IMG/VR virus record: IMGVR_UViG_3300046171_000048
Location: 1-50,335 of that record
DNA from: a virus
DNA length: 50,335 bases
Strand: one strand, 5' to 3'
The first letter of the stretch is position 1. Each line of letters opens with the position of its first letter. Below the pieces are notes generated by a model. The model worked only from the letters and a program-made list of their open reading frames with translations. It did not search any database and had not been told where the DNA came from. Position numbers and translations under genes: made by a program. Shown here in pieces: positions 1 to 50,335 of this stretch.

Positions 1-229
1 TTTGTTAAGGGTCTATGGTTATCTTTTAAAATGATGAAAGTATTATTTATTATTATGTTCGTATTCTGTTCTAATATAGTTTTTATATATAATAAGAGAC
101 TAGATGTAGTATGTTGCAGAAATGCAATACCATATATAGGGGGTATGCATGGGCCATGGGGGGGTGTGTGTGTATATATATACGTACACAAACTAAAATA
201 TTGGGATAAGGATTGAAAGTACATCTTCC

Positions 230-277
230 ACATGTAGCACATCCTTCTACAATATGCAATATATGGATTCTACATGT
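230..277. repeat. 8-bp inverted repeat, possible RNA hairpin
   Basis: ACATGTAG at 230-237 is the exact reverse complement of CTACATGT at 270-277, with 32 bases between. It could fold as a transcript structure or be a protein-binding dyad. No T-run follows, so it is not an intrinsic terminator. Confidence 0.35.
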
Positions 278-433
278 AAGGGTGGGCTACGCCTACACTA
301 TATATTATACCAGTCCACAGCGTTTTGTCAACATTAATCGTCATATAGTATCTTAATAAATGTAACATAATGTAAACACATACTAATATTGTTTTAACTG
401 CACAAAAAAAATAAAAAAAAGATTAAAAAGTAC

Positions 434-461
434 TTGACAAGATGCTGTAGGCCGGTATAAT
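434..461 (+). promoter_or_regulatory. Strong sigma70-type promoter, rightward
   Basis: TTGACA at 434-439 and TATAAT at 456-461 with a 16-base spacer, both perfect consensus boxes. It lies about 65 bases before the first gene (526) and is the only such promoter found ahead of the 37-kb rightward gene block. Bases 445-471 recur at 46994-47020 with a single mismatch, so the phage carries this promoter core twice. Host RNA polymerase use is inferred. Confidence 0.8.
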
Positions 462-525
462 AGAAGGTATAGGCTGTAAAAATCAATAAGCCACACTTAC
501 ATACATACATAAATAGGGCATTACG

Positions 526-723
526 ATGAATAGCCTACAAAAATCAATGAAATCAAAGTCAACAGTAAACAAAGCAGGGAACTATACAAAGCCTACCATG
601 CGTAAGGCTATGTTTAATCGTATTAAAGCAGGGTCAAAGGGTGGAAAACCGGGCCAGTGGAGTGCGAGGAAAGCCCAACTGTTAGCATCTTCTTATAAAA
701 AAGCGGGTGGCGGGTACAAGTAA
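526..723 (+). CDS. Small basic protein, GGKPGQWSARKAQLL type
   Basis: A 65-residue Lys/Arg-rich protein. Its C-terminal half, with GGKPGQWSARKAQLLASSYK and a Gly-Gly-Gly-Tyr end, is a motif I recall from small proteins of marine phages and large algal viruses, of unknown function. The high positive charge suggests nucleic-acid or acidic-protein binding, which is inference. It is the first gene after the 434-461 promoter. The start ATG at 526 is followed by a clean ORF, and its stop TAA overlaps the presumed start of the next gene. Confidence 0.75.
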   Translation: MNSLQKSMKSKSTVNKAGNYTKPTMRKAMFNRIKAGSKGGKPGQWSARKAQLLASSYKKAGGGYK

Positions 724-1043
724 TCCCTAAAAAACCTTTATACAAAGTATATAAGACTAATTATGAAACAGGGGAGTTCTACATAGGTGTTACCTCCAAG
801 TCAGGGGTACACTTTGATAATTATTTTGGCTCTAATACTACTGATTTAAAGATTATTGATAAAGATGTTTTGTTTATCAGCCACAATAAGTCTGATGCAA
901 AGCTTATGGAGTTAATATATCAGCTTCAAAACTTCTATGAAAAGAAATGTTTGAATAAAATGCTGAATATTAGACTGAGAAGAGATTTTATAAAAAAGAT
1001 TCCTAAATTTAAGATAAAAATAAATGGCATATCTAAATCATAA
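723..1043 (+). CDS. GIY-YIG-like nuclease, start codon reads ATC
   Basis: This frame is open for about 107 codons and encodes a small protein beginning PKKPLYKVYKTNYETGEFYI. The pattern V-Y-K, about seven residues, then F-Y-I-G, followed by a FDNYFGSN segment, resembles the N-terminal core of GIY-YIG endonucleases. There is no normal start codon. However the preceding stop and this frame read TAATC where many genes here couple as TAATG, so position 725 is probably a miscalled base (ATG read as ATC) or a rare start. It overlaps the next gene by 20 bases. A role as a homing or repair nuclease is inferred from the fold family; the C-terminal catalytic Glu is not clear. Confidence 0.5.
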   Translation: MPKKPLYKVYKTNYETGEFYIGVTSKSGVHFDNYFGSNTTDLKIIDKDVLFISHNKSDAKLMELIYQLQNFYEKKCLNKMLNIRLRRDFIKKIPKFKIKINGISKS

Positions 1044-1662
1044 CCTACCACCCTTTAGTGCCTACATTAGAAATGAATATTTATTCGACCATGAAAAGGG
1101 TCATGGTGAATATACGTTTGCTGATGTACACACAGTAAACAGTTTAGAAAGAAGAGCCTTATTATTTGAATGTTTATTACCTAATGGAGTAAACTGGACA
1201 CGAAGACCTATCCATGCTTTCTGTTGGAAGAAAGATGCACCGAAACATAATTTAAATATACACCAATACTGGGATTGTTTTTCACCTTACGTGGATGTAC
1301 AAAGAAGAAATAGATTAGCGAACTGTAGAGCAGAACTTGTAGACTATAAAGGTGTTAAAAGAAAAGGCACTTACATGTTTACGATAGACTGGGCATGGGA
1401 AAATAAAGCAGGGATGTTAGATACAAACTTTAGTGAAGACCCAGAACACAAATGTGCTCATATGTTTAGAATGGATGATGGTAACTTTTTTGCATACCCT
1501 AATAATAGAACCATTTGGTATGATGATGCCTATATGGATAAAAGACTAACAGAAAATCCGGGATATAAGATAGACCAAAACTTTTATACAGTAGAAAATA
1601 CTAGAGAAGAAGATACGACAACTGATGATTCCTACATGACTCAGTTTGAACGTCCTGAGTGA
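1024..1662 (+). CDS. Conserved-looking hypothetical protein, 212 aa
   Basis: Function not recognised. The protein is rich in aromatic residues (a stretch with PIHAFCWKKDAP, then HQYWDCFSPYVD, then FTIDWAWENKAG), has no signal peptide or membrane segment, and ends in an acidic, polar tail. That composition suggests a compact soluble enzyme or binding fold. Its stop overlaps the GTG start of the transferase-like gene at 1659 (GTGA), so the two are translationally coupled and may act together, which is inference. Confidence 0.75.
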   Translation: MAYLNHNLPPFSAYIRNEYLFDHEKGHGEYTFADVHTVNSLERRALLFECLLPNGVNWTRRPIHAFCWKKDAPKHNLNIHQYWDCFSPYVDVQRRNRLANCRAELVDYKGVKRKGTYMFTIDWAWENKAGMLDTNFSEDPEHKCAHMFRMDDGNFFAYPNNRTIWYDDAYMDKRLTENPGYKIDQNFYTVENTREEDTTTDDSYMTQFERPE

Positions 1663-2414
1663 AATTATTCTTTGACCACATTACAGGTAAACTAACTAAC
1701 TACGATTTAATTTACTCTCTACCCCTAGCAGAGTTTGAAAATAGTGAATATGATTATGCTTTTGAAAACGGATGGATTCCTTTATCATGGTATTACACAG
1801 AATTAAAAAACTTAACTTGGATAAATGCTAGGAACACAAGATTAGTTTTAAATAAAGTAGAGTTTAGTAAAAAACAAAAGTATGTTCTTCGTAAAAAAGA
1901 TATTAAAGTTAAAATATTAAATAGTTTTGATTATGATTTATTATCCACAATATATAAAAAATATGTTAAGTATAGAAATTTTTATGAAGAAGGTTTTGAA
2001 AATGACAGTGAAGTATTTGAAAAGAAAGATTATATAGATTGGAAATATTTTATTTACTATTACAAAGATACTCCAGTAGCTTTTACAGAGTTTAAAGTTT
2101 TTGATAACAAGCATGTACTATCAGGACAGTTTGCATGGGATTATGAAAATCCAAAACTAGGATTAGGAACATATGCAACACTTTACGAAATTGATTGGTC
2201 ATATAAAAATAAATATAAAAATTATTACTTGTCTTATGGTTATGAAACAACTAGTAAATATAAATCTAAGTATAAAGGTTTTGAATTTTGGAATGGCAAA
2301 GAATGGGTAAACAATAAAACTTTGTATAATAAATTATGTGATAATGATTCTAGCATAGAATCTATAAAAGATTTAAATAAATACCAAAGAGAATATTTTA
2401 AATTAAATGGCTAA
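1659..2414 (+). CDS. Aminoacyl-tRNA-protein transferase-like protein (ATE/Bpt fold)
   Basis: A 251-residue protein with GTG start overlapping the previous stop. The C-terminal part (about 155-216) reads like arginyl/leucyl-tRNA-protein transferases: LGLGTYATLYEI at 167-178 matches the SLGTYAILWEI block, YYLSYGYE at 189-196 matches YLGYYIE, and YKSKYKGFEFWNGKEW matches the M-YK-F-P-E-nG-W block. The N-terminal part (about 32-80: Y-AFENGWIP, ARNTRLVLNKVEFSKKQKYV) also follows the family layout, where the RV--F--S-SQRR block lies, but the usual metal-binding cysteines are absent. Family members attach Arg or Leu from charged tRNA to protein N-termini, marking them for ClpS/ClpAP decay. Whether this one is active is unknown; it could be a divergent GNAT with another substrate. 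Confidence 0.7.
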   Translation: MKLFFDHITGKLTNYDLIYSLPLAEFENSEYDYAFENGWIPLSWYYTELKNLTWINARNTRLVLNKVEFSKKQKYVLRKKDIKVKILNSFDYDLLSTIYKKYVKYRNFYEEGFENDSEVFEKKDYIDWKYFIYYYKDTPVAFTEFKVFDNKHVLSGQFAWDYENPKLGLGTYATLYEIDWSYKNKYKNYYLSYGYETTSKYKSKYKGFEFWNGKEWVNNKTLYNKLCDNDSSIESIKDLNKYQREYFKLNG

Positions 2415-2547
2415 ACGACCAACAGAAAGTACAGGGATAATTCATATTCCTAAAAGAACTAGTATAGGAAATGGCAAAGTTAAAATGTCTTCTATGAATA
2501 AACATAAACGTAGAAGTTATAAAAAATATAATAAACAAGGTAAATAA
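2407..2547 (+). CDS. Tiny basic protein, 46 aa
   Basis: A 46-residue Lys/Arg/Asn-rich ORF that overlaps the preceding gene by 8 bases and the next ATG by one base (TAATG). Start and stop packing support it as a real gene. No motif is recognised. It belongs to the run of small basic proteins filling 526-4278. Confidence 0.55.
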   Translation: MAKRPTESTGIIHIPKRTSIGNGKVKMSSMNKHKRRSYKKYNKQGK

Positions 2548-2846
2548 TGAAAGACCCTAAAGTAGGAACAGGTAAAAAACCAAAAGGTTCAGGAAGAAGA
2601 TTATATACAGATGAAAATCCTAGAGACACAGTGGGAATTAAATACGCCACGACTGCGGATGCGAAGAATACTGTTCGTAAAGTCCGCAAGATTAATAAGC
2701 CGTATGCTAGGAAAGTTCAGATTCTTACTGTTATGGAACAACGAAGTAAGTTTGGTGGTAAACCGCAACAAGCAGCAATAGCAAAGAGAGCAAAAATACA
2801 ATTAAAGAAAAAACATGGCACTAGCAAAATCTCAAAGAAGTCTTAA
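2547..2846 (+). CDS. Small basic protein, KDPKVGTGKKPKGSGRRLYT type
   Basis: A 99-residue basic protein. The N-terminus (KDPKVGTGKKPKGSGRRLYT) and a central region with NKPYARKVQILTVMEQRSKF look like a family I recall from marine phages and large viruses, unknown in function. It has no membrane segment and a Lys-rich end. It overlaps the previous stop by one base and the following gene by 32 bases. DNA condensation or packaging into virions is a possibility, not shown. Confidence 0.7.
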   Translation: MKDPKVGTGKKPKGSGRRLYTDENPRDTVGIKYATTADAKNTVRKVRKINKPYARKVQILTVMEQRSKFGGKPQQAAIAKRAKIQLKKKHGTSKISKKS

Positions 2847-3063
2847 ATCATGGTCAAAACAAAAGTGGCGAACCAAGTCTGGGAAGCCGTCTTCCAAGAC
2901 AGGAGAAAGGTATCTACCAGAGAAAGCCATCAAGAGCCTGACATCTGCGGAATATGCGGCCACGACAAAAGCAAAGCGCCAAGGAACAAAGCAGGGCAAA
3001 CAGTTTGTGAAGCAACCGAAAAGCATTGCAAAAAAAACTAGAGCATACAGGAGGGTATCATAA
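2815..3063 (+). CDS. Small basic protein, KWRTKSGKPSSKTGERYLP type
   Basis: An 82-residue, very Lys-rich protein with the ordered blocks KQKWRTKSGKPSSKTGERYL, a Leu/Ala block (KSLTSAEYAATTKAKRQGTK) and a KQFVKQPK-type end. I recall this arrangement from small proteins of marine phages and algal viruses with no assigned role. Base composition here is higher in G+C than the neighbours, which suggests recent transfer or codon constraint. Its stop overlaps the next start (TAATG). Confidence 0.75.
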   Translation: MALAKSQRSLKSWSKQKWRTKSGKPSSKTGERYLPEKAIKSLTSAEYAATTKAKRQGTKQGKQFVKQPKSIAKKTRAYRRVS

Positions 3064-3164
3064 TGATTGATAAGGTATGGAGTAAATGGACTGGTCTTAA
3101 AAAGAATGTTAAGATTGGTATCATTATAGTAGCAATAGTAGTAATTTACTGGTTTATAAAATGA
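3063..3164 (+). CDS. Single-pass membrane micropeptide, 33 aa
   Basis: A 33-residue ORF: a short basic/aromatic N-terminus then one hydrophobic segment (IGIIIVAIVVIYWFI) at the C-terminus, so likely inserted in the inner membrane. It starts on the previous stop (TAATG) after a GGAGG-like site (about 3051-3055) and its stop overlaps the next ATG (ATGA). Function unknown. Confidence 0.6.
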   Translation: MIDKVWSKWTGLKKNVKIGIIIVAIVVIYWFIK

Positions 3165-3325
3165 ACAATAATAAAATGAAATTTAATGGTAAGTCCGATA
3201 ATCGAAACAATCGGACTGCCACATTTAATATGCAAAAAGCTGACCTAGATAAAGATGGTAAGATATCATCTTATGAAAAAACTAGAGGTATGGCTATTCA
3301 AAAAGCAATGAAAGGTAAAGTATAA
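3161..3325 (+). CDS. Mini EF-hand protein, 54 aa
   Basis: A 54-residue protein with one textbook EF-hand loop, DLDKDGKISSYE at about residues 28-39: Asp at positions 1, 3 and 5, Gly at 6, Ile at 8 and Glu at 12. The flanks could form the two helices (NMQKA before, KTRGMAIQKAMKG after). EF-hands bind calcium and usually pair, so a homodimer is plausible. It is coupled on both sides by ATGA and TAATG overlaps. A calcium-sensing or structural role in a seawater phage is inference. Confidence 0.7.
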   Translation: MNNNKMKFNGKSDNRNNRTATFNMQKADLDKDGKISSYEKTRGMAIQKAMKGKV

Positions 3326-3858
3326 TGCAAGGTAGAACAAGAAGAGGCGTCAGCGTAAGCAATAAGTATAGTGGGTCAAAAGCAAGCCCTAATCAATTAC
3401 AAAGAAATAAAAGTAATAAACCAAAAGCAAGTCCTAATCAATTACAAAAAAATAAAAGTAATAAACCAAAAGCAAGTCCTAATCAATTACAAAGAAATAA
3501 CTTTAATAAAGGTTTAAAAAAGAATAAAGGTTTAGATAAATTTTTTGATGAAAAAAAATTTAGAGTTGGACCAATAACACCTAAACCTAATAAACCTACG
3601 CCTAAAACTGGCGGAAGTCCAAATCAAAAATTAAAAGAAGAAAAAAGAAAGAATATTAATAGACCCGGAAAAAATGATAATAAAACACCTACTGGTGTCA
3701 ATAGACCGGGTACAAATAGTAAAAAACCAAAATCTAAAATAACATCATTAACAACAGATTATATTAAACAAAATTTAAGATTTGGTCCTATACTAGGGCC
3801 TTCCTTTTTTTTAACAAAAAATTTGTATGAACAATATTTAAAAAAGAAAAAAGCATAA
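3325..3858 (+). CDS. Basic repeat protein, 177 aa
   Basis: Function not recognised. Residues about 16-56 contain three near-perfect copies of a repeat of about 14 residues (K-A-S-P-N-Q-L-Q-R/K-N-K-S-N-K-P). A low-complexity Pro/Asn/Lys middle follows, and the C-terminus (RFGPILGPSFFLTKNLYEQY) may fold. An RFGPI-like motif also occurs earlier as RVGPITPKP. Strong positive charge suggests DNA or virion association. It is coupled by TAATG at both ends. Confidence 0.6.
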   Translation: MQGRTRRGVSVSNKYSGSKASPNQLQRNKSNKPKASPNQLQKNKSNKPKASPNQLQRNNFNKGLKKNKGLDKFFDEKKFRVGPITPKPNKPTPKTGGSPNQKLKEEKRKNINRPGKNDNKTPTGVNRPGTNSKKPKSKITSLTTDYIKQNLRFGPILGPSFFLTKNLYEQYLKKKKA

Positions 3859-3980
3859 TGGCATACGGAAGTAAAACAAAAAAACCAAAAGATAAAACAG
3901 TAGTAATGATTGCTGTAGGGAAACTAAAGGCTAAAAAAAATGGCACTAAGCGAAACGGAAAAAAGAAAAAACTTTCTTAA
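3858..3980 (+). CDS. Tiny Lys-rich protein, 40 aa
   Basis: A 40-residue ORF beginning on the previous stop (TAATG). It consists of a Lys-rich N-terminus, a short hydrophobic patch (VVMIAVGKL) and a Lys-rich C-terminus. It overlaps the next gene by 41 bases, more than usual here. No motif is recognised. It could be real or a by-product of the TAATG junction. Confidence 0.45.
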   Translation: MAYGSKTKKPKDKTVVMIAVGKLKAKKNGTKRNGKKKKLS

Positions 3981-4278
3981 AAAACATGGACTTAAAAGAT
4001 TCAATACTGCAGTCAGGACCACTGAAGGTGGTAAGAAAGGTAAAGTCGGTATACTCGAGGGTGGGAAGCCCCGACTTATTCGCTTCGGTGACTCTTCTAT
4101 GGGTCACAACTATTCCCCAGAAGCTAGGAAATCTTTTAAAGCTAGGCATGGGAAAAATATTGCAAAAGGTCCAACGAGTGCTGCGTACTGGGCTAACAAA
4201 GTTTTATGGGCAGGTAAGTCGGGTTCGAAGAAGTCTCCGCCAAAAAGCCAACGTGTTGTTAAAGGAGCCAGAGGTTAA
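3940..4278 (+). CDS. Small basic protein, RKSFKARHGKN type
   Basis: A 112-residue basic protein. The central block, with a FGDSSMGHNYSPEARKSFKA segment then RHGKN and a TSAAYWANKVLW segment, matches a small-protein pattern I recall from cyanophages and algal viruses, where RK-F-ARH and A-YW---W are conserved. Function unknown. Higher G+C than most neighbours. A second ORF in another frame (3986-4351) is treated as its shadow. Confidence 0.7.
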   Translation: MALSETEKRKNFLKKHGLKRFNTAVRTTEGGKKGKVGILEGGKPRLIRFGDSSMGHNYSPEARKSFKARHGKNIAKGPTSAAYWANKVLWAGKSGSKKSPPKSQRVVKGARG

Positions 4279-4408
4279 ACTATCTGGCAATGTTTTTAAA
4301 GCAAACAAAAACGAAGAAACAGTAACACAAATAAAGTTTAAAGAAAATTAAAAAGTTTGACGATGCCTTCGGGGTCGTTGATATCTAGCTTAAAGCAAGG
4401 AGGTATAT
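4279..4408. other. Spacer with UUCG-type hairpin before hsp20
   Basis: This 130-base gap contains a short hairpin at 4360-4378 (ACGA paired with TCGT, CC with GG, loop TTCG) but no following T-run, so it is not a normal terminator. A strong ribosome site AAGGAGG precedes the Hsp20 ATG. The hairpin may stabilise a processed mRNA end, which is inference. Confidence 0.35.
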
Positions 4409-4813
4409 ATGACTTTTACACTAGATAAATACATGCCCTACACAGTAGGGTTTGATAGATTCTTTGATACATTAGATATTGTAAGTAATACTGATGCCAA
4501 AGGATATCCACACTACAACATTAAAAAGATAGATGATGGAGAATGGAAAATAGATTTTGCACTAGCAGGGTTTTCTAAAAAAGATATTAACATAAATGTT
4601 AAAGAAAACAAAATGACTGTTGATGGCGAAATAGAATCAAACAATGAAGATTATCTGTACAAAGGTATTTCTACTAAAAAGTTTTCTAAGACTTTTTCAC
4701 TAGCAGAATATACAGAACCAACAGATGCAACTATGGAAAATGGTATTTTGACAATTACTTTAAAACAAGAATTGCCAGAAGAAAAAAAACCAAAGACAAT
4801 AAAAATAAAATAG
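4409..4813 (+). CDS. Small heat-shock protein (Hsp20/IbpA-like)
   Basis: A 134-residue alpha-crystallin-domain protein. It shows the typical N-terminal GYPHYNI stretch, the beta-sandwich beginning EWKIDFALAGFSKKDI, the KTFSLAEY block, and the terminal signature MENGILTITL (family A-x-x-x-n-G-v-L-t-l), followed by a charged tail. Such proteins hold unfolding proteins soluble and are known from cyanophages. The strong AAGGAGG site and the spacer before it suggest high expression. It overlaps the next GTG start by one base. A role in capsid assembly under stress is inference. Confidence 0.92.
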   Translation: MTFTLDKYMPYTVGFDRFFDTLDIVSNTDAKGYPHYNIKKIDDGEWKIDFALAGFSKKDININVKENKMTVDGEIESNNEDYLYKGISTKKFSKTFSLAEYTEPTDATMENGILTITLKQELPEEKKPKTIKIK

Positions 4814-5109
4814 TGCCAACATATTCTTATAGAAATAAGAAGACTGGAAAAGTCTGGGATGAGTATCTATCGTATGATGATAGGACCAAGCCACTACGAA
4901 ATAAAAATGTAGAGATGGTGATAACTGCACCCAGACTTGCCTTTATAGAAAGAGGTGAACATAAACAACGAGACCAAATGATTCATACAGCTAGACAGGG
5001 AATGAGAGAAAGACAGGCAGAAGAAAAAGCAGGTATTAGAAAAACTCCCGAATGGTTAAAAGAAAAAACAGAAAAACATTTACAAAAGGTCCGCAATGTT
5101 AGTTCCTGA
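4813..5109 (+). CDS. Hypothetical protein, 98 aa (GTG start)
   Basis: Starts with GTG overlapping the Hsp20 stop (TAGTG). The first residues MPTYSYRNKKTGKVWDEYLS resemble the opening of FmdB-type small zinc-ribbon proteins, but no cysteines are present, so metal binding is not expected. The rest is a charged, probably helical region rich in Glu, Arg and Gln. It sits just before the terminase small subunit and overlaps it by 14 bases. Function unknown. Confidence 0.65.
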   Translation: MPTYSYRNKKTGKVWDEYLSYDDRTKPLRNKNVEMVITAPRLAFIERGEHKQRDQMIHTARQGMRERQAEEKAGIRKTPEWLKEKTEKHLQKVRNVSS

Positions 5110-5479
5110 TAATAAAAAAGAAGTAGCTTTAACAGAAAAGCAAGAAACATTTTTAACAGCTTTGTTTGGCGAAGCACAAGGTAATCCTAGAACAGCAGGT
5201 GATATAGCAGGATATGCAGATTATCATCAACCACTAAGAGCCTTAAAAGAAGAAATTATTACAAGAGCAGAAGAACAGTTAGCTGCTTTTGCACCTAGAG
5301 CAAGTATGGGAATGATAAATGCTTTAGATGAAGACGGAAGCCTACCCGGTGCTAATATTAGAATGGAAGCAGCCAAACAAATATTAGATAGAGTAGGATT
5401 ATCTAAAAGAGAAAAATTAGATATAACTGCTAAAGTACAACACGGAGTTTTTATTTTACCACCTAAAGATAATGAGTGA
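5096..5479 (+). CDS. Terminase small subunit (TerS)
   Basis: A 127-residue protein directly upstream of the large terminase. It opens with LTEKQETFLTALFGEAQGNP, a helix-turn-helix type region (RTAGDIAGYADYHQPLRAL), continues with a helical oligomerisation segment containing AANIRMEAAKQILDRVGL-like sequence, and ends in GVFILPP. This layout matches TerS-type DNA-recognition proteins of marine podoviruses. It would bind the packaging site and hand DNA to TerL. It overlaps the previous and next genes by 14 and 8 bases. Confidence 0.75.
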   Translation: MLVPDNKKEVALTEKQETFLTALFGEAQGNPRTAGDIAGYADYHQPLRALKEEIITRAEEQLAAFAPRASMGMINALDEDGSLPGANIRMEAAKQILDRVGLSKREKLDITAKVQHGVFILPPKDNE

Positions 5480-5732
5480 AGAAAAAATTAAAATAGCAAG
5501 AAGAAAAAATGCTAGAGTAATTCCTTATGGTTATGAAATATCAGAAGATGACCCTGACTTTTTAATACAAAACGAAGACCATATGGAACTTATTAAGAAA
5601 GCAAAAAAGTTTATAGAAAATAATTGTTCATACAGAGAAACTGCAGAATGGTTATCCCACAATACAGGTAGAAAGCTGACAGGTATGGGGTTAAGAGAAG
5701 TGCTAAAGAGGGTTATACATAAAGGTTGGTAA
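5472..5732 (+). CDS. Small HTH protein, recombinase-linker-like
   Basis: An 86-residue protein whose second half (A--FI----SYRETAEWLSHNTGRKLTGMGLREVL) resembles the small Recombinase helix-turn-helix domain of serine recombinases, without any catalytic resolvase domain. It is wedged between TerS and TerL and overlaps both, so a packaging-site or terminase accessory role is more likely than recombination, which is inference. Confidence 0.6.
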   Translation: MSEEKIKIARRKNARVIPYGYEISEDDPDFLIQNEDHMELIKKAKKFIENNCSYRETAEWLSHNTGRKLTGMGLREVLKRVIHKGW

Positions 5733-7354
5733 GCGAACCTAAACCAAAAAAGTCTGGTAGAAGAAGAGTAAAAGATTTAAATACTCCTTTAACTATTAAA
5801 GAAAAGAAAGCACGTAAGTCTGCACAAGATTTATTACGTGAAAGAAAACAAGATTTAAAAAAAGCCCAAGATAATTACTGGTCTACAAAAAGTAAAATAA
5901 AAGATATAGACAATGTGCTTGAAGGTAAACAACAAGTCATTGAACAAAATAAGATTGATGAAGCTACTCCTAATATTCGAGAAGCTATTAAAGATAGAGA
6001 AGTTATCTTTGAAGCAAACGAAGGACCACAAACACAATTTTTAGCAGCTTCAGAAAGAGAAGTATTTTATGGTGGAGCAAGAGGCGGTGGTAAATCATAC
6101 GCAATGTTGGTTGACCCACTACGTTATTGTCACAAACAAAAACACAGAGCATTATTAATTAGACGTACAATGCCTGAGTTGAGAGATTTAATTAATCACT
6201 CACAACAATTATATTCAAAAGCTTATCCCGGTGCTAAATGGAGAGAGCAAGAAAAAGAATGGAAGTTTCCTTCAGGTGCTAGAATAGAATTTGGATATGC
6301 GGAAAACTTAACTGATGCTCTTCGCTACCAAGGACAATCATATACTTGGATAGGCATAGACGAATTACCGCAATACCCTACCGAAGATATCTATAATTTT
6401 CTTCGGTCCTCTTTACGAAGTGTAGACCCAGACATTCCTGTTTACATGAGAGCAACAGGTAATCCGGGAAACGTAGGTTCGATGTGGGTTAAAAATATGT
6501 TTGTTGACCCTGCAATACCTAATACAAAATTTGATATAGATATTAAAACTCCTAATGGTGTTAAACAAATATCTAGAAGATTTATTCCTGCTAAACTAGA
6601 AGATAATCCTTATCTTATGCAGACTGATGATTATTATGCTATGTTAGCTTCACTACCAGAAGTACAAAGAAAACAATTCTTAGAAGGTAACTGGGAAGCA
6701 TTTGAAGATTCATCTTTTCCAGAGTTTAATAAAGATGTACACGTTATTAAACCTTTTGATATTCCTAGAAACTGGATGAGATTTAGAGCATGTGACTGGG
6801 GTTATAGTTCACCGGCTTGTTGTTTATGGATAGCAATAGACTTTGATAATAATTTATTTGTTTACAGAGAATTATATACACAAAAAGTTACAGCAGATTT
6901 ATTTGCTAGAAAAGTTTTAGAAGCAGAACAAGGTGAGTATATTAGATATGGTGTACTTGATAGTTCTACTTGGGCAAGACGAGGTGATATAGGACCAAGT
7001 ATTGCAGAGACTATGATACTAGAAGGTTGTCGTTGGAGGCCATCTGATAGAAGTCCTAGAAGTAGAGTAGCCGGTAAATTAGAAATACATAAAAGATTAA
7101 GACCAGATGAAGAGACAGGATATCCTTCATTATTTATTTTAGATAATTGTATTAATTTAATTAGAACATTACCTATGTTACCAGTAGATAAAAATAATCC
7201 TGAAGATGTAAATACACATGCAGAAGACCATGCTTACGATGCACTAAGATATGGTTGTATGAGTAGACCAATACATCCTATTAAACAAGATTTTATAGAT
7301 AAAGTAAACGAACCTAAAAGAGCAGCACCGGCAGATAGTGTGTTTGGATATTAA
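5726..7354 (+). CDS. Terminase large subunit (TerL)
   Basis: A 542-residue ATPase-nuclease that pumps DNA into the capsid and cuts it. Walker A is GGARGGGKS at about 116-124, Walker B YTWIGIDEL at about 206-214 (Asp and Glu both present), and the coupling motif region ATGNPG follows. The C-terminal RNase H-like nuclease shows RACDWGY, YGVLDSS and a final HAEDHAYDALRYG block with acidic residues. The first 90 residues are a charged, coiled extension longer than in many TerL proteins. TTG is the only start available that keeps the coupling with the previous gene. The frame is intact. Confidence 0.95.
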   Translation: MVSEPKPKKSGRRRVKDLNTPLTIKEKKARKSAQDLLRERKQDLKKAQDNYWSTKSKIKDIDNVLEGKQQVIEQNKIDEATPNIREAIKDREVIFEANEGPQTQFLAASEREVFYGGARGGGKSYAMLVDPLRYCHKQKHRALLIRRTMPELRDLINHSQQLYSKAYPGAKWREQEKEWKFPSGARIEFGYAENLTDALRYQGQSYTWIGIDELPQYPTEDIYNFLRSSLRSVDPDIPVYMRATGNPGNVGSMWVKNMFVDPAIPNTKFDIDIKTPNGVKQISRRFIPAKLEDNPYLMQTDDYYAMLASLPEVQRKQFLEGNWEAFEDSSFPEFNKDVHVIKPFDIPRNWMRFRACDWGYSSPACCLWIAIDFDNNLFVYRELYTQKVTADLFARKVLEAEQGEYIRYGVLDSSTWARRGDIGPSIAETMILEGCRWRPSDRSPRSRVAGKLEIHKRLRPDEETGYPSLFILDNCINLIRTLPMLPVDKNNPEDVNTHAEDHAYDALRYGCMSRPIHPIKQDFIDKVNEPKRAAPADSVFGY

Positions 7355-7674
7355 TGAAAGATATTAAAATAGGATATAGAAACTATAAGATAAAAAATTT
7401 AGATTCTATCGTATCAAAGTGCAATGAAATAAATGGACAGTTTCTTGCATCGGATGGAATGATAGCTTTATCATCAACAGAAGATGACATATCTCATACT
7501 AATACTTTAATACATGAAATACTTCATGCTATAGTATATCAATGGGGAATAGAATTAGATGATAAAGAAGAAGAAAAAATTTGCAATACTCTTGCGAATG
7601 GACTAACAACTGTATATGTAGACAACCCTTGGTTACTACCTTACATACAGAAACAACTAAAAGGAGACAAATAA
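7354..7674 (+). CDS. Small HExxH metallopeptidase-like protein
   Basis: A 106-residue protein with a clear zinc-protease helix, HEILHAIVYQWG, the HExxH at about 54-58, followed by an acidic DDKEEE stretch that may give the third ligand. The size is close to the minimal SprT/ImmA-type fold. It starts on the TerL stop and precedes the portal. A protease that trims scaffold or other head proteins would fit this position, but peptidase activity is not proven. It could also be a regulatory or anti-host protein. Confidence 0.65.
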   Translation: MKDIKIGYRNYKIKNLDSIVSKCNEINGQFLASDGMIALSSTEDDISHTNTLIHEILHAIVYQWGIELDDKEEEKICNTLANGLTTVYVDNPWLLPYIQKQLKGDK

Positions 7675-7675
7675 A

Positions 7676-7891
7676 ATGGCAATAATGAAACAATACAAGC
7701 AAGGAGAACTTCCTGAAAACATGTATGGAAACGAAGCCTCAAAGCAGGGCGATTCCAAAACTAATGTTGTAAAGGGTGCTACAGCTTTACCTGCAGATGA
7801 TTACAGTGAAACAGATGTAACAGCAGGTAGAAAAGCAAAAAATACTGTAGACAAAAAAGTTTTCTCAATGGCGGACGAAAGAGATTACTAA
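7676..7891 (+). CDS. Hypothetical protein before portal, 71 aa
   Basis: A 71-residue hydrophilic protein with a ribosome site (GGAGA) shortly upstream. Polar and charged, no membrane segment or cysteine. It lies between packaging genes and portal, as do similar small genes in related marine phages. Function unknown; possibly a head or tail minor component. Confidence 0.65.
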   Translation: MAIMKQYKQGELPENMYGNEASKQGDSKTNVVKGATALPADDYSETDVTAGRKAKNTVDKKVFSMADERDY

Positions 7892-7901
7892 GGAAATATA
7901 A

Positions 7902-10034
7902 ATGCCACATAGTAATATAGGCAGTAGTGGCTTATCTGAAACTGATGAAGTAAAATCATTAGATGATGCTAAAGATGATTCTTATAGTAATCTAGGTTCT
8001 TTAATTGAATCTAGATTAAAAGAAGCAGAACAGGCACGTCTATATGATGAAAAAAGATGGTTAAGGTCTTACAGAAACTATAGAGGAATCTATGGTTCTG
8101 ATATGGCTTTTCGTGATTCAGAGAAGTCTAAAGTATTTGTTAAGGTAACAAAGACTAAAGTATTAGCTTCTTATGGACAGCTTATCGAAGTGTTATTTTC
8201 ACAAGGTAAGTTTCCTATTGGAATACAACCTACTTCAGACCCTTTAGGTGTAGCTAAATACGCACACATAAAACCCGACAACTTAAAACAACAAGATGAA
8301 AGAATGGAAGACATCTATGGTTTTGAAGGTGATGGTAGAGAAATATCTCCGGGTGCTACTGCAGATGAAATACTAAATGGTTTAAAAAGTAAATACGAAA
8401 AAGCAGGATTTGAAGAAGGTGCAGCACCTGATTTAAAATCAATGCCTCAAATAGAACCTGCAAATGAGGCAGCTAAAAACATGGAAACTTTAATCCATGA
8501 CCAGTTAGAAGAGTCACATGCAATATCTGTAATGAGACATGTTTTATTTGAAATGTGTTTATTAGGTACAGGTATTCTTAAAGGACCTTTTAACTATGAA
8601 CAAGCAGAACATAAATGGGAACTAAACGAAGAAGGTGAAAGAGAATATAAACCTATTAATAAATTAGTTCCAAGAGTAGAAGCAGTTAGTTGTTGGGATT
8701 TTTATCCTGACCCAGATGCTGTTACTATTGATGATGCAGACTATGTTATACAAAGACACGTATATAATAGAACACAACTTAGAGATTTAGCTAATAGACC
8801 TTTCTTTAGAGAAAGTGCAATTAAAGATTGTTTAGCAGTAGGTTCTAATTATGAAACAAGAAGTTATGAAACAGCATTATATGATAGAGAAAATCAAGAA
8901 GAGTTTAGTAAGAATAGATACGAAGTCCTAGAGTATTGGGGTACAATGGACAAAGACTTTGTAGAAGAAACTGGTATCGATATCCCCACAGATTTAAAAA
9001 CAGAATTAGACGAAGTGCAAATTAATGCATGGATATGTAATGGACATATACTAAGATTAGTATTAAATCCTTTTACTCCTGCAAGAATACCTTTTATGAT
9101 TGCACCTTATGAAATTAATCCATATCAATTCTTTGGAGTAGGTATTCCAGAAAATATGGATGACGCACAAACAATTATGAATGGTCATGCAAGAATGGCT
9201 ATTGATAATTTAGCACTAGCAGGAAATTTAGTATTTGACGTAGATGAAACTATGTTAGTACCCGGTCAGGACATGTCAGTTTATCCGGGAAAAATTTTTA
9301 GAAGACAAAGTGGACAAACAGGACAAGCTATACATGGTTTAAGATTCCCAAACACTGCACCAGAAAATATGCAAATGTTTGATAGGTTTAGACAACTAGC
9401 AGATGAATCCACAGGTATACCATCTTATTCACATGGACAAACAGGTATACAGTCTACAACAAGAACAGCATCAGGTATGTCTATGTTAATGGGTGCTGCA
9501 GCTTTAAATATTAAAACAGTAATTAAAAACATAGATGATTATTTATTAAAGCCATTAGGTGAATCTTTCTATCAATGGAATATGCAATTTAATAAAGATA
9601 TTCCAGAAATACAAGGTGACTTAGGAGTTAAAGCAAGAGGTACATCTTCTTTAATGATGAAAGAAGTAAGGTCACAAAGATTAATGACATTTATGCAAGT
9701 AGCATCAAATCAGTTCTTAGCACCTTTTGTAAAATGGCATAGTATTATTAAAGAGATTGCAAAGTCGTTAGATGTAGACCCTGACCAAGTTGTTAATGAC
9801 CCAGAACAAGCAGCAATATTTATGAAACTTATGGGAGAAGCAAATGGAAATCAACAAACTCAAGGCCCTAACCCACAACAAGGTGGCATGGGACCTACTA
9901 ACGGAGTACCTGCAGGAGCAAATATTACAGACACACAAGGGTCTGGAGGTGGCAACATCGGAGTCGGAACTCCACAAGTTGCAGGGGAAAGCGGCTTTAC
10001 TGCACCAGATAATGAACCTCAAGGAACAGCTTAA
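7902..10034 (+). CDS. Portal protein
   Basis: A 710-residue protein in the canonical place between terminase and scaffold. It would form the dodecameric ring through which DNA enters and leaves. The long conserved core includes NRTQLRDLANRPFF, the FTPARIPFMIAPYEINPYQF region and DESTGIPSYSHGQTGIQST, the latter typical of portals in podoviruses of this kind. The last 60 residues are low-complexity (Gln/Gly/Pro/Asn), and a different ORF overlaps them. The ORF is unbroken. Confidence 0.92.
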   Translation: MPHSNIGSSGLSETDEVKSLDDAKDDSYSNLGSLIESRLKEAEQARLYDEKRWLRSYRNYRGIYGSDMAFRDSEKSKVFVKVTKTKVLASYGQLIEVLFSQGKFPIGIQPTSDPLGVAKYAHIKPDNLKQQDERMEDIYGFEGDGREISPGATADEILNGLKSKYEKAGFEEGAAPDLKSMPQIEPANEAAKNMETLIHDQLEESHAISVMRHVLFEMCLLGTGILKGPFNYEQAEHKWELNEEGEREYKPINKLVPRVEAVSCWDFYPDPDAVTIDDADYVIQRHVYNRTQLRDLANRPFFRESAIKDCLAVGSNYETRSYETALYDRENQEEFSKNRYEVLEYWGTMDKDFVEETGIDIPTDLKTELDEVQINAWICNGHILRLVLNPFTPARIPFMIAPYEINPYQFFGVGIPENMDDAQTIMNGHARMAIDNLALAGNLVFDVDETMLVPGQDMSVYPGKIFRRQSGQTGQAIHGLRFPNTAPENMQMFDRFRQLADESTGIPSYSHGQTGIQSTTRTASGMSMLMGAAALNIKTVIKNIDDYLLKPLGESFYQWNMQFNKDIPEIQGDLGVKARGTSSLMMKEVRSQRLMTFMQVASNQFLAPFVKWHSIIKEIAKSLDVDPDQVVNDPEQAAIFMKLMGEANGNQQTQGPNPQQGGMGPTNGVPAGANITDTQGSGGGNIGVGTPQVAGESGFTAPDNEPQGTA

Positions 10035-10038
10035 ATAA
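9844..10038 (+). CDS. Overlapping gene inside portal 3' end, 64 aa
   Basis: A 64-residue ORF in another frame over the last 190 bases of the portal gene. The product is amphipathic and helical-looking (HNKVAWDLLTEYLQEQI, then LEVATSESELHKLQGKAALL), unlike a random shadow, and resembles the small helical protein that often follows the portal in marine phages. GGGAGAAG lies 5-12 bases before its ATG. Its stop TAA abuts the next gene ATG at 10039 exactly. Meanwhile the portal frame here is low-complexity, as if it has adapted. Probably a real gene pair sharing sequence. Confidence 0.65.
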   Translation: MEINKLKALTHNKVAWDLLTEYLQEQILQTHKGLEVATSESELHKLQGKAALLHQIMNLKEQLK

Positions 10039-11373
10039 ATGTCCGCACTATCTGACCTACAAAAAAAATTAGAAAAAGAATCACAAGGAATTATGTTTCC
10101 TTTTAGTGCTAATGCATCTACAGTTAGTACAACACAAAATGTGTATGATTCTGCAACAGATGGTATTATGACTATGACAGGTCAAAAATATGTAGGGCCA
10201 GATGCAGTAGTGCAATATGGAACAGAAGAACAAGGTTATCCTAGAAATCTAAAACAAATAGAAGCACCAATGCTTCCACAAGTATCTAATTTACCACCAC
10301 AAGGAACAGGTATAATGGAGGCAGGACCGGGTACTTCAACACCCTCTCCTATCGTTGAACAACCTAAAACAGACCCATGCCCTCCGGGATATAGATTAGT
10401 TAATGGTGTATGTCAATTAATAGAACAACAACCTCAACAAGATAGAGGTAAAAATAGACCAACATTCACTGGTCCTAAAATTTCTAAAGAAGGAATTATA
10501 GATGGTTATAAATCTGCATTAAGTAGAGCAGAAGGTGCAATAAATGCAGGTGGACTAAATAGTATGGCTATGAAAAGATTAGAAGAAGAGCATGGAGCAG
10601 CATTTGCATCAAAGGTAGGTTTATTAAATCAAAAATATAGAAACAGAGGAGTTCAAATATCTAAACAAGGTTTAGCAACTGATGACCCTGAAATAAAAAG
10701 ATTACAAACAGTATATGGGCAAGAAAGAGTAGATAAAGATTATACACTATCTGCAGATGGAAAGTATTATAGAATAGTAGCAACATCTCCAAAACCATCT
10801 GAGGTAACAGGAGATATGATTGGAGCAATAGTAGAAGTAGTAGAAGGTTACTTCGAAAAAGGACCAATACTACCAAAAATAGCAAATGACCTTTTAAATT
10901 ATTTTAATAAAGATAAACCTTCAAAAGATTTTGGTAAACTTACAGGTGCAGATACTTTTGGACAATTACAAAGAAATATTGATGTAGCAAATTTAGAGAT
11001 TACAGCAGCTACAGAAGCATTACAACAAATAGCAAATTCTACAAAATATAGAGAAGAAAGAACAGATGACCAAATAGATGGTGATATACGAGCACAACAA
11101 AGAAAAATTGAAAAAGCAAAACAAACTATAGAAGAAAGCAATGACATGATGCAAGGAACAAGTGCAAAAGAAGATAGAAAAATAGCAGCAAGAATAGCTA
11201 GTGATATTAATAGGCCTGAAGAAATAGCTAGAAAAGCAGCACAAAGAAAAACTGAAAAAGAAAATAGAGCAAAACAAGGTGGTTTTAAAACATCTCAACA
11301 AAGAACAAAAGACTTTAAAAAATTATCAAAAGATTTAAGTAGTTTTAGAAAAAACTTTATGAAGAATAAGTAG
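10039..11373 (+). CDS. Putative minor head/structural protein, 444 aa
   Basis: Function not recognised. The N-terminal third is polar and Pro/Gln-rich with a short Cys pair (PCPPGYRLVNGVCQL at about 113-127) that may form a disulphide or small loop. The rest is charged and strongly helical (many Lys, Glu, Gln), suitable for a coiled coil. It lies between portal and scaffold, so a head-inside or accessory scaffold role is plausible. Confidence 0.65.
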   Translation: MSALSDLQKKLEKESQGIMFPFSANASTVSTTQNVYDSATDGIMTMTGQKYVGPDAVVQYGTEEQGYPRNLKQIEAPMLPQVSNLPPQGTGIMEAGPGTSTPSPIVEQPKTDPCPPGYRLVNGVCQLIEQQPQQDRGKNRPTFTGPKISKEGIIDGYKSALSRAEGAINAGGLNSMAMKRLEEEHGAAFASKVGLLNQKYRNRGVQISKQGLATDDPEIKRLQTVYGQERVDKDYTLSADGKYYRIVATSPKPSEVTGDMIGAIVEVVEGYFEKGPILPKIANDLLNYFNKDKPSKDFGKLTGADTFGQLQRNIDVANLEITAATEALQQIANSTKYREERTDDQIDGDIRAQQRKIEKAKQTIEESNDMMQGTSAKEDRKIAARIASDINRPEEIARKAAQRKTEKENRAKQGGFKTSQQRTKDFKKLSKDLSSFRKNFMKNK

Positions 11374-11383
11374 GAGATAAAAT

Positions 11384-11695
11384 ATGGAAGAAGAAATGAG
11401 ACAAGGTATGATGGGAGCAGATGTTGACACATCTCCTGCTGCTGCTCAACCTATGGAACTAACTGTATCAGCCAGAGAAGTTTCAAATAATTTACAAAAT
11501 CTTGAAGAGCAAGAAATAGAATTAATTACACAACTAAACGTACCACAGTTTAGAGATTTTATGTCTAAAGTATTTGGACAAGAGTTTGGTATGGTAATGC
11601 AAGAAGCTATACCTGAACCACAAGTTTCACCGCAAGGAGAAAGCCCTGCACCTACACAAGGTCAGGGAATGATGACGCAGCCACCCTCTCAATAG
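11384..11695 (+). CDS. Hypothetical protein before scaffold, 103 aa
   Basis: A 103-residue acidic protein: Met/Gly-rich start, a helical middle (VSNNLQNLEEQEIELITQLN) and a Pro/Gln-rich end. It follows the previous gene by 10 bases with GGAG upstream. Head-assembly accessory by position only. The gap to 11750 contains a GC-rich dyad (about 11698-11715) without a T-run. Confidence 0.6.
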   Translation: MEEEMRQGMMGADVDTSPAAAQPMELTVSAREVSNNLQNLEEQEIELITQLNVPQFRDFMSKVFGQEFGMVMQEAIPEPQVSPQGESPAPTQGQGMMTQPPSQ

Positions 11696-11749
11696 AGGCC
11701 CTGCATATAGGGGGCGACCTGAATCCAACAGCACCCCGAAGGAGAATAA

Positions 11750-12595
11750 ATGGAACAAGACAATAAAGAAACTCCTGTTGTAGAAGAAAATTCCGAAGCA
11801 ACAGAAGATGTCGCAACTCCGACTCCATATAAGCATCCGAGTAGGAACTTAATGGACAAGGAAGTCGAAACAACAGCTACCGAGGAATCTAAGGAAGAAA
11901 CTGACGAGAAGAAACCTAAAGAAGACCGCCCTGTAGGAGTAGAAGATGCCGCTTTTAAGAAGCGATATGACGATTTAAAACGGCATTATGATGAGACAAT
12001 ATCTAAGCACAAAGATGAAGTTCTCAAACTAAAGAAAGAAAAGGAAGCAGTTGCTTCTCAACCTATTTTTAAATCTAAAGAAGATTTAGAAGAGTGGAGA
12101 AAAGACTATCCTGATATGTATGATTCTGTTATGCAATTGACTACAGAAGCTACACTTAAATCTAAACAAGAAATGGAAGAACAATTGTTGGAAATAAAAA
12201 AACAACAATCTTCTTTGTCTAGAGATAGGGCAGAAGTAGAACTTGCTAAGAAGCATCCAGACTTTAAAGAGATTCGTGAAAGCGGAGATTTTCATGACTG
12301 GGCTTCTGTACAGGATAGTACAGTACAATCTTGGCTTTATGATAATAGTGACAATCCAAAATCTGCAGCACGTGCAATTGACTTGTACAAGTATGACAGA
12401 GGACTTTCTACTAAGAAGGTAAACTATGATGCAAAGAAAGAAGCAGCGAAAGCAGTTTCTAAAACTAAAGTATCTGAAACACCAACTGATAAGAAACAAT
12501 GGACTTGGGCAGCTATTAAATCTATGAAACCAGACGAGTACTCTAAGTTTGAAGCGGATATTGATAAGGCTCATAGAGAAGGTCGCATCGTATAA
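11750..12595 (+). CDS. Scaffolding protein
   Basis: A 281-residue, highly charged, mostly helical protein directly before the major capsid gene, the usual place of the scaffold that templates procapsid assembly and leaves before DNA entry. It has an acidic disordered N-terminus (about 1-65), a long Lys/Glu coiled coil (about 75-170) and a positively charged C-terminal part (KKVNYDAKKEAAKAVSKTK), as expected for coat binding. GGAG precedes the ATG. Confidence 0.8.
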   Translation: MEQDNKETPVVEENSEATEDVATPTPYKHPSRNLMDKEVETTATEESKEETDEKKPKEDRPVGVEDAAFKKRYDDLKRHYDETISKHKDEVLKLKKEKEAVASQPIFKSKEDLEEWRKDYPDMYDSVMQLTTEATLKSKQEMEEQLLEIKKQQSSLSRDRAEVELAKKHPDFKEIRESGDFHDWASVQDSTVQSWLYDNSDNPKSAARAIDLYKYDRGLSTKKVNYDAKKEAAKAVSKTKVSETPTDKKQWTWAAIKSMKPDEYSKFEADIDKAHREGRIV

Positions 12596-12649
12596 ACAGT
12601 TAACTCATATCAATTTTAATAATAACTAATAAATAATAGGAGAAAAAAG

Positions 12650-13569
12650 ATGGCTTTTGATAAAGTATCAGGTAATAATAATCTAGCTAACGGAAACTTT
12701 AGCCCGATTATCTATTCCCAAAAAGTCCAGAAGTTCTTTCGTACCGCATCAGTAGTAGAAGCAATTACTAACACTGACTATGCAGGTGAGATTGAAGCTT
12801 ATGGAGACACAGTAAACATCATAAAAGAACCTACTATTACTGTTAGTGCGTACTCAAGAGGAGCGGTTGTTGATGCACAAGATATCACTGATGACCAAAT
12901 CCAATTGACTGTCGACCAAGCAAACGCATTTTCATTTAAAGTTGATGACATTGAGGAAAGACATTCTCATGTTAACTTTGAAAGTGTTGCAACTTCTTCT
13001 GGTGCTTATGCACTTAAGAACGCTTATGACAAAAACGTAATCGCAGCAATGGTAGCAGGAGTTAGTTCATCTAGCCCTGACCACTTACTAGGAGCAGACT
13101 CAGGCTCTGGAGAAGACCAAGATGTAGGTTTTGCTTCAGGCGAAATTGACCCAGTTGACACAATCTCTAAAGTAAATAGATTGTTAAACGCATCTGATGT
13201 ACCAGAAGAGAACCGATGGTTCTTAGGCTGGTCCAGAATTTGTAGAGCAATTAGGTCAAGCATCTAGCAAACTAATGAGTGATACTACAGGTAACGCAGC
13301 ACCATTAAGAAATGGTAAAGTTATTCGGTGGTAAGATTATGAACATGGACGTATATATGACAAACAACTTCGCAGCAAGTTCAACTTCGAACTTCTTCAA
13401 AGTATTAGGTGGTCATATGTCATCTACAGCGACAGCTAACCATATCGCAAAGATTGAAGTTATCAGACACCCTGAAACTTTTTCTGATGTAGTTAGAGGT
13501 CTTCATGTATTTGGAAGAAAAGTACTAAGAGACAATGCTCTCGTTCTTTCACATATCAAAATAGACTAA
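12650..13569 (+). CDS. Major capsid protein, two frameshifts
   Basis: One gene read in three frames. It starts MAFDKVSGNNNLANGNFSPI after an AGGAG site. The text breaks near 13223 (after RWFL; the other frame continues AGPEFVEQLGQASSKLMSD) and again near 13318 (after RNGKV; the third frame continues FGGKIMNMDVYMTNNFAASS). Joined, it gives a coat protein of about 305 residues, HK97/P22-type by position and by the long N-terminal helix and NAFSFKVDDIEER-like core. Each break can be repaired by one or two bases, so sequencing error is the likely cause in such an essential gene. Confidence 0.85.
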
Positions 13570-13586
13570 TAGGAGGTAATGATTAA

Positions 13587-14060
13587 ATGGCAACTTTAAC
13601 AGTAACAGGCAACACAGCATCTCCTGCAGCACTACCAACAGGTAAGGCAGTCAGATGTGTGTCACAAGTAGTAGACTTTTCTAAGTTTACAAATGCAAGT
13701 GGTGACGTTATACAAGTAATAGAAGTACCTGCAAACACTTTATGTTTGTATGCAGGTCTAGATGTTTTAACTGCAGATGGTGCAGGTAATTCAGGAACTC
13801 TATCACTTGGTGATGGTGCAGACGTAGATGCTTTTGTATCTGCTTCAACTGCAACCGCAGGTATGGAAGTAACTAGAGCAAGAGCAGGAGACAGTTCAAT
13901 GGGTACAACATCTATTGGATATAGAGTCTATGCTGCTGCTGACACTATTGATTTAGTAATTGCAACAGGTGCTATTGACGCAAAAGTCAGAGTATTCTGT
14001 GTACTTGCTGACTTCGATGGTGAAGGTGATTCCGAAGCACAAAAAGTAACATTTGCATAA
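13587..14060 (+). CDS. Putative head decoration/accessory protein, 157 aa
   Basis: A 157-residue beta-rich, Ala/Thr/Gly/Asp-rich protein following the capsid gene by 17 bases after an AGGAGG site. It has no signal peptide. Size, composition and position match small capsid-decorating or head-completion proteins of marine phages. It is the last gene before a strong terminator, so the capsid unit ends here. Confidence 0.65.
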   Translation: MATLTVTGNTASPAALPTGKAVRCVSQVVDFSKFTNASGDVIQVIEVPANTLCLYAGLDVLTADGAGNSGTLSLGDGADVDAFVSASTATAGMEVTRARAGDSSMGTTSIGYRVYAAADTIDLVIATGAIDAKVRVFCVLADFDGEGDSEAQKVTFA

Positions 14061-14078
14061 TATTATGCAGATACATAG

Positions 14079-14102
14079 GGAGGGGTTTATGCCCCTCCTT
14101 TT
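14079..14102 (+). terminator. Intrinsic terminator after capsid genes
   Basis: A 7-bp perfect GC-rich stem (GGAGGGG at 14079-14085, CCCCTCC at 14092-14098) with loop TTTATG, followed by TTTT. It probably limits read-through so that capsid messages outnumber tail messages. Confidence 0.9.
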
Positions 14103-14111
14103 AAAACAAAT

Positions 14112-14384
14112 ATGAAATTATTTATTGCAGTTATAATTATTTTTAATGGTCAAATAGACCCTAATGTGTTTACTTATCAGTATGCAGCATTTAATAAAAT
14201 GGATGTTTGTACTGCTTTTTTAGAAAAAAATAATGATATAGTAGAACAGTCAATAGAAGACCAATTTCCTTCTACAACTATAGATAGCAAAATGATAGTT
14301 TGTATGACTGAACAAGAAATTAGAAAACTTTCAAATCAAACCCAAGGAATTAAATGGCAAACACAAGAACATATTTACAATTAA
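14112..14384 (+). CDS. Small protein with N-terminal hydrophobic segment, 90 aa
   Basis: A 90-residue ORF beginning with a hydrophobic stretch (MKLFIAVIIIF) that could be an uncleaved anchor or signal peptide. Two cysteines (MDVCTAFL and MIVCMTEQ) may pair after export. It begins 10 bases after the terminator and overlaps the next gene by 31 bases. Function unknown. Confidence 0.55.
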   Translation: MKLFIAVIIIFNGQIDPNVFTYQYAAFNKMDVCTAFLEKNNDIVEQSIEDQFPSTTIDSKMIVCMTEQEIRKLSNQTQGIKWQTQEHIYN

Positions 14385-15487
14385 CTAATTTTGTTTTAAA
14401 TGAATTGAATGAAGTGGAACTTACAAGTTCTAACTTTAGTTCAAGTAGAGGTGTACAAACTTCTGCTAAAAATTTTATCAACAAAGCTATTAATGATTTA
14501 TATATGGCTGAAGTGGAATGGCCTTGGTTACATACAGACGGAACTCAAGTAGCTATTACAGGACAACAAGAGTATGATTTTCCTGCAGCATTTAGAAAAG
14601 CAAACTTTGATTCTTTTAGAATAGCACCTACTAATTTAATTACTAATGGTGAATTTACATCTGATATAACTAGTTGGACTACAATAGCAGGTTCTGGTAG
14701 TGCAGCTTATAACTCTGCAGGTAATGGTAGATTAAGATTAAATGATTTTGCAGCACATCAATCTATATCAACTATTGTAGGAGAAACTTATAATATATCT
14801 GTTAGAGCATTTGATTCAAACTCTACAGGACAAGCTTTTAAAGTTCAAGTAGGAACTGCAGCAGAAGGAACACAGAATTTAAATAGTACAATTACAGTTA
14901 CAGATTTTGGTAATGGTGAAATACTATCAACAACATTTACAGCAACTGCAGCTACAACTTTTGTAACTTTAAATAATACAACCACAGCTACAAATATGGA
15001 TGTAGATTATGTAAGAGTTAAAAGACAAGAAGAAGCCGTTAAATTAAAACCTATGACTTATGATGGATTTTTACAAGGTGCATTTAGAAAAGATGTAGCA
15101 GCTAACGATTCACAATATGGTAAACCTTTATTTGTTTATAGAACACCTGACCACAAAAGTTTTGGATTATCACCTATACCTAAGTTTGATGATTACACAG
15201 TATTTTATGAGTACTATAAAACACATACAGAGTTATCAGCACATGGCGATACAATGGATTTGCCGGACATCTATGCAGACGTAATAGTTAATAGAGCAAA
15301 ATATTATTTATATAAATTAAAAAATGATGTACCTATGGCTAATATATCTAATGCAGAATATGAAGAAGGTGTTAGAAGAATTAGAACTGAAATGTTAAAT
15401 CATATTGAATATATGAAAGACACTAGAGTTAATCTTAATACTTCTAATAGAACAACAAGTAACACTTCAGTATTAACTGTAACATAG
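14354..15487 (+). CDS. Head-tail adaptor with inserted carbohydrate-binding-like domain
   Basis: A 377-residue protein. The outer parts (about 1-95 and 225-377) look like a podovirus gp4-type adaptor: helical N-terminus with FINKAINDLYMAEVEWPWLH, and a C-terminus with LSPIPKFDDYTVFYEYYKTH and DLPDIYADVIVNRAKYYLYK. Between them (about 96-224) sits a beta-rich segment, NLITNGEFTSDITSWT, SISTIVGETYNISVRA and NMDVDYVRVKR, the pattern of a CBM-like jelly roll. It would sit under the portal in the mature virion. The insertion is unusual for this small connector and may face outwards to bind sugars. Confidence 0.75.
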   Translation: MANTRTYLQLTNFVLNELNEVELTSSNFSSSRGVQTSAKNFINKAINDLYMAEVEWPWLHTDGTQVAITGQQEYDFPAAFRKANFDSFRIAPTNLITNGEFTSDITSWTTIAGSGSAAYNSAGNGRLRLNDFAAHQSISTIVGETYNISVRAFDSNSTGQAFKVQVGTAAEGTQNLNSTITVTDFGNGEILSTTFTATAATTFVTLNNTTTATNMDVDYVRVKRQEEAVKLKPMTYDGFLQGAFRKDVAANDSQYGKPLFVYRTPDHKSFGLSPIPKFDDYTVFYEYYKTHTELSAHGDTMDLPDIYADVIVNRAKYYLYKLKNDVPMANISNAEYEEGVRRIRTEMLNHIEYMKDTRVNLNTSNRTTSNTSVLTVT

Positions 15488-15488
15488 T

Positions 15489-17029
15489 ATGGCAGCAACA
15501 CAACCTTCAGTAGTTAGTTTAGGTGGAGGATTAATCTTAAACAAAGATGTGTTCTCTATGTCTCCGGGAGAGGCCCTACAACTACAAAACTTTGAGCCAG
15601 ACATTGAAGGTGGTTATAAAAAAATATTAGGAACTACAAAGTTTAATTCTAATATATGCCCACAAGTATCTGCTTCTACAGAAAGAGTAGTATTTACTGC
15701 AATCTTTAATGATGTAGTTTTAGCAGGTAGAGGTGGCAGCATACATAGAGCAAGTTCAGGGGATGGTAGTTGGACATCTACTATTACAAGTTTAGGTACA
15801 CCTACACAAAACTATGAACATAGATTATTTAACTTTGATGGTACAGATAAGATTGTTATTGCTACAGGCAACTTCTAATCCACAAATATTAAATAGTTCT
15901 TTTAGTACATCTGTCGTTAGTGCATCAGGAACAGCTAACTTTAAGTTTGTAGAAGTATTTAAGAATCATATATTCTTTTCAGGTGATGCTAGTAACAAAC
16001 AACAGATTAGTTTTATGGGGCCAACCTTAACTAATGATTTTACGATCTAATAATGGTGGTGGAACTATTAAAGTTGATACAGAGATTGTAGGACTAAAAG
16101 CTTTCCGTGATACTTTATTTATATTTGGACAAGATAAAATATTTAAATTAACAGGAACTAGTTCTTCTAATTTTGCAGTACAACCTGTCACTAGAAGTAT
16201 TGGATGTACAGACGGAAGAAGTATTCAAGAACTTGCAGGTGATGTTGTATTTTTAGCACCTGATGGTTTAAGAACTATTGCAGGTACAGAAAGAATTGAT
16301 GATATAGAATTAGGTACTGTATCAAAACAAATACAAAAAAGAATTAATGAAATAACTACACATAATATTAACTCAGTAGTTATTAGAAATAAATCACAAT
16401 ACAGATTATTTTTTCCTACATCAACTTCACAAGCAGAAGATTCATCAAGAGGATTATTATCTGTCATTAAAGCTAATCCTAATACAGGTCAATTAGGTTT
16501 TGAGTATGGTGATGTAAAAGGTTTAAAAGTTTCTAGTGCTGATTCAGGATTTATATCAGGAACAGAAACAATATTATCTGGTGGTTATGATGGTTATGTA
16601 TATAAACAAGAATCAGGAAATGTTTTTACACAAGCAGCTACAACAGTAAATATAAGTAGTATTTATAGGTCACCTGATATGACTATGGGAGACCCCGGAA
16701 TTAGAAAAAGTTTTCAAAAAGTAATTTGGAATATTGACCCAACAGGTGCATTATCATCTAGCTTTTTATTAGAGTATGATTTTAGTGATGATGAAGTACC
16801 ACAACCAGAACCCTACACATTATCTCAAACAGGTAATATAGCACAGTATGGTTTAGCAGAATCTGTTTTTGGAACAGCCGTATATGGTTCTACAGGTTCT
16901 AACTTAATTAGACAACCAGTCGAGGGGAGTGGTTTTACAGTTGCAGCAAAGATATTAGATGCAACAAGCAACAGTCCAGTAGCCTTAAAAGGTTTTGAAA
17001 TGGAATTTATAGCAGGAGGAAGAAGATAA
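15489..17029 (+). CDS. P22 gp10-like tail hub/stabilisation protein, two frameshifts
   Basis: One gene of about 513 residues in three frames. It starts MAATQPSVVSLGGGLILNKD, directly after the adaptor. The first break is near 15865 (KIVIAT then PQILNSSFSTSVV), the second near 16043 (NDFT then NNGGGTIKVDTEIV). The joined protein has the beta-propeller-like repeats (VFTAIFNDVVLAGR, FKNHIFFSG, FRDTLFIFGQDKIFKLTG, ELAGDVVFLAPDG) known for P22 gp10-type stabilisation proteins that cap the adaptor and link to the tail. Breaks appear to be sequencing indels. Confidence 0.75.
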
Positions 17030-17032
17030 CAT

Positions 17033-19219
17033 ATGGGAGCAACATATACTAGACAGAGTTCCGCAACAATCGTTGATGGTGCTACTATCGAAGCATCTCA
17101 TTTTAATGCAGAGTTTGACCAAATATTAGCGGCATTTGCTGCTAGTACAGGACACACCCATGATGGAACTGCCAATGAAGGTGGGCCAATAACTAAGTTA
17201 TTAGGTAACACTTTAACATTTGGAGCAGCTACTGCAGGTACAGATATTACAATCACCTTTGATGGTGAGACTAATGATGGTGCATTAAAATGGATGGAAG
17301 ACGAAGACTACTTTGAGTTTTCAGATGACATCTTAGTTGCTACTACAGAAAAATTACAGTTTAGAGATACTGCAATATATATTAATTCTTCTGCAGACGG
17401 CCAGTTAGATTTAGTAGCAGATACAGAAATACAGATAGCAGCTACTACAGTTGATATAAATGGTAATGTAGATATATCAGGAACATTAACAGTTGCAGGT
17501 GCATTAGACTTTGGTGATGCAGCTTTATCAAATGTTGGTGCCCTACAATTAGATTCTATAGCAGGTGATGGCGATACTAATACATCTATTACATTTAGTG
17601 GTTCAGATGTTATTACAATAGCTACTGGTGGTTCAGGCAGATTAACAATAGGTGACGGAGCATTATCTCCTGTTACTGATAATCAAATAGATTTAGGTAC
17701 AAGTTCATTAGAATTTAAAGATGCGTATTTTGATGGTACAGTACATACTGATGCTATAAGTCTTGACGGAACTGCTATTACATCAACAGCAGCAGAATTA
17801 AATATTCTTGATGGGGTAACTTCTACTGCAGCAGAACTTAACTTAGTCGATGGTATAACAGCAGGAACAGTGACTGCATCAAAAGCAGTTATTGTAGATT
17901 CCAATAAAGATTTAACAGGGCTTAGAAATTTAACAATAGCAGGAGACTTAACAGTATCAGGTGATGATATTACTATGGCTACAAATACTGCAGGTAATCT
18001 TCTTGTAGCAGATGGCACAAACTTTAATTCTGTAGCTGTAGGTTCTTTATCAGAAATATCTACAGTAGCAAATGATGATGTATTCTTAGCAGTAGATACT
18101 TCAGGTGGCGGTCTTAAAAAAATTACAAGAAGTGCTGTAGTATCAGGACTTGCTACATCTAGTGCTATATCAAACTTATCAGAAGACTCTACACCACAGT
18201 TAGGGGGTAACTTAGATTTAAATGGTAATGATATTGTTACTACTTCTAATGCAGATTTAGAATTAGCACCTAATGGTACAGGACATGTAACAGTTAAAGG
18301 TAATACTAATTCTGGTGCAATACAATTTAATTGTGAACAAAATAGTCACGGACAAATTATAATAGGTGCAGCACACTCCGCAGGTGCTACTAATACTTTA
18401 ACAATACCAAGCACTGGTGGTAATTCAACTTTAGTGTCAGATGCTTCTACATCTACATTAACAAACAAAACTTTAACCTCTCCTAAGATAAATGAAGATG
18501 TAGCAGTAACTTCAACAGCTACAGAGTTAAATGTTTTAGATGGTATTACTGCAGTTGTAGGCGAATTAAATGCTTTAGATATTGGAGCCACTGCAATAGG
18601 AACAGCAGTAGCAAGTAAAGCAGTTATACTAGATGCTAATAAAGATTACACAGGTTTTAGAAATATTACTCTTAGTGGTGAACTAGATGCAGGTTCATTA
18701 GATGTTTCTGGTGATGCAGATATTGATGGCACATTAGAAGCAGATGCTATTACAATAGGAGGAGTAACTCTTGCAGAAACTATTTCTGATACAGTTGGTG
18801 CTATGGTTGGCTCTAACACAGAAACAGGTATCAGTGTAACTTATGATGATTCAGATAACACATTAGATTTTGTTATAGGTGCAGGAAGCATTGTTAATTC
18901 AATGTTAGCAGATGATGCAGTAGGAGCAGACGAGTTGGCAGCAAATGCTGTAGTCAATGCAAGTGTAGCTTCAGGTGCAGCGATTGCAGATACAAAATTA
19001 GCTACAATATCAACAGCAGGTAAAGTGGCACTAACAGCATTAGAGATTGATGGTGGTTCAGACATTGGTGCAGATTTAGCTGATGCAGATTTAATAATAG
19101 TAGATGATGGTGCAGGTGGTACTAATAAGAAAGCTGCAATATCAAGAATTAAAACATATCTATCCAGTGCAGGATTCTCACAAGAAGACCCAACAGCACT
19201 AGCGATAGCATTAGGATAA
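17033..19219 (+). CDS. Large tail fibre protein, 728 aa
   Basis: A 728-residue, Asp/Thr/Ala/Gly-rich beta-structured protein typical of trimeric fibres. The N-terminus (about 1-60, with IEASHFNAEFDQILAAF and GHTHDGT) is a virion-attachment segment often seen in marine phage fibres. The shaft has duplicated motifs (STAAELNILDG, STAAELNLVDGI, STATELNVLDGI) and repeated ASKAVI-D-NKD blocks. The last 20 residues SQEDPTALAIALG end abruptly without a receptor domain, so tips are probably supplied by the following genes. Confidence 0.85.
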   Translation: MGATYTRQSSATIVDGATIEASHFNAEFDQILAAFAASTGHTHDGTANEGGPITKLLGNTLTFGAATAGTDITITFDGETNDGALKWMEDEDYFEFSDDILVATTEKLQFRDTAIYINSSADGQLDLVADTEIQIAATTVDINGNVDISGTLTVAGALDFGDAALSNVGALQLDSIAGDGDTNTSITFSGSDVITIATGGSGRLTIGDGALSPVTDNQIDLGTSSLEFKDAYFDGTVHTDAISLDGTAITSTAAELNILDGVTSTAAELNLVDGITAGTVTASKAVIVDSNKDLTGLRNLTIAGDLTVSGDDITMATNTAGNLLVADGTNFNSVAVGSLSEISTVANDDVFLAVDTSGGGLKKITRSAVVSGLATSSAISNLSEDSTPQLGGNLDLNGNDIVTTSNADLELAPNGTGHVTVKGNTNSGAIQFNCEQNSHGQIIIGAAHSAGATNTLTIPSTGGNSTLVSDASTSTLTNKTLTSPKINEDVAVTSTATELNVLDGITAVVGELNALDIGATAIGTAVASKAVILDANKDYTGFRNITLSGELDAGSLDVSGDADIDGTLEADAITIGGVTLAETISDTVGAMVGSNTETGISVTYDDSDNTLDFVIGAGSIVNSMLADDAVGADELAANAVVNASVASGAAIADTKLATISTAGKVALTALEIDGGSDIGADLADADLIIVDDGAGGTNKKAAISRIKTYLSSAGFSQEDPTALAIALG

Positions 19220-19230
19220 TAGGAGGATAG

Positions 19231-19578
19231 ATGGCAAATACGTTTAAAACAATAACTAAAGCAGGAGTAACTAGTGCTGATGTTATTTACACAGTAGCAA
19301 GTAGTACAACAACAGTGCTTCTTGGTATTATGATAGGTAACACAACAACTAGTCAAATTACTGTAACAGTTAGTTTGGCTTCAGATACTTCCAATAGAGC
19401 AGGAGCAAACAATGAGGCTAACCAAACAGTTGAGTTAGTAACCAATGCACCCGTTCCTGTTGGTGGTACACTTGAGTTGTTGGCAGGAAATAAAGTTGTT
19501 ATGGAAACAACAGATGCTCTTTCGCTAACATCTTCAGCAGCAGCAGACATAATTTTATCAGTAATGGAGATAACCTAG
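19231..19578 (+). CDS. Small tail/virion protein, 115 aa
   Basis: A 115-residue beta-rich protein with GGAGG 12 bases before the ATG. It reads as one small sandwich domain (TITKAGVTSADVIYTVASST, then MIGNTTTSQITVTVSLASD). This kind of small structural protein regularly accompanies fibre genes in marine phages. Likely a tail accessory protein. Confidence 0.65.
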   Translation: MANTFKTITKAGVTSADVIYTVASSTTTVLLGIMIGNTTTSQITVTVSLASDTSNRAGANNEANQTVELVTNAPVPVGGTLELLAGNKVVMETTDALSLTSSAAADIILSVMEIT

Positions 19579-19579
19579 A

Positions 19580-20434
19580 ATGGCATACGTTGGTACACCT
19601 ATAGACGTAGGCAATCAATTTAGTTCTCTTGTAGGAAAGAGATTTAGTGGTGATGCTAGTACGACAGCTTTTACATTAGATGTAAGAGCAAACTCTGCAC
19701 TAGACATAGAAGTCTTTGTAGAGAATGTTCGTCAAGACCCAAATAGTGCGTACACAGTAGATGGGACTACTTTGACATTTACAGCCGCACCTCCTAGTGG
19801 CACAAATAATATTTATGTAGTTCATCAAGCACCCACTGTTGCTAGTGTTTCACCAACAGCAGGTTCTGTAACAGCATCTAGTTTTGACAATTCTGTTATA
19901 TCAGGACACACAGCTTTAGCTACTGCTCCTGCAACAACAGATGAATTTTTAATATCAGATGGAGGAACAATAAAAAGAATAGATTACTCCGTTTTAGGAG
20001 CAACTCCTGCTTTTGAAGCAAATCTAGGTTCAGACCAAACAGTTTCAGATAATACTTTTACAAAATTAAATATCAATACAGAAGTTTTTGATACAGATTC
20101 TAAGTATGATGCAAGTACAAATTATAGATTTACTCCTACTGTTGCAGGTAAGTATTTTGTTTATGGGTCTGTGCATGGAGAAACTGATGCATCTCAAATG
20201 CAACTTCAACAAGCAGCCATATATAAAAACGGAAGTGCTTACGCAACTAATATAATTGATTTTAGAAATAATAATGGTTTGCAAGCAAATGTTTTTGTTG
20301 CAGTAACAATGGATTTAGACGCAGATGATTATGTTGAGTTGTATGGAAAAATTTACAAAGGTGGTGGTTCTACAATTAAATTTTTATCAGGAACAACAAA
20401 TACTTTTGGAGCATACAGGTTAATAGGAGTATAA
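19580..20434 (+). CDS. Tail fibre with C1q-like tip, 284 aa
   Basis: The N-terminal 95 residues (AYVGTPIDVGNQFSSLVGKR, VFVENVRQDP, IYVVHQAP) are the usual fibre-attachment domain of marine phages. The C-terminal 140 residues (PAFEANLGSDQTVSDNTFTK, then YRFTPTVAGKYFVYGSV and IYKNGSAYATNI) resemble a C1q/TNF-like trimeric head. It is a candidate receptor-binding fibre. It starts one base after the previous gene stop. Confidence 0.8.
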   Translation: MAYVGTPIDVGNQFSSLVGKRFSGDASTTAFTLDVRANSALDIEVFVENVRQDPNSAYTVDGTTLTFTAAPPSGTNNIYVVHQAPTVASVSPTAGSVTASSFDNSVISGHTALATAPATTDEFLISDGGTIKRIDYSVLGATPAFEANLGSDQTVSDNTFTKLNINTEVFDTDSKYDASTNYRFTPTVAGKYFVYGSVHGETDASQMQLQQAAIYKNGSAYATNIIDFRNNNGLQANVFVAVTMDLDADDYVELYGKIYKGGGSTIKFLSGTTNTFGAYRLIGV

Positions 20435-20435
20435 T

Positions 20436-20777
20436 ATGGCATCATTATTTACAAAAACAAAATTATACATAGAGGCAAACTCTGCAACATGGGATGATAC
20501 AAAAGTATCTTTACAAAATGATGGGAGTGGAGATTATATTAAAACATGGTCATATAGTTTTACTAAACCAACAGATTCACAAATAGCATCTTACGAAACA
20601 GCAGGTAACACTGCTGAATCAAACGCAGCTATAGATGCAAAAAGACAAACAGAATACTTATCTTGGAGAGAACAATTAGATAAACTATACCATGATATTA
20701 ATGATGGTAAATTAGATAAGACAGGTTCTTGGTACACACATATCAAAGCAGTAAAAGACGCAAACAGTAAAGGTTAA
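20436..20777 (+). CDS. Fibre-associated chaperone-like protein, 113 aa
   Basis: A 113-residue protein following a fibre gene. The C-terminal part (YLSWREQLDKLYHDINDGKL, then SWYTHIKAVKDANSKG) is the pattern commonly found in small tail-assembly proteins next to fibres. It is probably an assembly chaperone for the fibre before it. Start and stop pack tightly between neighbours. Confidence 0.7.
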   Translation: MASLFTKTKLYIEANSATWDDTKVSLQNDGSGDYIKTWSYSFTKPTDSQIASYETAGNTAESNAAIDAKRQTEYLSWREQLDKLYHDINDGKLDKTGSWYTHIKAVKDANSKG

Positions 20778-20779
20778 TC

Positions 20780-21427
20780 ATGGCATTTGGAGAAGTTGGA
20801 ACATCACTATCCAAGATAAAAGCCAATAGCTTAAATCTTGCAGGTACATTTGGCTTTAGTGGCACAGTATCGGGATTAGCTGATGAAACACCTTTAGTAT
20901 TAATCAGCACATTTACTTCTGATGGTTCTGACTCTAATGCAACATTTACTAGTGGTATAGACTCTACATATAAAGAATATTTATTTGTGTTTAATAATAT
21001 TCATGTACAAAATGCAGGAACAATTCTTGCTTTTCATCCATCAACAGATGGCGGTAGTTCTTACGGAGTAGCTACAACTAATACTTATGTAGAAAGTCAA
21101 CATAATGAAGCAGATAATGTTGCTAGTTTAAGTTATGATGGTGACAAAGACCAAGCACAAAATACAGGTTTAATATATTTTGGCACAGCAGGAGATGCGG
21201 ACAATGATGCTTCAATGTCTGGCATATTAAGATTATATAATCCTAGTTCAACGACTTTTGTAAAACACTATGTAAGTGCTATTCAAGGCATGGAGAATGG
21301 TGACATATCTACTTTAGTATTAGGAGCAGGATATATAAACACAACCTCTGCAGTTAACACCATGAGATTTCAATTAACTTCTGGTGAAATACAAGGCGGA
21401 ACAATAGATTTATTTGGGGTAGTATAA
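20780..21427 (+). CDS. Fibre-tip paralogue 1, 215 aa
   Basis: First of four tandem homologous genes. The N-terminus has the shared S-x-x-L-N-L-AGTFGFSGTVSG motif. The body is a beta sandwich beginning LISTFTSDGSDSNATFTS, and the C-terminus has the shared LYNPSSTTFVKHYVSA block and the ending GGTIDLFGVV. Likely a trimeric tip or adhesin subunit displayed by the long fibre; the receptor is unknown. It overlaps the next ATG by one base. Confidence 0.7.
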   Translation: MAFGEVGTSLSKIKANSLNLAGTFGFSGTVSGLADETPLVLISTFTSDGSDSNATFTSGIDSTYKEYLFVFNNIHVQNAGTILAFHPSTDGGSSYGVATTNTYVESQHNEADNVASLSYDGDKDQAQNTGLIYFGTAGDADNDASMSGILRLYNPSSTTFVKHYVSAIQGMENGDISTLVLGAGYINTTSAVNTMRFQLTSGEIQGGTIDLFGVV

Positions 21428-22061
21428 TGGCACTTAGTAAATTAGCAGCAAACTCTTTTGACCTAACAGACAACTATGCTCTAACAGGCACAGTAACTGG
21501 AGTTGTATCTACACAAAAATTATTTTTAATTAAGAATATTGATGCTAGTTCAGATTCTACTATTAGTTTTGTTAATGGTTCTAGTAGTGTAGTATTAGAC
21601 GGCACATACAAAACGTATTTATTTAGATTAATTAATATACACCCTTCAAATAATACAACTACATTTTCTGTAAACTTTAGAGATGGTGGAAGTAATTATG
21701 ATGCAACTAAAACAACAACATTTTTTGCAGCTAATCATCTGAAGATGATAGTTCTACTAGTTTAGCTTATGCAACAGGTGCAGACTTAGCACAAAGCACA
21801 GGCACACAAAAAATTGCAACTTCAGTAGGTAATGATAATGATGAAAATTTTAATGGAGAATTATATTTGTTTAATCCTAGTAATACTACTTTTGTAAAAC
21901 ATTTTATAGGAGTAAATCAAATAAGTAATCACTCCGATACATCAGCACAGGAGTTTTATGCAGGATATTGTAATGTCACAGCAGCAATAGATGGTGTTCA
22001 GTTTTCAACTTCTGCAGGAACTTTTGAAACAGGGAGGATAGCATTATATGGCATTAAGTAA
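21427..22061 (+). CDS. Fibre-tip paralogue 2, one frameshift
   Basis: Second tip paralogue: N-terminus LAANSFDLTDNYALTGTVTG and C-terminal LFNPSNTTFVKHFIGVNQ with the ending GRIALYGIK. The frame breaks near 21739, where CATCTGAAG appears in place of CATTCTGAAG; adding one T restores HSEDDSSTSLAYATGADLAQ and joins both halves into about 211 residues. This is a clear single-base deletion. It overlaps paralogue 3 by 14 bases. Confidence 0.7.
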
Positions 22062-22695
22062 GATACAACCTGCATCCATGGACCTAACTGCTAATTATGC
22101 TTTTACAGGAACCAACTCTATATCATCAGTAGATTATCCAGAAAAAAAATTAGCTACACTAACAGCATCTAGTAGTGGAACATTAAATTTTACAAGTAGT
22201 ATAGATAATACTTACAATATATATAAGTTTAGATGGATTAATATCCACGGCTCTCAATCTTCTGATGCTCAGTGGTCTTTTCAAGGGAGCACTGATTCAG
22301 GTAGTAATTATAATACAGCTATGGTTACAACAGTATTTAGAGCATATCACTTTGAAGGAGATTCGGGGGCAGCCTTACAATCAAGAAGTGCTGACAATGA
22401 AGAGGGTCAATCAGGCGAGACTGCATATCAACCACTAGGCTATCAAGGCGGTGCAGTAGCAGATGAAAATTGTAGTGGTGAATTATTTTTATTTAATCCT
22501 AGTTCTACGACTTTTATGAAACATTTTGTATGTAGAAACGCTGCACAAGGATATGACTCAGGTAGTGGAGGATTTCAACAAGATTATCATGTAGCAGGAC
22601 ATTTTAATACAACATCTGCTATAGATGCTGTAAGTTTTAAATTTTCAGCAGGAAACATAGACTCAGGTACAATAGAAATGTACGGAATAAATTAA
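22048..22695 (+). CDS. Fibre-tip paralogue 3, 215 aa
   Basis: Third tip paralogue, intact. It has KIQPASMDLTANYAFTGTN at the start, LFLFNPSSTTFMKHFVCRNA near the end, and the closing GTIEMYGIN. The central loops (long Ser/Gly/Glu-rich insert around residues 105-145) differ most from its relatives, as expected where host receptors are bound. It is followed by a chaperone-like gene after an AGGAGA site. Confidence 0.7.
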   Translation: MALSKIQPASMDLTANYAFTGTNSISSVDYPEKKLATLTASSSGTLNFTSSIDNTYNIYKFRWINIHGSQSSDAQWSFQGSTDSGSNYNTAMVTTVFRAYHFEGDSGAALQSRSADNEEGQSGETAYQPLGYQGGAVADENCSGELFLFNPSSTTFMKHFVCRNAAQGYDSGSGGFQQDYHVAGHFNTTSAIDAVSFKFSAGNIDSGTIEMYGIN

Positions 22696-22704
22696 GGAGA
22701 AACA

Positions 22705-22992
22705 ATGCCAAGATATCATAATATAAATGGAGTTAAGGTTCAGTTCACAGCAGAAGAGGAAACTGCTCGTGATGCTGAAGAGAAAGCATGGGCTGACGCA
22801 GCTCCTGCTAGAGCCTTGGCTGAATTAAGAAGTAAAAGAAACAGATTATTAGCAGAGACAGATTATCTAGCTTTATCAGATAGTACTCTTAGTGATGATA
22901 TGAAAACATATCGACAGAATCTAAGAGACTTACCTGCAGGAAAAGATACAGTAGAGAAGTGCGAGAACGCAACTTGGCCTACTAAACCATAG
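22705..22992 (+). CDS. Tail assembly chaperone-like protein A, 95 aa
   Basis: A 95-residue protein with the pattern LRSKRNRLLAETDYLALSDS, then MKTYRQNLRDLPAG and a Pro-rich end. This L-x-KRN-LL--TDW---SD---YRQ-LRD-P pattern is that of phage tail assembly chaperones placed after fibre genes. It pairs with tip paralogue 3. A homologue lies at 23630-23914. Confidence 0.75.
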   Translation: MPRYHNINGVKVQFTAEEETARDAEEKAWADAAPARALAELRSKRNRLLAETDYLALSDSTLSDDMKTYRQNLRDLPAGKDTVEKCENATWPTKP

Positions 22993-23000
22993 GAGGATAG

Positions 23001-23630
23001 ATGAGTAAGACAACAGTAGCATCAACAGGTATAGATTTAAGCGATACATTCGCTTTTACAGGAACAGTGACTGGTACACCACAAGATATAGTTAAAGTAA
23101 ATACAACCAATATAACATCTGCAAGTGTCAATACTTGTGATTTTACATCATTAAGTTCCGACTATAATCACTTTATTGTAAAAATAGCAGATTTTCAACC
23201 ATCAGGAAATAATGGACAACTTATAGTTAGATTACAAACATCGGGTAGTAGTGGTTTTAATAGTGGTAGTAATGCTTATTATAGCACTAGAACAAGAGTT
23301 TATGGAAATGCTAGTAGTTATACTACTAATCAAAGTGGTTTTCAGAATACTTATGGTGTCGCTTCATTTGGTATAAATAGTTCTGGAAATGATTATCATG
23401 ATGGAGGGTCTTATATGGATTTATATTTTAATAATGTTCATACCACAACAAAGAACAAAGGATATACTGGTATATTTTGGGGTGCAGGTGATTTTGGTTA
23501 TGCTTCTCATCAACTTGTGAGTGCATCTTATGTTGGAACTGGTAGCACAGCAGCATTAACAGGAATAAGATTTCTATCTACTAGTGGTGATATAACAGGA
23601 AGATTTAGTTTATATGGGGTTAAAACATAA
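23001..23630 (+). CDS. Fibre-tip paralogue 4, 209 aa
   Basis: Fourth, most divergent tip paralogue. It keeps the N-terminal TGIDLSDTFAFTGTVTG motif and the C-terminal ITGRFSLYGVKT ending, while the middle is a new Ser/Asn/Tyr-rich beta domain (SGFNSGSNAYYSTRTRVYG). Start follows AGGAGG. The pattern of conserved ends with a replaced middle suggests domain swapping at the receptor-binding part. Confidence 0.65.
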   Translation: MSKTTVASTGIDLSDTFAFTGTVTGTPQDIVKVNTTNITSASVNTCDFTSLSSDYNHFIVKIADFQPSGNNGQLIVRLQTSGSSGFNSGSNAYYSTRTRVYGNASSYTTNQSGFQNTYGVASFGINSSGNDYHDGGSYMDLYFNNVHTTTKNKGYTGIFWGAGDFGYASHQLVSASYVGTGSTAALTGIRFLSTSGDITGRFSLYGVKT

Positions 23631-23914
23631 TGAAAAAATATGTTAATGGAATTTTAGAAGACATGAGTGCAGAAGATATTGCTCAATACAATATTGACCA
23701 AAAAAATGCACCAAAAGAATTTGATGTAAAAATGGAATATTTAAGAGAAAAAAGAAATAGTTTATTATCTAAAACTGATTGGACAGCTAACTCAGATGTA
23801 ACCATGTCTGATGCTATGAAAACTTATAGACAACAACTTCGTGACGCTCCTAGTGGCTTAGACACAGTAGAAAAAGTAGAAGCATACACATTTCCAACAG
23901 AGGTAACTAAATAA
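23630..23914 (+). CDS. Tail assembly chaperone-like protein B, 94 aa
   Basis: A 94-residue homologue of the protein at 22705: LREKRNSLLSKTDWTANSDV, then MKTYRQQLRDAPSG and FPTE. It starts on the stop of tip paralogue 4 (TAATG) and ends on the start of the next fibre, so each fibre-like gene here has its own assembly partner. Likely acts in the cytoplasm on nascent fibre trimers. Confidence 0.75.
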   Translation: MKKYVNGILEDMSAEDIAQYNIDQKNAPKEFDVKMEYLREKRNSLLSKTDWTANSDVTMSDAMKTYRQQLRDAPSGLDTVEKVEAYTFPTEVTK

Positions 23915-24858
23915 TGGCATACATAGGACAATCAATTAAAAACGGAACCTTTAGTGTCTTAGACACAAGTGGTAATACTTACAATGGTTCTAACACAACA
24001 TTTAGTTTAGGAACACAAGTAGGCTCTCCTGCACAGTTATTAGTATCTCATGATGGTGTGGTACAAAAACCGGGGACAGACTATACACTAGCCACAGGCG
24101 GGACACAGATTACATTTACCACAGCCCCTGCTAGTGGAGCATCAATATTTATTGTAGAAATATCTGGTGCAGTTGGTGGACCAATGAATACAGATATCAA
24201 TGGTGCAGAGTTTATCTTAGATGTAGATGGTGACACAAGTATCACAGCAGATACAGATGACCAGATAGATATTAAGATTGCAGGAGCAGATGATTTTAAA
24301 TTTTCAGCAAATGCAATGAATGTGTTATCAGGCTCTACACTTACAATAGATTCAGGTGCAACAATAACTAATAGTGGCACAGCTAATGGTTTTGGTATTA
24401 CAGAAGCAGATGGTTTTAGATTAATATCTGATATGTCAAGTAGTGGTGCAGTAGTTACAAATGTAGAAAGAATTGATGACGCAACATTTTCAAAAATGGG
24501 TACAGGTATGTCTGTAAGTAGTGGAGTATATACATTTCCCTCAACAGGTCTTTACCAAGTAACTGTAATTGCTACTTTGCAAATTGCAAGTTCAGATGGA
24601 TTTGCTTCAGTTGAAGGTCAAGTTTCTTCAAATAGTGGAGGTGCTTATGATACAGTTTTTGAAGCAATAGGTAATCACGAAAATTCAAATACAAAATTTG
24701 AAACGATAGCAGGAAGTTCTTTAGTTAATGTCACAGACGCATCTGCTTTTAGATTTAGATTTGTAACAGATAGTTTTTCTAGTGCAACAAATATTAATGG
24801 TAACACTGCTATTAATTATACTTCGTTCTTTTTTGTAAGATTGGGAGGTAGTCAATAA
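23914..24858 (+). CDS. Tail fibre with C1q-like tip 2, 314 aa
   Basis: The N-terminus (AYIGQSIKNGTFSVLDTSGN, then LLVSHDGVVQKPG and IFIVEIS) is the fibre-attachment type also seen at 19580. The middle resembles shaft repeats of the 17033 fibre (FILDVDGDTSITADTDDQID). The C-terminal 140 residues form a second C1q/TNF-like head (SGVYTFPSTGLYQVTVIATL and a closing SFFFVRLG). A second receptor-binding fibre. Confidence 0.75.
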   Translation: MAYIGQSIKNGTFSVLDTSGNTYNGSNTTFSLGTQVGSPAQLLVSHDGVVQKPGTDYTLATGGTQITFTTAPASGASIFIVEISGAVGGPMNTDINGAEFILDVDGDTSITADTDDQIDIKIAGADDFKFSANAMNVLSGSTLTIDSGATITNSGTANGFGITEADGFRLISDMSSSGAVVTNVERIDDATFSKMGTGMSVSSGVYTFPSTGLYQVTVIATLQIASSDGFASVEGQVSSNSGGAYDTVFEAIGNHENSNTKFETIAGSSLVNVTDASAFRFRFVTDSFSSATNINGNTAINYTSFFFVRLGGSQ

Positions 24859-25163
24859 TGGTTAGAGATTGGTTTCAAAACGCATTACAAACTTTTAATG
24901 GTGGCGATTGGTATTCTTGGAAAAAAGAAGATAGTGAAGGAAATAAAATTCCTAACGACCAAAGAATGACTTATGCAAATATTGTAGTTATTAAAGAAGG
25001 TGCAACAATACCTAGCGAAGCTGATGTTAATGCAAAAATACAAGAATTAAAAGATTTAGAAACAGCTAAAGAAACAGATGCAACTTCAGGTAAAACTAAG
25101 TTGAAAAATCTAGGTTTAACTGATGATGAAATGCTCTTAACGAAAATAGTCAAACTTATCTAG
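24858..25163 (+). CDS. Chaperone-like protein C, C-terminus possibly altered
   Basis: A 101-residue protein after the C1q-like fibre: aromatic N-terminus (DWFQNALQTFNGGDWYSWKK), then a helical part IQELKDLETAKETDATSGKT and LKNLGLTDDE. The last ten residues look unnatural, and from 25130 an alternative frame carries a clear fibre domain. Either a one-base indel near 25128 hides a fusion, or the original C-terminus was replaced by recombination. Confidence 0.6.
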   Translation: MVRDWFQNALQTFNGGDWYSWKKEDSEGNKIPNDQRMTYANIVVIKEGATIPSEADVNAKIQELKDLETAKETDATSGKTKLKNLGLTDDEMLLTKIVKLI

Positions 25164-25570
25164 CTTACTGTTTTGCAGAAAAAAAAGGCTACTCAAAGTT
25201 TGGTTCCTATACAGGTAATGGTAATGCAGATGGAACATTTTTATATTTGGGTTTTAGACCAAAATTTATAATTATAAAAAGAACAGACACAACAGGAAGT
25301 TGGTTTTTAATAGATTCTGTTAGGGATATTAATACTTTAGGTGCAGCGAACACAAAAGGCTCAGCAGAGGCACAACATCAACAATTATTTGCAGATGCAT
25401 CTGATGCAGAAGCTACTTATAACTCATCAGCAGGAGATTTTTTATCAAATGGTTACAAATTAAAAGGCACAAATGCTAGCACAAATGCAAGTGGTGGAAC
25501 ATTTATTTATTTGGCATTTGCAGAACATCCATTTGTAAGTAGTAAAGGAGTGCCAGTAACGGCAAGATAG
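25130..25570 (+). pseudogene. C-terminal fibre domain fragment without its own start
   Basis: The frame reads NENSQTYLAYCFAEKKGYSK, then TGNGNADGTFLYLGFRPKFI, and ends with SGGTFIYLAFAEHPFV. This Y-AYCFAE ... FSKFGSYTGNG ... GFRP-w--IKR ... IY-AFAE-PF pattern is a C-terminal domain common in tail proteins of marine phages (I recall it as DUF7483). There is no start codon before residue 40 and the N-terminal fibre is missing. It is either fused to 24858-25163 through a frameshift or is the relic of a fibre gene lost by recombination. Confidence 0.6.
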
Positions 25571-25583
25571 GGAGGACAGAAAC

Positions 25584-25625
25584 ATGTGTGAATATTGCAA
25601 TGGTGAATGTGGGCAAGGTTGCTAA
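25584..25625 (+). CDS. Cys-rich micropeptide, 13 aa
   Basis: A 13-residue ORF, MCEYCNGECGQGC, with four cysteines. It has a good ribosome site (GGGAGGA, 25570-25576) and its stop couples to the next ATG (TAATG). It may be a metal-binding peptide or a translational leader for the next gene. Too short to be certain, but a second Cys-rich peptide lies 340 bases downstream. Confidence 0.45.
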   Translation: MCEYCNGECGQGC

Positions 25626-25969
25626 TGAAAAGCGAAAAACCTAAAACACAAAGACTACCAAAAAAGAAACCTCAGGAAGAGGCTTTAAAACAAGCTAAAC
25701 TTAAACAGCTAACTAAGCCTCAACCTGAACCTAAAAAACCTAGGACAGTTGCTAAGACTACTGCTCCTATGAAGAAACGTATGAAACCTATTAGAAGTCC
25801 TATGGTAGAAGCTAATCAAACATCTAAACCTATGTCTCCTAAAATGAGAACAGATGTAGCAGCTAAACCTACTGCAGGTAGAATGACTTCTACAGATGTA
25901 TTTGAGAAAAGAAAGAAAGAAAAGAATCAAGCTATGGTTCGTAAGATGAAACCATTAAGGATTAATTAA
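25625..25969 (+). CDS. Lys/Pro/Met-rich basic protein, 114 aa
   Basis: A 114-residue, highly basic and Pro-rich protein with no hydrophobic core (KPKTQRLPKKKPQEEALKQA, later MKKRMKPIRSPMVEAN). I take the ATG at 25625, coupled to the micropeptide stop, and not an upstream start. Probably disordered and able to bind nucleic acid or acidic partners; an acidic Met/Glu-rich protein is encoded just downstream (26616). Function unknown. Confidence 0.6.
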   Translation: MKSEKPKTQRLPKKKPQEEALKQAKLKQLTKPQPEPKKPRTVAKTTAPMKKRMKPIRSPMVEANQTSKPMSPKMRTDVAAKPTAGRMTSTDVFEKRKKEKNQAMVRKMKPLRIN

Positions 25970-26043
25970 TGTTAGAAAATTGTATTGCATGTGGGTGTGA
26001 CCCTTGTATATGTGATGATGAATGTGATAGTTGTGGTGCGTAG
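25969..26043 (+). CDS. Cys-rich micropeptide, 24 aa
   Basis: A 24-residue ORF containing seven cysteines arranged C-x2-C-x-C-x2-C-x-C-x3-C-x2-C, with acidic residues between. It starts on the previous stop (TAATG) and the next gene starts one base after its stop. The spacing is like metallothionein-type or Fe-S cluster peptides. Binding of Zn, Cu or Fe is inference. Confidence 0.55.
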   Translation: MLENCIACGCDPCICDDECDSCGA

Positions 26044-26044
26044 T

Positions 26045-26671
26045 ATGAAATATTTATTTATAGTTTTATTATTTTTATCTACAAAAATTTTTGCAGCAGA
26101 TACAAATACTGTGTCTAGTACTGTAGTTACAAACAATACACCACCCTACAGCAAATTCTCCATCCGTGGTGGTAAATAATAGTGATATATGCTAAGTCGG
26201 CCTATTCGGGTGCTGTGCAAACTCAAGTGTTAGGTATTAGCACAGGAGTTACAGTAAGGGATTTGAATTGTGAAATGATAAAATTATCTAGGTCATTATA
26301 TGGTATGGGTATGAAAGGTTGCTGCAGTTTCTACATTATGTGCTGACCATAGAATCTTTGACGCAATGTGGATGTCTGCAACTTATTGTCCATTTATGGG
26401 GGCTATAGGTGAAGACGCTAAATCAGGGTGGGAAGCCAATAGACACCTAGTTCCTGCAGGTAGTAAAGTATTTCTATCAAAAGTAGAAGCAGAAAAGAAA
26501 CAAGAAGAATTTACAAAAGAAGTTTTAAGAATAGAAAAAGAAGAACAAAAAAAGATTGAAGAAGAAAAACAAGCATTGATTAATGAATTAAATCAAGGAG
26601 TACACAAAGAAAGAAATGACCAGATTAAAGGAATTACTCTTGGTGGTCTTGCTTTGCTTTTGTTACTCTAG
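26045..26671 (+). CDS. Exported conserved hypothetical protein, frameshifted
   Basis: One gene read in several frames. It opens with a signal peptide (MKYLFIVLLFLSTKIFA, cleavage before AD). Reading then moves near 26142 to TANSPSVVVNNSDIC, near 26190 to KSAYSGAVQTQVLGISTGVT, and near 26320 to VAAVSTLCADHRIFDAMWMS. A charged coiled coil and a hydrophobic C-terminus (GGLALLLLL) follow. I recall similar proteins, with DLNCE--KLS--LY-MGMKVAAV, in marine phages; role unknown. Likely a membrane-anchored periplasmic or virion-associated protein. Confidence 0.65.
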
Positions 26672-28313
26672 TATAAAAGCAGATTGTACAACAACCACAA
26701 TAGGTTTATGTACTCCCGGAACTGAAGAGGTTATAGTTGAAACCATCACGGAAGAAACCAACCAAGATGGAACGGGTATTAATACCATTACTACCACTGT
26801 TACTGATACTACTACTACCACCATTACTAATGAAACTTCAGGGGCCATCTTGGAAGGAAGTAACGGATATGTATCATCTTCCAAAGAAGGGGACATGGAT
26901 TCCGATTGGGGAGGACAAGGACCTGCAAGTATGCCTACAGGTACTAACTGTTATGGTTTAGGTACAGATAAATGTGCACAAATAACAGGTAGCGGAAACT
27001 CAACGTCTACTATGGGAGTATCTGGAATGGGTACTACCTTTATACAAACAATAGATATAAGTGATTTAACTATTGACAAAGGTGGAGAAGTAGTATATAA
27101 TATAAGTGTAGATAAACAAGATTCGCAAGATAGAATCTACATGCACATTACAGGTCGTAATGGTTCAACCTCAGTATTTAGTGGTACAGATATATTATCT
27201 GAAACAGGTGTTACTAGTGGTTATCAACAATACTCAGGTAACTTTGAATTTGCAGGAAGCCTTAATACTTTAATAGTAGAAGTAGGTGGAAGAGATATTA
27301 ATCTAGCAGTAGGTCCAGTATTTGATGATGTTAGTATAGAAGTATTTTACAATGTTGTCAATACAATAATTACTCAAGAGATAACTACTGTAGAAATGTT
27401 TATATCTTTAAACTCAGATGTTACTACAGAAATTATAGATGTTGTAGAAACTATATTTGAATTTAATGAACCTGTAGAAGATGCTCCAGTATTTACATTT
27501 GAACCAATAGAAGAACCTATGGAAGAGTTTACATATGAATCTGTAGAAATGGAAGTAGAGTTTGAAGTAGACTTTGGTATGGAAATAGAAATGCCTGAGT
27601 TTGATATGCCTATAACTACAGACATGGATATGGAAATGCCTATGGACATAGAAATAGTAAACATTGAAATGGAAATGGAATTAGAAATGCCTATGGATAT
27701 GGAAATGGAAGAAGCACCTCCACCGATGGTAGTAGCTAAAATGGAAGAACCAGAGGTAGAAGTAGATGTTGAACCACAAACAGAAAAACCAACTATGGAT
27801 ATGCAGGAACCAACAGACGAAGAACCTGTTATGGAAAATGATATGGATAGTGGACCAGATGAAACAGAAGAAGTTGAACAACCCGATAGCGAGGCTACTG
27901 AAGAATCCCCTGTGGAAGATGAAAGTAGTGATGAGCAAGAAGATGTACAACAGGAAGAAGTTGAAGAACCTACTGAAGAGCCTGTAGAAGAAACAAAAGA
28001 AACTACAGAAGAACCTAAACAAGAAACAAAACAAGAACAGAAACAAAAAGCAGCTACAAAGATTGTTAAGAAGATGGGTGATAAAGGTAGATACGAAACA
28101 AGTAATCAAATAAAAACTTTAATAGTAATGCAAGTATTAGCAAATAGTAAAAGTTTTTTTGTAGATACACAGTTACCTGAAGTACAAGGATTTTTTACAG
28201 ATGTAAAATTACCTGATACAGAATTATCGGATAATAATATTGCTAACTATTTTATGACAGTAGATAGTGATAATACATTTAATCAAATAGTAGATAGTCA
28301 ATATAATAGATAG
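26616..28313 (+). CDS. Secreted very acidic Glu/Met-rich protein, 565 aa
   Basis: It starts with a signal peptide (LKELLLVVLLCFCYSSIKA). A Thr-rich stretch (ITTTVTDTTTTTITNE) and a beta-rich domain (about 85-250, with FIQTIDISDLTIDKGGEVVY) come next, resembling a carbohydrate-binding or adhesin-like sandwich. Residues about 275-400 are Glu/Met/Pro repeats (MDMEMPMDIEI type), then a Glu/Thr/Gln-rich region to about 475, and a short folded end. Its start overlaps the previous gene by 56 bases. Function unknown; perhaps a periplasmic or surface protein acting with virion proteins. Confidence 0.7.
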   Translation: MTRLKELLLVVLLCFCYSSIKADCTTTTIGLCTPGTEEVIVETITEETNQDGTGINTITTTVTDTTTTTITNETSGAILEGSNGYVSSSKEGDMDSDWGGQGPASMPTGTNCYGLGTDKCAQITGSGNSTSTMGVSGMGTTFIQTIDISDLTIDKGGEVVYNISVDKQDSQDRIYMHITGRNGSTSVFSGTDILSETGVTSGYQQYSGNFEFAGSLNTLIVEVGGRDINLAVGPVFDDVSIEVFYNVVNTIITQEITTVEMFISLNSDVTTEIIDVVETIFEFNEPVEDAPVFTFEPIEEPMEEFTYESVEMEVEFEVDFGMEIEMPEFDMPITTDMDMEMPMDIEIVNIEMEMELEMPMDMEMEEAPPPMVVAKMEEPEVEVDVEPQTEKPTMDMQEPTDEEPVMENDMDSGPDETEEVEQPDSEATEESPVEDESSDEQEDVQQEEVEEPTEEPVEETKETTEEPKQETKQEQKQKAATKIVKKMGDKGRYETSNQIKTLIVMQVLANSKSFFVDTQLPEVQGFFTDVKLPDTELSDNNIANYFMTVDSDNTFNQIVDSQYNR

Positions 28314-28320
28314 GAGACAA

Positions 28321-28803
28321 ATGGCAGAAATAGAATATAAAGGAATTAAAGTAGGTGGCTCAAAGCTACTACTTATTCTACCTCTTATAGGTACACTTAT
28401 TGGTGGACTGTGGGGAGGTTTTGAAGTATATCAACGATACATTATAATGGAAAAAAAGATAAACTCATTTGTAAGTCCTGACCTTTCTGGCTATGATAAA
28501 AGGATAGAATTAATACAACAACAATTAAATATGTTACAAAATGAAATACCAATGATATTAGATGAAGTAAACCTAGTGGCCTCTGTTGCCAAAGAATTAA
28601 AAAATGACCTTAAGAGTGACGTAAGAAGAATTGAAACAATCGTAGAAGACGTAGAAACTAGAGTTAAAGAAGATTCTAGAACTAATGAAAAAGAATTAAA
28701 AGAACTTGTAAAAGAAATAGAACAGGATATGACTGATTTAGAAACAAAAGTAGCAGACACTATACAGAAAACTTTAGCTAATCCTTTAGCAGGTATGAAA
28801 TAA
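28321..28803 (+). CDS. Membrane-anchored coiled-coil protein, 160 aa
   Basis: One transmembrane segment near the N-terminus (LLLILPLIGTLIGGLWGG, about 16-33) followed by about 110 residues of coiled coil (heptads through NEKELKELVKEIEQDMTDLE). The topology is like an inner-membrane spanin or an ejection-related anchor. It is followed, with a one-base overlap, by another membrane coiled-coil protein. The pairing suggests a joint role in lysis or tail-membrane contact, which is inference. Confidence 0.65.
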   Translation: MAEIEYKGIKVGGSKLLLILPLIGTLIGGLWGGFEVYQRYIIMEKKINSFVSPDLSGYDKRIELIQQQLNMLQNEIPMILDEVNLVASVAKELKNDLKSDVRRIETIVEDVETRVKEDSRTNEKELKELVKEIEQDMTDLETKVADTIQKTLANPLAGMK

Positions 28804-28997
28804 TGAAAATAGATTTAAAAATAGTATTACCATACATCGCTATATTAATAAGTCTTGGAATGACATGGGGCATGTGGAGTGAGAGACTAGAAGCAGTTGA
28901 AGCAAAAGCAGATTCCGTTACTCAAATGCAACAAGATATAGCAGTAATAAAAGAAAAAATTATGTGGATGGAATCTTATTTAATGGGAGATAACTAA
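28803..28997 (+). CDS. Membrane-anchored coiled-coil protein, 64 aa
   Basis: A 64-residue protein: one membrane segment (VLPYIAILISLGMTWGMW, about 8-25) and a short coiled coil (RLEAVEAKADSVTQMQQDIA). It starts on the previous stop and ends on the start of the next gene. Small proteins of this shape are often holin-like or spanin-like, but the lysis genes proper lie at 36305-37407. Confidence 0.65.
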   Translation: MKIDLKIVLPYIAILISLGMTWGMWSERLEAVEAKADSVTQMQQDIAVIKEKIMWMESYLMGDN

Positions 28998-30519
28998 TGG
29001 CAACTTATAAATCATATACAGATTTAACAGAACAACAAAAGCAACAGTTTGGGGACGAACAAGCTTACAAGACATTTATGGATGCTAATGTAACTACTCC
29101 TATAACTACAACAAATACACAAACAACTCAGGCAGTACAACCTACACTAACAGACCCATCACAATTTGCACAGGCACAAGTGGGTGCTGCAGTTAGACAA
29201 CCAACATTACCTGAAGGTGGACAAGTTCTACCTAATCTTGCGTTACAATCCGTAACACCTAATCAATTACAAACAACACCCGGACTTCAAGGTACAGTAG
29301 CAGCAGCTACACCAACAGCTACAGTTGCACCTACAATAGAAGCAGCAGCAGTACCGACAGCTACACAAGTTTCTCAAACAACAGCACCTGCAGCTAATAC
29401 TTATGATTATAGTGCAGCAACAACAGCAGCTAATATTCCACAAGCTACAGCAGCACAGGGTACAGTCAGTCAACCTATGGTTGCAGCACAACAAGATTTA
29501 ACTTCACTACCACCCTGCAGCTACAGTACAGGGACAACTAGCTAACATATCTGAATCAATTAATAATGCAGTTAATCAAGGTACATCTTTACCGGCATTT
29601 GCTTCAGGGGCTAAAAGATTAGTAGATGCAGCTATGCAACAAAGAGGATTAGGGTGCTTCTAGTATTGCAGCAGAAGCTTTAGCACAAGGTATTATATCA
29701 GCTTCTATTCCTATAGCACAACAAGATGCAGCAACATATAAAGAAGCAATCTTTGCTAATTTAAATAATAGACAACAAGCTGCTTTAACAAATGCTAGTG
29801 CCTATCTACAAATGGATATGGCTAACCTCAGTAATAATCAACAAACAAGTTTAGCAAATTTACAAGTTAGACAACAATCTCTATTCTCAGACCAAGCAGC
29901 AACAAATGCTTCATTACAATTTAATTCACAAAGTCAAGCACAAACAGACCAATTCTTTTCTAACTTAAATACATCTGTTAGAACAGCTAATGCTCAAAGA
30001 ACAGATGCTATGAATCAATACTCTGTTGCTGAAAAAAATAAGATAGCTGCACAAAATGCACAAAACAATATAGCAGTTGATGAAGCAGATGCACAAAGAG
30101 AAGCTGCTATCAATCAATTTAATTCTCAACTACAGGACCAAAGACAAAGATTTAATGTAGAAAATCAAAGAGTTATTGACCAATCAAATGTAACTTGGAG
30201 AAGACAAGTTAACACAGCTAATACAGCATCAATCAATGCAGCTAATCAAACAGATGCACAGAATCTTTTACAAATATCTAACTTTGCATTATCATCTTTA
30301 TGGCAACAATGGAGAGATGAAGCATCATGGGTAAATACATCATCTGAAAATAATAAAGACAGAGCACACAACATTGCTATGGCTGCGTTAGAAAGAGAAA
30401 CAACAATGGCTTTATATGATGAAGATAGTAAAGCAGCACTTAACGGATTAATAGGTAGATTAGGTTTAGAAATATTTGAGAGTATATTACCTAACAATAA
30501 TCCTACAACAACTACATAG
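28997..30519 (+). CDS. Internal virion/ejection-like protein, two frameshifts
   Basis: One gene of about 507 residues. The N-terminal 180 residues are Ala/Thr/Gln/Pro-rich. The frame slips near 29513 (CCACCCTGCAG where CCACCTGCAG restores AATVQGQLANISESI) and near 29650 (TTAGGGTGC where TTAGGTGC restores ASSIAAEALAQGI). Both are one extra base in a short homopolymer. The rest is a long helical Gln/Asn/Ala-rich region (NNQQTSLANLQVRQQSLFSD). Composition and position suit a capsid-internal ejection protein. Confidence 0.65.
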
Positions 30520-30527
30520 GAGATAGA

Positions 30528-30788
30528 ATGGATATAGCAACATTAACACAATTAATATCTGTAGGTAAAGACTTTTTAGGTGGAGGAGATTCCGGTGAAG
30601 GGCCAACTAAAGCGAAAGAATATAGACCTAACTTTGATAAATATAAAATGGGGACAGATACTTATGGTTTTGCAGATAGTGAAGCTTTATCAGAACCCGG
30701 ACAAGCAGCACAGATACAGCAAGTATCTTATAAACAAACACAACAGTTTTGGGATAATTATTTAAGAGATTATATGGGAGATATATAA
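30528..30788 (+). CDS. Hypothetical virion-region protein, 86 aa
   Basis: An 86-residue protein with a GGAG site upstream. Its Gly-rich centre (FLGGGDSGEGPTKAKEYRPN) and Gln/Tyr-rich end are typical of small parts of the internal virion module. Coupled to the next gene by one base. Function unknown. Confidence 0.6.
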   Translation: MDIATLTQLISVGKDFLGGGDSGEGPTKAKEYRPNFDKYKMGTDTYGFADSEALSEPGQAAQIQQVSYKQTQQFWDNYLRDYMGDI

Positions 30789-31270
30789 TGGCAGAAAGAA
30801 CAACAAATCCATTTGATGCACCTGTAGCAGGTCAATCATTAACAGATACTCCTAAGAATTATCCTTGGGAACATGCACCACAATTTGCTACAGTAGAAGA
30901 TGCATCTATGCAGATATGGGAAGGACTACATTCCGATGCCGCTATGGAAAAAGTAATTATATTATTAGAGGCAGGATTAACTGTAGAAGAAATAACTAAA
31001 GTAGTTATATTTGCAGGATTTGTAGAAGGTAAATTTACTCCCGATACAGGATTATTATTAACACCTATTGTTGCTAAAATGGTTATGGCCATTGGTAAAA
31101 AAGCAGGTATTGAAAAAATAAAATTAAATAAACCTAAACAAGATGAAACAAAACAATTAATTAGAACTGTGATTAAAACATCCCCTAAAGAACAAGATGA
31201 AATGAAAGAAGTAGAAGATGAAACACCTAACACAGGTTTAATGGGTAAGCCTAAGAAGGAGGAAGAATAA
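30788..31270 (+). CDS. Conserved hypothetical protein, NPFDxPxxGxSLTDTP type, 160 aa
   Basis: A 160-residue protein. The N-terminus (NPFDAPVAGQSLTDTPKNYP, then WEHAPQF) and the middle (LLEAGLTVEEITKVVIFAGF with GKFTPD) follow a pattern I recall from many cyanophages and marine podoviruses near structural genes, unknown in function. The C-terminal 50 residues are charged and probably flexible. Starts and ends coupled to neighbours. Confidence 0.7.
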   Translation: MAERTTNPFDAPVAGQSLTDTPKNYPWEHAPQFATVEDASMQIWEGLHSDAAMEKVIILLEAGLTVEEITKVVIFAGFVEGKFTPDTGLLLTPIVAKMVMAIGKKAGIEKIKLNKPKQDETKQLIRTVIKTSPKEQDEMKEVEDETPNTGLMGKPKKEEE

Positions 31271-32598
31271 TGGGATTATTAAGTTCAAGAACTTTTAGAC
31301 AAATAGCTACAGGTGCTTTGACAGGCATTGAAGAAAAAAGAAATGATATGAGAGATAGGATAGATACCTATAGAGAAAAAGCAGTTAATAAAAAAAATGA
31401 AATACAAAAAAAATATAATGCATATTATGATGAAGAAAAAGAAAATATAAATACTTTTAAAACAGTAGCTACTGCAGCAGGAGATGATTACTTACCTGCA
31501 TTAAATAGTTTTGTAGGAACAGACCCAAGCAGATTATCTATATTTGATAGAATGAATGCAAACGAAATTAGAACAGAATTAGATAAATACAAAGACGCAG
31601 CACCTGCCGATACAGGATTTATTCAATCAAGACAAGAACGATTAAAGTTAAAAGAATCAGAATTAAATCAAAATTTACAAGACCAAGTAGGTTTGTTTAA
31701 AGGTACTTCTACTTTATTTACAAGAGATATAGAAGATAGAGGTGTAAAAGATATACAAGCAGAAGCAGGAACTCTTGAATCCCAAAGATTAAAAACAGAT
31801 TTTACTGCAGGTGCAGGTATAGGTTTAAAGACAAGTTTAAAATTATCTGAAGTGCAAAATAATTTTAGTATCTATGATAATTACTATATGGATAAACTTG
31901 ATGCATTAGGAAACAAAACAGGGGAAAGAATGATAAATCCACAGTTTGCAGATAATGTAGCACAAATTGATAAACAAGCAGATACATTAATTGATAATGG
32001 ATTTGGTGGGAACAGAACACAAGCTATTGCAGAGATTGTAGAAATGATGAACAATCCTTCCTATAGAGGCGATGCTTTACAATTCTTAAATAATGCTGTT
32101 GATGGTTCTCCTATATTGCTAGACACTGAAGAAGCGTTTAGTGATGCTATTGAAAAAAGAAATATTACGCTAATGGAAAATTTAATTAAAGATTTAGAAA
32201 ATAGAAATAGACCTGACGAAGTTAAAATGTATACAGATAGACTTGAACAATTTAAAGAAGATGAAGCAAATTTATCAGCAGAAACAATAAAAGAAAGAGC
32301 ATTAGAAGGTTCGACTGATACTATCACTGGAGGTATACAGGTAGCAAAAGATAAAAAAGAAGAATCTGATAAACTTGTAGATTTTCAAGTAGACAAACCT
32401 AAATTTAAAAAAGAGTATAGAGACATTCTGCCTTATAGAGAATGGAGTGGTTTATCAGAAGATAAAGTTAAAGAAATTTATGATAAGTTAGATAAAGAAA
32501 AAGGAGTAGAAAAATCAAAAGCATTAACTACAGAAGGTTTAAATGAATCTGATGCAGCGTTTATTGATAGATTGAACACAACACTAGGATTAAGTTAA
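31270..32598 (+). CDS. Coiled-coil internal virion protein, 442 aa
   Basis: A 442-residue, highly charged helical protein. Coiled-coil regions at about 20-60, 115-140 and 310-350 are visible. No membrane or signal segment. It lies in the block of internal proteins and may be a core or ejection protein delivered with DNA. It starts on the previous stop, and one base separates it from the next gene. Confidence 0.65.
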   Translation: MGLLSSRTFRQIATGALTGIEEKRNDMRDRIDTYREKAVNKKNEIQKKYNAYYDEEKENINTFKTVATAAGDDYLPALNSFVGTDPSRLSIFDRMNANEIRTELDKYKDAAPADTGFIQSRQERLKLKESELNQNLQDQVGLFKGTSTLFTRDIEDRGVKDIQAEAGTLESQRLKTDFTAGAGIGLKTSLKLSEVQNNFSIYDNYYMDKLDALGNKTGERMINPQFADNVAQIDKQADTLIDNGFGGNRTQAIAEIVEMMNNPSYRGDALQFLNNAVDGSPILLDTEEAFSDAIEKRNITLMENLIKDLENRNRPDEVKMYTDRLEQFKEDEANLSAETIKERALEGSTDTITGGIQVAKDKKEESDKLVDFQVDKPKFKKEYRDILPYREWSGLSEDKVKEIYDKLDKEKGVEKSKALTTEGLNESDAAFIDRLNTTLGLS

Positions 32599-32599
32599 G

Positions 32600-35500
32600 A
32601 TGTCCGTAGCAAGTGATTATTTAAAAGAGTCTGGTAAAACTCTTAAAAAAGAAGAAAAAAAATTTAGAACTACATCCGTAGCAAAATCTTATCTTCAAGA
32701 GATAGGGGGTGGTCCCACCATTTCTATCAATTCCCAAAAGAAAAAAACAAAAGAAGAAGATGGACTCATAGAAAATATGGAGTCGGTTGACCCGCCAGAG
32801 GTTAATAATGCCTATTCGTTTGCCTTTGGTTTAGGATTAAAAGATACCTACAGAGGTATTAAACAAATTACAGGATTTGACAAAGCCCAAATGAAAGCCA
32901 ATCAACAGAAACTTACAGAGTTAATGAGAGGTGAGAATGGTGGATTAGTAACAGCAGCTTATTTTGCCGGTGCAATACTAGACCCCGCTTCATGGTTAAT
33001 ACCCTTTGGTAAAGCAAAAAATATATATTCTATGGCGAGAATGGGGATGGTATCTGGTGGTATAGCAGGTGCTACAGGTTATGTAGATGAAGAATCTTTC
33101 ATAGACTCTAGAGGTAAACAAGCTATATTAGGTGCTGTTGGTGGAGGTATATTATCTCCGGCTATGGGAGGTCTAAAAAATTTAAAAACTATGGTCACAG
33201 GTAAAGGTGAAATGATACCCTTAGGGCAGAAAGTTAACTAAAAAAGAAATGATGGATAGAGGTGCATCAACTGTACAAATATCCTGGTAGTTCTAAGATT
33301 GGTAAAGCGGCAGACGAAGCAACAGGTGAAGTCTCTCCTATTACAACAACAGGTACTCAAGCTAAAGTAATGAGAAAAGATGCCGATATAGTAGATGAGG
33401 GTAAAAGTATTTTTGATGCAGTAAAAGATATCTTTAGAAAGAAAGTAGATAAATTACCTTTCCCTAATGTTAAAGCAATACATGATGTCCCTACACCTAC
33501 ATCTAAACCAGTTAAAAATTTTTTAGGGGCCATGTTTAATGGTTATCAAAAGAGTTATGAAAAACACGTAGGTAAGCGATTATTAAAAGGTGCTAAGACA
33601 GGAGAAGGTGGTTCTGCTTTTGCGGGTGGTGCTTTTGGTTTTGCCGGTGACTATGATATAGAAGATGATTATAAATCCCCATCATTAGCAACACGATTTG
33701 CACAAGCTTTTACAGGTGCAGCATTAGGTTATGGTGGAATTAAATTTTTAAAAAGTAAAACCGCTAATCAAATGGGTTTAGTTAGAAGAACTAAATTAGG
33801 ACAACCGGGTGAAGAAGTAGAATTTGTAGAAACATACCCTGAATTATTTGCTAGATGGTTTGTTGACAGAGCAGGTATACCTAAAAATTATAGAAAATTT
33901 CAAATAGATGCACAAGGATTAGAATATTCTTTAGCGGGTGAAATGGTCAAGATGGCTAAGTTAGCAGAGAAATTAACTCCCGATGAAAACGCAATACTTT
34001 ATAATATTTTATCAGGTGACATTGCAGTAAAAGGAACAGAAAGAAGTATAGTTAGACTTGCAGCAAAAACAAGAGGTATTATAAAAAGAATGTCTCAGAA
34101 ATATATTGATTTAGGTATGATGTCTAAAGAAACATTTAAGTTAAATGAAGGTAAATATTTAATGAGAATATATAAAGATTTAGAAAAAGTTAAAAAGGAA
34201 ATAAGTAGTGGTAAAATAAAAGGACCTGTAAATTTAGATTACAAAAAAATAGGCGATGAGTTAAGAGGTAGAGGATTCTTTAGAGACTACACTGTAAAAG
34301 AATATTTAGAACAACAAAGATTTGTAAAAAATGTTATTGATGAAGTAGTAGATAAAAATCATAGAGGTTGGGATTTACCTGAAGATGTTAAATTAATAAA
34401 CAATAAATTATATAGAATAGAAGAAGATGGTGCACAGACTTTACTAAAGAATAAAGATACTAGTATCTTTACGTTGGGAATATTCTAAACCCGAAAGAAA
34501 GTGGATGGGTGAAGTGGAAAATGCAGCTATAGCTATAGAGTATACAGGATTGATACAAGCTAGAACAATAGCTAAATATCAATTCTTTACAGATGTAGCA
34601 GCTAAGTTTGGCAAAACTAAAAAAGAAATAGAAGGATTTAAAATTGCTGATGTTAAAGATATGATAGGACCTTCACCATTATTAAACGAAGAATATATAC
34701 AAATACCTTTAACAAAAATAGAAGGAAAAAATATACCTAGATATGGCAGACTAGGCAGGTAAATATGTACCGGCAAGTATTTGGAAAGATATTGCAGGTA
34801 TGCAGAAAGTACCAAGATGTTTCTTCTAATGCATTATATGCACAATATAAAAAATTAAATAGTTTATGGAAGGTTTCTAAAACTGCGTGGAATCCAACTG
34901 TTCATGTCAATAATATTTTTGGTAATGTAATATTATCTGATTTAGCTGATGTTCCTATATTACCTTATCGAGGAGAGAATGGTAAGATAGTGAATCCACT
35001 ACAAGAAGCATGGACAGCTTTAAGAAAAAATGCAAATGGTACAGGCTATAAATCAGATGTTGTAGAACTTGCAAAGAGAATGGGAGTTATGGATGCTGAC
35101 TTTATACAACAAGAATCTAGAAAATTTAGATTCGAAGATATGGAAAAAATATATACTACAAAAGCAAATGATAGTGAATGGAATACATCTATAGGATTAG
35201 CAACAAACATCTACAGAAAAGTTAAAAAGAATATTAAAGAGAATAAGATTACAGGGACACTAGAAGATTGGTACAGAGTAGAAGACCATGTATTTAGATT
35301 AAATGCTTTTATGTATAGAATTAGAATGGGTGATAGCTATGAAAATGCAGCACTATTTGCTAGAAAACAATTTATAGATTATGATATAGACGCACCTGCT
35401 ATAAACTTTTAAGAAATACTGCGACTCCTTTTTTATCTTTTACTTATAGAATGGTTCCCTATACTTGCAGAAACTGCAATCATGAGACCAACAAAATTTG

Positions 35501-36305
35501 CAAAGTATGCAGCACTAGGTTATGGATTAACTAACTTAGAAGGCTATATAGGTGGTGAAGAAGCTAAAATAGAAAGAGCATTACTACCAGATTATGAAGC
35601 AGGTAATATTGGAGACTTACCTTTTATGCCTAAGAGAGTTATAAGAATACCAATGAAAGACCAAAATGGTAGACCTAAATTTGTAAATATTAGTAGACTA
35701 TTTCCGGGTGGTGATGTATTAAGTTTTGAAGGAAACAGGGGTGTTCCTTTCTTACCGGAACCTTTACAGCCTTCTCTAGGTATTGTTGGTGATGCCATAC
35801 AATCTGCAATAGGTTATGATTTATTTAGAGGTGAGAAAGACGCAAGAAGAGGTGATGGTGGTATGGTAGAAGAAACAATGGAAGCATTAGATATGTTTGC
35901 TAGAAAACTCGTACCTAACTTCCCTTATGTTCCGGGTTCTTTTTCTACTAAAAAATTAGAAAGAGCATTGAAACAAGAAGAGTCTCCTTATCGTGTACCT
36001 CAATCAGAGGGTGAAGCTTTACTTAATTCTTTTGGAATAAAGATAAGCAACAAAAGTATAGAAACATTAGCTAGGTCTAAAAAATAGATTTTGATAGACA
36101 AATAAGAAAACAGAAAGCTAAAATAAAACAAGTTGCTAGAAAGTTTGAAGATGGTTCTATAGATGAGGATGAGTATACAAAACAAGTAGGTAAAATTATG
36201 GAAAATATAAATAAGATTCAAATGACTTTTTTCGGTAGATTAGCCGGAGTGGACCCTTATGGTTTTAGGTGGTTCGATAAGTTATCAGATGGGGAGGAAA
36301 AATAA
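32600..36305 (+). CDS. Very large internal virion protein, about seven frameshifts
   Basis: A single gene of roughly 1230 residues. It begins MSVASDYLKESGKTLKKEEK and ends RLAGVDPYGFRWFDKLSDGE. Breaks are near 33235, 33280, 34462, 34755, 34818, 35408, 35455 and 36080 (the last in a run of A). Joined blocks include AYFAGAILDPASWLIPFGKA (amphipathic, membrane-active looking), AVGGGILSPAMGG, WEYSKPERKWMGEVENAAIA and LRNTATPFLSFTYR. It resembles gp16-type ejection proteins that form a trans-envelope channel. No clear lytic transglycosylase motif is seen. Breaks are judged sequencing errors. Confidence 0.7.
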
Positions 36306-36742
36306 TGTTAGGTGGATTACCAGTAGAAATGATTACAATGCTAGGCTCTAGCTTACTAGGTGGAGTAATGTCCATATGGGGTCAGAGTATTAAAGCAAAA
36401 CAAGAAGAACAAAAGATGTTATTAGCAAGAGCAGAAACTCAAATGTCTTTTGTGGATAAAGCAAGAACATATGAGAACAAAGGCTTTCAATGGACAAGAA
36501 GAATCATAGCTTTAACGGCTGTCTTCTTTGTTATTGCATGGCCTAAGATAGTTCCTGTGCTTTTAGATATACCTGTTATATTAACATGGACAGAATTTAA
36601 ACCGGGTTTTTTGTTTCTGATAGAAAAGAAAGAAATACTTATGGACAGAGCATTTGCAGGTGTAGTGATTACTCCTTTAGATACTCACCTTATGTCATCC
36701 ATAGTGGGTCTTTACTTTGGTGGAAGTTTAGTAAAGAAATAA
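36305..36742 (+). CDS. Holin-like membrane protein, 145 aa
   Basis: A 145-residue protein that starts on the previous stop (TAATG) and ends on the lysozyme start (AATGAG). It has hydrophobic segments at about 7-26 and 66-87, and a third towards the C-terminus, separated by a charged helix (KAKQEEQKMLLARAETQMSF) with the RTYENKGFQWTRRIIALTAV block. Position directly before the endolysin and membrane topology make it the best holin candidate. Similar proteins are widespread in marine phages. Confidence 0.65.
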   Translation: MLGGLPVEMITMLGSSLLGGVMSIWGQSIKAKQEEQKMLLARAETQMSFVDKARTYENKGFQWTRRIIALTAVFFVIAWPKIVPVLLDIPVILTWTEFKPGFLFLIEKKEILMDRAFAGVVITPLDTHLMSSIVGLYFGGSLVKK

Positions 36743-37407
36743 TGAGAGACTCTAAACTAATGGCTAGGGCCTACGGAGAAGAAAAAAAAGAAACTTCAAA
36801 CGAAGGCCCTGACATACAAATAAAAGACATACCTCAATTAAAGAAAGATTTAAATTATTTAAGAAATAATGAAGGGTTTGAAGATAAAATATATGATGAT
36901 TCTAAATTAAATAATAAGTATTTAAAGAAAGGCGATACGATAGAAAATAATGGTAGAATTATTTACAAAGATGGAACACAAGGGGGGTTTGCTACTATAG
37001 GTCATGGTCATAAAATAACTCCAGAAGATAATTATGAAATAGGTAAAGTATACTCTAAATCAGAATTAGATGATGAATTAATAAGAGATTATTTTAAAAA
37101 AAAAAGACAAGTAATAAATAGCATACAAGAACTAAACAAAAATCCTGATGACGTGCCAGAGAAAGTTATGTCAATACTAATACGTAATTCCTTTTGGGGT
37201 GTATCTCAAAGTTCTTTTCCTATGTATTTTGAGAGTATGGTAGACGGCCAATATAAATCAGCCGCAGATAATTTAAAATTTACAGACCCTGAAAAAAGAG
37301 AAAGCGGTGGCTACACTAAAATATTTGAACCTGAAGAAGGTATGTCGGGATTAAAAAAACGAACAGAAGAAGTAATGAAAGAAATAGAAAATCTATATAA
37401 TAACTAG
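36742..37407 (+). CDS. Endolysin, T4-type lysozyme (GH24)
   Basis: A 221-residue muramidase. The catalytic Glu lies in LRNNEGFEDKIYDD (Glu44) and the conserved Thr in FATIGHGH (Thr85), the E-to-T spacing being enlarged by an insertion of about 25 residues (SKLNNKYLKKGDTIENNGRI). The later helical part contains KVMSILIRNSFWGVS. It cleaves peptidoglycan after holin release; no signal peptide is seen. It is the last rightward gene and overlaps the convergent leftward gene by 4 bases. Confidence 0.85.
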   Translation: MRDSKLMARAYGEEKKETSNEGPDIQIKDIPQLKKDLNYLRNNEGFEDKIYDDSKLNNKYLKKGDTIENNGRIIYKDGTQGGFATIGHGHKITPEDNYEIGKVYSKSELDDELIRDYFKKKRQVINSIQELNKNPDDVPEKVMSILIRNSFWGVSQSSFPMYFESMVDGQYKSAADNLKFTDPEKRESGGYTKIFEPEEGMSGLKKRTEEVMKEIENLYNN

Positions 37408-37664
37408 TACAATCCATTAACAAATCTAGTCATCTTTTTATTTAGTTCATCTACTTCATGTCTTGAATAATTAATTAATGAACAGAGATTATTGGTGTAT
37501 TGATACTCCGGAAACTCCCTGTCCATTATAAGTTTAAATTGTTGTGGTTGTATAAAGTTGTAGTCTAGTTGTATGTCACTATCTCGATTGAGATTGATAG
37601 AGTAGTTAAGTAAGTTAGCAACGTAATCAAACTTTCTTTGTTTCTTGTTTTTGTCCAGATTCAT
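37404..37664 (-). CDS. Hypothetical protein, 86 aa
   Basis: Last gene of the leftward arm. I choose the ATG at 37664 (NLDKNKKQRKFDYVANLLNY), since an earlier ATG lies deep inside the upstream gene. A helical protein of mixed charge with YQYTNNLCSLINYSRHEVDE. It overlaps the lysozyme gene tail to tail and the previous gene by 38 bases. Function unknown. Confidence 0.6.
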   Translation of the reverse strand: MNLDKNKKQRKFDYVANLLNYSINLNRDSDIQLDYNFIQPQQFKLIMDREFPEYQYTNNLCSLINYSRHEVDELNKKMTRFVNGLY

Positions 37665-37785
37665 CTTTAGATTCCTGTAATGTAGCCAAGGCTTGAATAA
37701 GTGTATGCACTTCACCATAAGGTCTAGTGAACATATATTTAAGTATGTTTTGAACTACTTCACTTTTTATTAAGTAATTTTTCAT
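37627..37785 (-). CDS. Small protein, RPYGEVHTLIQAL type, 52 aa
   Basis: A 52-residue ORF, too short to stand out by length. It has hydrophobic heptads then MFTRPYGEVHTLIQALATLQ; this Y-L--RPY-EVH-LI-AL pattern I recall from small early proteins of T7-like and marine podoviruses. Unknown function. GGAG lies 15 bases upstream of its ATG. It overlaps both neighbours. Confidence 0.6.
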   Translation of the reverse strand: MKNYLIKSEVVQNILKYMFTRPYGEVHTLIQALATLQESKDESGQKQETKKV

Positions 37786-37990
37786 GTCTCTTTTTCTCCT
37801 GTAGTGTCTGTATAGTTCTTAGTTCTTCTGTTAATATTGTAGATAAATCTTCATACAACACTCTCAAAGAACCAAAATAGTTATTAGTAGTAGATATTTT
37901 TACATATCCTTTATCCTTTACTTGCTTTGATTCAAATGAATCTAAAGACAATAGTAAATCGCCTGTGAATGGGTCCTTAACTACTCTCAT
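37760..37990 (-). CDS. Hypothetical protein, 76 aa
   Basis: A 76-residue protein with a beta-like N-terminal half (VVKDPFTGDLLLSLDSFESK) and a helical C-terminal half (VLYEDLSTILTEELRTIQTL). It overlaps the nuclease gene upstream by 4 bases (ATGA). Not recognised; part of the replication operon by position. Confidence 0.65.
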   Translation of the reverse strand: MRVVKDPFTGDLLLSLDSFESKQVKDKGYVKISTTNNYFGSLRVLYEDLSTILTEELRTIQTLQEKKRHEKLLNKK

Positions 37991-38370
37991 TTATCCTCAC
38001 CATAATTATTAAAATCAATTAGTTTTATAATAGGAACTAAATATCCCCATGATGTATTATTATCCCCACCGGGAACTTTATTAAAGTTATTCTTATTAAT
38101 AATACTTCTCAAATCTTTTGTCTTTAATGTTATATTAAAACAAAATCTATCCCCACTGTAGAAATTAATTGTCCACCATTCTGCTTGTGTCTTTTTAATC
38201 CCACTCTCTTTACCTCTACTTTGATATTCACAATAGTGATTACCTGTCTTAGTCCACTTATCTCTTTCAGACTTTACCTCAGTCTTTTCACCTTGTTGTA
38301 TTTCAGCAACAACAGTTTCCCCTTGTTTACCCCATTCTAAATCGTATTTAAAGTTTGAGTTATGTTTCAT
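37987..38370 (-). CDS. Putative PD-(D/E)XK-type nuclease, 127 aa
   Basis: A 127-residue protein. The segment GETVVAEIQQGEKTEVKSER supplies an acidic residue and the E-V-K core, and CEYQSRGKESGIKKTQAEWW gives a further Glu/Arg/Lys set, the layout of a minimal restriction-endonuclease fold. It could be a Holliday-junction or repair nuclease. It is coupled to the Cas4-like nuclease upstream (4-base overlap). Confidence 0.6.
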   Translation of the reverse strand: MKHNSNFKYDLEWGKQGETVVAEIQQGEKTEVKSERDKWTKTGNHYCEYQSRGKESGIKKTQAEWWTINFYSGDRFCFNITLKTKDLRSIINKNNFNKVPGGDNNTSWGYLVPIIKLIDFNNYGEDK

Positions 38371-39263
38371 ACCATAACCTCCTTTGGATTATTTATTTCT
38401 GCATACCAAGCGAACTTAGGATTGGATGCCTTTGATTGTTGTTGAGGTAAGTATTGTATATCTTCACCCCAACACTTCTGTTTAAAAGGGCAATAAGAAC
38501 ATATTGTTCCTAATATTTTATTACCTGTAGGTTTTTTGTAAAACATTTCTTCTTCTAAATCAAAACATTTTTCAAAAGGTTTATCTTCCATTAATGCTTT
38601 AGTATTATCTAAAGCTTTCTTTACTGCTTCTTTTCTGTATTGAGAATCATCTTGTGGGGGTTCACTCAATAACAGTTCCCCTGTGGATTTATTAATAACA
38701 ATCCACCCACCAAAAGGTTTCTTTGTTGCTTCGGAATATAAATACCCCTGTGTTAAATACCCAAAGACATCATCCTTGGCAACCTTTTCAAACCCACCAC
38801 CACTCTCTCCAAACTTTTTATCAAAAGCAAAAGGTGATGCAGTTTTAATATCATAAACTTTATCATCTATTATTATATCATATGTTCCCTTCATGTCAAA
38901 CCATTTGGTTTTATACTTGACATTACCTTGAACACCTTGTATATTAGCTTTGGTAGTTCTTAAAAGCATAATCACAACTGCTTCTAATAAATCCCCAAAT
39001 AAAAATCTTAACTTGTTATTATAGTTTTCATAAGACTGTATAGCATTGCCACCGGAATATTTCTTTTCCATTTGTAATTGACATAAAGGTTTGCCAATGC
39101 TAGACATTCTAATTCTAAATTCTGATTCTCTCTCTTGAGTAAACTGTTTTTCTACGGCCTGTTTGCAGTCTTTTAAAAACTGCTTTAGTATCTCTTTAGG
39201 TATTGCCACAGGCTTGTGTTGGGCCTGTGACAATAATGCTTTTACTTCTTCTAAGAAAGTCAA
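38367..39263 (-). CDS. Cas4/RecB-like Fe-S exonuclease
   Basis: A 298-residue PD-(D/E)XK nuclease with a cysteine-coordinated cluster. The Cys residues are 61 (IGKPLCQL) and 255, 258, 264 (CSYCPFKQKC), the C-x(about 190)-C-x2-C-x5-C arrangement of Cas4/AddB nucleases. The nuclease core shows MKGTYDIII (Asp at 129) and VYDIKTA (Asp138, Lys140). It probably resects DNA ends during replication or recombination. Overlaps both neighbours by 4 bases. Confidence 0.82.
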   Translation of the reverse strand: MTFLEEVKALLSQAQHKPVAIPKEILKQFLKDCKQAVEKQFTQERESEFRIRMSSIGKPLCQLQMEKKYSGGNAIQSYENYNNKLRFLFGDLLEAVVIMLLRTTKANIQGVQGNVKYKTKWFDMKGTYDIIIDDKVYDIKTASPFAFDKKFGESGGGFEKVAKDDVFGYLTQGYLYSEATKKPFGGWIVINKSTGELLLSEPPQDDSQYRKEAVKKALDNTKALMEDKPFEKCFDLEEEMFYKKPTGNKILGTICSYCPFKQKCWGEDIQYLPQQQSKASNPKFAWYAEINNPKEVMV

Positions 39264-40081
39264 GCTGTTACTTCTTTTAGTATCTCGTCATCTAATACAT
39301 CTGATGCAGTAGTATGACCTTTCTTAGATTTACTATGCTCGTCTTTAACATAGTTATTTTCTGATTCTACATACTCTAAGAAACCTTTTAATGTTTCTTT
39401 ATCTGTATCAGAAAACTTAACATCCTTATTGCCGTCTTTAATCTTGGCAACAAAGTAAGTGACACTACCTTTAGTGTGTTTTTCTGTGCCGTCAAACTCA
39501 AGTAAAGTATTATACATAATCTTATTACGTTTGGATAAACTTTGCAACATGTTGCCGATTGGCATAAAGTTTACACCTCTTACTCTGTATACTACAGGTT
39601 CACTTGTTAAAATAATATCCTCACCTTTTGAGGATTTACCTTTTGCTGACACTACACCAAAGACATTTCTATAACAAGTAATCTTGTCCTGTTCTATCTT
39701 AGCAACAGGGTCTAGATTTTCTCGTTCTGCTTTGGGTACGCTTCCACATGATTCAGTTCCATTGGTATCTATCTTAGAATCCGACCAACTTCTAAACATA
39801 ACAGTCTTATAATTATTCTGTTCGTTTTCTTCATCATACTTCTTATACTGAAATGTATTTAAGAAAGGTCTAAAAGAAACTTTCTCTGCGTACATCGTGC
39901 CTTTACTTGTACCTTCTACTTTGTACAAGCCTCGTTTGATAGCATTGCCGTCACTATCTTCTGCTTCATAGTTAATAGACAACCTAGCTAAAGATGAGCC
40001 ACCCATGTCGACATCTTGGCCGACCATAGCCATTATCTTATCGTTAGATAAATTGTCTAGATTGCTTAGTTCATTTGACAT
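39260..40081 (-). CDS. Candidate single-stranded DNA-binding protein, 273 aa
   Basis: A 273-residue protein with its own promoter (40104-40132), so expressed at high level. A beta-rich centre (VSFRPFLNTFQYKKYDEENE, ITCYRNVFGVVSAKGK, PVVYRVRGVNFMP) and a C-terminal tail ending in DVLDDEILKE, acidic as in phage SSB proteins. It sits between polymerase and nuclease. I did not recognise a known family, so SSB function is inferred from position, size and tail. Confidence 0.5.
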   Translation of the reverse strand: MSNELSNLDNLSNDKIMAMVGQDVDMGGSSLARLSINYEAEDSDGNAIKRGLYKVEGTSKGTMYAEKVSFRPFLNTFQYKKYDEENEQNNYKTVMFRSWSDSKIDTNGTESCGSVPKAERENLDPVAKIEQDKITCYRNVFGVVSAKGKSSKGEDIILTSEPVVYRVRGVNFMPIGNMLQSLSKRNKIMYNTLLEFDGTEKHTKGSVTYFVAKIKDGNKDVKFSDTDKETLKGFLEYVESENNYVKDEHSKSKKGHTTASDVLDDEILKEVTA

Positions 40082-40103
40082 ATTTGTCTCCTTATATTAT
40101 TAT

Positions 40104-40132
40104 ATTGTATCATACTTCTGTGGATAAGTCAA
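40104..40132 (-). promoter_or_regulatory. Leftward promoter for candidate SSB gene
   Basis: On the minus strand: TTGACT (40132-40127), 17-base spacer, TACAAT (40109-40104) preceded by TG (extended -10). An AAGGAGA site follows before the ATG at 40081. It overlaps the end of the polymerase gene. Confidence 0.7.
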
Positions 40133-42146
40133 GCCAATTTTCCCCACTCTTTATTTCAAAATCCAAAGGCACGTTAAGTTCACAATCAAATCTTTCTTTT
40201 AGTGATTCTTTTATGCTAGAAAAACCTTTGTTAAGGACGTCTATGGCTTGATTATATTCATCCGGATGCACGTCTAATATCACAGAATCATGTACAGTAT
40301 TGATTAATAATGTCTTCATATTGTTTTCTTTCAATAGATTCCATACATTAATACAGGCTATAGGAACTATATCTGCAGTAGGCAAAACCTTGGACAGGAT
40401 AGTTCTTAACTGCAGTAGATTGTGTGCTACTGCCGTCTTTTCTTCTATAGATATTAGGGAAGTAATATTCTCGACCACTCGGTAGTCTTACTATTTTAGA
40501 TTTGATTGCAGTATCTTCTAACTTCTTATGCCACTCTGCAATGTCTTCATACTTCTCTAAAAACTTTTGATAGTATTCTTTTTCTTTTTTCTTACCCATC
40601 ATCCCACCATACAAAGGTTTAAATGTGTGGGCCTTTGCGTCTTGTCTTGAACACCCAATAACATCTGCAGTGTATTGGTGAACATCAACTCCGTCTGCTA
40701 TATCAATCATACCTTGTTTATCTTGTGCTAAGAATACAGCAGTTCTAAATTCTAATTGTGCAAAGTCTACTTCAATAATTTTACCATTGTAGAATCTAGA
40801 TGTAATAGCTTTCTTGATAGGAAACTTATCACCTCTTGGCATATTTTGGAAGTTAGGTTTAGAACTAGATAGTCTTCCTGTAGTAGTTATATGCTGATTA
40901 AATGAGGGATGAAGTATATTATCTTCTCTTGTATTGTCTTTAATACCTGTTATAAATGTATTAAGATAGGTTTCTACTGCACTATATCTCATAATACTAT
41001 CCACAAATTCTTTTAATGTACCCTTCTGCAAACACAGATATTTTATTTAATGTATCTTTATCTGTCTTAAATCCACCTTGAGAAGCGTCATGTATTGTTC
41101 TAGGTGACCAACCAAACCCTGCCTTGGCCTCTGTCTCTAAGAATATCATACCCTCACCTTTACAGTCCGGACATTTTGACATATTCTTAAAAGGTGTTCC
41201 GTCTACCTTAGTGTGTCTAATTAAACCTAAACCTTTACAAGTTTTACATTGACTAGCCACAGTTTTATATATAGTATCAGTATACTTAGATACATTATGT
41301 TGAAACTCTCTATCTGTCATACGTGGCCTACGTTTAGGTCTTTTAGTTCTTTTATCTATACCTATGTTAAATAATTCTGCCCATTGTTTTTTATCTTGTA
41401 CCTTTCTAGAATAAATAACCTTAGATAAATCCTCTGTAGATGATAGATTTATCTTTGGTATCACCCATCATTTGTGCTACAATCTTATCTATTTTGTTTT
41501 TTAGTTTATAGTATTCTTGATTTAATTCTTTCTCAACTAAATCTAGTTTATCAGAATCTACATGATTACCATTCATTTCCATATCTATTAGGACCTGTAG
41601 AAAATTATTCATCAAGTCTCTAGTAGGAATTAGATTAGTATTAGCATGGTTATCAAAGGCTTGTGTTTGTACTTCATATAATTCTTTTGTTATCTTAACA
41701 TCTTGCTTACCATACTCTTCTAATTTTGACATGGGTATTTGATGTATACCATAACCTTCATTCATGTAGGTGGCTAGTATATCTGATTTTAAACTAATAC
41801 CTCTACGTCTACAGGATTCTTTTAGTGATACAGATTTCTTTTCACCTCTGTTTATAATATACTCACCTAGCATAGTATCATAAAGCTTACCCTTATATGT
41901 AAATCCACATTGATAGAGCCATGACATATCAAACTTAAGATTATGTCCTACCACTACATCTGATTTATCTAGTATATTTTGTATAGCCTTTTTACTTTCT
42001 GTCAAGTCTTTTTTAATTTCTTCATCGTGATAAAAGAAATAGTATTCATCATTAATACCTACACTCACTAATCTATTATCCGGATTAAATGGTGAAGGGT
42101 CACCCTCTTTTGTAAATGTTGTTTCTATATCTAATACTGTTATCAA
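40110..42146 (-). CDS. DNA polymerase I (family A) with DnaJ-like zinc-finger insert, frameshifted
   Basis: One gene of about 678 residues, broken near 41450, 41015 and 40420. The 3'-5' exonuclease starts VLDIETTF and contains VVVGHNLKFDMSWL. Then an insert with two CxxCxGxG motifs (CKTCKGLG and CPDCKGEG), the DnaJ zinc-finger signature. The polymerase domain shows motif A EVDFAQLEFR, motif B RQDAKAHTFKPLYGG and motif C VHDSVILD. This layout is that reported for HMO-2011-type phages. It starts with TTG after an AGAAAGGA leader in the 12-base gap behind the HNH gene. The breaks are probably read errors. Confidence 0.9.
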
Positions 42147-42158
42147 TTGTAGTCCTTT

Positions 42159-42779
42159 CTATAAATACTTGTCAATAATATTATTACTTTTTTGAAGATT
42201 TTCTGTAGCCGTTAAATATTGTAAATTATTTTCAACATGTAATCCACAAACATATTCACTTCTTAGAGGGATAATATGGTCTACATGATATCCTTTAGGA
42301 CAATTTTTATATATTTCTTTTATTTTTTCTAAGTTTGCCCACAAAGGAGTAGCCCTAATTTTATCTGCTTGTCTTTTAGAATTATAAGCATTAATTAATC
42401 CTTTATTATTTTTTGCATAATGGCTACGATAAGCTTTTAGTTCTTCTTTGTTGGCTTCATAATAAGCTTTCTTAGAAGCTTTTAGTTTTTCTTTGTTGGC
42501 TTCACGATAAGCTTTCTTAGAAGCTTTTAGTTCTTCTTTGTTGGCTTCATAATAAGCTTTATGAGAAGCTTTTAGTTTTTCTTTGTTAGCTTCATAATAA
42601 GCTTTCTTAGTTGCTTTATTTTTTTCTTTGTTGGCTTCACGATAAGATTTATTAGAAGCTTTTACTTTTTCTTTGTTGGCTTCCCTCCAAGCTTTCTTAG
42701 AAGCTTTTACTTTTTCTTTGTTGGCTTCCCTCCAAGATTTATGATAAGCTTTCCTTTTTTCTTTATCCTTATAGGGCAT
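42159..42779 (-). CDS. HNH endonuclease with seven 15-residue repeats
   Basis: A 206-residue free-standing endonuclease. Residues 15-119 are seven 15-residue repeats of the type AYYEANKEKLKASKK, forming a charged helix. The C-terminus has GYHVDHIIPL, then VCGLHVENNLQYLTATENLQ, the HNH core (H-V-D-H ... N-L ... N). It lies between helicase and polymerase, a usual site for homing endonucleases, and begins immediately after the helicase stop. It likely cuts rival phages lacking the insertion. Confidence 0.85.
   Translation of the reverse strand: MPYKDKEKRKAYHKSWREANKEKVKASKKAWREANKEKVKASNKSYREANKEKNKATKKAYYEANKEKLKASHKAYYEANKEELKASKKAYREANKEKLKASKKAYYEANKEELKAYRSHYAKNNKGLINAYNSKRQADKIRATPLWANLEKIKEIYKNCPKGYHVDHIIPLRSEYVCGLHVENNLQYLTATENLQKSNNIIDKYL
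42423..42737. repeat. Seven tandem 45-bp coding repeats
   Basis: In-frame 45-bp units inside the HNH gene, differing by a few bases each. They are strongly similar at DNA level (blocks such as TTCTTTGTTGGCTTC recur on the plus strand), so copy number may vary by slippage or recombination between phages, lengthening the helical arm. Confidence 0.9.
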
Positions 42780-44030
42780 CTAGTTCCTTTCTGCATAACG
42801 TGATATTGTGGGTCTAAGTATTACCTCAAACTCTGCATGGTCACCTGTTAGTTTATTCTTAGATAGTGTCACGAATCTAACACAATCCTCTAAATAATTT
42901 TCTACTTCGTCTTCTTTACCAATACCTAAAATGATATCAGCTTCCGCAGCTTTACCTGTCTTAGAATTTTCCATTGTGCTAAACGTCACCCTAGACCTAC
43001 CCTGTGCTTCTGCTGAAGCTTGAGACATTCCAATCACTAGTATGTCATGCCGTTTGGCCAACTCTCTTGATTGAGTATAAACTTCTCTTAACTTTTCATG
43101 GGTAGCATTATATTTACCTGTCACATTTATCTTATCTAATTGGTCTATGATTAATATATCTACATCATTAGTGGAACAATACTCATCTAAATCATCCATA
43201 GTTTTTCCCACACAATCAAAGTTATCTATGTAAGGACTAATTGTGGACCACTTTTGTTTAGCTAAATCTCTACTACCATTAAGAATATTACCCCTTTGTA
43301 ATCCTGTGGAAGCATTAAGTAATCTCATCTGTGTTCTGATTGCCGGTTCTTCATTAGCAAAGATAGAAACTTTCTTTTCTTGCCATGCGAATCCATTAGG
43401 TGAGGCCACAAGGCTAACCCAAAATGCAGTCTTACCTACATCCGGTCTAGCAAATACAATCATAAAGTTTCCTCGACCAATACCATTGGTTGCTCTTTGT
43501 AGAGAATTTAAATTAAATTTAAACTCCCCTTGTTCTTGTAATGCCTCTACAATTTTATCCACATCTTTGGTGACTGCTTCACTTTCTTGTTGTGTTTGTT
43601 CTTCATCTACATTAGCCATAAACTTTTCTACTTGTTTAAGACTAGTGCTACTAGGATTGTTAGATATATCTAAACATATTCTTGCTAACTCATCTGCTTT
43701 TTTGATTCGATACATAGACTTCAAAGCGGTAGCAACAACATCATCGCTAGGTTCTTCTTGTCTTTCTAGGCTATCTATTAGTTCATGTATATTCTTTTGA
43801 GAGGCATAGCTAGTATTAGGATAGTAAGTATTAAAGTAGGCTAACTTTAAATCACTAAAGTTTATTTGTGTAATGTTAGGATTATCTTTATAGATATTGC
43901 TTATTGTTTTATATATTTCTCTAGCCCCATTTTGAAATATAGATATATCTATTTCTGATTTTAGTTTATCATATTTATCTTTTGTTAATAGTGTTCTAAG
44001 TATATATAATCTTAGGTTGCCTGTTTCCAT
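42780..44030 (-). CDS. DnaB-like replicative helicase
   Basis: A 416-residue hexameric helicase. Residues 1-110 resemble the DnaB N-terminal helical domain. The RecA-like core has Walker A FARPDVGKTAF (about 193-203), VSIFANEEPAIR, and Walker B DILIIDQLD (about 291-299), then QASAEAQGRS. It unwinds DNA ahead of the polymerase with the TOPRIM primase encoded upstream. It is intact, while the adjacent polymerase is frameshifted. Confidence 0.9.
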   Translation of the reverse strand: METGNLRLYILRTLLTKDKYDKLKSEIDISIFQNGAREIYKTISNIYKDNPNITQINFSDLKLAYFNTYYPNTSYASQKNIHELIDSLERQEEPSDDVVATALKSMYRIKKADELARICLDISNNPSSTSLKQVEKFMANVDEEQTQQESEAVTKDVDKIVEALQEQGEFKFNLNSLQRATNGIGRGNFMIVFARPDVGKTAFWVSLVASPNGFAWQEKKVSIFANEEPAIRTQMRLLNASTGLQRGNILNGSRDLAKQKWSTISPYIDNFDCVGKTMDDLDEYCSTNDVDILIIDQLDKINVTGKYNATHEKLREVYTQSRELAKRHDILVIGMSQASAEAQGRSRVTFSTMENSKTGKAAEADIILGIGKEDEVENYLEDCVRFVTLSKNKLTGDHAEFEVILRPTISRYAERN

Positions 44031-44264
44031 TCATTGACTTTCTGTGTTTATTTCCACCTGTAGTTCCAAAAGTTTTAGTTCCATTCTTCTTTTAGCATCT
44101 TCTAATGGTGTCAACTCTTGCTCATCTTCTAAATCTTCTACTATTATCTTCTCGTTATTTAAAGTCACAGGGTTATCTACAATACCTTTTTCTATTTCTT
44201 TATCTTGTGTCAACTTAAATGAACAACTTGATAATAATAATAGTATAATAATTTTATTCAACAT
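44031..44264 (-). CDS. Small phage lipoprotein, 77 aa
   Basis: A type II signal peptide: MLNKIIILLLLSSC, the lipobox LSSC giving a mature N-terminal cysteine about residue 14. The mature part is short and acidic with a C-terminal coiled coil (LEDAKRRMELKLLELQVEIN). It is placed among replication genes, so it is made early, which suits a superinfection-exclusion lipoprotein better than a lysis spanin; both are possible. Confidence 0.65.
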   Translation of the reverse strand: MLNKIIILLLLSSCSFKLTQDKEIEKGIVDNPVTLNNEKIIVEDLEDEQELTPLEDAKRRMELKLLELQVEINTESQ

Positions 44265-44445
44265 AATCTTCTTCTTCTATTCTAACATACATTCTCTCAA
44301 TGTCAAGTGAAATCCCAAATTCTTTTTGAAAAGATTCTGAAACTTTCTTTCTACATGTCTCATCTATATCAGATACATTTCCGGCTACCTCTACTTCATA
44401 AGGTATCTCTACAGTCACAGTCATTAAGTGTTTTTTACCAAACAT
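44254..44445 (-). CDS. Hypothetical protein, 63 aa
   Basis: A 63-residue protein with a beta strand rich start (MTVTVEIPYEVEVAGNVSDI) and an acidic end. An AGAAAGGGA site precedes its ATG. It overlaps the lipoprotein start by 11 bases. Not recognised. Confidence 0.6.
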   Translation of the reverse strand: MFGKKHLMTVTVEIPYEVEVAGNVSDIDETCRKKVSESFQKEFGISLDIERMYVRIEEEDYVE

Positions 44446-44456
44446 ATTATCCCTTT

Positions 44457-44957
44457 CTACTCGTATTTATTTGTCTTAAAGTATTCTTCATACTGCTTCT
44501 TAGTGTAGTCTACATGCTGTTTTTCTAATTTGACAGCATAATTTTTTGCTAATGCATAACTATCAAACACTGTTTTCCTTTCTTTGAAGTATAAAACAGC
44601 ACCTGTGATAGAACGTATGCTTCTAGGTATTTTCATTTTATACTTTAGTCTATTGCTAGTTCTTGGTATAAAAGATTCTATCTTTATAAAATCATGTTTG
44701 TATATTGGCATAACATAATCTTTAGAATCAATAGTTTCTGTTATAGTATTCAGCTTATTTATTAATCTAACCCCGTCTCTTAAACCTAATATACTATTCT
44801 TAGAAGCTTTAGGACTTTCTTTGTCAGAATAATTATTTCTATTCTTGGCCCAAAAAGCTTTAGATGTTTCACTAACTTTAAATCTACCCTTAATACTTTT
44901 TCTAGTATTACCTTTTCTTTGATATTCAAAATTATATATGAGTGGTTGTACCCTCAT
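44457..44957 (-). CDS. Hypothetical basic protein, 166 aa
   Basis: A 166-residue Lys/Arg/Tyr-rich protein. Segments NTRKSIKGRFKVSETSKAFW and YALAKNYAVKLEKQHVDYTK are compact and could bind DNA. No catalytic motif found. Its start is coupled to the upstream membrane micropeptide (TAATG). Confidence 0.6.
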   Translation of the reverse strand: MRVQPLIYNFEYQRKGNTRKSIKGRFKVSETSKAFWAKNRNNYSDKESPKASKNSILGLRDGVRLINKLNTITETIDSKDYVMPIYKHDFIKIESFIPRTSNRLKYKMKIPRSIRSITGAVLYFKERKTVFDSYALAKNYAVKLEKQHVDYTKKQYEEYFKTNKYE

Positions 44958-45049
44958 TATAAATATGGATTAGGTAGGTTTGCTACTAAATAAATTAGAA
45001 ATGCAAACACAATAGTTATTGATATCATTAATGCTATAAAGTCTCGCAT
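44957..45049 (-). CDS. Membrane micropeptide, 30 aa
   Basis: A 30-residue ORF, one hydrophobic segment (FIALMISITIVFAFLIYLVA) with a short MRD start. Its ATG lies inside the end of the primase gene and its stop overlaps the next start (TAATG). Likely a single-pass inner-membrane peptide; function unknown. Confidence 0.5.
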   Translation of the reverse strand: MRDFIALMISITIVFAFLIYLVANLPNPYL

Positions 45050-45831
45050 AATTTATTACCCCATTCTTTTAGTTCATCTACACTTAACCATTTTAAATCT
45101 TTGTCTATCATTTTAATTTGTGTAGGAATGATATGTGATAGACAATCTCTTAACTTAAAACTTTTATCTGTGGCATCCCTGTCTAAACAGATGATACGCA
45201 CTATCTATTCTATCAACTATCGGTGACACAAAGTTATTGGGTATACTTGTACCCATAAGGGCTACCCCTGTAAATCCGGCAAGTGCCACCTTACATGCTG
45301 ATATAGAATCTTCTACTATGAAACCTACGTATTTATTTGTACCTACAATAAATGGGACAGGGGGAGTACCATACTTATACCATTTAGGCTTGAGGGCCAG
45401 TGGTTGTTTGATAAGGCTCTACCTACTGCACCCACCACCTGTCCGTCTTCCTCTATCAAGAATACTAATCTATCTTGTTTTACATCATACATTAATCTTG
45501 CTTCCGTATCTTGTATACCAAAACTCTCTATATAATCTCTTGCTTTATTATTACCAAACACAGTCACAAAATGTTTCGGTATGACAAACTCTTTAGAAGG
45601 TTCATCGTATGAAGGGCTTAAAAATTTATCCAAATCTTCTGCTCGAAGTTCAGAATCTGTCATACCTTTTGCCGTACAATTAGCATGAAAACAATTCCAT
45701 ACCAATCTTCCATTCTCATGTCTTACAGATAAAGTATTTCTATTCAAACAAAACACACAGTCCCCTCGATAGGATTGACCACTTCCTATGTTGAGGTCTT
45801 TGATTTTGTCTAATTGATATCTATAATCCAT
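45034..45831 (-). CDS. TOPRIM DNA primase, two frameshifts
   Basis: One gene of about 265 residues. The N-terminal zinc finger uses CVFC ... WNCFHANC. Linker and core follow, and reading shifts near 45398 (after GRALSN the new frame gives QPLALKPKWYKYGTPPVPFI) and near 45200 (ICLDRDATDKSFKLRDCL). TOPRIM residues are seen in FIVEDSISACKVA (Glu-Asp) and LDRDATDKS (Asp-x-Asp). Works with the DnaB-like helicase. It has its own promoter (45839-45866). The breaks are likely sequencing indels. Confidence 0.8.
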
Positions 45832-45838
45832 ACTTAAC

Positions 45839-45866
45839 AGTATACACTAATTAATTCTATTGTCAA
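45839..45866 (-). promoter_or_regulatory. Leftward promoter for primase and helicase genes
   Basis: On the minus strand: TTGACA (45866-45861), 16-base spacer, TATACT (45844-45839), immediately before the primase start at 45831. The spacing leaves almost no 5' leader, so translation may start near the mRNA end, or other promoters also serve the gene. Confidence 0.65.
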
Positions 45867-45946
45867 GAAAAAAATTTATATTGACAAATTGAAAAAAATA
45901 TGTTAACATATAATTGTCTACGGGGGTTATATATACCTGTAGAAAT

Positions 45947-46159
45947 CTACTCATCATCTAATTTCTTAGTAGGTTCTGCACTAAGAATCATTCTATCAAA
46001 GTCTGTATCATACAAATCAGAAGTCAAACCTTCTAATAAATAGTTTTCTTGTGCTTCTAGTTCTGTATTGGCTCTGACATAATACTTTCTTGTTCTTGTT
46101 TCTTTGACTATTACAGTCCACATCTTAGGCATATCTATAATTTTTGTCATTCTTTTCAT
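45947..46159 (-). CDS. Small protein, 70 aa (DpnD/PcfM-like)
   Basis: A 70-residue protein: MWTVIVKETRTRKYYVRANT with a following Glu-rich helix has the ...V-V-E------V-A-t--EA pattern of small DpnD/PcfM-type proteins of unknown role. The true start could be ATG 46159, 46150 or 46132. It overlaps the gene upstream. Confidence 0.55.
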   Translation of the reverse strand: MKRMTKIIDMPKMWTVIVKETRTRKYYVRANTELEAQENYLLEGLTSDLYDTDFDRMILSAEPTKKLDDE

Positions 46160-46382
46160 ACTCCCTTATTGCTTCATCAATATCCCCATAGAAGAAATCC
46201 TCATACATAACATTTATTTCATCATCTGTTATTTGTGGGTATATCTTATCCATTTCTTCCTCGTCTTCTATCCACTCACCATGGCCCTCACAGGTCTCAC
46301 ATTCATCTATCTCATCATTCTTATTACCCCAAGGTATATAACCTTTACCTTGACATTCGGGACAGTTAATCGTTTTTTTCAT
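46125..46382 (-). CDS. DnaJ-type zinc-finger protein, 85 aa
   Basis: A stand-alone cysteine-rich zinc finger: CPECQGKGYI at the start and CETCEGHGEW, two CxxCxGxG motifs around an acidic linker, then an acidic helical tail. I take the ATG at 46382, with AGGAAG before it, and not the earlier one at 46403. It has no J-domain. The same motif pair occurs inside the phage polymerase. It may hold proteins or DNA during replication. Confidence 0.7.
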   Translation of the reverse strand: MKKTINCPECQGKGYIPWGNKNDEIDECETCEGHGEWIEDEEEMDKIYPQITDDEINVMYEDFFYGDIDEAIREYEKNDKNYRYA

Positions 46383-46533
46383 CTTCTTCTTCCTTTCTTT
46401 CATGATAACATTCTACCATACTTTCACACTTAGGGCAAGTTAATATTGTTAATAATTTAAAGTATTCGTTTTCATCTTCTAAATCAAAATCATTATTCCA
46501 TATTAACTCAGTTCCACAACTCCAACAATTCAT
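46366..46533 (-). CDS. Zinc-ribbon-like protein, 55 aa
   Basis: A 55-residue ORF with two CxxC pairs, NCWSCGTE near the start and CPKCESMVEC later, 27 residues apart, a likely zinc ribbon. Acidic throughout. Overlaps the DnaJ-type gene by 17 bases and starts on the stop of the previous gene. Possibly a transcription or replication accessory factor. Confidence 0.65.
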   Translation of the reverse strand: MNCWSCGTELIWNNDFDLEDENEYFKLLTILTCPKCESMVECYHERKEEEDEKND

Positions 46534-46754
46534 TAATACCAATTCTCTCTAACAACTCTGTGTATATCTTTAATAAGCATTTTACCCATGTCTGTGTTAG
46601 TAGTGTCCGGTGTAAGATTATACCTTTGTATAAACTCATCTCTTTCTCGTTGAGGTAGATAAGACATAAAGGTATGATATAATTCCTCTGCTATTTCTTT
46701 TGTTTCTTGTCTTTCTTGATTTAATTGTTTTAAGCTTTTGTTTGTCCAACTCAT
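46533..46754 (-). CDS. Hypothetical helical protein, 73 aa
   Basis: A 73-residue helical protein (LNQERQETKEIAEELYHTFM and YLPQRERDEFIQRYNL). Start coupled to the upstream peptide by ATGA, with GGAAGAAG before it. Not recognised. Confidence 0.65.
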   Translation of the reverse strand: MSWTNKSLKQLNQERQETKEIAEELYHTFMSYLPQRERDEFIQRYNLTPDTTNTDMGKMLIKDIHRVVRENWY

Positions 46755-46864
46755 CTTCTTCTTCCTTTCATTCTTTTTTTGATTCTCTTCTTCTTAGCTA
46801 ATCTTTTTGATTTAGCTATGCCTGTTATAGCTTTACTTATAATACCATACATTTTTTGCGCCAT
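46754..46864 (-). CDS. Highly basic peptide, 36 aa, first gene of leftward operon
   Basis: A 36-residue ORF, over a third Lys/Arg (AKKKRIKKRMKGRR at the end). It is directly behind the leftward promoter (46887-46915), with AGAAAGGA before its ATG. Small basic first genes may bind RNA or host polymerase, which is inference. The stop overlaps the next ATG. Confidence 0.6.
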
Positions 46865-46886
46865 AATATTTCCTTTCTATACTTAT

Positions 46887-46915
46887 ATTATCTCAAATTA
46901 GTATGCCTCTGTCAA
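46887..46915 (-). promoter_or_regulatory. Main leftward early promoter
   Basis: On the minus strand: TTGACA (46915-46910), 17-base spacer, GATAAT (46892-46887). It lies 23 bases before the first gene of the leftward operon, and back to back with the rightward promoter at 46983-47010. Confidence 0.8.
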
Positions 46916-46982
46916 CAACTATTTTAAACTAATTGGTAATAAATTATTACTTAAATGCATATCTGTTGTCGAATCTTAGCAC

Positions 46983-47010
46983 TTGTAAAAACCCTGTAGG
47001 CTGGTATAAT
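46983..47010 (+). promoter_or_regulatory. Rightward promoter, copy of the left-end promoter
   Basis: TTGTAA (46983-46988), 16-base spacer, TATAAT (47005-47010). Bases 46994-47020 match 445-471 in 26 of 27 positions, far more than the two boxes alone require, so the two are related by duplication or share a binding factor. Confidence 0.75.
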
Positions 47011-47033
47011 AGAAGGTATATGGAGGTGAAATT

Positions 47034-47207
47034 ATGAATGTTTTTGGTATTACTCAAAAATCTATCAGTTTTTTTGTCAATATGTTTGATAAGCTTGGTA
47101 TTGATGAAGACAATATCTCACGATATGTCGAAGTCGAATACAGTCCAAATGATTGGCAGTGGGCAAAAGAACAACTTAAAGCTGAAAAACTTAAAAAGGT
47201 TGCATAA
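47034..47207 (+). CDS. Small early protein, 57 aa, isolated plus-strand gene
   Basis: The only plus-strand gene in the right 13 kb. A 57-residue protein: a hydrophobic amphipathic N-terminus (MNVFGITQKSISFFVNMFDK) and a charged end. GGAGGTGA stands 5-12 bases before its ATG and the strong duplicate promoter is 24 bases upstream. It is probably made abundantly and early. Function unknown; a host-takeover factor is plausible. Confidence 0.75.
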   Translation: MNVFGITQKSISFFVNMFDKLGIDEDNISRYVEVEYSPNDWQWAKEQLKAEKLKKVA

Positions 47208-47241
47208 TGTGTAATTATTTTGGCTTTTAAGCGTCATACAG

Positions 47242-47258
47242 GGGGTAGTTATTACCCC
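47242..47258. terminator. Hairpin between convergent genes
   Basis: GGGGTA (47242-47247) pairs with TACCCC (47253-47258), loop GTTAT, 6 bp. It lies after the plus-strand gene and before the end of the minus-strand gene at 47274, so it may stop transcription from either side. There is no T-run, so strength is doubtful. Confidence 0.4.
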
Positions 47259-47273
47259 TCATGTATGTTCTAT

Positions 47274-47489
47274 CTAGTGTAAAGTCCGGTTAATCATTTC
47301 TTCCGGCTCAAATTCAATCTCTAATTCGTCTTGTTCAATAGCAAACATTTCCATAGCTTTCTCTTTACCATGTTTTTCTATCATCTTCTTGGCCCTGTCG
47401 GTTATCTCCCAACCACCCCAATCAGTTTTCTTGGCCCAACCTTTCTTCTCTAAGTCCATTAATAACTTAATTAATTCTTCATCATCCAT
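47274..47489 (-). CDS. Small winged-helix-like protein, 71 aa
   Basis: A 71-residue acidic protein whose first half (LIKLLMDLEKKGWAKKTDWG and WEITDRAKKMIEKHG) reads like a winged-helix DNA-binding unit, where a W-ITDRA-K wing ends the motif. The tail is acidic. Last gene of the right leftward operon; possibly a transcription regulator. Confidence 0.6.
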   Translation of the reverse strand: MDDEELIKLLMDLEKKGWAKKTDWGGWEITDRAKKMIEKHGKEKAMEMFAIEQDELEIEFEPEEMINRTLH

Positions 47490-47794
47490 TATTCATTATT
47501 AACCCCCAAAGTATCTAATTTTACTTGTGATTGTTTATCAAATGCTTCTGCCACCTCTAAATCTTTTGTATACTTATCCACATATTCTGCTTTAGCTTTT
47601 TGCATTTGTGCCACCTCGTCCATTGTTATATTAGATATTTTATTATTTAAATACTGATTCTTTTCTGCCCAATTATCCAACCTTTCTAAATATAATTGTT
47701 CTCTAATTCTTAACTCTTTTATTTCTTCCCTCGCTTCTCGTAATTCTCTTTTTGCTTTCTTTAATTGTTCTTGTAGTTCACTTGCCGTTGCCAT
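47489..47794 (-). CDS. Coiled-coil protein, 101 aa
   Basis: A 101-residue protein that is nearly all coiled coil (LQEQLKKAKRELREAREEIK and on). It overlaps both neighbours by one base. Function unknown. Confidence 0.65.
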   Translation of the reverse strand: MATASELQEQLKKAKRELREAREEIKELRIREQLYLERLDNWAEKNQYLNNKISNITMDEVAQMQKAKAEYVDKYTKDLEVAEAFDKQSQVKLDTLGVNNE

Positions 47795-47997
47795 TATTTA
47801 TCCCCTTTTAGTTCATTGATTAGTTTATTTATTTCTCGTTGTCTTTTTGTAAGATTCTTAATTATATCTTTTAAGACTTGCTTATCATTATATATAAAAT
47901 GGGGATGGTCTTTCATCCATTCATTTTTAATAATACTAAACAAATATTTTTCTGTATCTCTTAAATTATACTGTATTAATTTTAGTTTGTCAATCAT
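47794..47997 (-). CDS. Hypothetical helical protein, 67 aa
   Basis: A 67-residue basic, helical protein (DKLKLIQYNLRDTEKYLFSI and IIKNLTKRQREINKLINEL). Stop and start overlap the neighbours by one base. Not recognised. Confidence 0.6.
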   Translation of the reverse strand: MIDKLKLIQYNLRDTEKYLFSIIKNEWMKDHPHFIYNDKQVLKDIIKNLTKRQREINKLINELKGDK

Positions 47998-48197
47998 TAT
48001 TCTGTCCTTTCTTCAAATAGAACATTCAATAATTCATCAATGATTCTATCTAATTCGTCTACTTGTACATCTAATTTTTTATTGTCTAAGATATTTTGAA
48101 AATCGTGAACTGTCATTGATTCAATCTCATCTATTATATTTTCTTTTAATACTTCATTTGAATATTTAACATATTCTTGTGTCCATTCGTCTTTCAT
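47997..48197 (-). CDS. Duplicated small early protein, copy 1, 66 aa
   Basis: A 66-residue acidic protein. The segment NEVLKENIIDEIESMTVHDF and the ending LFEER-E recur in the neighbour at 48194-48376, so the two arose by tandem duplication. Function unknown. Confidence 0.65.
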   Translation of the reverse strand: MKDEWTQEYVKYSNEVLKENIIDEIESMTVHDFQNILDNKKLDVQVDELDRIIDELLNVLFEERTE

Positions 48198-48376
48198 TCT
48201 GCCCTTTCTTCAAATAGTATTTCAACCATGTCTTGTATGCCTACATCTAAGTGGTCATTTAATGCTTTAAAGTAATGTTTATCTAGAAGTTCTTGAAACT
48301 CATGCACTGTCATTGATTCAATCTCATCTATTATATCTTCTTTTAATACTTCATTCAATGATTTTATATCTGTCAT
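48194..48376 (-). CDS. Duplicated small early protein, copy 2, 60 aa
   Basis: A 60-residue paralogue of the next gene: NEVLKEDIIDEIESMTVHEF and LFEERAE. The most conserved stretch is nearly identical also at DNA level while the middle differs. ATGA overlap with both neighbours. Confidence 0.65.
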   Translation of the reverse strand: MTDIKSLNEVLKEDIIDEIESMTVHEFQELLDKHYFKALNDHLDVGIQDMVEILFEERAE

Positions 48377-48561
48377 AGTGTCCCTTTCACAAATTCTTCT
48401 AGTTCATTAAATAGTTCCCGCCCTCTCTCTGTGTTCCTCGTTCCTTGTGGATTGTCTGGGTCTTCTTCTATATAGTCATTGAGATAACTCGGATGTGTAT
48501 TTTCTATAAATATCCAAAATATTCTATCTGTTATTTTATAGGCTCGTTCATCTTTTGTCAT
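48373..48561 (-). CDS. Hypothetical protein, 62 aa
   Basis: A 62-residue acidic protein with aromatic first half (ITDRIFWIFIENTHPSYLND) and RNTERGRELFNELEEFV. It is the first gene after the promoter 48584-48611 and uses the repeated leader AGAAAGGACTAACA. Function unknown. Confidence 0.65.
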   Translation of the reverse strand: MTKDERAYKITDRIFWIFIENTHPSYLNDYIEEDPDNPQGTRNTERGRELFNELEEFVKGTL

Positions 48562-48583
48562 TGTTAGTCCTTTCTATACTTCT

Positions 48584-48611
48584 ATTGTATCACATATAAA
48601 TAGTTTGTCAA
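48584..48611 (-). promoter_or_regulatory. Leftward promoter of small-gene operon
   Basis: On the minus strand: TTGACA (48611-48606), 16-base spacer, TACAAT (48589-48584) preceded by TG. It is 23 bases before the ATG at 48561. Confidence 0.75.
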
Positions 48612-48642
48612 GTGTAAATAAACCCTTGATTCTACTGTATTT

Positions 48643-48744
48643 TTATTGATAAAACCTCATGTATATAAATATTAATAATACATATGCAATTGGTATAGAT
48701 AGAAATGCAAATATAATTAAATATTCTTTTATATTTTTATTCAT
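48643..48744 (-). CDS. Membrane micropeptide, 33 aa
   Basis: A 33-residue ORF: short polar start, then one hydrophobic segment (YLIIFAFLSIPIAYVLLIFI) and a basic end. It starts inside the end of the upstream gene (8-base overlap). Similar tiny membrane ORFs are at 3063 and 44957. Confidence 0.5.
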   Translation of the reverse strand: MNKNIKEYLIIFAFLSIPIAYVLLIFIYMRFYQ

Positions 48745-49003
48745 CCTTTAACTCCCTTACATCTTCTAATATTTGATTCAATGAATATTGTATCTCTTCT
48801 AATCTCTCTCTTTTTGTGCCATTGTTATACTCTTCTACTTGATTCAAAAAGATTCTTATAAAATGTATTAAATCTAAATCTAATAATTTTATATCTATAT
48901 CTTTACTTTTTGAGTAATACTCATATTCATTTTCTAATATATCTATGGGTACTGCCCTTTTTTCTGCTATCGCTTGGATTGTTAGTAAGTCATCTAGTTT
49001 CAT
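48737..49003 (-). CDS. Hypothetical protein, 88 aa
   Basis: An 88-residue helical protein (LLDLDLIHFIRIFLNQVEEY, then a coiled end ERLEEIQYSLNQILEDVREL). Its ATG follows the repeated AGAAAGGACTAACA leader. The N-terminal LLTIQAIAEKRAVP may be a helix-turn-helix. Not recognised. Confidence 0.6.
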   Translation of the reverse strand: MKLDDLLTIQAIAEKRAVPIDILENEYEYYSKSKDIDIKLLDLDLIHFIRIFLNQVEEYNNGTKRERLEEIQYSLNQILEDVRELKDE

Positions 49004-49015
49004 TGTTAGTCCTTT

Positions 49016-49231
49016 CTATTCTATTATTTCTAAAACTTCGTTAATATAAATACTTCCCATTTCATCAAAGAATCCTAATTGACTTGCTTTTAAATCTACA
49101 AGTAATGTTTGTTTGAATCCTCGTCCTTGCCTTGCACTCTCTAAAGATATTGCATGACACCGCCCCAATCCATTATTTACTATAAGCTTAGTTCCTTTTT
49201 TTATTTTTAGTAATGTTTCTTTTGATATCAT
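49016..49231 (-). CDS. Hypothetical protein, 71 aa
   Basis: A 71-residue protein of beta type (IKKGTKLIVNNGLGRCHAIS and TLLVDLKASQLGFFDEMG). Leader AGAAAGGATTAACA. Could be a small SH3-like barrel; function unknown. Confidence 0.6.
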   Translation of the reverse strand: MISKETLLKIKKGTKLIVNNGLGRCHAISLESARQGRGFKQTLLVDLKASQLGFFDEMGSIYINEVLEIIE

Positions 49232-49233
49232 TG

Positions 49234-49410
49234 TTAATCCTTTCTTGTTTCCATTATATCATCTTCAAATTCATCTGGCAAGTATTCAAAAGCCTTAACT
49301 CTTATACCTTGTTTGATTTGATATATTTTTGTTGTTCCGTCTTTGTTTAGTTCTTCGTTTCCCTCATCATCTACTTTATAAAAAGTAATATCATTTATTA
49401 AGTATGTCAT
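49234..49410 (-). CDS. Hypothetical protein, 58 aa
   Basis: A 58-residue acidic ORF (LINDITFYKVDDEGNEELNK and IKQGIRVKAFEYLPDEFEDD). First gene after promoter 49433-49460, with leader AGAAAGGACTAACA. Its stop lies within the ribosome leader of the next gene. Not recognised. Confidence 0.6.
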   Translation of the reverse strand: MTYLINDITFYKVDDEGNEELNKDGTTKIYQIKQGIRVKAFEYLPDEFEDDIMETRKD

Positions 49411-49432
49411 TGTTAGTCCTTTCTATTATTTA

Positions 49433-49460
49433 ATAATAACATATTATAGTGATTAGTCAA
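49433..49460 (-). promoter_or_regulatory. Leftward promoter inside the end of the GP88-like gene
   Basis: On the minus strand: TTGACT (49460-49455), 16-base spacer, TATTAT (49438-49433), 23 bases before the ATG at 49410. The -35 box forms the last codons of the GP88-like gene. Confidence 0.65.
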
Positions 49461-50164
49461 GTACAAATCCGCTATAATCTTTTTTAGCTGTCCCTTTTGC
49501 CAGTAATCCGCATATAACGTAATTAGCGATCTGTAAATCTTAAAGTCTGTTTCATTCAGCATTAATAACTTTATAGCCCTTGTAAGTTTGTGGTAATTTC
49601 AGTTCCTAAATACTGCGGATATATTTCCACCCCTCCACAATATGTCAAATGCTTCCTTGTAGGTTATCCTCATTAAGGACTAAACGTTATATGATAATTG
49701 CTAGGATATTCACCATTGACATATTTTAAAGACCTTTTATATATCTTGGTGTAGTCGTAAAATTGTACATTTGGGAACTCTTCAAATATTCCTGTGGTTT
49801 CCCATGAAATATCACTTGTACCATTTAAACGAATACAAGGTATAAACCCCTTATTACTACAATTTTTTATATGATTAGTTATTTCTCTTTTTAATCGTGC
49901 CATAAAGGTATTACGTTCTTGAATATACCACCTTGTTTTATTGATACGTCCTTGTTTTACACTATTAAACCTACCATGCCCCGCAGTATATAAACAGGCT
50001 TTTTTACAACCTAATGAGGCTTGAGGGCATACATTAAACCCCGATTGTGTACTAGGGGCAAGATATAAAATAGCGGTCTTATAGCCTTTCTTTTGCCCTT
50101 TAATAGTCTTAGCATTGTTATCAATGTTTAATAACTTCTTTGATTTACTAAATTCTAAATACAT
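49453..50164 (-). CDS. GP88-like protein (phage replication organiser type), frameshifted
   Basis: The intact part (163 residues) shows SGFNVCPQASLGCKKACLYT with GHGRF, IPCIRLNGTSDISWE, and FPNVQFYDYTKIYKR with NYHITFS, the pattern of the GP88 family known from mycobacteriophages. It then stops early, but other frames continue: NEDNLQ (49660s), EAFDILWRGGNISAVFR (to about 49600), LKLPQTYKGYKVINA, TLRFTDR and VICGLLAKGTAKKDYSGFVL ending at 49453. All belong to the family C-terminus. Four or more indels within 200 bases point to poor read quality here. Confidence 0.7.
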
Positions 50165-50335
50165 TATATGTCCTTTCTTGTATTTGATATATTATTTACT
50201 TCTTTGAATATATCAATAACTTTCTTGTTGTCAATACTTTTTAAAAACTTTCTTGACTTCTTGACATATTCTTTTGATAAGTCCTTATCATCATATATAA
50301 AATAGTTTAATAAATCCTCGTGTTTACTTCTGATT
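50164..50335 (-). CDS. Partial hypothetical gene cut by right edge
   Basis: The minus strand is open from the right edge for 56 codons to a TAA that overlaps the GP88 start (TAATG). It is Lys/Asp-rich (RSKHEDLLNYFIYDDKDLSK) and helical. The start lies beyond the window, so the phage genome continues past 50335. The AGAAAGGA leader of the GP88-like gene is in its 3' end. Confidence 0.6.
   Translation of the reverse strand, partial: IRSKHEDLLNYFIYDDKDLSKEYVKKSRKFLKSIDNKKVIDIFKEVNNISNTRKDI

Follow-up and report, generated by a model that had tools for sequence, protein, structure and literature searches.

Two conserved cysteine-rich microproteins of 13 and 24 residues in a viral contig whose closest annotated relatives are Pelagibacter phages

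Introduction

Can reading frames as short as 13 and 24 codons, packed with cysteine, be genuine phage genes, and if so, what might their products do? The question is raised by a 50,335-bp viral record (the window), which carries terminase, portal, major head protein, tail and DnaB-like helicase genes and whose closest annotated DNA is from Pelagibacter phages, such as HTVC115P. An initial annotation described a 13-residue peptide with four Cys and a 24-residue peptide with seven, both coupled by TAATG to neighboring genes, and held that such peptides would be missed by usual gene callers; the sequence bears out this description, and both peptides fall below common length cut-offs. We found no account of these phage peptides in the open-access literature. 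They provide a concrete case, cheap to test, of marine phage proteins that function at 12-27 residues, and possibly link thiol or metal chemistry to the membrane or lysis functions of phages.

Results

The two micro-ORFs (hereafter the 13-mer and the 24-mer) flank the gene for a basic protein (Table 1). Overlapping stop and start codons (TAATG) join the 13-mer to the basic gene and the basic gene to the 24-mer, which ends with TAG, 1 nt from the ATG of the exported-protein gene at 26045. The only strong ribosome site for the basic gene is the one that precedes the 13-mer, and an ORF start at 25607 for this gene is a frame extension only. We could assign the basic protein to no family by profile searches, and found no match to it in cultured phages. 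Cys accounts for 7 of the 24 and 4 of the 13 residues (29-31%); aromatic residues are absent from the 24-mer of the window, although one variable position is F or Y in some relatives, and the 13-mer has a single Tyr. Both micro-ORFs are intact in the window and match their closest relatives. Compared to relatives, the exported gene has single-base insertions (at 26140-26330) and the tail gene before the 13-mer has frame changes (at 25100-25250); these may be contig errors.

Table 1. Positions of features in the window, and of CHC family sites in other contigs (L numbers)
Feature	Position	Strand	Basis or remarks
13-mer SD-like sequence GGGAGGACA / GGGAGGAC (AGGAGGAC in most relatives)	~25569..25576	+	sequence; GGAGG kept 5' in relatives
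13-residue microprotein MCEYCNGECGQGC, 4 Cys	25584..25625	+	23 other viral contigs, 14 nucleotide forms, pN/pS 0.21
Basic 114-aa protein MKSEKPKTQRLPKKK...	25625..25969	+	14 relatives in viral contigs; start overlaps 13-mer stop
24-residue microprotein MLENCIACGCDPCICDDECDSCGA, 7 Cys	25969..26043	+	family in 88 other contigs; two subclasses with pN/pS 0.11
Exported protein gene MKYLFIVLLFLSTKIFAADTNTVSS..., three 1-nt insertions relative to L002	26045..26671	+	L002 alignment; HTVC115P homologue intact
Membrane-anchored coiled-coil protein (context)	28321..28803	+	hydrophobic segment near N-terminus; Pfam matches weak, of coiled-coil type
CHC family sites	L038 ~1946, L043 ~309, L051 ~2674, L058 ~6301, L076 ~8046, L129 ~763		

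We compared the number of short Cys-rich ORFs (ATG start, 10-30 aa, at least 4 Cys, at least 25% Cys) in the window, which has five, to that in 60 dinucleotide shuffles, which had a mean of 0.2 per window and yielded none with seven or more Cys. The three other such ORFs in the window, which fall within larger ORFs (13742) or antisense to them, appear to be artefacts of composition. The stronger and decisive proof, relative to these counts, is conservation, and shuffles and conservation together rule out the reading of the 13-mer and 24-mer as chance ORFs. On this evidence from sequence, both are genuine genes under purifying selection at the protein level, and we infer that they are translated.

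Searching with the C-terminal half of the 24-mer, we matched 98 stretches and recovered the family in 88 other contigs, with the stop codon right after the Ala. A search with the Cys pattern, in which the other C-terminal residues were free, gave 25 stretches, and the matches listed all end with CDSCGA-stop; across the family, the end is CDSCGA, with CDTCGA in two distinct forms. Six Cys are common to the family (C1-x2-C2-xn-C3-x-C4-x3-C5-x2-C6), which divides into subclasses beginning NCIACGC[DEN]PCIC..., ECPACNQDPC[TIV]C..., CPECGCD[DN]CIC..., CPVCGCN..., CCPICGCDKDKC..., CETCGADVCSC... and CPDCGA...C.C..., and which includes longer relatives (43-70 aa) with additional Cys. The near-identical copies (L002, L003, L005) would be little proof without the Cys-pattern matches. 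The two larger subclasses each have a pN/pS of 0.11, and 57 distinct tails together have 0.18; the residues fixed in the search patterns lower these values somewhat. Cys, Asp, Gly and Ala are near-invariant while their codons vary, and AGY (AGT/AGC) and TCN codons are both used for the invariant Ser; thus, selection acts on the peptide, not on the RNA. The initial annotation had proposed that the Cys pattern and reading frames be checked in relatives, and we find the Cys conserved and the frames unbroken.

This family is tightly conserved across many viral contigs, yet absent from the family libraries that we searched: the 24-mer had no significant match in Pfam, PHROGs or NCBIfam, and a PDB profile search returned only insignificant matches to isolated CPxCG knuckles (best E 0.04-0.11). 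Among cultured phages, we obtained no useful match to 24-mers by tblastn (low-complexity filtering may mask matches) and only chance-like ones by nucleotide search, and CDSCGA was absent beside DUF6321 and phrog_20984 homologues in those sampled. We rejected as members L035 and L040, in which CIACGCDPC terminates an ORF of 165-168 aa, and the sole pattern match in a bacterial genome (L138, a Sphingomonas MAG), which we judged to be a chance match in composition. Separately, in Synechococcus phage S-BM3 (L146, 2102-2842), a basic 246-aa protein contains an internal CPVCGCDPCQC that resembles the first half of the 24-mer.

Pattern searches of IMG/VR placed the 13-mer in 23 other viral contigs, as MCEYC[NG]G[EG]CG[QG][GN]C, MCEYCGGGCGGC, MCEYCGGGCRGC, MCECCGGGCGGC and MCECCGGGCGFGC. 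All four Cys are kept in these, but the patterns themselves fixed the four Cys, and conservation is better judged in the relatives reached independently through the basic protein, in which every complete copy retains all four. The pN/pS for ten full-length forms is 0.21, and an in-frame deletion of one residue is tolerated. In most contigs the 13-mer lies 5' of the basic protein; in L023 and L030 it is directly 5' of the exported protein, and contigs L017, L034 and L062-L064 have it without the basic gene. Given these seven contigs, and a 24-mer that mostly occurs without the basic protein, we rejected an obligate three-gene unit. Shorter forms related to the 13-mer occur just before a 24-mer, as MCECGGECVCR (L053, L055) and MCEYCGGECVCR (L068). 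By eye, we noted three consecutive Cys-rich micro-ORFs in L055 (~4990-5140), namely MCKCNEDYDCMCKGKNNV, MCECGGECVCR and a CDSCGA 24-mer, and, in L053, a perfect sigma-70-like promoter (TTGACA-16-TATAAT) immediately 5' of MCECGGECVCR.

Examination of the genes around the 24-mer revealed variety on its 5' side, where we found the basic protein of the window, a DUF6321 basic protein (12 cases; Pfam E 1e-10) and tail-type or exported proteins. On the 3' side, for at least 35 of 52 distinct contexts we predict a membrane segment or signal peptide in the product of the overlapping or abutting gene, compared to 119 of 580 ORFs (21%) in the same loci (odds ratio 8), although the 52 contexts are related and phylogenetically non-independent, such that the enrichment p-value is indicative only. 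Some 24-mers precede basic or other non-membrane proteins. The commonest downstream partner is a phrog_20984-like protein with an N-terminal TM segment and a coiled coil, which also occurs in 39 cultured pelagiphage records; in the window, the gene 3' of the 24-mer encodes an exported protein without functional assignment. We found no 24-mer at the corresponding place in the sampled cultured pelagiphages; thus, the module can dispense with it.

Co-location with lysis genes is clear in L081, where the gene for the motif protein precedes those for a lipoprotein, a TM coiled-coil protein, a GTA_holin_3TM match (E 9e-14) and a Phage_lysozyme match (E 3e-12); it is likely in L054 and L057, which have holin- and lysozyme-like genes near the 24-mer, and is indicated by topology in L078, L080 and L085, while the neighbors in the window are membrane or exported proteins only. 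The labels spanin-like and holin-like rest on topology or on a few Pfam matches. In L078, the single such case in the collection, one protein combines CPACNQDPCAC with a C-terminal TM segment; next to it, a 24-mer overlaps the distinct gene for a TM peptide of ~30 aa.

Discussion

The explanation that we favor, with a probability of about 0.45, is that both peptides are Cys-rich cytoplasmic microproteins and that the 24-mer is a Cys-knuckle accessory, probably zinc-binding, of a late membrane or lysis module. Metal binding is likely from the spacing of the Cys (CxxC, CxC and two CxxCG-like knuckles). The two terminal CxxC(G) knuckles and the central CxC of the 24-mer would bind a soft metal, most likely Zn(II), at the core of its fold, and the peptide would serve the membrane/lysis module as a small accessory, with the next gene of that module translated right after it; the 13-mer would be a smaller Cys4 peptide of similar kind at the junction of the tail and membrane genes. 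A partner may bind at the free C-terminus, as the invariance of CDSCGA there suggests. The frequent place of the 24-mer before membrane or exported genes, the lysis genes of L081 and the L078 fusion speak for this accessory role; the non-membrane proteins after some 24-mers and the lack of the peptide in the sampled cultured pelagiphages speak against it.

The peptides might instead be metallothionein-like buffers that sequester Zn, Cu or Cd released late in infection, or that supply metal, independently of the neighboring genes. The high Cys content, the CxC and CxxC spacing, the lack of aromatics in the window 24-mer, the standing of Cys among the best-kept residues, and the sharing of contigs with another Cys/His-rich family would all fit such a buffer, which we nonetheless consider unlikely. 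The C-terminal D, S, G and A, which the tail search itself fixed and the Cys-pattern search left free, are about as invariant as the Cys and would be unneeded by a simple buffer; since these non-Cys tail residues are constant and the C-terminus is free, a specific partner is favored over bulk metal storage. The 24-mer is present as one copy adjoining membrane genes. The role in metal supply or toxicity envisaged by the initial annotation finds no support in the context: no metal-transport or metal-resistance genes were noticed beside either peptide, and the 24-mer instead adjoins membrane, exported, spanin-like and sometimes holin or endolysin genes.

The 24-mer resembles metallothioneins (Pfam Metallothio) in its high Cys fraction, CxC and CxxC motifs and few aromatics, and the metallothionein-like spacing noted initially holds as a resemblance in Cys spacing, but the phage family has invariant non-Cys residues and the 24-mer matches no family in Pfam, NCBIfam or PHROGs. 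No metallothionein family scored above threshold; the one match, of a 43-aa relative to Metallothio_Euk, was below it (E 0.89; 10 bits compared to a cutoff of 22).

LysW is a zinc ribbon of ~54 aa that carries amino-acid intermediates. It has a CPxCG knuckle like that of the 24-mer (PDB 5k2m and 3wwl, among the best profile matches; E 0.06 and 0.11, not significant), but its C-terminus is unlike that of the 24-mer.

There is also a likeness in form to the C(P)XCG zinc-finger micro-proteins, such as HVO_2753 (PMC11241148), which are also very short with two CxxC(G) knuckles. We found two CxxC(G) motifs in fewer than 70 aa in the window 24-mer (CIACG and CDSCG) and in others (CPECG, CPVCG or CETCG with CDSCG); in the CPACN subclass, N replaces the G of the first knuckle. 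In contrast, the C(P)XCG proteins are archaeal cellular proteins of <70 aa, whereas the phage proteins are mostly 22-29 aa, with an extra CxC and the invariant CDSCGA end, and we detected no significant homology of the 24-mer to solved or curated C(P)XCG members in Pfam, NCBIfam, PHROG or PDB profiles. Among 14 haloarchaeal C(P)XCG micro-proteins, nine bound zinc and five were zinc-free, and AlphaFold2 is reported not to distinguish metal-binding from metal-free members (PMC11241148). The nine favor zinc binding by the phage peptides, and the five are the main caution against it. By analogy, the phage peptides may work like C(P)XCG micro-proteins or metallothioneins, although homology searches placed them in neither group.

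A cytoplasmic thiol or redox partner, in which Cys pairs cycle between thiol and disulfide to signal, or to assist Cys-containing exported proteins or lysis timing, is less probable than a metal buffer. The CxxC pairs in both peptides and the several Cys in adjacent exported proteins are compatible with this role, but we found no match to a thioredoxin-like family, and neither peptide has a signal peptide. Thus, both should remain in the reducing cytoplasm. We consider it very unlikely that the peptides are minor virion components, for instance metal staples of the tail: the position after the tail genes in the window and the late-type operon would suit packaging, but the 24-mer follows many kinds of gene, including those for DUF6321 basic proteins and membrane proteins, rather than one tail gene. 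Least probable of all is that translation matters and the peptide does not (TAATG re-initiation or Cys-codon attenuation), since, in spite of the stop/start coupling of both ORFs and the placement of the ribosome site of the basic gene, constraint is at the protein level with synonymous change free, the ORFs persist where the gene that follows is another one or does not overlap them directly (L017, L034, L062-L064), the RNA folds no better than shuffles (z -0.8 and -0.4), and no + strand terminator was found after the ORF.

For a Cys-knuckle accessory of the membrane/lysis module, parallels are the phage lysis accessory genes (spanins and small holin-associated peptides), which the micro-ORFs resemble in some contigs by their placement and coupling near genes for a lipoprotein, a TM coiled-coil protein, a holin and a lysozyme; they differ in that the 13-mer and 24-mer themselves lack a TM segment, signal peptide or lipobox, except in the L078 fusion. 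A long shot, more speculative than this accessory role, is that marine phages, including SAR11-phage-like ones, have overlooked and independent families of Cys-rich microproteins (13-mer, 24-mer and CHC), of which the CDSCGA peptide regulates the membrane/lysis machinery of the phage in a metal-dependent way. If so, infected cells in the surface ocean could lyse in response to their metal or redox state.

Elsewhere in the window, positions 1024-1659 strongly match phrog_3704 (E 3e-54), annotated as ferredoxin, but we saw no Pfam match and no obvious Fe-S cluster Cys motif there, and this annotation is doubtful; positions 1659-2411 weakly match ATE_C, the C-terminal domain of arginine-tRNA-protein transferase (E 2e-4, below the cut-off). 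The CHC family mentioned above consists of Cys/His-rich proteins of 31-64 aa, for example MDNGICVICGHACHCSHGGSCCIEDCHCGNCEHEIKSEID, which share contigs with the 24-mer and have no significant match in PHROG or NCBIfam; a similar unannotated ORF is present in cultured pelagiphage HTVC023P (L139, 3450-3614).
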